Position numbers and translations under genes: made by a program. Source: a bacterium (lineage in GTDB: Bacteria; Hinthialibacterota; Hinthialibacteria; OLB16). Taken from it: a stretch of 48,706 bases of DNA. Under the pieces are notes generated by a model, which made no database searches, had not been told where the DNA came from, and saw only the letters and a list, made by a program, of their open reading frames with translations. The stretch lies in NCBI GenBank assembly GCA_022072055.1, contig JAJVIK010000029.1, positions 1 through 48,706 of the forward strand, read 5' to 3'. Of this stretch, positions 1-48,706 are shown in pieces; position 1 is the stretch's first letter, and each line of letters opens with the position of its first letter.

Positions 1-2
1 TG

Positions 3-98
3 GAATGGTCCCTACGCGGCGCCAACGCCATCCTTGCCCTGCGATGCGCAACGCTTTCCAGACGGCTGGAGGATTATTGGGAAGACCGTGCTGCCTGA
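3..98 (+). pseudogene. C-terminal end of a transposase (ISKra4-like), cut by window edge
   Basis: The frame beginning at base 3 is open to a TGA at 96-98 and encodes about 31 residues. It contains the string WSLRGANAILALRC followed by EDYWEDRA. A W-S-L-x-G-A-x-A-I-L-x-L-R motif near the C terminus followed by a YW segment is what I remember from ISKra4-type transposases; this is recall, not a search. Only the 3' end lies in the window, so I cannot tell whether it is a complete gene or a fragment. The protease gene starts 112 bases downstream. Confidence 0.45.
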
Positions 99-210
99 TC
101 TTCCCCCACTTTCATGACGCAGGCCCGATGTTCGACAAGGAAGTTGTCATGACAGTGAATTTCCCCTTTCCCGCTGGAGTTGCAGCTCCCCCTGTGGAAA
201 ACTGACACCG

Positions 211-3200
211 ATGAACCCAACCTTCCGGATGCGCCTGCTCGCGACCCTCTCCCTTGCCCTTTTGACCTTTCCTTTGGCGGCGGAGCCTTCCGCCACCGGT
301 GAGGCGGCCTTTGAATGGCAAGCAGTTCCCACGGAGGCGCGTCTTGCGAGGAAAGCCCCATTCACCTCGGATCGCTTCAAGTGGCTGGGGTCCGCCACGG
401 ACACGATCCGGATTCGGTTCGAGTGGCCGGAAGGGGACGACTCGTTTCGGGAGCTGAAGGAGCCGTTGCGGTTCCTGGTGGCGACTCCGCCGGGTGGCAT
501 TCGAGACACCCTCTTTGAAGGTCCGCCACCGCGCTATTTCCTGCGTGGAGAAGAGGTCACCCCGGATCCGAATCGCATGCAGAAGCGCGCCGTGGAGCGT
601 CTCCACAGCCGGGAACTGGGCGAATACCGAGGCGTCAAGCTCTTCCTGCTGGAGTTCCAGCCATACGCCTCGGTTTCAGGCAGCACGGAGACCGATTCCG
701 CCTGGGTGTCCGGCGCGACGCTCACTTTGGTTCTCGGTGACCCCTTCGGGGCCGCCCGCGAGGCGGGGAAACCCGTCTTGGAGGCGTTTCGGGCGCTCGC
801 GCTGAACGGCGAGGACCTGCCCCGCTGCCTTCCACCCTCCGGTGTGTTCTCGGGTCTCCCGGCAGATGCGCGCGCGCTTTGGGAGCGCCCCGCGCTCAAG
901 GTGCGCACACGAGAAATGGGCTGGCATGTCCTGAGAGGAACCGAGATCCAACAGGCCCTCGGACCCGAAACACGGATCGAGAGACTGGAGTTGGCCACCC
1001 GTGCGGCGGCCATCGGGGCGGGCGAAACTCAGGCCCCCGGCGCCGCTGTGACCATCCCTTGGATGGTGGTTGGGAAAGAGGGAAAGGCTCGGCGGGAGGG
1101 GGTCCTCCAGGGGGAGGATCGCTTCCTTTTCCTCGCCCCGGAATCGAAATCCCCCACTGATCCCAGGACCTGTCTTTGGTTGACCGAGAATCCCGATGGT
1201 CCTGCTCACCAGCCACCGGAACCCGCCACGCCCACGCTCGCGGCGGGAATCCCCATCCGAACCACCGGGATCATTAGCCTCTCGCTCGGAAAGGACCGTG
1301 AATTCCTCGAAAGCGCCCCGCGCACCGAGCAGCAAGCGGCATTCTGGGTGGACCGCGCTTTCGAGGAAGTGGGCGAGACCACGCGCGAGGTTCGGATCGC
1401 GCTGCCCGAGGAGTTGAGACGGGGACAAGGAGGAATTCAGGCGACCGCGCGCCTGCTTTTCGGATCCTCGATCAAGGACCGCTACTCGCCTCAGCAACGA
1501 CTGGGTCCGGGAGATCTTTCCGGACTTGTGGGCCCGGCGACCTTTACCCCAGTGGTCCGCCCGGCGGAGAATGGAATCGGTTGGACTTGCCTGTTCGCGC
1601 TCGACCCGGAGATTCTCGGCCCGACTCTGACCCTAAGATATGCCCCCAAGGCGCGCCCGAAGAACCCTCTTTATTTCGACAGGCTGGACCTCGAATGGAC
1701 GGAAACCCTGGTATGGTCCGGAGGGAAGGCCCGCTACCGTTTTGCACCCCCCGCGCACGGGACGCTTCAAGTCGAGCTGGCAGGAGGCTCCCCCGGCGAA
1801 GGGGCGGCGACGAGCCCACCCGAGCTCCTCCTCGGGGAGACTGTTGGCGGGATGGCGTTCGTGTTGGAGGGCATTGCGCGCGAAGGGGGCCTTGAGATTC
1901 GCTGCCCGATTCCCGTGGTGGCGCTCCATCTACTCCATTGGGATCACCTGATGTCTCCCGAGTCAGAGGCATTCCGGCTGCCGAGTTGGGCCGGTGATCC
2001 GCCTCGAGCGGAAGAGCTTGTGCTCTCTCCGGAGGTGTTTAAGGCGGATCTCCAAACATTGTTGGCGGCGCACCGCGCGCGAGGAAGGGAGTGCGCCTGG
2101 CTGGATGTGCAGGATGTTTTTGATCTCTTTGGTGGCGGGCAGTTTTCGCCGCATGCCCTCAAGAGCTTCCTCGCCTGGGTGAGCGAGACTTGGCCCGATC
2201 CGCGCCCCCATTCGGTTCTCCTGGTGGGCGATTCCTCCTGGGACGCCTGGGGTCGTTACCCACACGCCAAAGAGGTTCCCAATTGGACCCCCTCGTTTCA
2301 CACCGACCTGCATCCGGACTACCCCAGCGACCACTGGTTTATCGAGGGCCAGACCGGGGACCGGGTCGGTGACTGGTTCTTTGGTCGGATTCCCTGCCAG
2401 ACACGGACTCACCTTCAGGGCTTCCTGTCCAAATTGGGGGACCATCGCCGGCTCGCCGCGCAAAGGCCGTCCGGGCGCTTTGTGTGGGTCACCGATGACA
2501 ATCATCCCTTTGAATCCAACCTCAGGGAAGTTTGGGATTCCTCGTTGCCGCTTTCGCTTCGCTGGGACCACGTGCGGGTGAGGGATTACTCGTTCACCGA
2601 CAATTTTTACTACGGCGCGCACCTGGCGCGAATTCAGGAAGAGGCCCGCAAGGCGCGCGAGCCGCTGGATTTCGGTAAGATCAGCCCGGACTGCAATCGC
2701 GCGGTCCGGGATTCACTGAGTCGCGGAGCGACCCTTTTCGTCTATCACGGCCACAGCGGGCTGAATGTGCTCGCTCACGAACGCATCCTCTTTGGGGGGA
2801 GAAGCATCTTCAGCGATGTCCCTTCCCTCACCAACGGGGGAGATGCGCCGTTGGCCTTCCTGATGACCTGCGATGTGGGTCGTTACGATTACACCGAGAA
2901 CCCCAAATGGAGCGAGGGGCTCGCCGAGGAGCTCCTGTTCCATCCGCGCGGCGGGTGCCTCGCGCTGGTGACCTCGACCGGGCGAGGGGTGCCGGATGAT
3001 CACCTCTCCCTGCTCAAGGGGTTCTTTTCATCGCTTTTCAACAGTCCCACGCCCAGCGCGGGAGCCACCTTGTGGGCCGGGAAGGCGCTCTCGCTCATTT
3101 CACGCCCCAGCAGCGAGGGGATCGACATGTTCACCCTCTTGGGCGATCCCCTGTTCCAGCCGCCCATCCCCTCCGAGGCGCCGGGACAGATCACTCGAAT

Positions 3201-4416
3201 CCGGTGGAAGAAGGATGGGGCGCTTGAAGTGGAACTTGACCTTGGGGAGCTCTTGGCGGGGTGGCCCGCCGGCTCAAGTCGGACACTCGAAGTGTGGCGT
3301 GTGGGGGATGAGCTCGTGGAAGAGTGGAGAGCGGACAAGGTTTCGGTCCCACGCCAGGGCCCGGTTCGCCTGGAGATTCCCGGGGCGCGGGAGCTTGACA
3401 GGCTTTTCTTGGGGTACCGCCTTGCCGGAAACCCACCCGATGGTGATGCGATGGGGGCGTTGAACGGGTGGGCCGCGGCGGATCTGATCAGGCTGGGGCG
3501 TCCGAATTGGTCCGAGTTGGCGGGATCCGGTTCACCCAACCTCACCCTCGAACCCGAGGATGTGAGCCTTGAGAACCCGACTCCGCCCAAGAGCGGGGAC
3601 ACTGTGTTCCTGCGAGCCACGGTCCGGAACACCGGGACCGGCGCGGCGGAGCAGGTTGTGGTCGCGGCCTACGGAGAGGACGAGGCGGAGCCGCTCCCCA
3701 CCTTCGCGAACTATCCCGAAGCGGTGCTGAAACGCCTCCTTCCGGGTGAACGCGAGACCGTGCGCCTCCGCTGGGATATGTGGGAGGGCACCGGCGAGCG
3801 GATAGTCACCGTGAAGGTGGACCCTAAGAACACGATCGCCGAGTCCAACGAGGCGGACAACGAGGCCCTCAAGACCGTTCGGATTCTTGGGAAACCCGAT
3901 CTGGGATGGGGATTGGTGAAGGAGGCCACCGAGGCCGCGGTGGACTATTCCCGCGCGCGCTCGATCCCGAGCGCCTGGGTGTTAAGACCTGACTCGGTCG
4001 ATTTCGGTCCGCTTGGTCACTTGTCCGAGCTGCGCCCCTATCTGGCCGAGGCGGACCGCGGGGTGATCCTGGATCTTCCCTTGTCGAATTTCGGCGACAC
4101 CCCCTCCGCGACCACCACCTTGAAGATCTCCTACTTCCGCGATTCCAGCGAGACACCCGTGTTGGAAATGAAGCATCCGCCCATCCGCCCGATTCCCGGT
4201 TCGGTCCCACGGCTTAAGCCCCGCACGGTCTGGGTGGTGCTGCTGCCGGGCTTTTCCAAGGTGGTGGTGGAGGTGGATCCGGACCGGATGGTGGATGAGG
4301 TTCGGCGCGACAACAACAGGGTGACGCTCGCGCCGAAGGAGGCCCTCTGGGAGCGCTTCCCCAGCCTCAAGCCCGTTCGCGTTCCCCCCAAGGCCCTCCG
4401 AAGTGAGAGTGAATGA
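211..4416 (+). CDS. Secreted gingipain-like C25 family cysteine protease with CARDB domains
   Basis: The 1401-residue product starts with a signal peptide (hydrophobic MRLLATLSLALLTFPLAAEP). An in-frame ATG at 229 is an alternative start. The middle resembles peptidase C25 (gingipain): a YHGHSG segment at residues 845-850 supplies the probable catalytic His, and MTCDVGRYD with Cys887 supplies the nucleophile. These are followed by the family-typical LLGDPLFQPP segment. After it come two CARDB-like beta domains, roughly residues 1110-1205 and 1270-1390, each ending in an E/D-x-N-x-x-D-N/N-N-R type signature. CARDB domains mediate cell-surface adhesion or domain packing. No Por secretion C-terminal domain is evident, so the export route beyond the periplasm is unclear. 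Substrate is unknown. The lipoprotein gene follows 46 bases later. Confidence 0.8.
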   Translation: MNPTFRMRLLATLSLALLTFPLAAEPSATGEAAFEWQAVPTEARLARKAPFTSDRFKWLGSATDTIRIRFEWPEGDDSFRELKEPLRFLVATPPGGIRDTLFEGPPPRYFLRGEEVTPDPNRMQKRAVERLHSRELGEYRGVKLFLLEFQPYASVSGSTETDSAWVSGATLTLVLGDPFGAAREAGKPVLEAFRALALNGEDLPRCLPPSGVFSGLPADARALWERPALKVRTREMGWHVLRGTEIQQALGPETRIERLELATRAAAIGAGETQAPGAAVTIPWMVVGKEGKARREGVLQGEDRFLFLAPESKSPTDPRTCLWLTENPDGPAHQPPEPATPTLAAGIPIRTTGIISLSLGKDREFLESAPRTEQQAAFWVDRAFEEVGETTREVRIALPEELRRGQGGIQATARLLFGSSIKDRYSPQQRLGPGDLSGLVGPATFTPVVRPAENGIGWTCLFALDPEILGPTLTLRYAPKARPKNPLYFDRLDLEWTETLVWSGGKARYRFAPPAHGTLQVELAGGSPGEGAATSPPELLLGETVGGMAFVLEGIAREGGLEIRCPIPVVALHLLHWDHLMSPESEAFRLPSWAGDPPRAEELVLSPEVFKADLQTLLAAHRARGRECAWLDVQDVFDLFGGGQFSPHALKSFLAWVSETWPDPRPHSVLLVGDSSWDAWGRYPHAKEVPNWTPSFHTDLHPDYPSDHWFIEGQTGDRVGDWFFGRIPCQTRTHLQGFLSKLGDHRRLAAQRPSGRFVWVTDDNHPFESNLREVWDSSLPLSLRWDHVRVRDYSFTDNFYYGAHLARIQEEARKAREPLDFGKISPDCNRAVRDSLSRGATLFVYHGHSGLNVLAHERILFGGRSIFSDVPSLTNGGDAPLAFLMTCDVGRYDYTENPKWSEGLAEELLFHPRGGCLALVTSTGRGVPDDHLSLLKGFFSSLFNSPTPSAGATLWAGKALSLISRPSSEGIDMFTLLGDPLFQPPIPSEAPGQITRIRWKKDGALEVELDLGELLAGWPAGSSRTLEVWRVGDELVEEWRADKVSVPRQGPVRLEIPGARELDRLFLGYRLAGNPPDGDAMGALNGWAAADLIRLGRPNWSELAGSGSPNLTLEPEDVSLENPTPPKSGDTVFLRATVRNTGTGAAEQVVVAAYGEDEAEPLPTFANYPEAVLKRLLPGERETVRLRWDMWEGTGERIVTVKVDPKNTIAESNEADNEALKTVRILGKPDLGWGLVKEATEAAVDYSRARSIPSAWVLRPDSVDFGPLGHLSELRPYLAEADRGVILDLPLSNFGDTPSATTTLKISYFRDSSETPVLEMKHPPIRPIPGSVPRLKPRTVWVVLLPGFSKVVVEVDPDRMVDEVRRDNNRVTLAPKEALWERFPSLKPVRVPPKALRSESE

Positions 4417-4462
4417 GCGGATTCCCTGGAAGGGGGGGGTCGGCTTGAGTACACTCCCCCGC

Positions 4463-4942
4463 ATGAATGGGCGCGTTCGAAGCCGAGTCGCCGCGCTCCT
4501 CCTGGGGGTCGCGCTGGCGCTCCAGGCGGGGTGTCGGAGGAATGTGCTGCGGGTCAGCAGCATCCCGCCCGATGCTCAGGTGTATGTGCAGGGCAAGGTG
4601 GTCCGGCTGGAGGACAGCAACCGTCGCCTTGCAAAGAAGATCGACGAAAAGAAGGCGCGCGGGAAGGAGCTCACCGAAGAGGAGGCGGAGTTCCAGAAGA
4701 ACCGCAAGCGCCTCCAGGGTACTCCGGTCGAATATGAGTTCGAATCGGTCGCCGCGGGCTATTCGCTGTATGTGCTCAAGCGCGGCTACCGCGCGACCCA
4801 GACCATCGAGTACATCAAGCCCAAGTGGTACGAATACCCGCCGATTGATCTCTTTGTGGATCTGCTGCCGGTCACGATCACCGACACGCGCGAGGTGGAG
4901 GTGACCCTTGAGCCCGACCCGGGGAGGGGCGGCGGCTCCTGA
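4463..4942 (+). CDS. Putative lipoprotein with PEGA-like domain
   Basis: The 159-residue product starts at the ATG at 4463; an earlier in-frame start at 4403 would overlap the protease gene and push the signal peptide inward. The N terminus is a lipoprotein signal ending in a lipobox-like LQAGC, so it is probably acylated at that Cys and membrane-anchored. After the Cys, VSSIPPDAQVYVQGKVV resembles the start of a PEGA-type surface domain. It is interrupted by a charged helical insertion (about residues 45-75, Lys/Glu-rich), then a beta segment with YVLKRGYRATQTIEY, again PEGA-like. Function is unknown. It lies three bases before the next gene, suggesting an operon with the small membrane protein and the kinase. 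Confidence 0.6.
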   Translation: MNGRVRSRVAALLLGVALALQAGCRRNVLRVSSIPPDAQVYVQGKVVRLEDSNRRLAKKIDEKKARGKELTEEEAEFQKNRKRLQGTPVEYEFESVAAGYSLYVLKRGYRATQTIEYIKPKWYEYPPIDLFVDLLPVTITDTREVEVTLEPDPGRGGGS

Positions 4943-4945
4943 GCC

Positions 4946-5227
4946 ATGAGTCGTTCCAGGGGGAGAAAGAGTCCCGGCCCAAAGCGTTCGATCCTCACGC
5001 GTCTCGCCATTGGCTTTGGCGTGGCGTTTGTGGCGGCGGTGCTCTATCTGGTGATCCCCAAGTCCGAGCCGCGCGAGAGTCCTGAACCGCTCCCTGAGCT
5101 CAAGGCCCGCTTGGCGACCGAACGCGGGAAACGCCGTCGTGAACTGCAGGATGAACTCTCCGATCTCGAGCTTAAGAACGACCAGTTGCGCCGTGAGATC
5201 GAGCGCCTCAAGGGGGAGAGTCGATGA
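4946..5227 (+). CDS. Small single-pass membrane protein with coiled coil (FtsB/DivIC-like topology)
   Basis: The 93-residue product has a basic N terminus (SRSRGRKSPGPKRS), one transmembrane segment at about residues 19-41 (LAIGFGVAFVAAVLYLVI) and a C-terminal charged heptad-like helix from about residue 47 to the end (ELQDELSDLELKNDQLRREI). This is the architecture of septum-formation initiators FtsB/DivIC, but the sequence is too short and generic to claim that identity. The gene ends in an ATGA overlap with the downstream kinase start, so the two are translationally coupled. Confidence 0.55.
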   Translation: MSRSRGRKSPGPKRSILTRLAIGFGVAFVAAVLYLVIPKSEPRESPEPLPELKARLATERGKRRRELQDELSDLELKNDQLRREIERLKGESR

Positions 5228-6153
5228 GCGGGCTGATTCTCGCCGTGGATGGGGGCCGGTCTCATCTTCGGGCGGCGCTCATGAACCGCGGCGGCGGCGA
5301 GCTCGCGCGCGTTGAGGGTCGCGGAATCCCAACCGACTTGGCCTCGCTTGAGAGCCTCCTGATCGACCTTGTCGCCCTTCCCGAAAGGCTTGCGAACCTT
5401 GCCAAAGCGGATCCCGGGGCAATCCGAGCGGCCGCCCTGGGCTTGGCGGGCTTCGGGCGCGAGAGCGAATGTCGCGTGCTGGAGGCGTGGTTAGTGGAAG
5501 CTTGTCCGGGGATCGATTGGTTTGTGGAGTCGGATGCCGCGCAGACTCTCCGAGCGGCCAAGAGGGAGGGACCGGTGGCCATCGCCATCCTCGGCACCGG
5601 CTCGGCCTTTTTCGCGCGGGATGCCGGCGGGGGAATCCATCGGGTGGGCGGCTGGGGACCTCTGCTGGAGGATTACGGCGGCGGGTTCGAGATCGGCAGG
5701 CAGGCGATCCTTTCGGCCTTCCGCGCGCAGGATGGCGCGACTCCGTTCACCGGCTTGCACACCGCCGTGCTTGATCACGCGGCCTGCCGCGAGGCCCCCG
5801 AGCTTCTGAAGCGAGTCTACTCAGAGCCTCCGGATCCCTCGTGGTGGGCCTCCTTCGCGCCCTTAGCGCTCGAACAAGCCGCCAAGGGAGATTCCGCGGC
5901 GGCGTCGATAGTACGCGCGCAAGTGGACGGAGTGCGCGAAAGCCTCCGAGTCCTCCTGGGCAAATCGAAGCTCCCGTCGGAGGCCGCGATCTATTTCACC
6001 GGAGGGCTGGTCAAGGGGAGCGCTTCTTACTGGAACGCCCTGCGGGAAGCGCTGGCCGACAAGTTCGAGGGCCGCCCCCTCAACCTCATGGAGCGCGAGG
6101 CAATCTGGGGCGGGTGGCTGAGGGCGGTGGAGCAGCTCGGCGTATGCGAGTGA
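5224..6153 (+). CDS. BadF/BadG/BcrA/BcrD-type ATPase, likely N-acetylglucosamine-kinase-like
   Basis: The 309-residue product has the actin/hexokinase-fold layout of the BadF/BadG family, which includes N-acetylglucosamine and other amino-sugar kinases. Visible motifs are an N-terminal phosphate-1 loop (ILAVDGGRSHLRAAL), AILGTGSAFFARD as phosphate-2, and GGWGPLLEDYGGGFEIGRQA, typical of the sugar-kinase members. The first loop reads DGGRSHL rather than the usual DGGGTKT, so the usual Thr position is altered. Start ATG overlaps the stop of the upstream coiled-coil gene (ATGA). Substrate is inferred from the family only. A role in recycling cell-wall amino sugars would fit a partner resembling a division protein, but that is inference. 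Confidence 0.7.
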   Translation: MSGLILAVDGGRSHLRAALMNRGGGELARVEGRGIPTDLASLESLLIDLVALPERLANLAKADPGAIRAAALGLAGFGRESECRVLEAWLVEACPGIDWFVESDAAQTLRAAKREGPVAIAILGTGSAFFARDAGGGIHRVGGWGPLLEDYGGGFEIGRQAILSAFRAQDGATPFTGLHTAVLDHAACREAPELLKRVYSEPPDPSWWASFAPLALEQAAKGDSAAASIVRAQVDGVRESLRVLLGKSKLPSEAAIYFTGGLVKGSASYWNALREALADKFEGRPLNLMEREAIWGGWLRAVEQLGVCE

Positions 6154-6181
6154 ATTCGTTCAGGTGGCGACAGGAGATGAG

Positions 6182-6198
6182 TCCGGCCTTTCGCCGGA
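6182..6198. terminator. Hairpin between convergent genes
   Basis: A perfect 6-bp stem, TCCGGC / GCCGGA, encloses a 5-nt CTTTC loop. It lies between the stop codon of the kinase (6153) and the stop of the convergent glycosyltransferase (6199). There is no clear T-tract on either side, so it is only a candidate for termination or mRNA 3'-end protection. Confidence 0.35.
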
Positions 6199-7788
6199 TT
6201 ACCCGTCTCCCTCATCGTTGCTATCCGCCGGGGGGACTGGCGCGAGGATTCGAATCGCGGGTGGCTCTCGTTGTTCGACCAGGATGCGCCACCCTTGCGG
6301 GGGGGGATCGTGGAGGAAGATCGCAAGATCGGGAAAGAGCTCCAGGGTGTCGCGTTCATCCACCGCGAGCGCCACATCGGTGGCCCCTACGGGGAAGGCC
6401 GCGCGGATGCCATCGGGAGTCCACATGGACGGCGCTGCGGTGGGGATCCCCGCGTAGAAACCGACTTGCGGCTTGCGCGCCAGGACTGTCTTGATCTCGG
6501 AGTGAGCCTCGCGGAGTTCCAGTCCCGCCAATCTGAGTTCCACCGGAAAGTAAGCCCGCGCCCCAAGTCCTTCGCGCAAGATCGGCTCGATGGCGAAAGG
6601 TCCCGCGATCGCGCAGGCGGTCACGGTCAGGGCGGGAATCCGGGTCCATTTGGAGAGGAATCCCTCCTCCATCCGGCGAAGCCCGGCGGCGAGCCAGATC
6701 AGGAGCGCCGGAAGAATGGGAAGCAGGTACCGGCTCGTCCCGCCATGCAGGGCCACCACGCTCATCGAGGCAAAGGTGGTCGCCGCAAGCCACGCCCACT
6801 CCCTTCGCTTACCGCGTGAGAAGAACCACAACCATCCCACGGCCACGATAAGGAGCCACACCGGCGCCAAGACTCGCAAGGGAAAGAGTTCCGGTGTCCA
6901 GCGAAGGATGAGGCGTCCCAAGTTCACGGCGTATTTGGTCGCGATCCCGCCCGCGTGATTCAGGATTCCGTTGAGGAGATAACCGGTGGACACGGTTTCG
7001 TTGTGAATCCGATGAGGGAGCATGCGCTCCGGTTGGGCAGAGGTGTGCGCGGTGATGTTGGTGAGGTAGCGGCTGGGTGTCCAGACTCCGGTCTGCCAGC
7101 GAAGGAAGAGGGCATAGGGAAGGATTCCGGCAAGGAAAATGGCGGCCACCACGGCCAGCCTCCGGAGGCGGGCAAGGAAGCGACCGGTATGTGGCCGACG
7201 GAAGGCGGTTAGGGAGACCGCTCCGAGGAACAGGAGCCAAAGCCCAATCGCCTCGGGGCGTGTCCAATAGGCGGCGATCAGGTAAAGGCTGGAGGCTGTC
7301 AGGCCTCGCGGGTTCGAATCGGCATCGGCGCGGAGGGACCTCCACCCGGAGTCCAGAAAAGCGACAACAAAGAAAACATAGACTGCCATGTTCAGGACTT
7401 CGACCGAGTGGAGCGCGTGGATCGGCCAGAGGGCGGCGATGAGGACTGTCCGCCATGCGACCGCTTCATCCGCGAGGGCGCGCGCGAGGGAGTGGAGAGG
7501 AAACAGGGTGAGGACCGCGAAAAGAAGCGAGAGAAACCGCCCCGCCACCTCGTGGGTCCCTTTGCTGGGCGAGAGGAGGGCAATGAGGGTGGGATAGAGC
7601 GGGTGAAAATAGGACAGATCGGCAAACCGCCCATCACGGATCGCACGGGCCATCTCGAGGTTGGTGACCCCATCCGGAGAGACCGCGTAGGGGGCAAGGA
7701 GCGCCAGTGTGAGACGGGCCACGAGCGCGAGGGCAAGCGCTCCAAGGAGCGCTCTAGGGGCATTGCTTGATTCGATGAGGAATCTCAT
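6199..7788 (-). CDS. GT-C fold membrane glycosyltransferase (ArnT/PMT-like, GT39/GT83-type)
   Basis: The 529-residue protein has many hydrophobic segments. The first long loop holds Asp39 and a following Glu45 (SPDGVTNLEMA), then FHPLYPTLIAL at residues 61-71. An acidic residue in the first extracytoplasmic loop followed by an H/R-P-P/L-Y-P motif is the hallmark of lipid-phosphate-sugar-dependent GT-C enzymes. These transfer sugars from polyprenyl-phosphate donors to lipids or proteins on the outer face of the inner membrane. The C-terminal third is less hydrophobic and probably periplasmic. Its start overlaps the stop of the second GT-C gene upstream by four bases, so the two are one transcription unit. 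Confidence 0.72.
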   Translation of the reverse strand: MRFLIESSNAPRALLGALALALVARLTLALLAPYAVSPDGVTNLEMARAIRDGRFADLSYFHPLYPTLIALLSPSKGTHEVAGRFLSLLFAVLTLFPLHSLARALADEAVAWRTVLIAALWPIHALHSVEVLNMAVYVFFVVAFLDSGWRSLRADADSNPRGLTASSLYLIAAYWTRPEAIGLWLLFLGAVSLTAFRRPHTGRFLARLRRLAVVAAIFLAGILPYALFLRWQTGVWTPSRYLTNITAHTSAQPERMLPHRIHNETVSTGYLLNGILNHAGGIATKYAVNLGRLILRWTPELFPLRVLAPVWLLIVAVGWLWFFSRGKRREWAWLAATTFASMSVVALHGGTSRYLLPILPALLIWLAAGLRRMEEGFLSKWTRIPALTVTACAIAGPFAIEPILREGLGARAYFPVELRLAGLELREAHSEIKTVLARKPQVGFYAGIPTAAPSMWTPDGIRAAFPVGATDVALAVDERDTLELFPDLAIFLHDPPPQGWRILVEQREPPAIRILAPVPPADSNDEGDG

Positions 7789-9158
7789 CCGCTGAAAAGG
7801 CTGGAGTAATCCAGCGTCCGGTCGAGGGCGGCCTTCATGTGGTTCTTAATCTCCTCTCCCCCGAAATAGAGCGCCCCGAGGATCAGGCAAAGCCCCACGC
7901 ACAGTGGCTCTCGAACCCCTCGTGGAAGGTCGCGAAGCCTCGCCAGTCCCGCGCCCGCGGCCATCCATAAGATCGGATCGATGGGCGTGCGAAAGCGGGG
8001 CGATCCATAGTAGACCATCGCAAGCAGGACAAAATACACGAAGGTCGCGCCGAAGAGGATGAGGGCCTCGCGGCGGATCTCATGGGTCCCCTCAGGAGCC
8101 TCCGCGCCCGGTCGACCGAGGTCCCTACCGGGTTTCCTCCAGCGGATGAGGAAGAGGCAGGCAAACGCGAGCAAGGCAAAGGTGTGGGGATTGAAGGGCG
8201 ACCCGAGAGCGTGTGAATCGCCATCCCAGGGGTTGAAGAGCCAGAGGAGTTTGATCGCGGCAAGGCGCGCGGAGTTCGCGGGATCGGCGGCCATCTGCTC
8301 CATTCCCTTGCGGGTGAGAATCCGGTCCCGCGCAACCTCGTTGCGAGTGCCCGCCGACCTGTCGATAGCTTCCCAGTCACAGAACCCAAATCCCTCCGCC
8401 GGAGGGTTCATCCCTTGCCAGAGAACCACGCCGCTCATGGTGTTGACCGGAATGAAGGCGTGGAAGCGGAGGGCGTTCCGCAGGGTCCAAGGAGCCAGGG
8501 TGAGTATCCAAGCAAGGGCCATTATCAGAATGGCCTTCAGGAAGTCTCTCCGGCGCTCCGCAAACGGCGCCGCAAGAAGCCAAGCCAAGGGGAGCAGGAG
8601 GGTCACCGAGCGGGTGAGCGTGGCCGCGCCGAGCAACACTCCCGAAATCGCATGCCAGGCCCAAGTGTCCCTTCCCCGCTTTTCCAGTCCGGTTATGAGG
8701 GCGACCAACGCGGCCAGGAGCAAGAAGCCGAAGAGAGTTTCGGAAAGCAGCTCGGTGGGATATCCGATCCAACACGGAGAGAGCGCGCCCAAGAAGAGCG
8801 CGCCGTGGGCGACTCGCCTATCGCGCGTGAGAAACGCGACCGAGAGCGCGACGAGCTCAAGGACTGCCAGGCTCGCGAGAACCTGTATCAGGCGTGGGAG
8901 CGCGAGGCTCTCGGTAAGCGATCCGCAAAGCGCCAGGAAGGCGGGATAGAGCGGAGGACGCCAAGCGGTTGTTTCTCCATGCAGCGCAAACCGACCTTCG
9001 GTTCGGATTTCGTGAGCGATGCCGAGATACTGACCCTCATCTCCCGATAGATTTCCCTCGGAAAGCGACCACGCTCCAAGCCGCAATGCGAGCGCGAGGA
9101 GGAGCAGCGAGATGTAGATGGGATCGATCCGCGAACAGGCGCATGCGGGGGAAATCAT
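7785..9158 (-). CDS. GT-C fold membrane glycosyltransferase, second copy
   Basis: The 457-residue protein is multi-pass and similar in layout to its downstream neighbour. After the first membrane segment (ISLLLLALALRLGAW) comes the acidic pair Asp40-Glu41 in LSGDEGQYLGIA, then RPPLYPAFLAL, the canonical GT-C first-loop signature. I chose the ATG at 9158 because GGAG lies about 8 bases upstream and the signal-anchor follows directly. A longer open frame reaches 9329, but its extra 57 residues are not membrane-like and run into the divergent promoter region. Together with the next gene it probably builds or decorates a cell-surface glycan or glycoprotein. The acceptor is unknown. Confidence 0.72.
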   Translation of the reverse strand: MISPACACSRIDPIYISLLLLALALRLGAWSLSEGNLSGDEGQYLGIAHEIRTEGRFALHGETTAWRPPLYPAFLALCGSLTESLALPRLIQVLASLAVLELVALSVAFLTRDRRVAHGALFLGALSPCWIGYPTELLSETLFGFLLLAALVALITGLEKRGRDTWAWHAISGVLLGAATLTRSVTLLLPLAWLLAAPFAERRRDFLKAILIMALAWILTLAPWTLRNALRFHAFIPVNTMSGVVLWQGMNPPAEGFGFCDWEAIDRSAGTRNEVARDRILTRKGMEQMAADPANSARLAAIKLLWLFNPWDGDSHALGSPFNPHTFALLAFACLFLIRWRKPGRDLGRPGAEAPEGTHEIRREALILFGATFVYFVLLAMVYYGSPRFRTPIDPILWMAAGAGLARLRDLPRGVREPLCVGLCLILGALYFGGEEIKNHMKAALDRTLDYSSLFSG

Positions 9159-9322
9159 CGCGCGCTCCGGGAAAGAGGAGGGGATTTGACCCCTGAAGAA
9201 CCATGGAGGGGGTGTGAATATCTTTTCACAGGCATACCGGGTCTCCTCTTGATTCGATTGAAGATAGACGTGTGAATAACCTGAGACTAACGAAAAATGC
9301 CTGAAATTCATTAAAAAATGGC

Positions 9323-9351
9323 TTGACACTCATCGCTTCGATTCGTATTGA
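9323..9351 (+). promoter_or_regulatory. Sigma70-like promoter of the NrdD-like gene
   Basis: TTGACA at 9323-9328, a 17-bp spacer and TATTGA at 9346-9351 form a strong housekeeping promoter, with a predicted transcription start near 9358. The -10 box rules out a TTG start at 9348 for the downstream gene. Confidence 0.6.
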
Positions 9352-9371
9352 TACCCCCACGTCTTGTATCA
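9349..9371. promoter_or_regulatory. Inverted repeat overlapping the -10 box (possible operator)
   Basis: TGATAC at 9349-9354 and its exact reverse complement GTATCA at 9366-9371 are separated by 11 bases and straddle the -10 box and the predicted start site. Such a position suits a repressor site. It does not match the NrdR box consensus I know, so the regulator is unidentified. Confidence 0.35.
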
Positions 9372-9395
9372 TTTCGCCGGGGAAGATTCCATATT

Positions 9396-11663
9396 GTGTT
9401 GTTAGAGGGGCGTTTGGAAAACGGCATCCTGGGGTCTGCTAGAGAGGGCGGACGCATCACGCAAGATGGCCCCTGTGATCTGTTCCGTCGCGTGCAGAAG
9501 CGCGACGGAACGATTGTCGATTTTACTCCCGCCAAGATCACCGAGGCGATCTACAAGGCGGCCCAATCGGTGGGCGGCAAGGACCGCCGTCGCGCGGAAA
9601 CCCTCACCGAGTATGTGATCCTCGCGCTCGCGCAGCGTCACCAGGATTCCACCAACCTCCTCAACATCGAGCAAGTCCAAGACGCCATCGAGAAGGTCCT
9701 TGTCGAGAAGGGGCACTACCGCACTGCCCGCGCGTTCATCACCTATCGCAACGAACGGGCCCGTCGCCGCGCGGTCTCCGGGAACCTGTATTTCCCAAGC
9801 GAGCTTGAGGATGGCGCGGGGACCCTGGAGGCGGCCTCGGTCTCCACGGCTCGAGGCGACAGCCTCCAATGGGACCGTGAGCGGATTGTTCGCGCGCTGG
9901 TCCGCGAGACCAATCTGCCGTACGACACGGCCCGGAAGGTGAGTCACGCCGTGGAGATGGAGATCATCCATTCGAAGATCTCGCATCTGACCGCGCCCCT
10001 GATCCGCGAGCTCACCAACGCGAAGCTGCTCCAGATGGGGCTGGAGAGCGAACGTCGCCTGCACGCCCGACTTGGATTGCCGGTGTATGACGTGGAACAG
10101 CGATTGTGCGCGCGGAGCGCCGAGGGTCACCCGGAGTCCGTCGAGGCGGAGATCCTTCGCCAATTCGCGCTGGACCGAGTCTTGCCGCTGGCGGTGTCCG
10201 AGGCGCACGGTCTCCGCGACCTGCATGTCCACGATTTGAGATTGATCCACAAGCCGGTCGAGTACAAATGCGACCTGGATTTTTCCTCCGCCGCGCCGTG
10301 GTTTCAGCCCGCGCCGAACCAAGAAATCTGTTCCTGGGAACAGTTCCTTTCCGATTGGGAGCGCGAGGAGAGTCGTCTGCTGTCAGCGGTGGGGGCGCGG
10401 TTGGTGTGGAGGAATGTGAACTCCGCGATTGCTTGTCATGCGCACGATTCGGGGATTCCGGCGCGCCGCGCGGTGTCGGAGACGGTCGCCAAGCTCTGGC
10501 GTCACGCCGGGCGCGGGGAGGAGTCCCCCCGGGTGGTCTGGCGTCTCACGGAAGACCTCGACCCTCGTTGGCGCGGACGCTTCCTCGGCGCGCGGCAGAT
10601 GTCGCTCTTGCCGGACAATGAAATCGACCTCGCCAACCGCACGGTGCTCCTCGAAGCGCTCCGCCGCGTGGAGGAGCATGGCCCGCTATGGAGCGCCGCC
10701 GGTGTCGAGTTCGAGGTTGTCTTGACTTCGGAAGCGGGTCATGTTCCCGACGCGGACGTGGTGACAGCACTGGCGAGCAGTATCGCGGCCCGCGCTCCGG
10801 TTCGAGTCTTGTTCCGCCGCAAGTCCGCGGTGTCGGACTCTGTTACAACCGAAAACGCCCAACTGATTCAAACAGTCAGCTTGAATTTCCCGCGAGCCGC
10901 GGCGGCGTGCGAGGGGAAAGGGGAGGCTCTGGCGGAATGGCTTGAAGACCGCCTTCATCTCGCCGCGCAGGCCCATCTGGCAAAGAAGAACCTCCTTGAA
11001 GAGCGCTTCAAGAACGGCGCGCTCAAGCCGCTTCGCCGAGGAGACCGAGCCGCGGATGGGGGCCACCCGCTGCGCGCCGAGGAATCGATCCATGGAATCG
11101 GGGCGTGGGGACTGTTGGAGATGGCTCTGAGCCAGTACGGGGCCTGCCCCGGCGAAGACGACTTGGCGCTGAAGACTGCTCTCAAGCTCCTCGCGCGTCT
11201 TAAGGTGCGCATGGTGGAGATCGGGAAGCGGTTTGGGATCAACCTTGAGTTCGTGGCCACTCCCGACACGGAAGTTTCCGCGCGGTTCGGTCAGTCGCTT
11301 GTCGCGGCCGGCCTTGAGCCGCTGCGCCTCACGGCGGAAAGCCTTTTCTGCCGATCCAAGCCGGGCGATGACGCCTTGATCCGAGAAGGCAAGGCGCATT
11401 CGTTCTTCGCCTCGGGGCAAGTCTTCTTCTCGGAGGAGCTCGAGGGGAATGTGGATCCGGCATGGATCGCCGAACGTATTCGGTTTCTGGCGGCCTCGAC
11501 CCATATCGGGGGATATACGTGGTCGGGGAAGTCGGTGCATTGTAGGAGTTGTGGGGCCGTGTTTGGGGAAACACGGCCCGTTTGCCCAGCTTGCGGGGGA
11601 GGGTCTCTCTATGAGATGAACCGTCGCGGGCAGGGTTCATTCAACGAGATCGTCCGGCTCTAG
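9396..11663 (+). CDS. Divergent anaerobic ribonucleotide reductase-like protein (ATP-cone + NrdD-like) lacking a canonical glycyl-radical motif
   Basis: An ATP-cone near the N terminus (VQKRDGTIVDFTPAKITEAI and about 80 residues more) is the allosteric nucleotide-binding module of ribonucleotide reductases. The long body shows weak NrdD similarity: VSLNFPRAAAAC resembles the NrdD VTINLPR segment, and INLEFVATPDTEVSARF resembles its LLxTPAExxxxRF segment. The C terminus has a four-Cys zinc site (CRSCG...CPACG), as class III enzymes do. The glycyl-radical RVxGY that should follow is absent; the protein ends instead with EMNRRGQGSFNEIVRL. I checked the other two frames and found no frameshift that restores it. 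The start is uncertain: GTG at 9396 has GGGGAAG 10 bases upstream, and GTG at 9492 would begin directly at the ATP-cone. No nrdG activase is visible in the window. Confidence 0.6.
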   Translation: MLLEGRLENGILGSAREGGRITQDGPCDLFRRVQKRDGTIVDFTPAKITEAIYKAAQSVGGKDRRRAETLTEYVILALAQRHQDSTNLLNIEQVQDAIEKVLVEKGHYRTARAFITYRNERARRRAVSGNLYFPSELEDGAGTLEAASVSTARGDSLQWDRERIVRALVRETNLPYDTARKVSHAVEMEIIHSKISHLTAPLIRELTNAKLLQMGLESERRLHARLGLPVYDVEQRLCARSAEGHPESVEAEILRQFALDRVLPLAVSEAHGLRDLHVHDLRLIHKPVEYKCDLDFSSAAPWFQPAPNQEICSWEQFLSDWEREESRLLSAVGARLVWRNVNSAIACHAHDSGIPARRAVSETVAKLWRHAGRGEESPRVVWRLTEDLDPRWRGRFLGARQMSLLPDNEIDLANRTVLLEALRRVEEHGPLWSAAGVEFEVVLTSEAGHVPDADVVTALASSIAARAPVRVLFRRKSAVSDSVTTENAQLIQTVSLNFPRAAAACEGKGEALAEWLEDRLHLAAQAHLAKKNLLEERFKNGALKPLRRGDRAADGGHPLRAEESIHGIGAWGLLEMALSQYGACPGEDDLALKTALKLLARLKVRMVEIGKRFGINLEFVATPDTEVSARFGQSLVAAGLEPLRLTAESLFCRSKPGDDALIREGKAHSFFASGQVFFSEELEGNVDPAWIAERIRFLAASTHIGGYTWSGKSVHCRSCGAVFGETRPVCPACGGGSLYEMNRRGQGSFNEIVRL

Positions 11664-11666
11664 GGA

Positions 11667-11696
11667 AGCAGTCTCTTCTTAGGGGGAGAGACTGCT
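11667..11696. repeat. Perfect 10-bp inverted repeat between the NrdD-like and glutaredoxin-like genes
   Basis: AGCAGTCTCT (11667-11676) and AGAGACTGCT (11687-11696) are exact reverse complements around a 10-nt loop. There is no following T-run, so it may be an mRNA-processing or partial attenuation hairpin rather than an intrinsic terminator. It begins three bases after the NrdD-like stop codon. Confidence 0.5.
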
Positions 11697-11727
11697 GAGC
11701 CGGACGGTCGTGTTAAAGGGGGAGAAG

Positions 11728-12027
11728 GTGAGAGTTCATGTTTTTGGAAGGTCCGGGTGCGCCCGGACCCAAAGGGTGTTGTCGCGTTTAGTGAAGTTTG
11801 TCCGGCGCAAGCAGTTGCCGGAGCGGATCGAGCTTGTCTTTTTCGATCTGGAAACGGCGGAAGGTTTGGCTGAGGCGGCATACCGCCAGCTGGAAGGGGA
11901 AATCCCGGCGATTTGGGTGGAAGCTCGGAGGCCGGGCCCGGCGATCTCAGGGGAACCGCCGTTTCGGGATCGAGGAGGGACGGAAGCGGACAAGGGGGTG
12001 TCCTTGGTCGCGCCAAGCAGGAACTGA
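11728..12027 (+). CDS. Glutaredoxin/thioredoxin-fold small protein
   Basis: The 99-residue product begins with a beta strand and a redox-type motif, VHVFGRSGCARTQRVLSRLV. A single Cys in SGCxRT stands in the position of the glutaredoxin CxxC/CxxS active site. EIPAIWVEA supplies the conserved cis-Pro of the thioredoxin fold. The last 30 residues are low-complexity and unlikely to be folded. I prefer the GTG at 11728 because GGGGGAG lies just upstream; another GTG at 11710 would add six residues. It is 64 bases downstream of the NrdD-like gene on the same strand. Some class III reductases (NrdD2/3 types) use a glutaredoxin or thioredoxin as reductant and are encoded beside it, so a partnership is plausible but not shown. 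Confidence 0.55.
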   Translation: MRVHVFGRSGCARTQRVLSRLVKFVRRKQLPERIELVFFDLETAEGLAEAAYRQLEGEIPAIWVEARRPGPAISGEPPFRDRGGTEADKGVSLVAPSRN

Positions 12028-12102
12028 CTCCGGCAGCTTGTTGCCCAACCACGATAGGCCGAAGCGGGCGCTTGGTTTTCCCAGCCGCGCCAAGCGTTTG
12101 TA

Positions 12103-12166
12103 GGGGGAGAGTGGGAACTCGGGTCCTCCTCCCACTCCCCCCGTTTCGGCCTTTTTTTCTTTTTTG
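12103..12166 (+). terminator. Rho-independent terminator after the glutaredoxin-like gene
   Basis: GGGGGAGAGTGGGA and TCCCACTCCCCCC form a GC-rich stem with one bulge. It is followed a few bases later by a T-rich run (12152-12165). This closes the transcription unit started at 9323. Confidence 0.7.
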
Positions 12167-12278
12167 CCTCGGCGCGCGAACCGCCAAAGGGGCGCCCCCC
12201 ACCAGTCGGGTGGGATTCCGGTGGAGAACGAATCGTCTATCCTTACTGCTAGTCGAGGTCTAAGGGAGGGTCAGCCAG

Positions 12279-12518
12279 ATGACTTTGGCCGAAGAGATTT
12301 TCCAGCGGAGCCGGGATCTTCCCGTGGAAAAAGCCCAAGAGGTCTTGGACTTCATCGAGTTCATCAAAGATCGACCTCCAGGCACTCAAGGCGCTTCGGA
12401 GCGGGGAATGAACCTGGAGATTCGTCAACAAGAGACCCGCAAGCTGCTGGATGGGTTTCGAATCGATTTTGGCGGCAGACCCATGACCGACCGGGAGGAC
12501 GCCAATGCCCGAAGGTGA
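12279..12518 (+). CDS. DUF2281-type antitoxin of a PIN-toxin pair
   Basis: The 79-residue product begins with MTLAEEIFQRSRDLPVEKAQEVLDFIEFI, matching the N-terminal helix of DUF2281 proteins, short antitoxin-like proteins encoded upstream of PIN-domain toxins. The C-terminal part is charged and carries GFRIDFGGRPMTDRE, a plausible toxin-wrapping tail. A GGAGGG ribosome site precedes the ATG. The 3' end overlaps the toxin start by 14 bases, so the two are translationally coupled. Members of such modules usually repress their own promoter as a complex; I could not identify an operator. Confidence 0.65.
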   Translation: MTLAEEIFQRSRDLPVEKAQEVLDFIEFIKDRPPGTQGASERGMNLEIRQQETRKLLDGFRIDFGGRPMTDREDANARR

Positions 12519-12936
12519 AGTACTTTTCTTGGATACAAACGTGGTCCTCTATGCCCTAGGGACTGAAGAGCCCAAGAGGACGATTGCACAAGACGCGCTC
12601 GGGCGGGCCCCAGTGGTGTCCGTGCAGGTCTTGAGCGAAGCCAGCAATGTATTGCATCGAAAGTATGGAATCGCGAGGAGTGAAGTGGCCCTGCAACTGG
12701 AAACGGTGGCGCGCTTGGTTGGCCGAATCGTCCCACTGGATGAGGCGACTCTTCGACGGGCGTGGGTTCTGTGGGATCGTCGTTCGATGCCTTGGTTCGA
12801 TAGCCTAATTCTCGCAGCCGCGATCACCGCCGGATGTGGGATATTGTATTCAGAGGATTTCCAGCATGGGGAAGTGATCGACGGACGCATAACCATTGTT
12901 AACCCGTTCCGCTCACCCATGCCAGAGGCGCGATAG
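12505..12936 (+). CDS. PIN-domain ribonuclease toxin (VapC-like)
   Basis: The 143-residue product has the PIN acidic residues in order: Asp10 in FLDTNVVLYAL, Glu45 in LSEASNVL and Asp99 in PWFDSLILAAA, followed by ILYSEDFQHG, the usual GxxLxTxDxxF-type motif. These residues coordinate Mg for cleavage of RNA, commonly tRNA or rRNA in VapC toxins. A GGAGG sequence lies 6 bases before the ATG, inside the antitoxin gene. The active site looks intact. The target RNA cannot be predicted from sequence. Confidence 0.8.
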   Translation: MPEGEVLFLDTNVVLYALGTEEPKRTIAQDALGRAPVVSVQVLSEASNVLHRKYGIARSEVALQLETVARLVGRIVPLDEATLRRAWVLWDRRSMPWFDSLILAAAITAGCGILYSEDFQHGEVIDGRITIVNPFRSPMPEAR

Positions 12937-13204
12937 CGCGTGGCAGCCACCCGCTTTTCCCCTGGACCGCCAAACCCCCATCACAACTCGCTTATGGGAC
13001 TAGGTTTACACCGCCATCCCTCGAACGAATCCTTCCACACATTTTCTTAACGATTGACCCGTATCATTGATGGGTTAGGCGGGCGCACCGCAGTGGGGGC
13101 TACCCTCTTCGCGGTCAGACCCTTTAGGGGGATGATCCCCCCCGCGATTGACGCGAGCTCAGAACCACGAAGGGACCCCTCTTCCGAACCCAAGCGGGTA
13201 CATC
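12937..13204. other. Intergenic region between the toxin and the DUF47 gene
   Basis: I see no credible gene in these 268 bases. A short hairpin (GGGGG-atgat-CCCCC near 13127-13141) is present. A promoter for the DUF47-pit pair must lie here, but no convincing -35/-10 pair stands out. Confidence 0.4.
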
Positions 13205-13828
13205 ATGTTCAAACGCTTCCTTCCCAGAGAAACCAACTTCTTCGACTTTTTCGAGGACCATTCCGCCAAGTGCATCGAGGCCTGCCGGGAACTGCTCGAC
13301 CTGTTTTCGGACGGCAACAATTTTTCGGAGCGGGCCGCGAAGATTCAGCGGATCGAGGAGGCCGCCGACCTCATCACGCATCGATGCACCGAGGCGCTGC
13401 ACAAGACCTTCATCACCCCGATCGACCGCTCGGATATCCTGCTGATCATCAAGCGGATGGACGACATCATCGACTTTGTGAACGCCGCGGCCTCGCGGAT
13501 CGTGCTCTACGAGGTCAAGGAGATCCGCCGGGAGGCGCGCGAACTGGCCGAGATTCTGGTCGAGGCGACCACTGAGATCAGCAAGGCGGTCCGCAATCTC
13601 CGCGACACCAAGAACGCCCATTCGATCCAGGAAAGCTGCATCGCGGTCCACTCCTTTGAGGATCGCGGGGATGCCATTCTCAAGGCCGGAGTGGTGCGGC
13701 TCTTCCGCGAGCAGGACGCCATCATGGTCATCAAGTGGAAGGAAATCTACGAACGTTTGGAGAAGGCGACCGACCGTTGTGACGATGTCGCCAATATCCT
13801 CGAAAAAGTCGTCATCGAATCCACCTGA
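13205..13828 (+). CDS. DUF47 / PhoU-like phosphate transport regulator
   Basis: The 207-residue all-helical protein starts MFKRFLPRETNFFDFFEDHS, typical of the DUF47 (TIGR00153) family of Pit-accessory proteins. It also contains HRCTEALHKTFITPIDRSDI and FEDRGDAILK, the paired metal-binding helices of the PhoU-like fold. It probably regulates the phosphate transporter encoded three bases downstream. The ATG at 13205 is chosen because homologues start at this residue; an upstream in-frame start at 13148 adds 19 unlikely residues. The DUF47-pit pairing is very common in bacteria. Confidence 0.85.
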   Translation: MFKRFLPRETNFFDFFEDHSAKCIEACRELLDLFSDGNNFSERAAKIQRIEEAADLITHRCTEALHKTFITPIDRSDILLIIKRMDDIIDFVNAAASRIVLYEVKEIRREARELAEILVEATTEISKAVRNLRDTKNAHSIQESCIAVHSFEDRGDAILKAGVVRLFREQDAIMVIKWKEIYERLEKATDRCDDVANILEKVVIEST

Positions 13829-13831
13829 GCC

Positions 13832-14857
13832 ATGGAGCCGATCGCCCTCATCGTGGTCGGCGCCGTGGTCGTGGCGCTGGCTTTCGACATCATCAACGGC
13901 TTTCATGACGCCGCCAATTCCATCGCCACGGTGGTGTCAACCCGCGTCCTTTCGCCTCGGATGGCCGTGTTGTGGGCCGCCTTTTTCAATTTCGTCGCCA
14001 TGTTTGTGTTCGCGCCGAGGGTGGCCGACACGGTTTCCAAGATTGTCCGAATCACACCCGAGGATTCGGCTTTTGTGTGGGTTGTGCTGGCGGCGCTGAT
14101 CGGAGCGATCGTCTGGGACCTTCTGACCTGGTGGTGGGGGCTGCCGACAAGCTCCTCTCACGCTCTGATCGGCGGCTTGGTCGGCGCGGGAATCGCTCAC
14201 GACGGAATGGATGTGATTCGCTGGGATAAGGTCATGGCCACGGTGGAGTTCATTCCCCTGGCCCCGCTCATAGGACTTGTGATCGGCTTCCTGAACATGC
14301 TGGCGGTCTACTGGATCTTCCGGCGCTGGCGCCCGGCTTCGGTGGATGGATTCTTTCGCAAGGGCCAACTCCTGTCGGCGGCGCTTTACTCCCTCGGGCA
14401 CGGTGGGAACGACGCTCAGAAAACCATGGGGATCATTGTGGCCCTATTGGTGGCGGGCGGGTACTTTTCTCCCGATGTGGAGCTGCACCTGGACCGTTGG
14501 GAGACCCTGTGGATCATTCTCTCGTGCCATCTGGCCATGGGGATCGGAACGGCTCTGGGCGGCTGGCGGATTGTGAAGACCATGGGGATGAAGATCACCA
14601 AGCTCAAGCCGGTCGGCGGTTTCTGCGCGGAGACCGCCGGCGCCATCACTCTGTTCCTCGCCACCCACGCGGGCATTCCGGTGTCAACGACTCACACCAT
14701 CACCGGGGCAATCATCGGGGTTGGATCGATCACCAAATTGTCGGGGGTCAAGTGGGGGGTCGCCAAGCGCATTGTGTGGGCCTGGGTCCTGACCATCCCG
14801 CTCTCGGCGCTGATCGCCGCGCTGTGCTTTTATCTGTTACTCCCTTGGGTTTCTTAG
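13832..14857 (+). CDS. pit: Inorganic phosphate transporter, Pit family
   Basis: The 341-residue membrane protein carries both duplicated Pit signatures: FDIINGFHDAANSIATVV near residue 20 and YSLGHGGNDAQKTMGIIVAL near residue 190. Each contains the Asn-Asp/Asp-Ala core that binds phosphate and cation. About ten hydrophobic segments are visible. It is a low-affinity proton- or sodium-coupled phosphate symporter of the inner membrane. It begins three bases after the DUF47 stop, so the two genes are one operon. Confidence 0.9.
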   Translation: MEPIALIVVGAVVVALAFDIINGFHDAANSIATVVSTRVLSPRMAVLWAAFFNFVAMFVFAPRVADTVSKIVRITPEDSAFVWVVLAALIGAIVWDLLTWWWGLPTSSSHALIGGLVGAGIAHDGMDVIRWDKVMATVEFIPLAPLIGLVIGFLNMLAVYWIFRRWRPASVDGFFRKGQLLSAALYSLGHGGNDAQKTMGIIVALLVAGGYFSPDVELHLDRWETLWIILSCHLAMGIGTALGGWRIVKTMGMKITKLKPVGGFCAETAGAITLFLATHAGIPVSTTHTITGAIIGVGSITKLSGVKWGVAKRIVWAWVLTIPLSALIAALCFYLLLPWVS

Positions 14858-14887
14858 GTCTTCAGGGCGGGGTATCCTGGCAACGGG

Positions 14888-15337
14888 ATGAGCGCCAAGT
14901 CCGGACGAATTCTCGCGCTTGATGTCGGAACCAAGCGGGTTGGGGTGGCCTTTAGTGACCCGCTCGGTCTCTCCGCGCAGCCGGGTCCCACATTGGCGCG
15001 TCGTCCCAGCGCGCCCTTCTATGAGCGCCTTGCGTCCCTGATCGCGGAAAAGGAGATCGAAACCGTGGTGGTCGGACTCCCCATCGGCCAGGAAGGCCAG
15101 CGGAGCGGGATCTCCCACGAGGCGGTCCAGGCGCTGCTCCTCGAATGCCGTAAGCGCTTTCCGGAGGTGGAGTGGACCACCTGCGACGAGCGCTACACGA
15201 GCATCGAAGCCTCTGAGATCCTTCTGGCCGCGCCGAAGAAACGTCGCGCGGAAAAGGGACTCCGCGACCAAATCGCCGCCCAGCTCATCCTGGAAAGATA
15301 TCTTCACGAGCGCCCCCCCTCAAAGGAGCAGCCATGA
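14888..15337 (+). CDS. ruvX: RuvX/YqgF family Holliday junction resolvase-like nuclease (pre-16S rRNA processing)
   Basis: The 149-residue protein has the RNase H-like fold motifs of YqgF: LALDVGTKRVGVAFSD with Asp12, VVGLPIGQEGQRSG in the middle, and TTCDERYTSIEAS with the conserved acidic/Arg-Tyr-Thr-S cluster, then a C-terminal DQIAAQLILERYL helix. Family members finish the 5' end of 16S rRNA and may resolve junctions. The stop overlaps the start of the next gene (ATGA), indicating coupling to the PLP enzyme. Confidence 0.9.
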   Translation: MSAKSGRILALDVGTKRVGVAFSDPLGLSAQPGPTLARRPSAPFYERLASLIAEKEIETVVVGLPIGQEGQRSGISHEAVQALLLECRKRFPEVEWTTCDERYTSIEASEILLAAPKKRRAEKGLRDQIAAQLILERYLHERPPSKEQP

Positions 15338-16425
15338 CCCTCACCCATGTTCAAGACCTCGACACCCCCGCCCTACTTGTCCACCGTTCCCGACTTGAGG
15401 GGAATATCGCGGGAATGCAGCGCGTGGCGGACCAGGCCGGAGTCCGACTGCGACCCCACATCAAGACCCACAAATCCAAGGAGATCGCCAAGCTTCAACT
15501 CGCCGCGGGCGCGAAGGGGCTCACCTGCGCGAAGCTCTCCGAGGCCGAGGCGATGTCCGAGGTTTGCGACGACCTTCTTGTGGCCTACCCGATTGTGGGG
15601 GAGGCCAAGTTCGATCGGCTGGAAGCCCTATCCGGGAGAGTCCGAACGCGGGTCTCCGTGGAGAGTCTTGAGGCGGCCCAGGCGCTGAACTCTCATCTGG
15701 CTCGCTCGGGGCGAACCCAAGAGGCTCTGGTTAAGGTCGAATCCGGGCTGGCTCGCACCGGGGTTGAGGCGGGCGAGCTCCGAGGGTTTCTCGAACAGGT
15801 CTTGAGACTGGATCGGATCCGAGTCGTGGGTCTGTTCACCCATGAGGGAATCGCCTACCGCTGTTCGGGGAGAACCGAGATCGCGGGGCTTCTCGCCGGA
15901 ATCGCGGGCAGACTCGCTGGGATGCGCGAAACGTTCCACCAGGTGGTGGGAATTGAGCCGGAGGTGAGTCCGGGGTGCTCGCTCACCGCGAAGGCCCTGA
16001 CCACTTCGCATGGATTCACCGAGATTCGCCCAGGAACCTATGTCTTCGCCGACACCTTCTGTGTGGAAAGCGAGGTTTTCGCGGAGGAAGAGTGCGCCCT
16101 TGCTGTCTTGGTCCGGGTGATCGCGGTCAAGGGCGATGGGCGAGTGGTGGTGGATGGCGGCTCGAAGACCTTCGCGATGGACCGGCATCCGCGGCGTGGG
16201 CACGGCATGGTGGTCGGGCATCCGGAGATCTTCTTCGACCGTCTCTCGGAAGAGCACGGGGTCCTCCTCACCAAGACCCCGGAGCGCCACCGGGTGGGCG
16301 ACCTGCTTGAGATCATCCCGGCGCATGTCTGCCCGGCGGTCAACCTCCACGACTCGCTCTTTCTCCGCGAAGGGGACGAGGTCCTGGACGAGTGGCGGAT
16401 CGACGCGCGGGGGTGTGTGCGCTAG
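15334..16425 (+). CDS. PLP-dependent D-threonine aldolase / D-serine dehydratase-like enzyme
   Basis: The 363-residue protein starts DLDTPALLVHRSRLEGNI and has RPHIKTHKS with Lys44, the PLP-binding lysine of fold-type III (alanine racemase-like) D-threonine aldolases and DSD1-type D-serine dehydratases. The C terminus has PAHVCPAVNLHD with His331 and Cys333, the metal-binding pair of this family. Substrate may be a D-3-hydroxyamino acid: retro-aldol cleavage to glycine and an aldehyde, or dehydration of D-serine. The sequence does not decide between them. It converges with the ceramidase-like gene, with only 15 bases between the stops. Confidence 0.82.
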   Translation: MTLTHVQDLDTPALLVHRSRLEGNIAGMQRVADQAGVRLRPHIKTHKSKEIAKLQLAAGAKGLTCAKLSEAEAMSEVCDDLLVAYPIVGEAKFDRLEALSGRVRTRVSVESLEAAQALNSHLARSGRTQEALVKVESGLARTGVEAGELRGFLEQVLRLDRIRVVGLFTHEGIAYRCSGRTEIAGLLAGIAGRLAGMRETFHQVVGIEPEVSPGCSLTAKALTTSHGFTEIRPGTYVFADTFCVESEVFAEEECALAVLVRVIAVKGDGRVVVDGGSKTFAMDRHPRRGHGMVVGHPEIFFDRLSEEHGVLLTKTPERHRVGDLLEIIPAHVCPAVNLHDSLFLREGDEVLDEWRIDARGCVR

Positions 16426-16440
16426 CGATTCCCCTCGGAC

Positions 16441-17790
16441 CTATTTCCCCACCATCTCATGGACCGCCGCGAGGATGTCCTGCTCGATCGTCGGAGCCCA
16501 GGGACCATGGTGGCCGTAATAAACCTGCGAGCCTTCCCCCTCATAGCCCCCCTCGCGGAGAACCCGAAGCGAGGGGATATACCCGCACACATCGTTGGCG
16601 TAGGAAACCACCCATTGCTTCTCCCGCCCAAAGTCATATTTGAGGCGCAGGGAATAATCCACCACGCTCTCCCCGCCCAGCGCAGTCACCAGCAAGGTGT
16701 CGGAAAACTTCCACACTTGAATCGGGAAGGGATAGGTTGTGTCGAGCATCCCTTTTTCATCGAGTTGTTTGAGCAGTCGCTCGGCGCGGCGCTTCACCAC
16801 GCCGTTCGGGCCCTTGGCCTGCTGTTCGAGAGTCTCGCGCGTGGGAGGCTCCGAAAGCGCGAGCGGTATCTCGCGGTAGGCCGTCCGGAGCGGGCCGCTC
16901 ACTTCATCCATCTCATTTCCCAGGACAGTCAGCACCGCCTCGCCAAGGCGGCGGCCATACTCCTTGGCTTGTTCGATAGTCCCGCGCGGCAACGGGTTGA
17001 TGTCCCCGCCGCAACCCATCGCGAAGAGCGCCACCGCGCCGGGAACCTTTTCCTCGACATGCGATTGAGCAAATCCGGCGTAGTCTCCGTTCAGGAGAAA
17101 GATCGCGAGGGTGGTGTTGTGGCAGGCATAGCCGAAGGCCACCGCCTTCACCGAGCCGTCGGCGCGCGAGACCTTCAGCATCGGCACGTCATGGTCGACC
17201 GGTCCGATCGGATTGAAGTCGTTCGTGACCCCTTCCAAGGTGTACTTCCGGCGGTTCTTCCCGAAGCCGGCGTTGCCGATGCCCCACTCCAAGGCGCAGG
17301 GCTCCAGGTTGGCCACCGCCAGGCGGATGGCCTCGAGCGCCTTGTCGGGAAAGGCCTCGGTGTATTCCTGAATCTTCCTGGCTTCTTCGGGGGCCAAGTC
17401 ATACATGTCCCGGAGGTTGTTGAAGAGCACCGGTCCCGAGTGAGTGTGCGAGGAGGTCAGCATCAGACTCTCGCGCGGGATTCCGAACTCGGCTTGAACG
17501 TTTTCCGCGATTCGGTGGGACACATTCGCGGGCAGACCAAGGACATCGCTGGTGAGCAGCGCGCTCCGTGACCCATCCGAATTCTCAAACACCAGGGCCT
17601 TGACATACAGATCGAGGAGAATCCCCTCGGAGGGTTTGTCGCGCGAGGCGTACCCCGCCATCCAGATGCTCCCCGATGGGGTGATGTTCACCTTCCCGAC
17701 ACCGACTCTCATCAGGGGTTCTCCCCCATAGACCGGAAAAAGAGCGAAACTGAAGAGCAGAAACCTCGATAGCATACGGCCGAATCGCAT
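16441..17790 (-). CDS. Secreted neutral/alkaline ceramidase-like protein (N-terminal domain family)
   Basis: The 449-residue product has a signal peptide (FLLFSFALFPVYGGE) and then the neutral/alkaline non-lysosomal ceramidase fold: VGVGKVNITPSGSIWMAGY, LLTSDVLGLP and LTSSHTHSGP with His115 and His117 as zinc ligands. GYACHNTTLAI and ALFAMGCGGDINP follow. The C-terminal Ig-like domain of full-length ceramidases is missing, so this is the short, single-domain form common in environmental bacteria, whose substrate is not established. It is divergent from a second copy at 17881; the two share a 90-base regulatory region. Confidence 0.78.
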   Translation of the reverse strand: MRFGRMLSRFLLFSFALFPVYGGEPLMRVGVGKVNITPSGSIWMAGYASRDKPSEGILLDLYVKALVFENSDGSRSALLTSDVLGLPANVSHRIAENVQAEFGIPRESLMLTSSHTHSGPVLFNNLRDMYDLAPEEARKIQEYTEAFPDKALEAIRLAVANLEPCALEWGIGNAGFGKNRRKYTLEGVTNDFNPIGPVDHDVPMLKVSRADGSVKAVAFGYACHNTTLAIFLLNGDYAGFAQSHVEEKVPGAVALFAMGCGGDINPLPRGTIEQAKEYGRRLGEAVLTVLGNEMDEVSGPLRTAYREIPLALSEPPTRETLEQQAKGPNGVVKRRAERLLKQLDEKGMLDTTYPFPIQVWKFSDTLLVTALGGESVVDYSLRLKYDFGREKQWVVSYANDVCGYIPSLRVLREGGYEGEGSQVYYGHHGPWAPTIEQDILAAVHEMVGK

Positions 17791-17880
17791 GGGTCACCTC
17801 TTTCCGTGTTTTCCACACCTTCCATCCCCTTCATGATTCCACAAAGATAGGCCACTTCGCCCGTGGAGGAAACAGCCAAA

Positions 17881-19248
17881 ATGTTCCGAGGCCCCATTCT
17901 CGTCCTGTTTGCCTTGATGTCCCTATCGATCCCTTCGGCGCGGGGGGAGGAGGCCGCCGCCCCGTTGGTGGAGCTGGCGACCTTTTCGTGTGAGATCACG
18001 CCCCCGCTGGGTCATCCTCTGTGTGGAGGATGGATCAAGCCGGCGGAGGCGATACAGACCCCTCAACTGGCCAAGGGGGTGATTCTGCGAAACGCGGAGG
18101 GGGTCTATGCCCTGTGCGCCCTGGACTGGTGCGAGTTGCGCAATGACGCCCATGACCTTTTCCGGGAGAAGATCGCCGAGGCGTTGGGGACTTCGCGAGA
18201 GCGAGTGGCGGTGCAGTGCCTTCACCAGCACAACGCCCCGCTCACGGATAGCGGCGCGCAGCTTCTGCTCGACAAGGTTTCCGGGGCGCCGGTCCATGCC
18301 GACCTTAAGTTCTTGGAGGAGGCCGCGAGACGGGTGGCGACCGCCGCGGGGGGGGTGAACACCTGGAACACGGTCACGCATCTGGGAGCGGGGATGGCCA
18401 GGGTGGAGCGGGTCGCGGCCACGCGACGCGTTCATGATGGCGCGGGGGGGATCCTGGTTCGTTACAGCTCGACCCGCGAGCTCGCGCTCCAGGAGGCGAT
18501 TGAAGGGAAGATCGACCCCTATCTCCGCTCCATCGCGTTCCTTGATGGAGGCCGTAACCTGGCGTGCCTGCACTATTACGCCACCCACCCGCAGAGCTAC
18601 TACGGCGATGGCCAGGTCAATTGGGACTTTGTGGGCATGGCGCGTGAACGTACCCAGGATGAGGTTGGCGGCTTTCAGGTTTACTTCACCGGGTGCGGAG
18701 GGGATGTCACCGCCGGGAAGTACAATGATGGAAGCCCGGAGCGCCGCCCGGTCCTCGCGGACCGTTTGCATGACGCGATCCGCCGCTCGCTGGCCTCCCT
18801 TGCGGTCCGTCGGGTGGAGGAGCTCAAGTGGAAGGTCGAGCCGTTGCGTTTCCAGCCGCGCGGCGAGGAGACTTTTTCCCGGGAGTTTTTTCAGAAGATG
18901 CTCGCAGATCCAAACGGTTCGGCCTCTTCGCGGGGCAACGCGGCGATTGGGCTGGCCTGGCTGGACCGAGTGGCGGCGGATCGTCCGATTGATCTTGCCT
19001 GCTTGTCGATTGGGGACATTCGCATCCTGCATCTGCCGGGGGAGCCTTTCGTGGAGTTCCAGCTCTTCGCCCAGCGGCTGCGCGAGGACCTGTTTGTGGC
19101 GGTCGCGGGCTATGGGGATGGAGGTCCGGGGTATGTGTGCACCGAAGCCTCGTTCGCCGAGGGGGGCTACGAGCCGACCGCCTCGCTGATCGAACCGAAG
19201 AGTGAGTGGGTGTTGAAGGGGGCGATTGAGCAGCTGCTTGGGGATTGA
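17881..19248 (+). CDS. Secreted ceramidase-like protein, divergent paralogue
   Basis: The 455-residue product starts at the ATG at 17881, with GGAGG about 10 bases upstream; an upstream in-frame GTG at 17863 would add six residues. A signal peptide (FRGPILVLFALMSLSIPSARG) leads into CEITPPLGHPLCGGW. The zinc site here is VQCLHQHNAP, with His115 and His117 at the same numbering as in the neighbouring paralogue. Later come HYYATHPQSYYGDG and YFTGCGGDVTAGKYND, the family glycine-rich loop. It is clearly related to the minus-strand gene but strongly diverged, suggesting a different substrate. Its stop lies 12 bases from the mazF relic on the other strand. Confidence 0.72.
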   Translation: MFRGPILVLFALMSLSIPSARGEEAAAPLVELATFSCEITPPLGHPLCGGWIKPAEAIQTPQLAKGVILRNAEGVYALCALDWCELRNDAHDLFREKIAEALGTSRERVAVQCLHQHNAPLTDSGAQLLLDKVSGAPVHADLKFLEEAARRVATAAGGVNTWNTVTHLGAGMARVERVAATRRVHDGAGGILVRYSSTRELALQEAIEGKIDPYLRSIAFLDGGRNLACLHYYATHPQSYYGDGQVNWDFVGMARERTQDEVGGFQVYFTGCGGDVTAGKYNDGSPERRPVLADRLHDAIRRSLASLAVRRVEELKWKVEPLRFQPRGEETFSREFFQKMLADPNGSASSRGNAAIGLAWLDRVAADRPIDLACLSIGDIRILHLPGEPFVEFQLFAQRLREDLFVAVAGYGDGGPGYVCTEASFAEGGYEPTASLIEPKSEWVLKGAIEQLLGD

Positions 19249-19260
19249 GAGGTGGCCTTT

Positions 19261-19302
19261 TCAAGCCACATCCCCACGGTTCGGGACATTATCGGTAGGC
19301 AT
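19261..19302 (-). pseudogene. mazF: mazF relic (13 codons)
   Basis: The mazE stop codon overlaps an ATG in the TGATG arrangement usual for mazE-mazF. The frame reads MPTDNVPNRGDVA and then stops at 19261-19263. The V-P-x-R-G-D-V segment is the conserved MazF N terminus (strand 1, RGDVV/I). Everything after Val12 is gone: the next bases are the 3' end of the convergent ceramidase-like gene. The toxin is therefore lost, probably by a deletion or rearrangement at this junction. Confidence 0.65.
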
Positions 19303-19544
19303 CACCAAATCTCACACCCCGCCGGGGCGCCAAAGTCGATTTCCGAGTGGAGGTTGTCCTCGGTCACACGCGAGAGGAGTTCCTCAAGGCGAATCGAGGC
19401 TTCCTGAATCGGGCGGATAGAGAGCCGTCCCTCCTCAAGCGCGAGGTCCACGGTGGAACCGGGGCCGATTCCAACCTCATCCGCGAAGGCCTTGGGAATG
19501 CGCAGACCCAGGCTGTTGCCCCATTTCTGGAGTTTGGCGTGCAT
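19302..19544 (-). CDS. mazE: MazE-type AbrB-fold antitoxin, orphaned
   Basis: The 80-residue product starts MHAKLQKWGNSLGLRIPKAFADEVGI, the swapped-hairpin AbrB/MazE DNA-binding domain. It ends in DNLHSEIDFGAPAGCEIW, the conserved toxin-binding tail of MazE proteins. AGGAGG lies 6 bases before the ATG. The overlapping mazF is reduced to 13 codons, so this antitoxin has no local toxin. It may persist as an autoregulator, neutralise a MazF encoded elsewhere, or be decaying. Confidence 0.82.
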   Translation of the reverse strand: MHAKLQKWGNSLGLRIPKAFADEVGIGPGSTVDLALEEGRLSIRPIQEASIRLEELLSRVTEDNLHSEIDFGAPAGCEIW

Positions 19545-19564
19545 GGAGGACCTCCTTTGGGGTG

Positions 19565-19593
19565 AGTATAAAATGAGTTTACTTCATTCAGAA
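19565..19593 (-). promoter_or_regulatory. Promoter of mazE
   Basis: On the minus strand TTCTGA (19593-19588), a 17-bp spacer and TATACT (19570-19565) precede the AGGAGG and start codon of mazE. The AT-rich spacer includes a near-palindromic TGAAGTAAACTCA, a plausible autoregulatory site. Confidence 0.45.
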
Positions 19594-19611
19594 AACTGAT
19601 CCATGGACAGG

Positions 19612-19641
19612 TTGTCAAGCGCGTTCGTGATTTGCTATAAT
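19612..19641 (+). promoter_or_regulatory. Promoter of the FG-GAP gene
   Basis: TTGTCA at 19612-19617, an 18-bp spacer and a perfect TATAAT at 19636-19641. It diverges from the mazE promoter. Confidence 0.55.
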
Positions 19642-19727
19642 TACAGCATAAGTTGACACATGAGCTACCTCAGCCGCTGACGGCGGTGGTGCCGGAGCGG
19701 CGAGAGGAGCTCAGAGGGGGCGCTTCC

Positions 19728-21890
19728 GTGCGCAACACAGCGTGTCGCCTTCTTCCCGTCCTGCTTGTGGCGCTGACCGCAAGTCTACCTGTGTTCGGCA
19801 TCGACCTGCGGTTTTCAGGAAGGAAGGCCATCGATCACCACACGGGTGATGACGAACGATATCCTTCCCGGTTGCCTCGGGAAGGCGCATACCTCAAGAC
19901 CGTTGACTTTGACGCAGATGGGGATGAGGACATCATCACCGACTGGGCGGTCTTTAATAATCACAATTCCAATCCGCCTGCATTCTCGGCGCGCTTTGAA
20001 ACCACCACTGTCTGTATCACGGATGTTGGGGACATTGACACCGATGGTGATCTCGACCTTGTCTACACTGGGGGATGGATTGAAACCACCGGTCCTTCCC
20101 TGAATCTCTTCGTTTCTCACGTTGTTGATTCGACCGCCGGAATCATCATCGGAGCCTCAGACATCAATTCAGACAACTTTGTTGACCTTCTCGCCGTAAA
20201 GAACGGGTCCGAGTCCTTCATCCTTTCCTGGCTCGAGAATCTGGGAGGACCGGCCCCGGGCTTCAAGTATCATATGATCGATTCAGCCACGGATCAGTCA
20301 ATAAATCATATCATTTTGGCCGATATGAATGGAGACCACAGGCCGGACATCGTGGCATCAACGGTTTCGCGTCAAACCTTCCGGTGGTATGAAAACCTGC
20401 ACTCGGGGAACTTCGCTCGCCATGATATTCTGACGGAAGAGTATCCTCGAGATTCCTTCAAGGCTTTTGACATGGATGGAGATGGGAAGCTTGACCTGGT
20501 TGGCGCCATCTCAGCCATCGAAACAGGAAGTCGAGTCGGCATCTGGAGAAACGGAGGTGAGCAACCACCGGTTTTTCGATTGGAGATGGTCCGACCCGTG
20601 GGCTGGCGGCTCCAAGAGACGATCACCCCTGTGGATCTTGATTTTGACCGAGATGTTGACTTCTTGTCCTCGTATGGATGGGGGGCTTCGTACTACAACG
20701 CCTCGACTGATTCGCAGTACTTGGAGACTCGCTTGGAAGATCCTCCCTGGTTCTATACCTGTTACTTTTCCAACGTTTACTCTGAGTGCAATGAGGTGTC
20801 CGGAGATCGCGCATCCCAAGCGATGGATATCGATGGAGATGGGGATCTTGACATTCTGGAGTGTGGAACAGTCACTGAATCCCACTGTTCCTGCAATTTT
20901 CCTGCGCAGTGCCACTGTGGGAGCCTTACGGTGGCTGACCTCGCGTGGTACGAGAACATTGATGGTCCCGTGCGGAATATCCAAATCCTGGACGCGAAGT
21001 TCCTGGACGGCAACCAGGATGAGACTTTTGAGCAAGGAGAGGAGGGGTATCTTCTTGTGGAGGTCTGGAACGAAGCTCTTGTCCCAGTTGGCGGCGAAAT
21101 CCAGATCGAGAACGAAACCTCCTTCATCGACTTCCCCCTTGGCAAGGTTCAGCGCGTCCAGCTCGACCCGGGTGAGGAGCAGTCTCTCGTCTTTGATTAT
21201 CTGATCAGCCCTCAGGCCCCATGCGGGGAGCGGCTCACGGCGGATGTGCGACTCAGTTGGGCGTCCTCCAGTGACGTCGTGACCGTCTCCCCTGAAACCA
21301 TTGGACGGATGGTCACACTTTGGAACTCGTACTCCGAAACCGGGCCGTTTTCACAAACAAGCATCGTCACTCGCCGCTTCACCATCTCCCCGAAACCGGT
21401 TGTCCTCGGGGGGCTGGAATATGTCGTTGAAGTCCTGACCCCAGCTCCCGAATTCTTGGAAGTGATCCTCACCTCCCGACCCGCTCCAGGCATTAATGTA
21501 TTCCTCGGGAGGTGGGACCCATACCCGGAGAATGAAACAAGCTTTACATTCTCAGGCTCGGTTCCCGCTTGGGTCGGTAAGCAATCCAACGGTGTAGTCG
21601 AACTCATCGTGAATAGTCGGAACATAAATTACATGCCACAGATTGGTCGTTGGGGGTTCAAGGTGGTGTTCCGCCAAGCCGTCTGCGCCGACCAAGTCGC
21701 CGCCCAGTCCCCCGACTTCCACCCTGATGGCGCGCTCAATCACCTGGATCTTTTCATGCTTCAGAGTGTTTGGGCTGATCAGCCATCCCCACGGTTTCTC
21801 GATCTCAACCTGGATGGACGGATTGGCCCGTGGGACCTTCTGCGCTTCCTTGGGGCGCGGAGATCGGATGAGGGGGGTGAGGAGCAGTGA
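19728..21890 (+). CDS. Secreted FG-GAP/VCBS repeat protein with C-terminal dockerin-like domain
   Basis: The 720-residue product starts at GTG 19728, with AGAGGGGGC upstream. This choice puts a signal peptide (RLLPVLLVALTASLPVFG) at the N terminus; an in-frame TTG at 19653 would lie only about 12 bases past the -10 box. About seven calcium-loop repeats follow (for example DFDADGDEDIITD, DIDTDGDLDLVYT, DMDGDGKLDLVGA, DIDGDGDLDILEC), the signature of a seven-bladed FG-GAP beta-propeller. A beta-rich middle follows, then two EF-hand-like loops (DFHPDGALNHLDLF and DLNLDGRIGPWDLL) spaced like a type I dockerin. Such proteins sit at the cell surface and bind calcium. The partner of the dockerin-like end is not in the window. 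Confidence 0.8.
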   Translation: MRNTACRLLPVLLVALTASLPVFGIDLRFSGRKAIDHHTGDDERYPSRLPREGAYLKTVDFDADGDEDIITDWAVFNNHNSNPPAFSARFETTTVCITDVGDIDTDGDLDLVYTGGWIETTGPSLNLFVSHVVDSTAGIIIGASDINSDNFVDLLAVKNGSESFILSWLENLGGPAPGFKYHMIDSATDQSINHIILADMNGDHRPDIVASTVSRQTFRWYENLHSGNFARHDILTEEYPRDSFKAFDMDGDGKLDLVGAISAIETGSRVGIWRNGGEQPPVFRLEMVRPVGWRLQETITPVDLDFDRDVDFLSSYGWGASYYNASTDSQYLETRLEDPPWFYTCYFSNVYSECNEVSGDRASQAMDIDGDGDLDILECGTVTESHCSCNFPAQCHCGSLTVADLAWYENIDGPVRNIQILDAKFLDGNQDETFEQGEEGYLLVEVWNEALVPVGGEIQIENETSFIDFPLGKVQRVQLDPGEEQSLVFDYLISPQAPCGERLTADVRLSWASSSDVVTVSPETIGRMVTLWNSYSETGPFSQTSIVTRRFTISPKPVVLGGLEYVVEVLTPAPEFLEVILTSRPAPGINVFLGRWDPYPENETSFTFSGSVPAWVGKQSNGVVELIVNSRNINYMPQIGRWGFKVVFRQAVCADQVAAQSPDFHPDGALNHLDLFMLQSVWADQPSPRFLDLNLDGRIGPWDLLRFLGARRSDEGGEEQ

Positions 21891-21960
21891 CCTGTTGGAG
21901 ATGATCCCCCAATCTGCCAAATATTGATGTTGTCTGAGGAATCGTCCAAGATAGCCTATC

Positions 21961-22221
21961 ATGCCGAGAATCTCTGAGTTCTTCGGTATCGTGATCTCCA
22001 TGTTCTACAAAGAGCATGCACCGCCACACTTTCACGCCTCCTACGCGGGTGAGAAGGCATCCATCGGCATTGACCCCATTCGGGTCTTGGAGGGAAGATT
22101 ATCTCGACGAGTTCTCTCAATGGTGTACGAATGGGCCGCATTGCACCAGGGGGAACTCCGTGAAAACTGGGAATTGGCGAGGCGCGAGGAACCCCTCCGA
22201 CGCGTTCCGCCGCTTGAGTGA
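21961..22221 (+). CDS. DUF4160 protein (putative toxin-antitoxin partner)
   Basis: The 86-residue product reads MPRISEFFGIVISMFYKEHAPPHFHASYAGEKASI at its N terminus. The F-Y-x-E-H-x-P-P-H-F-H motif is diagnostic of DUF4160. A C-terminal helix, VYEWAALHQGELRENWELA, is also typical. Genes of this family are regularly paired with DUF2442 genes, as here (12 bases apart), and the pair is predicted to be a toxin-antitoxin-like module. Biochemical function is not known to me. Confidence 0.82.
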   Translation: MPRISEFFGIVISMFYKEHAPPHFHASYAGEKASIGIDPIRVLEGRLSRRVLSMVYEWAALHQGELRENWELARREEPLRRVPPLE

Positions 22222-22233
22222 GGAGAGTGATCC

Positions 22234-22506
22234 ATGCTCCTTCATATCCTGGAAGCCTCAGTTTGTGGTCCCCATTCGCTTCGCCTCAAGTTCAGCGATG
22301 GAGTTGTGAAGACGGTCAATGTGCGTCCTCTTCTGGGAGGCCCTGTTTTTGAGCCGCTGCGCGATCCTGAGTATTTCGCACTTGCCAAACTGGACCCTGT
22401 TGTCGGAACAGTGGTGTGGCCAAACGAGGCGGATTTCGCACCCGAGGCGCTCCATGCGCTCGAAGAAGAGATGATTCCGAGCGGGGCGGAATCAACCGTG
22501 GCATAG
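22234..22506 (+). CDS. DUF2442 protein (partner of DUF4160)
   Basis: The 90-residue product has the DUF2442 pattern: a strand with LRLKFSDGVVKTVNVRPLL, then GPVFEPLRDPEYFALAKLDPVVGTVVWPN, and ends with ADFAPEALHAL. A GAGGAGAG ribosome site precedes the ATG. It probably forms the antitoxin or DNA-binding partner of the upstream DUF4160 protein. The two genes are closely spaced and co-directional. Confidence 0.82.
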   Translation: MLLHILEASVCGPHSLRLKFSDGVVKTVNVRPLLGGPVFEPLRDPEYFALAKLDPVVGTVVWPNEADFAPEALHALEEEMIPSGAESTVA

Positions 22507-22550
22507 GGCGAACATGCTCGAACTCCAACCCCACCTGGTCCGACCACCAA

Positions 22551-23573
22551 CTACACCGGCGCGGCGACTGGCGGCTTGTATGTCTTCCAGCGGCGGTGCA
22601 TCCACATCCAATCCTGGGGATTCTGTCTAACCAGGGCTTCAATCGCCGTCACGTATCGCTGCGTGTTATCAACCAGGTCCTGATCGCGGTTGCCGGACAC
22701 GGTTGTCGCAATCGGGTCCGAGAAGACTCCTCCAAAGGAACCGTCCGGATGCCGAAACCCGGCGCACACGATCACCTTGCAGCCTGTCCTCATGGCCAGC
22801 AGAGCGACCGACGCATGGGTCATGGCGGGATGACCGAAGAAATCCACCTTGACCGCCTCCCTTTGCGCGTGCTGGTCGATGAGCATGGACACCATCTCCC
22901 CGCGCTGCAGCGCCCTGAGCACTTTCTGGAGTCCATTCCGCTTATCGATCTCAATGATGCGGTTGGTCCTGCGGATCGAGGTGACAATCCGGTCCACCCA
23001 TCTTTTTTTCTGGCGGCGCACCACCGCGTTGTGCACAATGCCTTGTTCCGCGAACCACCGCCCGCACACCTCCCAGTTGCCCATGTGCGGCACCAGAACG
23101 ATAATCCCTTTCCCTTCGTGATAGGCTTTCAGAAACACATCGGGATTGGCCAAGGCGACCAATTCAGCCATCGGACGCTTGATTAAGGGGGAGTAACAGA
23201 ACTCCAGGATCGTGGTCACCAGATTGACAAAACTGGATTTGGCGATGGCGACCTTACTCGACGGTGAGAGCAGGTCCCCATAGGCCAGATCGAGATTCGC
23301 CAAGGCCACTTTTCGGCGGGATCGCGCCAGATAGTAGGTCATTTTGCCCGCAAATCGGCCCAATGACCGAACTGCACCCAAGGGAACCCAGCTGAGAATC
23401 CAGAGGCTCGCCTCGCCTCCAAGCCCAGCGATCTTTTCAACGGAATCAAATCTTTGGATGTGACCGACCTCCTCCCCCCCGATAGGATAGTCCCGATCAA
23501 AATCCTTCGATAGTGCGAGGGATAGCCGGGCCACGGAGAGGCTTTGTGGACGCGGTCTTGTTCCCCTCCCCAA
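22551..23573 (-). CDS. Lipid A biosynthesis acyltransferase (LpxL/HtrB family)
   Basis: A protein of up to 340 residues with the lysophospholipid acyltransferase motif VPHMGNWEVCGRWF (H-x4-D/E type catalytic pair), then MLIDQHAQREAVKVDFFGHPA and WMWMHRRWKT at the C terminus, all typical of LpxL/LpxM-like enzymes. These add a secondary acyl chain to Kdo2-lipid A at the inner membrane, which implies an LPS outer membrane. The start is uncertain: TTG at 23573 and GTG at 23534 are the candidates, neither with a strong ribosome site. The promoter probably lies inside the divergent TPR gene, whose start is only about 20 bases away. Confidence 0.82.
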   Translation of the reverse strand: MGRGTRPRPQSLSVARLSLALSKDFDRDYPIGGEEVGHIQRFDSVEKIAGLGGEASLWILSWVPLGAVRSLGRFAGKMTYYLARSRRKVALANLDLAYGDLLSPSSKVAIAKSSFVNLVTTILEFCYSPLIKRPMAELVALANPDVFLKAYHEGKGIIVLVPHMGNWEVCGRWFAEQGIVHNAVVRRQKKRWVDRIVTSIRRTNRIIEIDKRNGLQKVLRALQRGEMVSMLIDQHAQREAVKVDFFGHPAMTHASVALLAMRTGCKVIVCAGFRHPDGSFGGVFSDPIATTVSGNRDQDLVDNTQRYVTAIEALVRQNPQDWMWMHRRWKTYKPPVAAPV

Positions 23574-23594
23574 TCAGTTCCACCATCCCCTCCC

Positions 23595-25676
23595 ATGCCC
23601 TCCCCACCAGACCCTCCGCGCGCCTTGCTGGAACAGGGGCTTACGGCCCATGAGTCCGGGGACTTGCTCCGGGCGGAGCGGATCTACCGGGAAGTCCTCC
23701 AAACCCATCCCGATCAGCCCGGGGCGCTGAACCTGCTCGGCATCCTCCTCCATCAGTCGGGAAAACAAGGAGAGGCGGAAGTTTGCCTTCGCCGCGCGGT
23801 GGAGCTGTCCCCCACGGTCGCGGGGTATTCCAACGCGCTCGGAGCGTGCCTCCTGGAACAACGGAAGTTCGAGGAGGCGCGGGCCCGCCTGGAGCGCGCC
23901 CTCGCGCTCAATCCGAAGCTTGCCGAGGTCCATTACAACCTCGCTCGCCTTTCCGCCAACGAGGGGAAATTTCATGAAGCGGAGATGGCCTATCGACAGT
24001 CGCTGGAACTCCGTCCCGGACAGGTCGAGGCGCTCGTCGAGCTCGCCGATGTCCTTGTCACTCAAGGGGATTTCGAGGAGGCGCGCCGCTGTTTCCTGGA
24101 GGCCATCCGCAACTCCCCTCCGCGCGAAGATTTGGTCCTGGGGCTTGCCCGGACCCTGGTCGCGGAAGGAAGAACTCAAGAGGCCGAGACCGTGTTCCGG
24201 GATGGGCTGCGTCTCTTTCCAGGCTCGGCTTTACTCGCTTCCCACCTCTCCGGTTTGTTGGTCGGAGCGCTCCGCTACAGCGCCGCGCTGGAAGTGTTGA
24301 GAGAGGCCGAGGCGCGCCATCCGGAGAGCGCCGAGGTCCATGCCGAGCTGGCCTCGGTCCTCGAAGCCTTCGGGGATCTCGCGGGGGCCGCTCTTCATGG
24401 GCGGCGCGCGCGCGAACTGGCGCCCTGCCATCCCGTCCCCTCCTCCAATTACCTCTTCGGCTTGAATTACCTGCCGGACCTTTCCCCCTTGGAGGTCCAC
24501 CATGAACATTGCGCCTGGGCGGAACAGTGCGCCGACCCGCTTCAACCCAAGCGCGCCCCCAAGAATTCCGGTCGATGTTCGGGAGAGAAGCTACGGATCG
24601 GCTATGTCTCCGGCGACTTTCGCGATCATGCCGTGGCGTGTTTCATCGAGCCGATCCTGGCGGCTCATGACCGAAAGAGGTTCGAGATCTTTCTCTATTC
24701 GAACTCAGCGCGCTCGGACCTGGTGACCGAGAGGCTCAAGGGCCACGCCGACCGTTTCGCCATCGTTGCCGGGATGAATGATGAACAAGCGTCGGAGACG
24801 ATTCGCGGGGATGAAGTGGACATTTTGGTGGACCTTTCGGGCCACACCGGCGGGAACCGTCTGGGAGTCTTCGCGCGCAAGCCCGCCCCGATCCAGGTGA
24901 CCTGGATCGGGTACCCGAACACCACCGGCATGAGGGCGATGGACTATCGGATCAGCGACTGCTGGGCCGATCCTCCCGGCGAAACGGACATCCTCCATTC
25001 CGAGCAGCTCATCCGCCTCGAAACCGGCTTTAACTGCTATCGCCCGCCCGAAGAGGCCCCTCCGGTCGCGCCGCCGCCCGCCTTGGCGGGAGCCGGATTC
25101 ACCTTCGGGTCCTTCAACAACCTCGCCAAGCTCAACGACCGAGTCCTTTCGGTTTGGGCGGAGATTCTGAAAGAGACTCCCGGAGCGCGCCTGCTCCTGA
25201 AGTGCCGTCAGTTCGCCGATCCCGGAATCCGAGCGCGGACCCTCGAACGTTTCGCGGCGTTCGGAGTCCGGGAGGATCGGCTTTCCTTGCGGGAACCGGC
25301 GCCGGGTTGGGCGGGACACCTCGGGAGCTATCGGGAGATCGATATCGCACTCGACCCGTTTCCGTTCAATGGCGCGACCACGACTTGCGAGGCCCTCTGG
25401 ATGGGAGTTCCGGTCCTGGCGCTGGCCGGGAAGAGCCACGCCGGGCGAGTGGGGGTGAGCCTCCTTTCACGGCTTGGACTTGAGGATTGGATCGCGCGCG
25501 CGCCGGAGGATTACATCCGCCGCGCGGTCCGGTTTGCCGCCGATCTTCCGATGCTCGCGGATTTCCGAGCAGGCTTACGCGCGCGGATGGGAGCCTCCAA
25601 CCTGTTGAATGGACCGGAGGTAACCGCCGCCTTGGAGGCGGAGTTTCGGCGGTTGGCGGCGGATTGCCACTCTTGA
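23595..25676 (+). CDS. TPR protein with O-GlcNAc transferase (SPINDLY/GT41) domain
   Basis: The 693-residue protein begins with about eight TPR units (ALLEQGLTAHESGDLLRAERIY, LNLLGILLHQSGKQGEAE and so on) up to roughly residue 300. The GT41 catalytic region follows: LRIGYVSGDFRDHAV, DILVDLSGHTGGNRLGVFA, PAPIQVTWIGYPNTTGM, FGSFNNLAKLND and ALDPFPFNGATTTCEALWMGVPVLAL. These are the conserved O-GlcNAc transferase motifs, including the His in DLSGHT and the donor-binding FNGATTTCEALW. It transfers a sugar, GlcNAc or another, to Ser/Thr of proteins whose TPR-bound regions are presented to the active site. ATG 23595 is chosen over an upstream start whose residues are only Pro/Ser-rich. Confidence 0.88.
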   Translation: MPSPPDPPRALLEQGLTAHESGDLLRAERIYREVLQTHPDQPGALNLLGILLHQSGKQGEAEVCLRRAVELSPTVAGYSNALGACLLEQRKFEEARARLERALALNPKLAEVHYNLARLSANEGKFHEAEMAYRQSLELRPGQVEALVELADVLVTQGDFEEARRCFLEAIRNSPPREDLVLGLARTLVAEGRTQEAETVFRDGLRLFPGSALLASHLSGLLVGALRYSAALEVLREAEARHPESAEVHAELASVLEAFGDLAGAALHGRRARELAPCHPVPSSNYLFGLNYLPDLSPLEVHHEHCAWAEQCADPLQPKRAPKNSGRCSGEKLRIGYVSGDFRDHAVACFIEPILAAHDRKRFEIFLYSNSARSDLVTERLKGHADRFAIVAGMNDEQASETIRGDEVDILVDLSGHTGGNRLGVFARKPAPIQVTWIGYPNTTGMRAMDYRISDCWADPPGETDILHSEQLIRLETGFNCYRPPEEAPPVAPPPALAGAGFTFGSFNNLAKLNDRVLSVWAEILKETPGARLLLKCRQFADPGIRARTLERFAAFGVREDRLSLREPAPGWAGHLGSYREIDIALDPFPFNGATTTCEALWMGVPVLALAGKSHAGRVGVSLLSRLGLEDWIARAPEDYIRRAVRFAADLPMLADFRAGLRARMGASNLLNGPEVTAALEAEFRRLAADCHS

Positions 25677-25739
25677 CGGCTTACGGAAACTCCAGTCTCA
25701 TGGGTGCGCATTGAAACCCATTGAGGAGGTCTTTCCCCG

Positions 25740-26264
25740 ATGAAACGCGCAGCCTGGTTCACCCTTGTCGCGGTCCTTGCGGCCCTTGCCGCCCACGCCG
25801 CCGAAGTCCGCTTCAAGACCACCACGATCCAAATCGGCATGGTGGTGTCCGACCTCGATCAGTCCAAGGCGTTCTATCAGGACGTGGTCGGGATGATTCA
25901 GACCGACCGGAAGAGCTTCGACATCCCCGCCGAGTTCGGAAAGAGCTCGGGGCTGACCGACAGCCTGCCCTTCCATGTGGAAATCCTCAAGCTCGGTTCG
26001 GGGGAGAACGCCACGGAGCTCAAGCTGATGAGCTTTGGGGACAAGCCTAAGAAACAGGAAAACCGGTTCATTCACTCCCACATCGGCATTCAGTATCTGA
26101 CTCTTCAGGTGGAGGACATCGCCCCTTCCCTTGAGCGGATCAAGCAGCATGGAGTGACGATGCTGGGTGAGACCCCGGTGGCGCTTCCGGATGGTCGCGA
26201 GTTCATCCTGATCCAGGACCCGGATGGCACGTTTGTGGAGATCATCGGTCCGAAGAAGGGTTGA
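25740..26264 (+). CDS. Exported VOC-fold (glyoxalase-like) protein
   Basis: The 174-residue protein has a signal peptide (MKRAAWFTLVAVLAALAAHAAE) followed by a vicinal-oxygen-chelate domain: TIQIGMVVSDLDQSKAFYQD, then HIGIQYLTLQVEDIAPSLERI and a C-terminal GREFILIQDPDGTFVEIIGP. The last Glu is the usual VOC metal ligand; a matching His occurs in HIGIQYL, while the first-strand ligand position is not clearly His. GAGGAGG lies upstream of the ATG. Function could be dioxygenase, lyase or sequestration; nothing distinguishes these. Export of a VOC protein is uncommon. It overlaps the cdsA start by a few bases if TTG is used. Confidence 0.72.
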   Translation: MKRAAWFTLVAVLAALAAHAAEVRFKTTTIQIGMVVSDLDQSKAFYQDVVGMIQTDRKSFDIPAEFGKSSGLTDSLPFHVEILKLGSGENATELKLMSFGDKPKKQENRFIHSHIGIQYLTLQVEDIAPSLERIKQHGVTMLGETPVALPDGREFILIQDPDGTFVEIIGPKKG

Positions 26265-27160
26265 GCCGCGCGACAACACCGATGCTCTCGCGACGGCTGG
26301 CCACGGCTTTCCTGTTTTCCCCGATCCTGGCGCTCGGGCTTCTCACCGAGACCCCCGGGCGGCTGGTCATCGCCGGAGTGGTGGCGGCGTGCTCGGTGTG
26401 GGGGCTTTCGGAGTTCTTCAACCTCGCCCAACGGATCGGCGCGCTGCCGCCTCGCGGGTGGCTGTTTTTCGTGGTCCTGGTTGCGCCGTGGCTTGTCTTG
26501 GCCAACGGGGCCTGGGGCCTGTCGTATCGGTGGCTCACCGCGTGGATGGTGGTTGGAGCGCTGGGGATCCTGGTTTGCGGAGTCTATTCAGGCCGGAGCG
26601 AGCGCTGGTGGGAAACCTTGCTGGCATCGATTGCCGCTCTGGTTTATGTGCCGCTCCCGCTGCTGCTTGCCCAAATCCTCAGACAATCGGAGCATGGCTC
26701 CCGGTACCTCTTCTTTGTCATCGCGGTGACCTGGCTCGCGGACACGGGGGCCTTCTTCGGGGGACGCCGGTTTGGCCGCAGAAAACTCTGTCCCGCGATC
26801 AGCCCCGGAAAAACCTGGGAGGGGCTGATCGCCGGGATGGCGCTCGGAGTGGGGGGAACGTTGGCGTTGGGGGCGCTCCAGACCGCCCTGGTCGCGGAGG
26901 AAGCCTCCATCCGTTTTTATTGGACCGCGGGAAGCGCCTCGGACATCCTTCGCCTCGGGGTTCTCGCGGCGATCCTGGTGTTGGCCGGAGTGCTGGGAGA
27001 CCTCTCCGAGTCGATGCTCAAGCGGGACTTGGGGGTGAAGGACTCCGGCTCACCCCTTACCGGACACGGGGGTTTCCTGGATATTGTGGACAGCCTCCTG
27101 GTGAACATCCCGCTCGTGTTTGTGTATGCGCTCCTGGTGGAGGGATTGATCCTGAGCTGA
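26261..27160 (+). CDS. cdsA: Phosphatidate cytidylyltransferase
   Basis: The 299-residue multi-pass membrane protein ends with DLSESMLKRDLGVKDSGSPLTGHGGFLDIVDSLL, of which the S-x-x-K-R-x-x-x-x-K-D and G-H-G-G-x-x-D-x-x-D motifs are the CdsA signature. It makes CDP-diacylglycerol from CTP and phosphatidic acid, the precursor of phosphatidylglycerol and phosphatidylethanolamine. The TTG at 26261 overlaps the preceding stop and follows AAGAAGG; the ATG at 26282 is an alternative seven residues in. Confidence 0.88.
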   Translation: MSRATTPMLSRRLATAFLFSPILALGLLTETPGRLVIAGVVAACSVWGLSEFFNLAQRIGALPPRGWLFFVVLVAPWLVLANGAWGLSYRWLTAWMVVGALGILVCGVYSGRSERWWETLLASIAALVYVPLPLLLAQILRQSEHGSRYLFFVIAVTWLADTGAFFGGRRFGRRKLCPAISPGKTWEGLIAGMALGVGGTLALGALQTALVAEEASIRFYWTAGSASDILRLGVLAAILVLAGVLGDLSESMLKRDLGVKDSGSPLTGHGGFLDIVDSLLVNIPLVFVYALLVEGLILS

Positions 27161-27164
27161 TCTT

Positions 27165-27188
27165 AAAGCATTCCCCCGGGTGCTTTTT
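27165..27188 (+). terminator. Weak intrinsic terminator after cdsA
   Basis: AAAGCA (27165-27170) and TGCTTT (27181-27186) form a 6-bp stem around a GC-rich loop and end in a short T-run. It lies four bases after the cdsA stop. Confidence 0.45.
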
Positions 27189-27276
27189 CGGTTAAACTTA
27201 GGGGGAATGGGTCGATAAGCTGGAACGGAGGGCGGAGCCTTCCGCGAGCGGAAACCTCAGGGAGGAGGCGACCGGG

Positions 27277-27471
27277 ATGGAAGTCGGAGGAATCTTCCAC
27301 ATCAGCAACTTGGATCCCTGGCAAGGCTCTTATAGCACCGGGGGCGGCCCCAACCCGCATCCCCGCAAGAAGAAGGAGCCGGATCGAGAGGATGAGGGGA
27401 CCCAGCATCCGAATCCCGCCGGGGTCACCCCGGATGAGGCGGGCGTGGTCCATGTGGACCTGATCGCGTAG
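27277..27471 (+). CDS. Small hydrophilic protein of unknown function
   Basis: A 64-residue frame begins MEVGGIFHISNLDPWQG and continues into a Lys/Arg/Asp/Glu-rich, Pro-containing middle. It ends in GVVHVDLIA. The start is supported by a strong ribosome site (GGGAGGAGG, 8 bases upstream) inside a region otherwise empty of genes. I recognise no family. The mixed charge suggests a disordered protein with a short hydrophobic tail. It is convergent with the TPR membrane gene, with stops three bases apart. Confidence 0.5.
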   Translation: MEVGGIFHISNLDPWQGSYSTGGGPNPHPRKKKEPDREDEGTQHPNPAGVTPDEAGVVHVDLIA

Positions 27472-27474
27472 GGC

Positions 27475-28311
27475 CTACTGTTTCTCCGCCAGGATGGTGG
27501 GACCATCGGGCTTGCCGAAGTTGAAGGTCATTTTCGAGTACACAATCTTGGCGTTGTAAAGCTTCTCCGACCCCCCTTGAAGCCCCACGGCCGGAATGGG
27601 GCTGACCAATTCTTCCATGAGAATCGTGCTTCCCTCGATCCGATACCGCCCCTGGATCGGAATGGTGCCCCCCTGACGTTGGAGTTCAATGTGTACGCTC
27701 CCATCGACATTGAAACTCACCGTGGCCGGATCGTTTTCCCACTTGAAGAACCACCGTCCGGGCAAAGTCGGCTCCAGCGGCTTGAGTCCCTCCTCCACCA
27801 CGGGTTGCTTCGGGGCGGATGCGCCGATCTGAAGGTCTTCGGAGGATGTGGACTCGCGCCTCGGAAGGAACGGGTAGGATTCAGGGTTTTGAATCATGTC
27901 AAAAGCGAGTAGGCCAATGGCCGCCACGGCCAGCGCGCCGCCCGCCCATTTCAGCCATCCCCAGGAGAACGAAGGCGTGGACTTCGCGGTTTTTCGGCGG
28001 GAAGACTTGGCCGGTGAGGAGGGAACGGAGGCGGGGGGAGGGGAAAAAGCGCTTGTCCCCTCGGTGGTGAGCTTTCCCAGGAGCTCCGCCGCCTTGGCAT
28101 GCTCGGGATGCAGCTCCAGCACCCGTGTCCAAGCCGCGCGGGCCTGATCCGACGCCCCCATTCGGTAGTGGCAGGCCCCGATCATGAAGAGGGTGTCCGC
28201 GTCGGACGGGTTCCCTCGCGCGACTTCCTGGAAGAGCGCCAGCGCCTCGGCATAGCGGCCCTCTTGGGCCAATGCACGCGCCTGATCCAACTTGACGGGG
28301 GCCTCGCTCAT
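27475..28311 (-). CDS. TPR-containing single-pass membrane protein
   Basis: The 278-residue product has an N-terminal TPR region (LDQARALAQEGRYAEALALFQEVARGNPSDADTLF-type repeats, about residues 5-80), then a Pro/Ser/Lys-rich linker. A single membrane segment follows at about residues 120-145 (WAGGALAVAAIGLLAFDMI), then a C-terminal beta-rich domain with GRWFFKWENDPATVSFNVDG. The ATG at 28311 is preferred, with AAAGG 9 bases upstream; a longer frame to 28341 lacks support. The TPR part should face the cytoplasm and the beta domain the periplasm. Function is unknown. Confidence 0.6.
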   Translation of the reverse strand: MSEAPVKLDQARALAQEGRYAEALALFQEVARGNPSDADTLFMIGACHYRMGASDQARAAWTRVLELHPEHAKAAELLGKLTTEGTSAFSPPPASVPSSPAKSSRRKTAKSTPSFSWGWLKWAGGALAVAAIGLLAFDMIQNPESYPFLPRRESTSSEDLQIGASAPKQPVVEEGLKPLEPTLPGRWFFKWENDPATVSFNVDGSVHIELQRQGGTIPIQGRYRIEGSTILMEELVSPIPAVGLQGGSEKLYNAKIVYSKMTFNFGKPDGPTILAEKQ

Positions 28312-28379
28312 TCCCTTACAACCTTTCGCCGCCGCTCCCATGGTGACATGGGAAGGCGTTCACGGGCATACCAACCGAC

Positions 28380-28396
28380 CCGGTCTCATTGACCGG
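28380..28396 (-). terminator. Hairpin downstream of thioredoxin
   Basis: CCGGTC and GACCGG form a perfect 6-bp stem with a 5-nt loop, 25 bases after the thioredoxin stop on the minus strand. There is no strong T-tract, so it may be only an mRNA end-stabilising hairpin. Confidence 0.3.
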
Positions 28397-28420
28397 TCCC
28401 CCCTCAAGCCGCGCCCCTGT

Positions 28421-28753
28421 TCAGGAGAGATGCGGCTCCAGCTTGGCGAGCAGATTCTTCTTCGGCATGAAACCGACAATCCGCTCGACCTCCTTGCCGC
28501 CCTTGAGCAGGACCACGGTCGGGATGCTGTTAATCCCGAAGGAATCCCGGATCTCCGGGCAGGCATCGGTGTCCACTTTCCCAACCTTCACCTTTCCCAC
28601 CAGTTCATCCGCGATTTCATCAATGATCGGCGCCAGCATCTTGCAAGGCGGACACCAAGTGGCCCAGAAATCGATCAGGACTGGGATGTCCGAGCTCTTC
28701 ACATCGGTATCGTAGTTGTCGTCGGTGAAAGTGAGAGTGTGGGCGCCGGCCAT
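28421..28753 (-). CDS. trxA: Thioredoxin with WCPPC active site
   Basis: The 110-residue protein has the full thioredoxin fold pattern: VLIDFWATWCPPCKMLAPII with Cys34 and Cys37, VDTDACPEIRDSFGINSIPTVVLLKGG with the cis-Pro, and a C-terminal amphipathic helix. No signal peptide is present, so it is cytoplasmic. The active site reads C-P-P-C rather than the thioredoxin C-G-P-C; Pro in the second position is usual in TlpA/ResA/CcmG-type proteins and may shift the redox potential. It is encoded alone. Confidence 0.88.
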   Translation of the reverse strand: MAGAHTLTFTDDNYDTDVKSSDIPVLIDFWATWCPPCKMLAPIIDEIADELVGKVKVGKVDTDACPEIRDSFGINSIPTVVLLKGGKEVERIVGFMPKKNLLAKLEPHLS

Positions 28754-29227
28754 GGGCGGAACCTCCGGGAAAGTAGTCAGCGGTGACGAGACGGAGACAC
28801 TCCGCTCGATTGACCATCAGTTTGTCACCCTTGAGCAGGGTTGCATCAGGGGCTATTCGATTGAATCTACACGCGGTCCCTCAGGGAGGCAAGGGCGAAA
28901 GCACGGCTTCGTCCCCTCCGCGCCTCTCTGCCCAGTCGGAATGAGACAGTACATCTGGAACACAATGAAACGTTCTTTGTTGTATTGTTTCGTTTCGATG
29001 GATGCACGATTCGGGGCGACCATGACCCATTTTCCCGGCAAATCGCTCTTTAGCTGCCCCTGGCACAGCGCCTGCTCTTCTCTCCCGGTGAATTTTCTGA
29101 ATGGCCTTCGGGCTGAGATTGAAGATCGCGGTGAACGAAGGGGGTTCGCGAGAGCCCAGCCGCCGGGCCGGAACGGATTTTGAGAGTCCGGCAAAAGGCA
29201 AACTTGCTGAAAGTGAGGATGCTCGCC
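28754..29227. promoter_or_regulatory. Divergent intergenic region between thioredoxin and the RecA-fold ATPase
   Basis: This stretch of 474 bases has no credible gene. It has an AT-richer patch around 28965-29000 (GAAAC...GTTTC inverted repeat with a TTGTTGTATTG core), suggesting regulatory DNA. I could not define a clear -35/-10 pair. Confidence 0.35.
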
Positions 29228-31297
29228 ATGTCGTGGATGCCACGCCCGTTTCGGTCGAAGACCCGGAGGATCCCCTTCTCCCAATTTGAATTTCCCCAGC
29301 CGAGCCTGGAGGAGTCCTTGGAGGGCTACGCGCGGTTCATCTTCGCGCGGCTCGCTTTTCTCAAGGGAACCCCTTGCGCATTGCTGAAAAACCACCGCTT
29401 CATCCCCAAGGGGGAACTGACCCTCCTGCATGTTCGTCAGCACGCGGAGCGTGAGAGTGTCCTGGGGATTTCGCTTGCGCAGAAATCCACAGGACTCACC
29501 AAGTCTGTTTGTATTGAGTTTCCGAATGAGTATGTGATCGAGGCGGTTGGCCAGGGCTGCCGCCTGGTCAGCGCGCTGGTTCAGGAAGGGTTGGAGGGAT
29601 TGATCGAACTCTGTCCGGACCGTCGCATCCGAGTCTGGGCGCTCTTCCCGGAGCCTCAGACAGTGAGCGAGGCGGTCGCCAAGGTGCGTGGCCTCAAAGA
29701 GCGCGCCTTCATCAGCGCGGAGGGGACCTATCATCCGAACTCGGATGGGGGGGACATGATCGAGCTTCCGCCCTATCCCGACCCCGACTCGGGGCGCTGG
29801 TCGCTCCTGCTGACCCTGGAGGAGGCGGAGCGCATCTTGGACCGTCAAGTCTATTCCCGCGCCCATCCGGAATGGGATGACCTCCTGGGGGATGTGCGTC
29901 CGGAAAAGCGTCCCGGAGAAGATGCACCCAGGCCGGAGCTCTACTTGGTCCCGGACGGCGGTCTGCCGGATTCCGTCTCGGCGGCGCCCGAGGAAACCGG
30001 GGAGACAAGCGAAGCGACACCTGATGCGGACTCGGAGACGGAGAAGGACCCACGCAAGGTGGTCTATCTCCACGCGGAAGAGGCCCTCCCGTCTTCTCCG
30101 ATGGCTGGGGATTCCGAGCCGGAGCCCCAGACTGAGCCCGCGAGTGAGGCGGCGGACTCCCTCAGCGAGTCCGGCGCGTCGGATGCGAACGCGGAAGCGG
30201 AGGCCGAAGAGGAGGAGACCCACCTCAAGGCTTACTCCCTTTCGCCCCTGTCGGCGGCGGTTCCGGGACTGATCGGCCAATTGCTCAGCCCCAACCGGGT
30301 GACAGTCCCCACACCGAGCGAGCCGCTGAACGAGCTGCTCAATGGAGGTTGGACCCTGCAGCGGCTGTATGTGGTCGCGGGGTCCACGGGGGAAGGCAAG
30401 ACCACCTTTTGCGCTTGGGCGGCGGACCGCGCGGCGAGCCACAATGTGCCGGTGGTGTTTGTTTCCTTCCAGGCGCCGAAGGAGCTGCTTTCGATCTATG
30501 CCCTGTCGCGGAGCGCGAAGATTGACTCGGCCCGGATTGAACGCGGTCTCTGCAAAGGCTCCCAGGAGTCCGGAGCGGAGGACCTTCGCAAGGTCTTGAT
30601 GAACGCGGGACGGAAATATTTCCGGACCGGGGACTATCTCCATGTCCTTGAGGCCGATACGGAGACGGCTGTCACCGACATCAGCGAGGCGGTGCGGGCC
30701 ACACGGAAACACTTCGGCCTGGGGGAGGGTGATCCGGTGCTGGTGGTTGTGGACTCGTTGCGGGAGATCCGTGTGGATCCGGGGAAGGACGGCAGGGCCA
30801 AGACCGGACGTCCTCGGATCGCGCAGATCCTGCTGCAGCTGCGCGAAACCGCGAAGGAGCTGAACGCGGCGGTGATTGCCACGCTGGACACCCCCTCCTC
30901 GCGCATGGATGAGAGCTTGGGACGTTCCCCGATTGATCCCGAGACCTTTGAGACCGCGGTGAGTCTGTCCGACACCTGCCTGGTGTTGGAGAGCCGCAGC
31001 CGCCTCACCGCGGCGGCGGGCGAGGATTCGACCCTGCGCAAGCGCAACGCTTCGCGTCTGCAGGATCCCCTGGATCGGTTGGTGGAGGATTTCGGGCAGC
31101 ACCCGGTGTTGGCGAAGCGGGTCCAGACCCTTCGTAAGGATTTCCCGCTAGAGGAATCGACCGCCTCGACTTACGCGCGGGTGGTCGCGGTCAAGAACCG
31201 CGGCGGCCGAACCAACCTCCAGCCGCTGTTCCGGTACCACCGGGCGTTCCATGATTTCGAGCCGATCACGCTGGATGTCACGGGGGTGGTGGGGTAA
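29228..31297 (+). CDS. RecA-superfamily ATPase (DnaB/RadA-like) with unknown N-terminal domain
   Basis: The 689-residue protein has three parts. The N-terminal 220 residues are of unknown family (SLEESLEGYARFIFARL, HVRQHAERESVLGISLA). A disordered acidic linker of about 100 residues is rich in Glu, Ser, Pro and Asp. The C-terminal RecA-fold domain has Walker A GSTGEGKTTF (Lys about 391) and Walker B VLVVVDSLREI (Asp about 509), with ELNAAVIATLDTP resembling motif 3 of DnaB-like helicases. A role in DNA unwinding, recombination or KaiC-like signalling is possible. I chose ATG 29228 because GAGG is 9 bases upstream; in-frame starts at 29180, 29219 and 29237 are alternatives. It appears to stand alone. 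Confidence 0.55.
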   Translation: MSWMPRPFRSKTRRIPFSQFEFPQPSLEESLEGYARFIFARLAFLKGTPCALLKNHRFIPKGELTLLHVRQHAERESVLGISLAQKSTGLTKSVCIEFPNEYVIEAVGQGCRLVSALVQEGLEGLIELCPDRRIRVWALFPEPQTVSEAVAKVRGLKERAFISAEGTYHPNSDGGDMIELPPYPDPDSGRWSLLLTLEEAERILDRQVYSRAHPEWDDLLGDVRPEKRPGEDAPRPELYLVPDGGLPDSVSAAPEETGETSEATPDADSETEKDPRKVVYLHAEEALPSSPMAGDSEPEPQTEPASEAADSLSESGASDANAEAEAEEEETHLKAYSLSPLSAAVPGLIGQLLSPNRVTVPTPSEPLNELLNGGWTLQRLYVVAGSTGEGKTTFCAWAADRAASHNVPVVFVSFQAPKELLSIYALSRSAKIDSARIERGLCKGSQESGAEDLRKVLMNAGRKYFRTGDYLHVLEADTETAVTDISEAVRATRKHFGLGEGDPVLVVVDSLREIRVDPGKDGRAKTGRPRIAQILLQLRETAKELNAAVIATLDTPSSRMDESLGRSPIDPETFETAVSLSDTCLVLESRSRLTAAAGEDSTLRKRNASRLQDPLDRLVEDFGQHPVLAKRVQTLRKDFPLEESTASTYARVVAVKNRGGRTNLQPLFRYHRAFHDFEPITLDVTGVVG

Positions 31298-31323
31298 GAC
31301 CAGGTTTGGCCCCGCCCTGTGCT

Positions 31324-31375
31324 CGCGCGGGAGTTGAACTCCCGCGCGGAATTTGATTCCGGAGTTGCGCTCCGG
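31324..31375. repeat. Three tandem hairpins after the ATPase gene
   Basis: Consecutive 13-nt units read ggagttgaactcc, ggaatttgattcc and ggagttgcgctcc, each able to fold as a small stem-loop. The first extends to a 10-bp stem (CGCGCGGGAG / CTCCCGCGCG, 31324-31348). They lie 26 bases past the stop codon. They could end transcription or be a short interspersed repeat. Confidence 0.55.
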
Positions 31376-31495
31376 TTCACTTGGCGCGGATTGAAAGGGG
31401 AGCCCAACCCCCCGGTAAGGTTCCGCCCCTGAGTGCAACCCATGGGCGAGCGGGCGGGAGTAGGGGATTCATCCCCCCCCCGGGCAGCGCGCGTA

Positions 31496-31517
31496 GGACA
31501 GGCATCCTTGCCTGTCC
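31496..31517. repeat. Perfect 9-bp hairpin with tetraloop
   Basis: GGACAGGCA and TGCCTGTCC pair perfectly around TCCT. A weaker hairpin (AGCCA-ggga-TGGCT) follows about 20 bases later. The GACAGGC...GCCTGTC sequence is reminiscent of dispersed intergenic repeats in environmental bacterial genomes. The segment 31298-31587 holds no gene that I can support. Confidence 0.5.
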
Positions 31518-31587
31518 CGGTGTCGGTCACGGGCAGCCAGGGATGGCTCTCCCACGGGATGCGCGACTACCGGTCATGGAGCAGTCC

Positions 31588-34500
31588 TTATTCTCTGAAC
31601 TTGGTCTCCGGACCGAATCCGCTCTCATCAAAGGCGAAGAGTTCGATATCCACCGCGTTCTGGTCGAGCGTGTGATCGGTGAGCGGCCAGGCCGGGGAAA
31701 GCTCATCCGGCATGTTCCGGGCCGCCCCGAAGACATTCACCGCGCCATTCTTGTCGAGCGTGTAGAACCCATCCGGGCATCCCGCCGAGAACTCGAAGTC
31801 CACATAGATCGAGAAGGCGTCGATGCCATAGGTGGTGTCGTCGCTCTCATCGGGGACTGTCTCCGGATCATCAAAGCCGACCACCTGGTAAGGCATGCCC
31901 ACGGTGGTGATCAGGGTCCCCGGGTTGTTCGGGTCCTCGTTGCGGGTGTAGAACACGCCGTTGCTCGGTTCGTTCACCGGGATCGGGTGGATGCCGCCCC
32001 AGCCATCGAACACCACCGCGCCCTCCGAGGTGCCCGGGAAGAGCTCGATGTCGCGCGCGATGTCGAGTCCGGGGAAGAACGGCCAGATGTACCCACCCTG
32101 GGCCGGGTCCGGTTCAAGGAGCTTGGCCGGATCGTTGGCCGGAGCGCCGGAGTAGGTTCCCGGAGCCACAAACGAGCCGTCCGGGTTGATCTGGTAGTGG
32201 CCGCCCTGGCTATCGATCACGATGTACCCATCCGCGCGACTATCCGCCGAGTTCACATCAATCACCGCGAGCGCGACCGCGCGCAACGTGGCGCCGCCCG
32301 GGTTGGGGAGGCTCGCGGCGCGCATGTCGCCGAAGAGCACATCCGCGCCCACCCCGAGGTTGTCGGTGTTCGGCACCAGCGAGGGATCGCCGACATTCTT
32401 GGTGTCGCCGCTGCGGTAGATTCCGCCGAAGTCGGCCAACACCCAGAAGCCCTCGCTGCTCCGTGACATCTCCAGGTCCACGGCGCGCCCACTGGGGAAC
32501 ATGCCGCCGAAGGGCAGCATCGAGTCGGGGTCCTGGGTGATGTTGTCGCCGGCGTTCTCCACGAAGGATGCCACGCCCGCGCCATCCAGCACCACCAAGT
32601 CCGCGGTCGGCGGGGTCACACTGTCATCGGCCACCGCGCGCTCCATGTCCTTGGCGAAATCCTGGATCGGGAACGGCGGCGAGATGCCGTTCACATTGAT
32701 CAGGATCGGATTGCCGACCCGCTCGATCTGGCCGGTGGAGAGCAGCAGATAAAGCCCGCTGTCGCAGCCGGGAGTAGGTGTGATCGTCGGCGAGGCGGAA
32801 ATTGTCGGGGTGAGAGTCGCGCCGATTTCGGTCTCGGTCGGAGTCGGGCTGAACGAAGTTTCGGTCTCGGTCGGCGTGGGGGTCGGGAGAACCACCGCGA
32901 GGCACTGAAGGGAGAGACCATTGCTGAAGGGATTGAACTGGGTCTCTTCGTTCCCATCCACTCCATCGCACAGGTTCCACAAGCCGCAGACATCCAGTGG
33001 CCAACCCATGTTCTGGTCGCACGGAAGACCGATCTCTTCGGTGCACAGGCAGCAGTAGATCGGAACCTGACTCTCCACCCGCACAGTCCCCGCTGGGAGT
33101 CCGGCGGTGGTCGCGGTCACAATCCCCGCCCCTTGCGCGTTGATGGCGTCGAGCATGCTTCCGACCACAAAGCTCACCGTGCCGGTGCAGGAGAAGGGGG
33201 TTTCATCCGCGAGCGCCTCGCAGTCGATCTCGATATCCACCAGCGGCGCGCCTCCGCAGACCGTCGGGCCGCAGGTGGCGCTGGACACCCCGGCGTGGAG
33301 ACGAAGGTGCATCTCGGGGGAGTTCGGATCGAGCGATCCGGAGCAGCCGACAATCAAGTTGGCGAGGAGCAGACCCGATTCGGTCGGGGTGGCGGTCGGC
33401 TCCGCGGTTTCGGTCTCCGTGGGCTCCTCGGTTTCAGTCGGCTCTTCGGTCTCAGTGGCCTCCACGGTCTCGGTCGGTTCGAGTGTCTCGGTCGGTTCCA
33501 AGGTCTCGGTCGATTCGGGGGTCTCGGTCACGGTCGGCTCGCCGGTTTCAGTCGGCTCCAGGGTTTCCGTCGGCTCCAGGGTTTCCGTCGGTTCGAGGGT
33601 TTCCGTCGGCTCCACCGTTTCGGTCGGGGTCGGCTGAGGCCCGCAGGGGGCATCCTGACACTGGATGCCGAGGCCGGAGAGGAGCGGCTGTTTGACAAAG
33701 GTGAGTTCGTTGCCCGCGATTCCATCGCACAGGTTGAGCAGGCCGCAGTTTCCAATCGGGAAGCCGAACCCACTGCCGCAACTGGCCCCGGAAACCTCAT
33801 CCGAACAGAGGCAACAGTAGAACGGAACCTGGCTCTCGATCCGGATCGAATCGGTGGCTCCGGGGATGAAATCCCAACGGAACATGCCGCTCGGGTCCGC
33901 GTTGATGCAGGCGCCCACCTGAGCCAGGAAGAAGGAGGTGATCGCGTTGCAGGCCGGGTTGGTCACCGGCGCGAACGGATTGCAGAGAATGTCGCAGGTG
34001 ACCGGGAAGGGAGCCGAGAGGGGGTCGCAGGCCACCGGCGAACACTGCGTGGTGGAGAGGGTCAGACCGCCGAGGAGGGTGAGACGGAAGGTCTCGGTGG
34101 CCGAGGCGGTGAACCCACCCGCGCAGGACAGAGTGAGGGTGGCGGCCTGAACGCAACTGAAGACGGGCGGACTGGTCGCCGTGGCTGTTTCCGTCGGCTC
34201 CGGGGTCTCGGAAGGCTCGCTTGTCTCGGTCGGCTCCAGGGTCTCGGTTGGGGTTTCCAGCGAGGTTTCCGTTGGGGTCTCGGTGTCCGCCGCGGTGTCG
34301 GTGGCGGTGGGTGTCTCGGTGGAGAGCGGAGTCTCGGTTTCCGTCGGGGTTTCGGTGTCGATGGGGGTGTCGGTCGGAATGGGGGTTTCGGTCACCGTGG
34401 CCGAGACAGTCGGGGTGGGCGAACCCTCGAAGACAGTCATGAGGGTATCGCAGGTGCTGTTGTTCCCGGCCTCATCGGTCGCCGAAAGGATGATGCTGGT

Positions 34501-35193
34501 GTCGCCCACCAGCACGGTGGTTCCCGGAGGCGGGCTTTGAGAGAGAAGGATATTGGCCGAGGAGGAGCAGTTGTCGAAGAGAGTGGCGGACCCGGTCAAG
34601 TCGGGAACCTGGGCCTCCCCGCCGGCGTCCGCGACCACGGTGAATTTGGCCGGACAGATGAGAGTCGGCGGGGTCTGGTCCTCGACCGTAATCGTGGCGG
34701 TGCACGTGTCGATCTCCGCCTCGTCATCCATGACCAGCAGGGTCACCACCGTGTCTCCGAGCGGGTATGGCCCGGAGGGGGTGAGGCTGACCAGGGTGAC
34801 AGAACCTCCATCGGGATCGAAGGAGCCGTTGTCCACCTGCGCGGGGGTGACATTCGCCTCGCAGTTCACATCGGCGGGGACAGTCACATCCTGGCACATG
34901 GCCTCCGGGGGAACAGTCACCAGGGTGATGGTCGGATCCCCGGCGCCCGCAGTGCTTGGATCATCGGTCATCACCGGCGCGAAGTTGGTCCCGGTCACCA
35001 GTCCTTGAGCGGACACAAAGGTGACTCCCGGAGGAAGGGGATTGTTGATCGTGGCGTCGAATTGAATCACCAGCGTTTTGCCGGCGGGCAGGTTGCCGAC
35101 ATTCACGTTCACCTGAGCTGGCGAAAGGCACGCGATGGAGAGAAGTGTAAGAGCTGAGCACAACCGCACGCACAACCAACTGTGATTTGTCAT
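31588..35193 (-). CDS. Large secreted HYR-domain protein with three Thr/Glu/Pro-rich linkers
   Basis: The 1201-residue product starts at ATG 35193, with AAGGGA upstream and a signal peptide (LCSALTLLSIACLSPAQ). The frame is open further upstream, but those 86 residues are Pro/Gly-rich and unconserved-looking. After a DUF11-like strand region come HYR-type beta domains (for example TVEDQTPPTLICPAKFTV). A T-P-T-E-rich linker follows, then a Cys-rich domain with ESQVPFYCCLC and LLNLCDGIAGNE, a second longer linker of P-T-E-T-L-E repeats, and a second copy of the Cys-rich domain (ESQVPIYCCLC, LWNLCDGVDGNE). After a third linker, a C-terminal domain with DGWGGIHPIPV and DGFYTLDKNGAVNVFG looks like a beta-propeller. 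It is a surface or matrix protein. The linkers are typical of O-glycosylated stalks. Confidence 0.7.
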   Translation of the reverse strand: MTNHSWLCVRLCSALTLLSIACLSPAQVNVNVGNLPAGKTLVIQFDATINNPLPPGVTFVSAQGLVTGTNFAPVMTDDPSTAGAGDPTITLVTVPPEAMCQDVTVPADVNCEANVTPAQVDNGSFDPDGGSVTLVSLTPSGPYPLGDTVVTLLVMDDEAEIDTCTATITVEDQTPPTLICPAKFTVVADAGGEAQVPDLTGSATLFDNCSSSANILLSQSPPPGTTVLVGDTSIILSATDEAGNNSTCDTLMTVFEGSPTPTVSATVTETPIPTDTPIDTETPTETETPLSTETPTATDTAADTETPTETSLETPTETLEPTETSEPSETPEPTETATATSPPVFSCVQAATLTLSCAGGFTASATETFRLTLLGGLTLSTTQCSPVACDPLSAPFPVTCDILCNPFAPVTNPACNAITSFFLAQVGACINADPSGMFRWDFIPGATDSIRIESQVPFYCCLCSDEVSGASCGSGFGFPIGNCGLLNLCDGIAGNELTFVKQPLLSGLGIQCQDAPCGPQPTPTETVEPTETLEPTETLEPTETLEPTETGEPTVTETPESTETLEPTETLEPTETVEATETEEPTETEEPTETETAEPTATPTESGLLLANLIVGCSGSLDPNSPEMHLRLHAGVSSATCGPTVCGGAPLVDIEIDCEALADETPFSCTGTVSFVVGSMLDAINAQGAGIVTATTAGLPAGTVRVESQVPIYCCLCTEEIGLPCDQNMGWPLDVCGLWNLCDGVDGNEETQFNPFSNGLSLQCLAVVLPTPTPTETETSFSPTPTETEIGATLTPTISASPTITPTPGCDSGLYLLLSTGQIERVGNPILINVNGISPPFPIQDFAKDMERAVADDSVTPPTADLVVLDGAGVASFVENAGDNITQDPDSMLPFGGMFPSGRAVDLEMSRSSEGFWVLADFGGIYRSGDTKNVGDPSLVPNTDNLGVGADVLFGDMRAASLPNPGGATLRAVALAVIDVNSADSRADGYIVIDSQGGHYQINPDGSFVAPGTYSGAPANDPAKLLEPDPAQGGYIWPFFPGLDIARDIELFPGTSEGAVVFDGWGGIHPIPVNEPSNGVFYTRNEDPNNPGTLITTVGMPYQVVGFDDPETVPDESDDTTYGIDAFSIYVDFEFSAGCPDGFYTLDKNGAVNVFGAARNMPDELSPAWPLTDHTLDQNAVDIELFAFDESGFGPETKFRE
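33380..33637 (-). repeat. Tandem repeats encoding P-T-E-T-L-E units
   Basis: Imperfect 18-nt units of the form ggtttccgtcggctccag run through the second linker of the HYR protein. A similar block occupies about 34170-34425, and a shorter one about 32770-32890. Such tracts are prone to length change by slippage. Confidence 0.7.
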
Positions 35194-35381
35194 GGCATTT
35201 CCCTTCCCTGACCCGACACCTGTCAGGCGAACACCGATTGGAGCATCGAGGGGCGCGGTCGCGCGCCCGCCGAGCGATCCTGGGAACAGACGCAACTGGG
35301 CTAAGCATAATCGAGGGAAATGGGGAATCCTAGCCTCCGACACCCCGAAGATCGAAGAAAACTGCTGGGTTGCGGGAGGAA

Positions 35382-36512
35382 TCAGTGGTCCCGCAGGAGG
35401 ACAAAATCCACCAGGTCGTGGAGCGACTCCTGGGCCGACAGGTCCGCACAAGCCGGGGCGAGCATGTCGAGCTGCTCGCGGCAGGATTGGGCGAGGTCTT
35501 CCATCCTTCTCCAGGATTCATCCAGCACGCCGTGATCCCGTAGCGCGGCGCGGATCGCCTCGGGCGATGGGGCCGCCTCCAGGAAATCCCGGAGCGCGCG
35601 CGGACCCCCGATTCGGTCTCGCAGGATCAGCATCGGCAGCGTGTATTTCCCGGCGGCGGAATCGGAGCCGGTCTGCTTGCCGAGGACCGAGTCATCGGCG
35701 ATGAAATCGAGGAGGTCGTCGGTCATCTGGAAGAGGAGGCCGAGGGTCACCCCGAAGCGGTGCCAGGCCCCCCTGGAGTGGTCATGACCCGCGAGCAGGG
35801 CGGCCCCTTCCGCGCAGGCTCCCATCAGCGCGGCGGTTTTCATCTCGATCAGGCGGAAATAGGCCCCCTCGGGAACATCGTGGCGCCCGATCCATTGGAG
35901 CTGCTCGATCTCCCCGCGGCACATCGCCGAGGTGGCCCGGCTGGAGGAGGCGATCAGGCGCATGTCGCCGCACTCGGAGATCAGCTCGAAGGCGCGCGCG
36001 AAGACATGGTCCCCCATCAGGACAGTGGGGGCGTTGTCGAACAGCGCGGGCATGGAGGGCGAGCCGCGACGAAGGTCCGCGCGGTCGATCACGTCATCAT
36101 GCAGCAGGGTGGCGAGGTGGATGAGTTCGAGCCCCGCCGCGAGTTTCGGCGCGCGCGCATCAATCCGCGACAGCGCGCGGCTGGTGGTCAGGATCAGTGT
36201 GGCGCGAAAGAGCTTCCCGCCCCGCGCCGCGAGGTGCATGGACATGGCGCGGGTCCGGCTCTCGAACGAACCGTGGGTCTGGTAGAGGGCTCGCTCCATC
36301 CATTCGGGCAGGACCAAGCGGTCCCAGCCGACCGTGTCCCCGGTGTGGGACAGGAGCTCCGCGAAACTCTCCTCGCGGAAAACCCTCTCGGTGATGAACT
36401 CGCGGACCCGCTCCAGCTCTTCCGCGACCGGATAGGCCACCTCGGCCAGGGACTTGCAGCGTGACGGCGAGGGGGCGCGGAGCGCGGCGGAGGCTGAGGG
36501 GGAGGAGTTCAT
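35382..36512 (-). CDS. Polyprenyl (trans-isoprenyl) diphosphate synthase
   Basis: The 376-residue protein has both aspartate-rich motifs of trans-prenyltransferases: LLHDDVIDRADLRRG (DDVID at 139-143) and QMTDDLLDF (DDLLD at 264-268). KTAALMGACAEGAALL lies between them. The first substrate motif reads GGKLFRATL instead of the usual GKRLRP. The protein is about 50 residues longer than average because of an N-terminal extension of unknown role. It elongates farnesyl or geranyl diphosphate with isopentenyl diphosphate for a quinone side chain or glycan carrier lipid. A strong promoter precedes it. Confidence 0.85.
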   Translation of the reverse strand: MNSSPSASAALRAPSPSRCKSLAEVAYPVAEELERVREFITERVFREESFAELLSHTGDTVGWDRLVLPEWMERALYQTHGSFESRTRAMSMHLAARGGKLFRATLILTTSRALSRIDARAPKLAAGLELIHLATLLHDDVIDRADLRRGSPSMPALFDNAPTVLMGDHVFARAFELISECGDMRLIASSSRATSAMCRGEIEQLQWIGRHDVPEGAYFRLIEMKTAALMGACAEGAALLAGHDHSRGAWHRFGVTLGLLFQMTDDLLDFIADDSVLGKQTGSDSAAGKYTLPMLILRDRIGGPRALRDFLEAAPSPEAIRAALRDHGVLDESWRRMEDLAQSCREQLDMLAPACADLSAQESLHDLVDFVLLRDH

Positions 36513-36558
36513 CGGACGAGTGTCTCTTGGGCGAATGTCTTTCCAGTATCGCGCGTTG

Positions 36559-36586
36559 ATTCTAGCTTCGCCCTGTTCCGTGTCAA
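36559..36586 (-). promoter_or_regulatory. Promoter of the polyprenyl synthase
   Basis: On the minus strand TTGACA (36586-36581), a 16-bp spacer and TAGAAT (36564-36559), about 47 bases upstream of the start codon. Confidence 0.6.
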
Positions 36587-36660
36587 GAACGGGTTCCCCG
36601 GGGTGTCCCGCCGGGGGTGGGATCCCGAAGCGCGGATTTCGGAGAAAGGAGCCACGGAGG

Positions 36661-37602
36661 TTGCCTCGGAATCGTCCCTTGGTTGGCCTTGCGCTGGGTG
36701 GCGGCTCCGCGCGCGGCTGGGCCCATTTTGGAGTTTTTCAGGCGCTGGCGGAGTGTGGAATCCCGGTCGATTTCGTGGCGGGAACCAGCATCGGCGCGCT
36801 GGCCGGAGTGGTGTATGCCTCGGGGGCCACGGAGTCCTTTCTCGAGATTGTTCCCCGGTTGGATTGGAAACGTCTGGCCTCGTTCTGGGATGTGGTGTTC
36901 CCGCGTTCGGGGCTGATTGATGGGAAGAAGATTGAGGATTATGTCCGGCGGCATGTGAGTCAAACCGACTTGCGGGACCTGCCGATCCCGTTCCGCGCGG
37001 TGGCGACCGACCTGGCGACCGGGCGGGAGGTGGTCCTTCGGGAGGGGGATGCGATCCAGGCGGTGCGCGCCAGCATGGCCTTGCCGGGGATCCTCACCCC
37101 GGTGAAGCGCGGCGGGGATTTCCTGGTGGATGGGGGTTTGGTCAATCCGGTGCCGATCAATGTGGTCCGCGAGATGGGCGCGGAGGTGGTGATCGCAGTG
37201 GACTTGAATCATGACATTGTGGAGAAGAAGGGCTACGCGCGACGCAGGCGCGCGCGTCGTCCCGCCGGAGCGCCGCTGCGTTGGGCGGGAAGGAAGCTCG
37301 CGGAGCGCTCGAAGTTGGTCTCGGCGGTGGGCGCGCGTTGGGAGGGCACGCTGGGGCCGTTGCTGGCGCGAGCCCGCGCATCGCGCGACTCGACCCCTTC
37401 GATCTTCGATATCCTGTTGTCCTCGATCAGCATCATGCAGGCGGAGATCACCGCGGCGCGATTGCGTGTCGATCCGCCGGAGGTCCTTCTTCAGCCCAGT
37501 CTGGGTCACATTCGGCTTTTGGAATTCCACCGGGCCGCGGAGGGGATCGAGGCGGGGTATGAGGAGGCAATGAGCAAGCTGGAGGGTTGGAAATGGGGGT
37601 GA
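36661..37602 (+). CDS. Patatin-like phospholipase (RssA/YlbK-like)
   Basis: The 313-residue protein contains the patatin catalytic set: oxyanion loop LALGGGSARGWAHFG (GGGSARG at 13-19), nucleophile elbow GTSIG with Ser43, and the dyad Asp156 in DGGLVNPVPI. It is a predicted serine lipid acyl hydrolase of the cytoplasmic RssA/YlbK group. I chose TTG 36661 because AAGGAG lies 9 bases upstream and the family starts here. The open frame upstream to 36454 overlaps the divergent synthase and its promoter. The C-terminal half is Arg-rich. It precedes tRNA-Gln by 25 bases. Confidence 0.8.
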   Translation: MPRNRPLVGLALGGGSARGWAHFGVFQALAECGIPVDFVAGTSIGALAGVVYASGATESFLEIVPRLDWKRLASFWDVVFPRSGLIDGKKIEDYVRRHVSQTDLRDLPIPFRAVATDLATGREVVLREGDAIQAVRASMALPGILTPVKRGGDFLVDGGLVNPVPINVVREMGAEVVIAVDLNHDIVEKKGYARRRRARRPAGAPLRWAGRKLAERSKLVSAVGARWEGTLGPLLARARASRDSTPSIFDILLSSISIMQAEITAARLRVDPPEVLLQPSLGHIRLLEFHRAAEGIEAGYEEAMSKLEGWKWG

Positions 37603-37627
37603 AATCTGGAAAGATGGGAGTACCGGT

Positions 37628-37701
37628 TGGGGAGTAGACGAATCGGTAAAGTCACCTGCCTTTGGAGCAGGAGTTTCCAGGTTCGAGTCCTGGCTCCCCA
37701 G
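37628..37701 (+). tRNA. tRNA-Gln (anticodon TTG)
   Basis: A complete cloverleaf is visible. The acceptor stem TGGGGAG (37628-37634) pairs with CTCCCCA (37694-37700), followed by discriminator G and an encoded CCA (37702-37704). The anticodon arm is CCTGC-CTTTGGA-GCAGG with anticodon TTG. The T-arm is CCAGG-TTCGAGT-CCTGG. The TGGGG...CCCCA-G end is typical of bacterial tRNA-Gln. No integrase or attachment-site duplicate is visible. Confidence 0.93.
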
Positions 37702-37712
37702 CCATTCAAAAA

Positions 37713-37745
37713 GCCCTGATTTTATTGGGCGAAACGTGGTTTTTC
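37713..37745 (+). terminator. Possible terminator downstream of tRNA-Gln
   Basis: GCCC (37713-37716) and GGGC (37727-37730) enclose an AT-rich loop and are followed by GTGGTTTTTC. The stem is short, so confidence is low. Confidence 0.3.
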
Positions 37746-37829
37746 CTCTTCATTTTTCGACCCTTCATCCGACTTGATTCGGGCCCGATTCCAGCCCCGT
37801 TTTTGGCAAAATCCCGGCAACTTGTTTCT

Positions 37830-37849
37830 ACACGTTTGGAAGAACGTGT
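37830..37849. repeat. Perfect 7-bp inverted repeat in the 37705-38115 gap
   Basis: ACACGTT and AACGTGT flank a 6-nt spacer (TGGAAG). This 410-base gap between tRNA-Gln and hicB has no credible gene. The repeat could be an operator or a hairpin. Confidence 0.4.
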
Positions 37850-38057
37850 GCGCCGGACTGAAAGACTCACCCGCGCATGGTCCGCCAACCCCGCGCGGCG
37901 GTCCGGGGGGAACTGCATTGCGGGACCCCTCGGACCTTCACTCAAGAATCCGCACAGGATGCCCTACGGGAAGACTTCGACGCTTCCTCCACCTTGAGAG
38001 GCGCGGGAAGGTGGGATCGGTCAACCTGGCCAATCGTAAGCGGAGGAACCAAGTCGA

Positions 38058-38086
38058 TTGACCATCCGGTGCGATAGGCCGATACT
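38058..38086 (+). promoter_or_regulatory. Candidate promoter of hicB-hicB-hicA
   Basis: TTGACC at 38058-38063, a 17-bp spacer and GATACT at 38081-38086. It lies 30 bases before the first hicB start. Confidence 0.4.
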
Positions 38087-38115
38087 TCCAGAGAAGAGCG
38101 AGAGCGGAGCGACTC

Positions 38116-38352
38116 ATGAAAGTCTCATACACAATCCACCTGGAAGACGATGGCGATGGCGGTTTCATTGTCACGGTCCCGACTCTCCCCGGAGTCATCA
38201 CCTTCGGCCAGACAATCGAGGAAGCCAAGGCGAACGCGGCGGAGGCGATTCTTTGCCACCTGGAAGGGATGCTTGCGGACGGCGAACCGATCCCGACTGA
38301 AAACCTCCCGATCCAAGAACGTCTTGAACTGGAAGTCCCGATCCCCGCATGA
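38116..38352 (+). CDS. hicB: HicB-family antitoxin, copy 1
   Basis: The 78-residue product has the HicB partial RNase H-like fold: MKVSYTIHLEDDGDGGFIVTV, PTLPGVITFGQTIEEAKANA and AEAILCHLEGMLADGEPIP. There is no added DNA-binding domain at the C terminus. It is followed 30 bases later by a second, similar hicB, and the sequence before both starts is alike (GCGGAGCGACTC / ACGGAGCGGATC then ATGAA-GTCTCATACACA), showing a tandem duplication. Copy 1 is not directly coupled to hicA, so its role alongside copy 2 is unclear. Confidence 0.8.
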   Translation: MKVSYTIHLEDDGDGGFIVTVPTLPGVITFGQTIEEAKANAAEAILCHLEGMLADGEPIPTENLPIQERLELEVPIPA

Positions 38353-38382
38353 CGGGGGATAAAGAGCGGAACGGAGCGGATC

Positions 38383-38628
38383 ATGAAGGTCTCATACACA
38401 GTCCACTTTGAACCCACGGAAGAAGGCGGCTATTCGGTCACGGTCCCCGCGCTCCCCGGATGTTTTACCGAGGGGTTGACCTTTGAGGAAGCCAAGGAAA
38501 ACGCGGGGGAGGCGATTCTCGCTTACATTGACGTGCTTATCGAGGATGGAAAGCCGATCCCATTGGAGGCTCCTCCTTCCAAGCGAGTGGAGACTGTCCT
38601 TGAGTTGAACGTTCCCGCCTTGGCATGA
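38383..38628 (+). CDS. hicB: HicB-family antitoxin, copy 2
   Basis: The 81-residue product shares MKVSYTVHFEPTEEGGYSVTV, PALPGCFTEGLTFEEAKENA and GEAILAYIDVLIEDGKPIP with copy 1, plus a tail ending in VLELNVPALA. Its stop overlaps the hicA ATG (ATGA), so this copy is the one coupled to the toxin. HicB normally binds and blocks HicA and represses the operon. This copy also lacks an obvious HTH or ribbon-helix-helix extension. Confidence 0.85.
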   Translation: MKVSYTVHFEPTEEGGYSVTVPALPGCFTEGLTFEEAKENAGEAILAYIDVLIEDGKPIPLEAPPSKRVETVLELNVPALA

Positions 38629-38849
38629 GTGGCCTACCCTCCTTGACGGGGAGAGAGATTATCGCGGCGCTCGAAGGAGCGGGCTTTCGGTTGCGTAGGG
38701 TTCGGGGAAGCCACCATGTTATGAGTGGCCCGGACGGTCGAATGTGCATTGTTCCGGTCCATGCTGGAAGAAGTGTTCAAAAACCCACGGTCCGAAATAT
38801 TCTCCGGCAAGCTCGCATGTCCGAGGAAGAATTCATGCGCTTCCTCTGA
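38625..38849 (+). CDS. hicA: HicA-family mRNA interferase toxin
   Basis: The 74-residue product has the dsRBD-like HicA fold: GREIIAALEGAGFRLRRVRGSHHVM, with His30 in the catalytic GSHH motif, then VPVHAGRSVQKPTVRNILRQARMSEEEF, the typical HicA second half. It should cleave mRNA and tmRNA when free. The active residue is present and the frame intact. The gene order antitoxin-antitoxin-toxin is unusual; most loci have one hicA and one hicB. Confidence 0.88.
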   Translation: MSGLPSLTGREIIAALEGAGFRLRRVRGSHHVMSGPDGRMCIVPVHAGRSVQKPTVRNILRQARMSEEEFMRFL

Positions 38850-38864
38850 CCGCGCCAACCTCTA

Positions 38865-38912
38865 CTCTACGAAATCCCCGAATTCCTTCGGCAACCGAGG
38901 GTTTTCGTAGAG
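38865..38912 (+). terminator. Large inverted repeat after hicA
   Basis: CTCTACGAAA (38865-38874) and TTTCGTAGAG (38903-38912) are perfect reverse complements, with extra inner pairing (CCC / GGG). It begins 15 bases after the hicA stop. It may act as a bidirectional terminator or 3'-end hairpin. Confidence 0.5.
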
Positions 38913-38979
38913 ACCTGGCCGGGTGGGAGACCCCGGCGTTCCGTTCACCCGCCCCGATCCCCACGCGACTGTCCCCGGC

Positions 38980-39011
38980 TTGACCTCCCTACAGGGTTGA
39001 CCAATTATAAT
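38980..39011 (+). promoter_or_regulatory. Promoter-like sequence facing the insertion sequence
   Basis: A perfect TATAAT (39006-39011) follows two direct copies of TTGACC (38980-38985 and 38997-39002). The first copy is 20 bp away, longer than optimal. It points toward the IS element, so it may once have served whatever lay upstream of the orphan cas2. Confidence 0.3.
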
Positions 39012-39110
39012 ACTAACGCGGCTTGCGCGTCGCCCGCTCTCACTCCGCCCGGTCGCCGATGATTCAGGCGACGCGGAGCATGAAAGCACAGGCAAAAAGA
39101 ATTTTGCTAA

Positions 39111-40047
39111 GACACTATCTCAAAAGGCTGAGCCGATATAGCCGTCGAAACCAGAGCAAGGCACATGCGAGTTGAATCGCCCCGAGAAAGTTTTCGGCTT
39201 TCTTGTTATATCGGACCAGGATCCCACGCCATTTCTGCAGCCATGAGAGTGTTCGCTCCACGACCCAGCGCCTCGCGCGATGACGCTTGCGCTTCCTGGT
39301 GTCGAATTTCTCCTCGCCGATTCGACGAACGTGAGGAGTATATCCGGCCTGTTCGATGGCTGCTTGTCCCCTTGGGTTGTCATAGCCCTTGTCCAGACAC
39401 AGATGTTGCGGCTCCTCCGGCGTGGGTTCCGGACGGCACACAACCACCGCCTCCAACGTTTCCTGGAGCAGTTGCGCGTCGGGCACATTGGCGGCCGCGA
39501 TCACCACGGCCAGCGGTCCCCCATCCTCTTCGACTAAGAGGCTCTTCTTGGTTCCGGGCTTGGCTCGATCCGTCGGATTCGGCCCCTTTTTTCGCCGGGG
39601 AATCGAGCTTTCCCCAGACAGCAGTCCGCCGCCTGCCATTCCAAACTCAGACCCTTCAGTTCGTCACATTCGTTGACCAGCACGGCCCACAAGACCTCGA
39701 ACAGGTCATCTCGACTCCAGCGCTGGAACCAACGATGGACGGAACTGTCATCTCCGAAGATCGACGGCAACTGGTTCCACTGGCAACCACTGCGTGCAAT
39801 GAAAATGATCCCATTGAGGGCCTGACGGAAGTCGATCCGAGGGCGTCCGGTCCTCGCTTTCGGATAGTGTTCATCCAGGATCGGCTTCAAAATCGCCCAA
39901 ACGGTGTCCGGCACCGTCCAGATGGTCTTCAACGGAACGACTTCGACTTTTCTCCTTCGACTCATGATTCTCCCCCTCCTAAAGGCTGTCCCTTGCCTCA
40001 TTTATCGGCACCTCAACAGCACACTGAAGGTGTTTTGAGATGATTTC
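39111..40047 (-). mobile_element. IS5-family insertion sequence (IS427-like), 937 bp
   Basis: The left end GACACTATCTCAAAA (39111-39125) and the right end, reverse complement GAAATCATCTCAAAA (40047-40033), match at 12 of 15 positions. Both ends are flanked by TAA (39108-39110 and 40048-40050), a 3-bp target duplication of the TNA type used by this family. It contains a two-frame transposase on the minus strand. The right end lies only 6 bp before the start codon of the orphan type I-C cas2. Confidence 0.8.
39115..39965 (-). CDS. IS5-family transposase made by programmed -1 frameshift
   Basis: The first frame (39965 to 39534, 143 residues) starts at an ATG with AGGAGGGGGAG upstream. It has the IS5 N-terminal region and SGCQWNQLP, then SLEWQAADCCL with the first catalytic Asp. 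The second frame (to 39115, entered at the overlap) supplies GPNPTDRAKPGTKKSLL, LCLDKGYDNP (second Asp) and RRWVVERTLSWLQKWRGILVRY (catalytic Glu). The frames overlap at a run of six A followed by G on the coding strand (39592-39586), a classic -1 slippage site. The fused protein is about 283 residues. All three DDE residues are present, so the element may be active. The stop codon lies inside the left terminal repeat. Confidence 0.8.
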
Positions 40048-40053
40048 TAAGCC

Positions 40054-40347
40054 GTGATGATGGTCTTGGTCACTTATGACGTGTCCACAGAGACCGCGGA
40101 AGGGAGGCGGCGGCTCGCCCGCGTGGCCAAGGCTTGCGAGGCGCGCGGGCAGCGTGTTCAGAAGTCTGTATTCGAGTGCCTCATCGATCCGGCGATGTGG
40201 GTGAAGCTGAAGTCAGACCTGGAAGGGGAAATTGATCCGAGGACCGACAGCCTCCGGTATTATTTCCTCGGAAACAACTGGAAACGGCGTGTCGAACATG
40301 TGGGCGCGAAGGCGAGTTATGACCCTCAAGGGCCATTGATTGTGTGA
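40054..40347 (+). CDS. cas2: Orphan type I-C Cas2
   Basis: The 97-residue product starts MMVLVTYDVSTETAEGRRRL with Asp8, and contains QRVQKSVFECLI and YYFLGNNWKRRVEHVGAK, a form highly characteristic of subtype I-C Cas2. It ends KASYDPQGPLIV. The sequence around its start (TGATGATGG) is the kind that normally overlaps the cas1 stop, but upstream there is only the IS element; no cas3, cas5, cas8c, cas7, cas4 or cas1 of I-C is present. No ribosome site is visible. The gene lies directly before the I-C-like leader and array, as in intact I-C loci. Confidence 0.9.
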   Translation: MMMVLVTYDVSTETAEGRRRLARVAKACEARGQRVQKSVFECLIDPAMWVKLKSDLEGEIDPRTDSLRYYFLGNNWKRRVEHVGAKASYDPQGPLIV

Positions 40348-40811
<464 letters not shown>

Positions 40812-40906
40812 CCTGACGCCCCTTCCGAGGGGCCACGTTCAGATACTTTTTCTCTTGAGGCAACGAATCGATTTCGGATACTTTCTAGGTGAGGCAGCGC
40901 GCCCGA

Positions 40907-40934
40907 TTGACAGGCCTGTGTCCGTACGTATAAT
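40907..40934 (+). promoter_or_regulatory. Near-consensus promoter of the type III operon
   Basis: Perfect TTGACA (40907-40912), a 16-bp spacer and perfect TATAAT (40929-40934), with a predicted start near 40941, about 80 bases before cas10. The following genes are contiguous, so it can drive the whole operon. I see no operator. Confidence 0.7.
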
Positions 40935-41021
40935 CGCGTGCGTTACGATCTGGTTACCCAGTGGATGCAATCCGAATAGACGGGTTCAGAATGCAACGAC
41001 TCGGGTCCCGAGGGTAGGTCC

Positions 41022-43424
41022 GTGGACAATCGTCTCGAACACATCACCTTGGCTGCGCTTCTTCATGACATCGGTAAAGTCATGCAGAGAGCTGAAGTCC
41101 CCGTGTCGGATCAGACGGAATCGCTCATGGCCTCTGCGGGGCCAACCCGTGATGGGCACTCCTCCCACTACCACGTCAAGTGGACCAGCCAGTTTTTCGA
41201 GGACCACCTCGGAGACTGTGGACTCTTGATCCCGGTATCCCTTGATGAAAGCGCATCTTATCTTGCTTTCCGTCATCACAATCCGGCGACCCCACTTGAG
41301 TACATCGTCAGCGAAGCCGATCGCCTCTCCTCCGGTATGGACCGTGGCGAATCTCACAACGAACGCGACTCGCACAAGAGAAGAAGACTTGTGCCCCTTC
41401 AAGTTCTACTCTCGAGGGAACAGAGCCCGATTTCCCCCTATCCTCAAGTCCCGCTCTGCGAGCTGACATCGAGGGATGCATCTTGCTTTCCAAGACGGGA
41501 TTTCACAGTTGATCAAAGTCTGGTCCCCGATTACCGGAGGATATGGAAACGGTTCCTGGAAGACTGGGACTCGTTCCGCACTTCCGGTCTGGAGGCCACT
41601 TTGGCCCGGCTGGATGCTCTCTACGAAAGGCACTTTTGGTGTGTTCCGGCCAGTTCTGTTGATGAAATCCCAGACACTTCGCTCTACGGCCATTCAAGAA
41701 CGGTTGCAGCGATTGCGGGAGCGTTGTACCTCTATCATCGTGAGCTGGATAACCTGGAGACCGGCACTATACGTGACCGGACCATTCCCAAGTTCCGCTT
41801 GGTGGCGGGGGATTTAGCGGGCATCCAAAGCTACATTTTTGCCATCTCGCATGCAGGCGGGGGCAAGGTGGCGAAACGCCTCAGAGCTCGATCATTCTCT
41901 CTCGGCTGCCTGACCCAGGTCCTCGCTCTTCAGATAGTCCGCGAAGTTGGGCTTCCCTATCTGAACATTATCCTCAGCGCCGGGGGAAAATTCCATCTTC
42001 TGTTGCCGAATACGCCAACGACCAAAACCATCCTGGAGCATCGTGAGGCTCTTTGCCAAAGGTGGTTGCGCGAAGAGTTCCAGGGTTTGGTTTCGCTGAA
42101 CCTGGCTTCTGTTGAGATGAGCGGACAGGATTTTGCCAGCAAGCGTGTCGGCGAAAAGTTCACGGAATTGGCGGGTGAGCTGCTCCGGAAGAAGCATCAG
42201 CCATTGGGCGGCATCCTGAAGAACAAGGAGGGTTGGGTGGAAAACGATTTCCTCCTTCCCTCCGCTATCCACAAGAACGAATCGCCGACGGGCTATTACG
42301 ATGTCGAAGGCCCTCTCGATGAGGAAGCGCTGGGGTCGCAGCTGAGCCGGGCGAAGTGCCTTGCCATCTACGACTCCAAGCGTGGCGAACACAAGGTCTT
42401 TGATTGGTCTTTCTCAATTGCCGAGCATGCGAACCGTCTTCCGCCCGCTGCCGCCTACCTCATTTCGTTTGAGCGCGGCGCTGAAGTGGACTACCACGAA
42501 CCAATGGTTCCGGTCCGCTACGAATACCGTGCTTCGCACGTTCCTTTGTACAGAAGGGGCAAGCATCCGAAATTGGACGAAATCGCTGCAAGGATGTCCG
42601 CCGCGGATACGGAAGATTCCCTTCAAGAGGGTCAGGTCCTCCCCTTCAACGCGATTGCGAAAACCGCCACGGGTCGAGACTCGATTGCTTACCTCAAAGC
42701 CGATGTCGACAACCTCGGCTTCCTGTTCCGACGCGGCCTTGACTGGAATGACGTGGGTTGGACGCTCTCCAAGATGGCCACATTCTCGCGATCCCTCGAA
42801 TTCTTCTTTTCGGGGCGCGTCCACAACATACTGCGCGAGCCCGCGTTTGAGATGATCTACACGGTCTACTCCGGCGGCGATGATGTCTTGCTGGTAGGCC
42901 CCTGGGACGCCATCCACGAGTTTGCCCGAAGGCTTCGGGAGGAATGGTCTGCTTTCACGGCCGCTAATCCTCACCTGACGTTGTCCGTCGGAATTGCTCT
43001 GGCTCGTCCCATGACGCCGGTGTGGGCCGCCGCTGATTCGGCTGAGACAGCCCTGGAACACGCCAAGACCCAGCCCAAGGACCAACTCTGTTCGTTCGGT
43101 CACCTGATCCGATGGGCTCAGGTTCCTCATGTCTTCGCCGAGATCGAGAAGGTCTCAACCTGGCTCAATTCCAAGACCGTCTCCACCGCTTTTGTCAGAA
43201 GCCTTCTCTACTATGCGGATCTCGCCGCTCAATACCGAACTCAAGGAAGAGTCGAAGGCCTCAGATACCTTCCGCTCTTGAGCTACAACCTCTCGCGCAA
43301 TTTGCGGGGAGAGACGGCGTCGGAAGTCCGTCGGTGGGCGGAAGCTCTCAAGGATGTGGAGGGCGATGCTATTCGCAATCTCGGATTTGTGGCGACGTAC
43401 TCACTGAATCTGAATCGCGGGTAG
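41022..43424 (+). CDS. cas10: Cas10/Csm1, large subunit of a type III-A-like CRISPR complex
   Basis: The 800-residue protein starts at GTG 41022, with AGGGTAGG upstream. An N-terminal HD nuclease domain is marked by LAALLHDIGKVMQRAEV (His15, Asp16). A first palm-like region contains LVAGDLAGIQSYIF. The cyclase palm domain carries TVYSGGDDVLLVG, with GGDD at 618-621. Both the single-strand DNase and the cyclic oligoadenylate synthase sites look intact. Upon target RNA binding it would cut DNA and make cyclic oligoadenylate. It is the first gene of the operon, under a consensus promoter. Confidence 0.93.
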   Translation: MDNRLEHITLAALLHDIGKVMQRAEVPVSDQTESLMASAGPTRDGHSSHYHVKWTSQFFEDHLGDCGLLIPVSLDESASYLAFRHHNPATPLEYIVSEADRLSSGMDRGESHNERDSHKRRRLVPLQVLLSREQSPISPYPQVPLCELTSRDASCFPRRDFTVDQSLVPDYRRIWKRFLEDWDSFRTSGLEATLARLDALYERHFWCVPASSVDEIPDTSLYGHSRTVAAIAGALYLYHRELDNLETGTIRDRTIPKFRLVAGDLAGIQSYIFAISHAGGGKVAKRLRARSFSLGCLTQVLALQIVREVGLPYLNIILSAGGKFHLLLPNTPTTKTILEHREALCQRWLREEFQGLVSLNLASVEMSGQDFASKRVGEKFTELAGELLRKKHQPLGGILKNKEGWVENDFLLPSAIHKNESPTGYYDVEGPLDEEALGSQLSRAKCLAIYDSKRGEHKVFDWSFSIAEHANRLPPAAAYLISFERGAEVDYHEPMVPVRYEYRASHVPLYRRGKHPKLDEIAARMSAADTEDSLQEGQVLPFNAIAKTATGRDSIAYLKADVDNLGFLFRRGLDWNDVGWTLSKMATFSRSLEFFFSGRVHNILREPAFEMIYTVYSGGDDVLLVGPWDAIHEFARRLREEWSAFTAANPHLTLSVGIALARPMTPVWAAADSAETALEHAKTQPKDQLCSFGHLIRWAQVPHVFAEIEKVSTWLNSKTVSTAFVRSLLYYADLAAQYRTQGRVEGLRYLPLLSYNLSRNLRGETASEVRRWAEALKDVEGDAIRNLGFVATYSLNLNRG

Positions 43425-43457
43425 CGTGAAATATATCGCGGCAATAAGGAGCAACCA

Positions 43458-44036
43458 ATGAAGAAGAAGTGCATATCCTGTGGCAAGATCTTCGACGCGC
43501 CAAAGGCCACGTATTTCAAATGCCCCGAATGTTACAGCGGAAAGAGTCCCGCAAGTGGAGGAGGGAGTGAAATGAAGAATCCACATGGACCATTCCAAGG
43601 CTCCAAAGGTGGAGGGCCTCGCTCCAACTTCAGCCAGTCAGATAGGCCGGGGGGGCTGCCCAAGGATCTGTGTCTAGATTCCTTCTTTACGCCGGATGGC
43701 GCAATCCGGGAGGAGGTTTACATCAAAACTGCAAAGGGGATTGCCCAGGCGCTTGCAGAGGACACCCCGACGGTGACCACTGCGTCGGTACGCAGATTTT
43801 TTGAATCGGTTAGAGCAGCCTACGATCGCTATCTGCAGGAACGTTCGTACCCAAAGGCCCTCGAGGGAATCTTCAGGCTGCACCCGCTCGCCAAGCGGAG
43901 CCAGGACCGAGGTATTACGAACGCCGCGTTTACGGATTTCATTTTTCACTATGCGAATCTCACGGCCAAGGACGAAAAGAACCTGCGGGGGTTCAAAGAG
44001 CTCTTCATGAGCGTTGTCTGCTATCTGAAGAAATGA
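43458..44036 (+). CDS. csm2: Csm2 small subunit with N-terminal zinc-ribbon-like extension
   Basis: The 192-residue product is longer than the usual 120-150. The first 26 residues contain CISCGKIF...FKCPECY (Cys5, Cys8, Cys22, Cys25), a zinc-ribbon pattern. A Gly/Ser/Pro-rich linker follows to about residue 75. The helical Csm2 domain comes next (SVRRFFESVRAAYDRYLQE ... FTDFIFHYANLTAKDEKNL ... FMSVVCYLKK). Csm2 lines the crRNA-target filament. AAGGAG lies six bases before the ATG. The extension could bind RNA or another protein. Confidence 0.8.
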   Translation: MKKKCISCGKIFDAPKATYFKCPECYSGKSPASGGGSEMKNPHGPFQGSKGGGPRSNFSQSDRPGGLPKDLCLDSFFTPDGAIREEVYIKTAKGIAQALAEDTPTVTTASVRRFFESVRAAYDRYLQERSYPKALEGIFRLHPLAKRSQDRGITNAAFTDFIFHYANLTAKDEKNLRGFKELFMSVVCYLKK

Positions 44037-44051
44037 CAAGGAGGAAGAACG

Positions 44052-44714
44052 ATGAGAAAACTATTGGGACATCGGGTTTTGAGCGGCAAGCTATCTTGCC
44101 TTACGGGCGTGCGAATCGGGGGATCCAAGGAGACCCAGGAGGTCGGAGGAACGGACAACCCGATCCTCCGGCACCCCATCAACCATCTCCCCTACATCCC
44201 CGGCTCTTCACTTAAGGGAAAGATCCGTTCCCTTCTGGAACAAAAGCATCGGGCGGACCGGGTTATGAGAGATGGAAAACCTTGTGATTGTGGAGAGTGC
44301 AAGGTGTGCATCGTTTTTGGTTGCGCTGCTGCAAAGAACACACAGTCAGTTACGCGCTCTATCTTTCGGGACTGCGTGCTAACCGAGGAGTCGCTGGCCC
44401 GTTTGGAAACCGCGAGAGAGGAACTGGGAGTTCCTTATTCCGAGACGAAGACTGAAGTTCTTATCGACCGCCGCAAGGGTCTTTCCCATTCAAATATCGG
44501 CCCCCGGGTCCAGGAGCGCATCCCAGAAGGCACGGAGTTCAAGCTGGAGATTGTACTGAGAGAGTTCGAAGGCGACCCGGTTGACGACTACGTCAAATTC
44601 ATCAAGGAGGGCGTTGCTCTCATGGAAAATGACACCTTGGGGGGGTCGGGCACCCGTGGGTACGGCAAAGTCCGTGTGATCTGGGAGAGTAAAGCCCCAC
44701 AGGAGGCGCATTGA
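44052..44714 (+). CDS. csm3: Csm3, Cas7-family backbone and target-RNA nuclease
   Basis: The 220-residue protein has the Csm3 signatures: GVRIGGSKETQEVGGTDNPI with Asp35, the position of the RNA-cutting Asp in Csm3, and LPYIPGSSLKGKIRSLLE. A Cys-rich CDCGECKVCIVFG segment follows, and near the C terminus comes MENDTLGGSGTRGYGKVRV, the RAMP Gly-rich loop. Several copies would form the crRNA-binding backbone and slice target RNA at 6-nt steps. AAGGAGG precedes the start. It is the only Csm3/Csm5-like subunit in the operon. Its stop overlaps the csm4 start (TGATG). Confidence 0.92.
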   Translation: MRKLLGHRVLSGKLSCLTGVRIGGSKETQEVGGTDNPILRHPINHLPYIPGSSLKGKIRSLLEQKHRADRVMRDGKPCDCGECKVCIVFGCAAAKNTQSVTRSIFRDCVLTEESLARLETAREELGVPYSETKTEVLIDRRKGLSHSNIGPRVQERIPEGTEFKLEIVLREFEGDPVDDYVKFIKEGVALMENDTLGGSGTRGYGKVRVIWESKAPQEAH

Positions 44715-45673
44715 TGCGCATCTGGCGGTTGGTTCTGCGTCCAACCTCGCTTCAGCTCTCCCAATGGCAGGCGGACACCCTGTTCGGCGCTCTCTGCTGG
44801 AAGCTCGCGTTCCGCGAGGGGGAATCCGGGCTCCTTGATTTCCTCGCGCCGTTTTTATCAGGCGACCCGCCTTTTCTCATCTCCGATGGGATTCCGTCGG
44901 GATTTCTCCCTTTGCCCCTGCACTTGAAGGTCACCGAATCTGCACCCGCCCGGACTGTGGAGGATTATCAGAAAGAAAAGCAGCTGAAGAAGATCCGTTT
45001 CATCACCGAAGCGGAATTCGCAAAGGCCTGTAACGGCCAGCGAGTCGGAGTTGACGTCTCAACCAGCCTGAGCAGGTCTGTCTCACAGTTGCACGCCTCT
45101 ATTAACCGTAACACAGGAACCACCACCCGCATGGACGACGAGGGGACGGCGAGCCTCTTCCAGCTTGATGGATGGGTCCCCGAGGGGGAGGGCGGATCCC
45201 TGTCGGTATTCGTCGCGGATCGAACCGGGAAAGAGATTGACCGGGTTCTGGTTCTCCTCCGCGACATGGAGCTCACAGGATTCGGGAAGAAGAAGTCTTC
45301 TGGGATGGGCGCCTTCCAGATCGAGGGAGACCCTGTCGAATGGCGCCCGCCCCAGGTCAGCGGCAGGCCCAACGGTTTTGTTTCGTTTGCCGGCTTCGTC
45401 CCGGCGCAGCGCGATCCCACAGCAGGTTTTTGGAGGCTGCGGGTCAAGCACGCGAAGTTGGGCGAGACTTTCGCCACCGGAGGCAAGCCTTTCAAGACGC
45501 CTTTCATACAGTTCGAGTCCGGCTCCACTTTCTTGACGGGAGACGAGCCCGGCGAGGTCTACGGACGCGTGCTTCGCGGTTTGAGCGAGGAGCATCCGCA
45601 GGTCGTGCAATACGGTTATGCTTTCCCCGTTCCTTTGTGGCTCCCTGATTTGGCGGCCAGACTTGCATCATGA
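44714..45673 (+). CDS. csm4: Csm4, Cas5-family crRNA 5'-handle binding subunit
   Basis: The 319-residue RAMP protein starts MRIWRLVLRPTSLQLSQWQADTLFGALCW, typical of Csm4. LRDMELTGFGKKKSSGMGAF is the Gly-rich RAMP loop, and the C terminus QYGYAFPVPLWLPD is also typical. ATG 44714 is preferred over the TTG three bases upstream because AGGAGG is correctly spaced and homologues start M-R/K. It would hold the 5' tag of the crRNA and contact Cas10. The stop overlaps the cas6 start by four bases. Confidence 0.9.
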   Translation: MRIWRLVLRPTSLQLSQWQADTLFGALCWKLAFREGESGLLDFLAPFLSGDPPFLISDGIPSGFLPLPLHLKVTESAPARTVEDYQKEKQLKKIRFITEAEFAKACNGQRVGVDVSTSLSRSVSQLHASINRNTGTTTRMDDEGTASLFQLDGWVPEGEGGSLSVFVADRTGKEIDRVLVLLRDMELTGFGKKKSSGMGAFQIEGDPVEWRPPQVSGRPNGFVSFAGFVPAQRDPTAGFWRLRVKHAKLGETFATGGKPFKTPFIQFESGSTFLTGDEPGEVYGRVLRGLSEEHPQVVQYGYAFPVPLWLPDLAARLAS

Positions 45674-46644
45674 AGGATTGGCCGGCGCTTGTGCCGGAGG
45701 CGCTGGGGCGCCTCAAGACCCTCCGCGTGAGGTTTGAACTGATCGCGGAGGCGGAAGCGAGGCTGCCCGCGTTCTTGGGGTCGACCTTGCGTGGGGGGCT
45801 GGCGATGGCCTTTCGCAAGATGGTCTGCACTTATGACCTGCGGCCTTGTGATGGCTGTCCGGTTCAGCGCAGTTGTCACTATCCCAACCTCTTTGAGACC
45901 CCCACGGCCACGGGAAAACAGGAAATCCGTCGAATGCGGGACATCCCTCATCCGATAGTGATTGAACCTCCAGCCATGCACTTGGGTCGTTATGCTCCAG
46001 GAGACCTGCTGACATTTGAGGCGGTTCTTCTTGGACGAGGCATCTCGAATTTCCCATATCTTGTCTTTGCCGCCCATGAGATGGCCGCGGGGGGCCTGGG
46101 AGTGGATCGCTGCCCCTTCAGACTCCTTCGGGTCCGGGATCGATACGGGGGGCTCCTGTTTGAAAGCGAGTCCGGGCGGTTGCTCGACACCGGAGGGTGC
46201 TTCACTTTGGGAGATCTGTGGTCATCCAAGCCAATTCCCAGCTCTTGTGAACTCATTCTGGAGACCCCTCTGCGTCTTAAGTTCGAGGGGGAACTGATGA
46301 ACCGGGAACTGGATTTGCGGGAATTTCTGAAGGCCACTTGCCGCCGACTGTGGGCGCTCTGTTCAAGTCATGGTGAAAGGTGCTCGGAGGGGATCGACTT
46401 CCGTCCCTTACTGGAACGCGCTCCCCCGCCCAATGTTCTTTCGTCCAGGTTTGGATGGCGGGATCTGACGCGCTATTCGAACCGCCAGAAGGCCAAGATC
46501 AAAATCAGCGGGACTGTCGGATCCTGTCATCTCGGGGGCGAGCTCGAAGCATGGTGGCCCCTGCTTGTGGGTGCGGAGGAGGTTCATGTTGGGAAGGGGA
46601 CGGTGATGGGATTGGGGAAAGTGAGGCTGAGATCCGATGGCTAG
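45670..46644 (+). CDS. cas6: Cas6, pre-crRNA processing endoribonuclease
   Basis: The 324-residue RAMP protein has LPAFLGSTLRGGLAMAFRKMV, then a four-Cys CDGCPVQRSCHYPNLFETP segment typical of one branch of Cas6 proteins. HPIVIEPP, the FPYLVFAAHEMAAGGLGVDR segment and a C-terminal VHVGKGTVMGLGKVRL Gly-rich loop complete the family pattern. It would cut the 37-nt repeats to leave an 8-nt 5' handle (ATTGAGAC). It occupies the place where csm5 stands in standard III-A operons; I see no Csm5-like sequence in it. It overlaps cas1 by eight bases. Confidence 0.9.
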   Translation: MKDWPALVPEALGRLKTLRVRFELIAEAEARLPAFLGSTLRGGLAMAFRKMVCTYDLRPCDGCPVQRSCHYPNLFETPTATGKQEIRRMRDIPHPIVIEPPAMHLGRYAPGDLLTFEAVLLGRGISNFPYLVFAAHEMAAGGLGVDRCPFRLLRVRDRYGGLLFESESGRLLDTGGCFTLGDLWSSKPIPSSCELILETPLRLKFEGELMNRELDLREFLKATCRRLWALCSSHGERCSEGIDFRPLLERAPPPNVLSSRFGWRDLTRYSNRQKAKIKISGTVGSCHLGGELEAWWPLLVGAEEVHVGKGTVMGLGKVRLRSDG

Positions 46645-47638
46645 CGTGTATGTCACTCGATCGAATGCAGAGGTTTCTCTGGACGGGGGACGTCTCTTGG
46701 TCCACAAGGATGGAGAGCGGTTGTTGGACCTTGCGCTGCGACGCATCTCGAGCGTCGTGTGCTTTGGGTGGACCCATGTTACGACGCCGGCCCTGCATAC
46801 ACTTCTGGAGAATGGGATTGACCTGGCCTACCTTTCGCGTAAGGGGCGTTATCGGGGGCGTCTGACTGCTCCTTGTTCAAAGAACATCTATCTGCGACTT
46901 GCGCAATATGATTCGGCGCGCAACGAGCGCCGTTGTCTTGAACTCGCGAAGCTCATTGTGTCGAGCAAGATCGGCAACAGCCGGAATGTCCTACGAAAAT
47001 TCCAGTACAACCATCCGTCAAAGGAGCTCACCGAGGTCATCCGCAAGTTGGAAAAGCTCGAGAAGTTGGTCCAGGGGACACAAGAGCCTACGCGGCTGCT
47101 GGGACTGGAGGGGGTCTGTTCGCGGCTCTATTTCAGTCTTTTTGATCAGATGCTCCGGTGCGATCTGCGATTCACCCGGCGCTCCACCCGTCCGCCACGC
47201 AATGAGGTGAACGCGTTGCTGTCCTTGACCTACGTGCTGGTCATGAATGAACTGATTTCAATTGTGGAAGGAATGGGTTTTGACCCGTATCTCGGTTTCT
47301 TCCATTCGGTGGGATATGGAAAGCCGTCTCTGGCATTGGACCTGATGGAGCCTTTTCGTTCGGCGTTGTGCGATGTCTTTGTGGTGCGCCTGTGCAATCT
47401 GAAAATCTTGGAGAAGGATGATTTCTCGAGGGCTCCGGAGGATGAGGGATTTCGCTTGACCGAGGAGGGGCTCCGAAAGTATCTTGAGGAGTATGAGCGC
47501 CGCATGGTTCGGGAGTTCAGTCATCCCGTGACTTACAAGCGAGTCACGTGGCGGGATTGTCTTCGCGCGGAGGCGGAGATGGCGCGAAATACCCTGATGA
47601 AGGGGACGGCTTACAGCCCATTTCAGAGCCGTGTCTGA
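46637..47638 (+). CDS. cas1: Cas1 integrase
   Basis: The 333-residue protein has all three metal-binding residues: Glu158 in LLGLEGVCSRLYF, His223 in GFFHSVGYG and Asp235 in LALDLMEPFR. The N-terminal beta domain (MASVYVTRSNAEVSLDGGRL) is typical. With Cas2 it integrates new spacers at the leader end of the array. The start overlaps the cas6 stop. No reverse transcriptase is fused, so uptake of RNA-derived spacers is not expected. Confidence 0.95.
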   Translation: MASVYVTRSNAEVSLDGGRLLVHKDGERLLDLALRRISSVVCFGWTHVTTPALHTLLENGIDLAYLSRKGRYRGRLTAPCSKNIYLRLAQYDSARNERRCLELAKLIVSSKIGNSRNVLRKFQYNHPSKELTEVIRKLEKLEKLVQGTQEPTRLLGLEGVCSRLYFSLFDQMLRCDLRFTRRSTRPPRNEVNALLSLTYVLVMNELISIVEGMGFDPYLGFFHSVGYGKPSLALDLMEPFRSALCDVFVVRLCNLKILEKDDFSRAPEDEGFRLTEEGLRKYLEEYERRMVREFSHPVTYKRVTWRDCLRAEAEMARNTLMKGTAYSPFQSRV

Positions 47639-47711
47639 GGGAGAAGTGGATATCATTGACTGGTTCCTTTTGGAGGAGGGCGATGAGGAATGCGTGGTTT
47701 TCAGGACAGAC

Positions 47712-47990
47712 ATGAGATACCTTGTGGCATATGACGTGGTGGTGGACCGACAGCGGACCAAGGTGGCCAACCTCCTGGAGGAGTATGGGGACCGGATCCA
47801 GAAGAGTGTGTTCGAGTGCTTCCTGAATGAGAGGAGCAAGCAGGAATTGTGGGAGGAAGTCACCTCGCTGATCAATGTGGACGAAGATCGGGTTCGGATG
47901 TACCCTTTGTGCCGGTCGTGCGAGCGGAAAGTGGAGATTGCTGGGGGAGGACCGGTCAGGGTGGACGAGGTGGAGGTTTACATTGTTTGA
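47712..47990 (+). CDS. cas2: Cas2 of the type III operon
   Basis: The 92-residue product begins MRYLVAYDVVVDRQRTKVANLLEEYGDRIQKSVFECFL, with the conserved Asp8 and the ferredoxin-like Cas2 pattern, and has YPLCRSCERKVEIAG near the end. I chose ATG 47712 because Cas2 proteins start at this strand; an in-frame GTG at 47631 would add 27 unrelated residues and overlap cas1. It differs clearly from the I-C type Cas2 at 40054, so the window has two unrelated adaptation-gene sets. It is followed by the leader. Confidence 0.93.
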   Translation: MRYLVAYDVVVDRQRTKVANLLEEYGDRIQKSVFECFLNERSKQELWEEVTSLINVDEDRVRMYPLCRSCERKVEIAGGGPVRVDEVEVYIV

Positions 47991-48183
47991 CTCTAACCGG
48001 TTTCAGGGGTAAGAAAGGGGGGAGGTTAGAATCTGAATGTAACGGTCTCAATTTATGTCGGTTAGGGGGGTGCGGCTAAGAGGATGGAAGGAGGAACCCG
48101 ATGGGTTGCACGAGCGTGGGGGCCGGGGTGTTAGAGGATCGATTCCGTAAGGGTTTGATCATACAGGAGTTACGGGCCGAACG
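47991..48183 (+). promoter_or_regulatory. Leader of the type III-associated array
   Basis: The 193 bases between cas2 and the first repeat contain no gene. They are rich in G-runs and GGTTAG/TGTTAG-like words (ggggggaggttag, gtcggttagggggg, ggggtgttagagg). By position this is the leader used for spacer insertion. Confidence 0.6.
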
Positions 48184-48706
48184 GTTGAGAGGATTGCCCC
48201 GTTGATGAGGGGATTGAGACCTCGGGAAGGGTGAAAACCTTCCCGGCATCGGCAACCGCGGCAGTTGAGAGGATTGCCCCGTTGATGAGGGGATTGAGAC
48301 TCAGGGCTTGAGGGCTTAATCAAAAAGATACAGCCTTCAAGTTGAGAGGATTGCCCCGTTGATGAGGGGATTGAGACGATTTCCTGGTTTCGCGTACCTT
48401 GACACCTGACAAGTCAAACATGTTGAGAGGATTGCCCCGTTGATGAGGGGATTGAGACCCGATCGCGGCGACTGCAGTTGAGCGCAGACTGTTTTGCGAG
48501 TTGAGAGGATTGCCCCGTTGATGAGGGGATTGAGACCTTCGCTTGCAGGGCTGGATTGGCCAGAATGGCGGAGATGATTTGTTGAGAGGATTGCCCCGTT
48601 GATGAGGGGATTGAGACGGTGACGCGCCTCGTCACAGGAGCCTCCCAGCTCGAACCTGTTGAGAGGATTGCCCCGTTGATGAGGGGATTGAGACGAGGTC
48701 TGCGTC
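48184..48706 (+). CRISPR. Type III-associated CRISPR array, 7 repeats in window, continues beyond end
   Basis: Identical 37-nt repeats lie at 48184-48220, 48264-48300, 48341-48377, 48422-48458, 48500-48536, 48581-48617 and 48658-48694. Each begins GTTGAGAGGATTGCCCC and ends GGGGATTGAGAC, with a CCCC/GGGG stem around gttgatga. Spacers are 40-44 nt (43, 40, 44, 41, 44, 40), the long, variable kind usual for type III. A further spacer starts at 48695 and runs off the window. The last eight bases, ATTGAGAC, would be the crRNA handle. Confidence 0.97.

Follow-up and report, generated by a model that had tools for sequence, protein, structure and literature searches.

A type III-A-like CRISPR-Cas operon without csm5 and the csm5-less lineage to which it appears to belong

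The stretch of DNA analysed here (the window, 48,706 nucleotides) is an entire contig, C23, that ends inside a CRISPR array. Upstream of the array lies an operon whose genes, each identified with profile libraries, run cas10-csm2-csm3-csm4-cas6-cas1-cas2 (Table 1), the order that an earlier note had read from the sequence. The short overlaps between neighbouring genes described there are also present, with 4 bases at csm3/csm4 (1 base if csm4 begins at the ATG at 44714), 4 bases at csm4/cas6 and 8 bases at cas6/cas1. Since csm4 ends at 45673 and cas6 starts at 45670, there is indeed no room between them for a deleted csm5. All reading frames of the operon are open. The HD motif (LHDIGK) and GGDD motif of Cas10 and the catalytic aspartate of Csm3 are kept, as had been claimed. 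Among solved Csm4 structures, the one closest to the window protein is from S. marcescens. The PADLOC profiles for Csm4 and Cas6 already fit the window proteins well, indicating that single genes from such loci have been clustered previously.

Table 1. Genes and features of the csm5-less operon, its CRISPR array and the effector gene past the array
Feature	Position	Strand	Length	Remarks
cas10/csm1	41022..43424	+	800 aa	TIGR02578, 541.8 bits (cut-off 170); HD (LHDIGK) and GGDD intact
csm2 (Cas11)	43458..44036	+	192 aa	PF03750, 25.2 bits (cut-off 24.8)
csm3 (Cas7)	44052..44714	+	220 aa	TIGR02582, 198 bits; catalytic Asp D35
csm4 (Cas5)	44711..45673	+	320 aa	TIGR01903, 91.2 bits (cut-off 55); PADLOC Csm4, 211 bits
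cas6	45670..46644	+	324 aa	PADLOC Cas6, 271 bits; directly 3' of csm4
cas1	46637..47638	+		Profile libraries
cas2	47631..47990	+		Profile libraries; real start probably ATG at 47712
CRISPR array	48184..48694	+		7 repeats of 37 nt in the window; spacers 40-44 nt
CARF-HEPN effector gene	L054:1013-2290 on contig C19		425 aa	Csx1/Csm6 kind; 60 bases past the last repeat

Another contig of the same genome (C19) starts with 13 more identical repeats in the same orientation, giving 20 identical repeats in total. From the shared repeat and its orientation we infer that C23 and C19 are joined. The CARF-HEPN gene of C19 has a homologue adjoining the equivalent operon in a related genome (G006). With the join so inferred, this gene provides the cOA-dependent CARF effector of a III-A system, and the system in the window would possess the usual cyclic oligoadenylate output arm, yet without csm5. 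The effector on the next contig was absent from the earlier note, as were the zinc-ribbon tail of Csm2 and the four-cysteine motif of Csm3 described below.

The absence of csm5 holds across the whole genome, whose assembly is 96.6% complete. A genome-wide search with the Csm5 profile TIGR01899 gave nothing over the cut-off of 38.3, the best match being the glycine-rich stretch of csm3 at 20 bits. The RAMP profile PF03787 matched a single protein in the genome, Csm3, and the same search of csm5-bearing genomes as a control yielded both Csm3 and Csm5. One RAMP protein each was likewise found in three further genomes (G001, G015, and G1078). There is one Cas10 in the genome. The earlier note had named a csm5 just outside the window, or elsewhere in the genome, as what would overturn its claim; none was found, and a csm5 beyond the far side of the array is excluded because the CARF-HEPN gene stands there. 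It had also raised a possible Csm5 fold in the protein encoded at 45670. The AlphaFold2 model of this protein (mean pLDDT 88.6) is a Cas6, with all of its 36 best fold matches in the PDB being Cas6 structures. A csm5 fused into or hidden within Csm4 or Cas6 is excluded by the profiles, and for Cas6 also by the fold.

We inspected related genomes for the same gene order. The small phylum of the window was sampled through 14 genomes, two of which carry a related Csm4 (58% and 40% identity) within a cas10-csm2-csm3-csm4-cas6 operon without csm5, while the sequence of a third Csm4 relative ends within csm4. Genome contigs gave no matches to a single-protein Csm4 search, whereas a search with a Csm4 alignment (A1) found further relatives; the alignment search of viral contigs found none. 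We then scanned about 1,470 genomes in four more phyla and read some 75 loci in full, annotating them with purpose-built profiles that included a Csm5 profile grown from the Csm5 of Thermus thermophilus HB8. This gave 22 loci labelled csm5-less, the window included, and inspection added L028 and L152 for a total of 24, so that csm5 is missing from 23 loci besides the window. For one of them (L014), whose sequence stops 256 bases past csm4, the csm5-less state comes from the genome search and the position in the tree. About 48 loci bear csm5. In the scanned genomes, the Csm4 profile scored at least 240 bits in csm5-less loci and less than 200 bits in the others, with the exception of L152, which scored 90.8 bits yet has no csm5. 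Two candidates were rejected: L154 has an intact csm5, and in L035 the first part of a csm5 is recognizable, with its frame disrupted.

Six-frame searches of the csm5-less loci for csm5, with filters off, gave cross-matches to csm3 and chance hits only. In whole-genome searches with TIGR01899, none of the 22 csm5-less genomes had a match over the cut-off, compared with four of four csm5-bearing controls. By record title, the members belong to the phylum of the window, Armatimonadota (Chthonomonadales), Chloroflexi, Deltaproteobacteria/Geobacter, Omnitrophota, and Planctomycetota, about six phyla by those titles. These sequence comparisons indicate that the absence of csm5 is a state shared by a lineage and not an oddity of a single operon or a local deletion. 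We propose that the lineage be recognized by the lack of csm5, a Csm4 that groups in the tree with those of csm5-less loci, a CxC..CxxC motif in Csm3, and a long N-terminal tail on Csm2. All four are found in the window.

A Csm5 is a member of a fast-evolving family. A very diverged, unrecognised Csm5-like protein might therefore work from another site in the genome, and the incompleteness of the assembly (96.6%) and the additional type III RAMP genes of some related genomes (G006, G019, and G750) would allow this. One genome (G020) has a second locus, at a contig end, with a partial csm5-like match. Such extra RAMP genes could act in trans in the genomes that have them. However, trans supply of another RAMP is excluded for the genome of the window, though not for all member genomes, as the PF03787 search leaves one RAMP protein in it and in G001, G015, and G1078 where controls show two. 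With the absence repeated in 22 genomes, we regard a hidden Csm5 as very unlikely.

The earlier note had stated that cas6 occupies the position of csm5. This is true of the window and of two other genomes (G006 and G001), where cas6 lies directly 3' of csm4 and overlaps it, but it does not extend to most members, in which the content of the slot varies. Three loci (L013, L020, and L133) have a cas6 of another family after csm4, and in most other members the slot holds CARF effectors of varied kinds (HEPN, PD-DExK, or RelE-like). Because the slot holds such varied genes, Cas6 is excluded as a general replacement for Csm5. In the window itself, Cas6 might still hold on to the crRNA's 3' stem-loop once it has cut, and so form the head of the complex, as it does in type I Cascade. 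The adjoining cas6 is consistent with this arrangement, and the 4-bp stem of the repeat would remain at the crRNA 3' end. However, the repeat stems are weak (z-scores of −1.3 to −1.9), many members have their cas6 upstream of cas10 or belonging to other Cas6 families, and csm5-bearing loci have a Cas6 of the same family as csm5-less loci. A Cas6 head is thus improbable in our view. The idea that losing csm5 shortened the spacers was rejected, as their median length is 39.0 nt in csm5-less loci and 39.2 nt in csm5-bearing loci.

The Csm2 proteins of the two groups of loci differ in their N-terminal tails, with a median length of 62 aa in csm5-less loci versus 11 aa in csm5-bearing loci. A zinc-ribbon motif is present in this tail in 13 of 21 csm5-less proteins and in none of 45 csm5-bearing ones; in the other eight csm5-less members the tail has no ribbon. 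In the window the ribbon is CISCGKIFDAPKATYFKCPEC (residues 5-25). The modelled protein has an ordered ribbon (residues 1-30), a disordered linker to about residue 62, and then the helical Csm2 core. Its identity as Csm2 is supported by a profile match to Csm2 in the PDB (E 3.4e-21), and Csm2 chains also make up its 13 best fold matches, although none of them passes E 0.001. Csm3 also carries a distinctive feature, a CxC-x(1-8)-CxxC motif before the FG turn, which 21 of 21 csm5-less loci have, against 7 of the 48 others; the window has CDCGECKVC at residues 78-86. Because the loci are related, the Csm2 tail and the Csm3 motif are markers of the lineage and not independent proof of compensation.

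The Csm2 tails may nevertheless stand in for Csm5, either by binding the crRNA in its 3' part or by recruiting nucleases at the open end of the filament. In favour are the distribution of the ribbon, its ordered fold on a flexible linker, and the arrangement in L. lactis, where the Csm2 ridge is headed by the helical domain of Csm5 (PMC8964682). On the other hand, the tail lacks the ribbon in eight of 21 members, the correlation may reflect shared descent, the match of the ribbon to zinc-ribbon RNA-binding models is weak, and any ligand is putative. We consider this takeover possible but unlikely. A bolder form of the idea, to which we give somewhat less credence, is that the job of the Csm5 head passed to the zinc ribbons in an open-ended complex with a single kind of Cas7 that is predicted to be fully active as RNase, DNase, and cOA synthase. 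Perhaps the tails help to hold RNA, although this is conjecture.

The missing subunit is integral to the III-A complexes that have been studied, and its absence could mean that the locus is decaying and has lost interference. The conservation of the active sites speaks against this. The GGDD motif of Cas10 is present in 20 of 20 csm5-less rows, indicating that the systems are under selection, and the csm5-less state occurs in several phyla. In the window the frames are open, the active-site motifs are kept, and cas1 and cas2 accompany the array, whose identical repeats number 20 together with those on C19. We therefore judge decay to be most improbable. The HD motif of Cas10 was found in 11 of 20 csm5-less rows, some of which are cut short. 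The Csm3 aspartate aligns with glutamate in 5 of 21 csm5-less loci, so RNA cleavage may not be lineage-wide. Such partial conservation suggests that not every member keeps every activity, and the window keeps all three motifs.

On a Csm4 tree, the csm5-less loci fall to one side, and the csm5 state requires one change among rows of known state. A concatenated tree of Cas10, Csm3, and Csm4 requires two changes and places 42 of 43 csm5-bearing rows in one group (SH-aLRT 98). The remaining row, L033, is a long branch inside the csm5-less group, and its gene order is odd, with csm5 between csm3 and csm4. The tree of Cas10 alone requires four changes, through long-branched csm5-bearing rows. On the basis of these trees we take the absence of csm5 as the trait of one lineage. 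Rooting with Cmr2 was distrusted because this outgroup is too distant (branch of 5.5 changes per column), and the pattern may reflect either loss in the lineage or gain on the other side. The poorly rooted Cas10 tree allows the csm5-less systems to branch near the root; in that case the lineage could preserve an early stage of III-A instead of a reduced derivative.

The absence of csm5 points most naturally to a reduced complex. We estimate a probability of roughly three in four that the operon encodes a working Cas10-Csm complex without the Csm5 head, whose filament would end in Csm3. This is the likeliest reading given the gene content and a precedent in S. epidermidis, where deletion of csm5 abolishes crRNA 3' maturation while the remaining complex still forms (PMC9762709). 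Cas6 would cut the pre-crRNA inside the repeat and leave an 8-nt 5' tag, and the crRNA would serve as the assembly site for Cas10, Csm4, and the filament of Csm3 and Csm2, with Csm3 as the last subunit where no Csm5 head is present. Binding of target RNA would then bring about cleavage by Csm3 and the HD and GGDD activities of Cas10, and the resulting cyclic oligoadenylate would activate the CARF-HEPN RNase encoded just past the array. The Csm5 of S. epidermidis either brings in PNPase and RNase R or stimulates them (PMC9762709), and that of S. marcescens caps the Csm3 filament and binds the 3' end of the crRNA (PMC13060164). In the window's system no Csm5 would attract host exonucleases, so the 3' end of the crRNA probably stays long or is shortened no further than the last Csm3. 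The authors of the S. epidermidis study considered crRNA maturation itself to be likely of nominal value (PMC9762709). The zinc-ribbon tail of Csm2, which is typical of the lineage, may have a role in RNA binding or in stabilising the open end.

A literature search that covered few subscription journals gave no account of a III-A lineage without csm5, and none of a Csm2 with a zinc ribbon. Csm5 is regarded as a core subunit of III-A systems, with roles in capping the filament, in binding the 3' end of the crRNA, and in the recruitment of host nucleases. A naturally occurring lineage across several phyla that lacks it and can keep every catalytic part, as the window does, offers a direct test of its purpose, and could show how a Csm3 filament ends and what fixes the length of the crRNA. 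A four-protein Cas10 complex could also serve as a simpler tool for RNA detection. In addition, annotation rules that require csm5 may label such loci as incomplete.

Compared with canonical III-A systems (Thermus thermophilus HB8, S. epidermidis, and S. marcescens), the window likewise has a Cas10/Csm1 with HD and GGDD, Csm2-4, Cas6, and a CARF-HEPN effector, and spacers of about 39 nt are common to canonical arrays and the csm5-less lineage. It differs in having no Csm5 and in the zinc-ribbon tail of its Csm2. The complexes from the S. epidermidis csm5 deletion are also Cas10-Csm without Csm5, and they reportedly form with immature crRNAs (PMC9762709); however, the deletion is a laboratory mutant of a system with Csm5, whereas the state in the window is natural and lineage-wide. 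III-A2 is another III-A derivative missing one standard subunit, with an active Cas10 and the conserved Cas7 aspartate, but the subunit it lacks is Cas11 (PMC12669027). The window has Cas11 (Csm2) and lacks Csm5, and is excluded from III-A2 by the presence of csm2. III-H has been modelled with a single kind of Cas7 in the complex (PMC12669027), as we propose for the window. Its cyclase is inactivated and it has neither conserved Cas7 aspartates nor signalling genes, all of which the window has; the intact GGDD excludes the window from III-H. The gene set also resembles that of type I Cascade in its one kind of Cas7 backbone with Cas5 and Cas6, but the window has the Cas10 cyclase and the type III effector arm, with no Cas3 or Cas8. 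Since each III-A gene for which the window was tested (Csm1-type Cas10, Csm2, Csm3, and Csm4) is present except Csm5, we file the system, on its gene content, as a III-A-like variant.

The orphan cas2 and its short array lie immediately upstream of the III-A operon of the window. The array has three repeats of the sequence GATGGTCGCCCCCCGCGTGGGGGTGTGGATTGAAAC, which differs from the repeat of the III-A array, and the pair is apparently the leftover of a second CRISPR system. The orphan cas2 is adjoined by the transposase-like gene. This gene may have caused the loss of what else belonged to the second system. The window, contig C23, and C19, another contig of the same genome, likely join.

Features noted in the window, on contig C19 and in the compared type III loci (L-numbers)
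Feature	Position	Strand	Context or basis
Transposase-like gene, split over two overlapping frames	window 39115-40001	minus	by eye
Orphan cas2, type I-C-like, and its short array	window 40054-40347 and 40531-40697		cas2: PADLOC Cas2c, 141 bits
Probable continuation of the window's CRISPR array, and CARF-HEPN effector	L054:4-2290 = C19:4-2290		
TIR-like gene	L013:6036-6812		by eye; directly after cas6; Chloroflexi-titled csm5-less locus
TIR-like gene	L020:10541-11326		by eye; one gene further on from cas6; Chloroflexi-titled csm5-less locus
csm5 between csm3 and csm4	L033:6073-8984		Methylomirabilis-titled locus

In the aligned Csm3 motif of the csm5-less loci L126, L134, and L017, the catalytic Asp is replaced by Glu. 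This replacement may alter or abolish target RNA cleavage in such loci. L033 is the sole csm5-bearing row within the csm5-less group, and its placement reflects either a regain of csm5 or a long-branch artefact.
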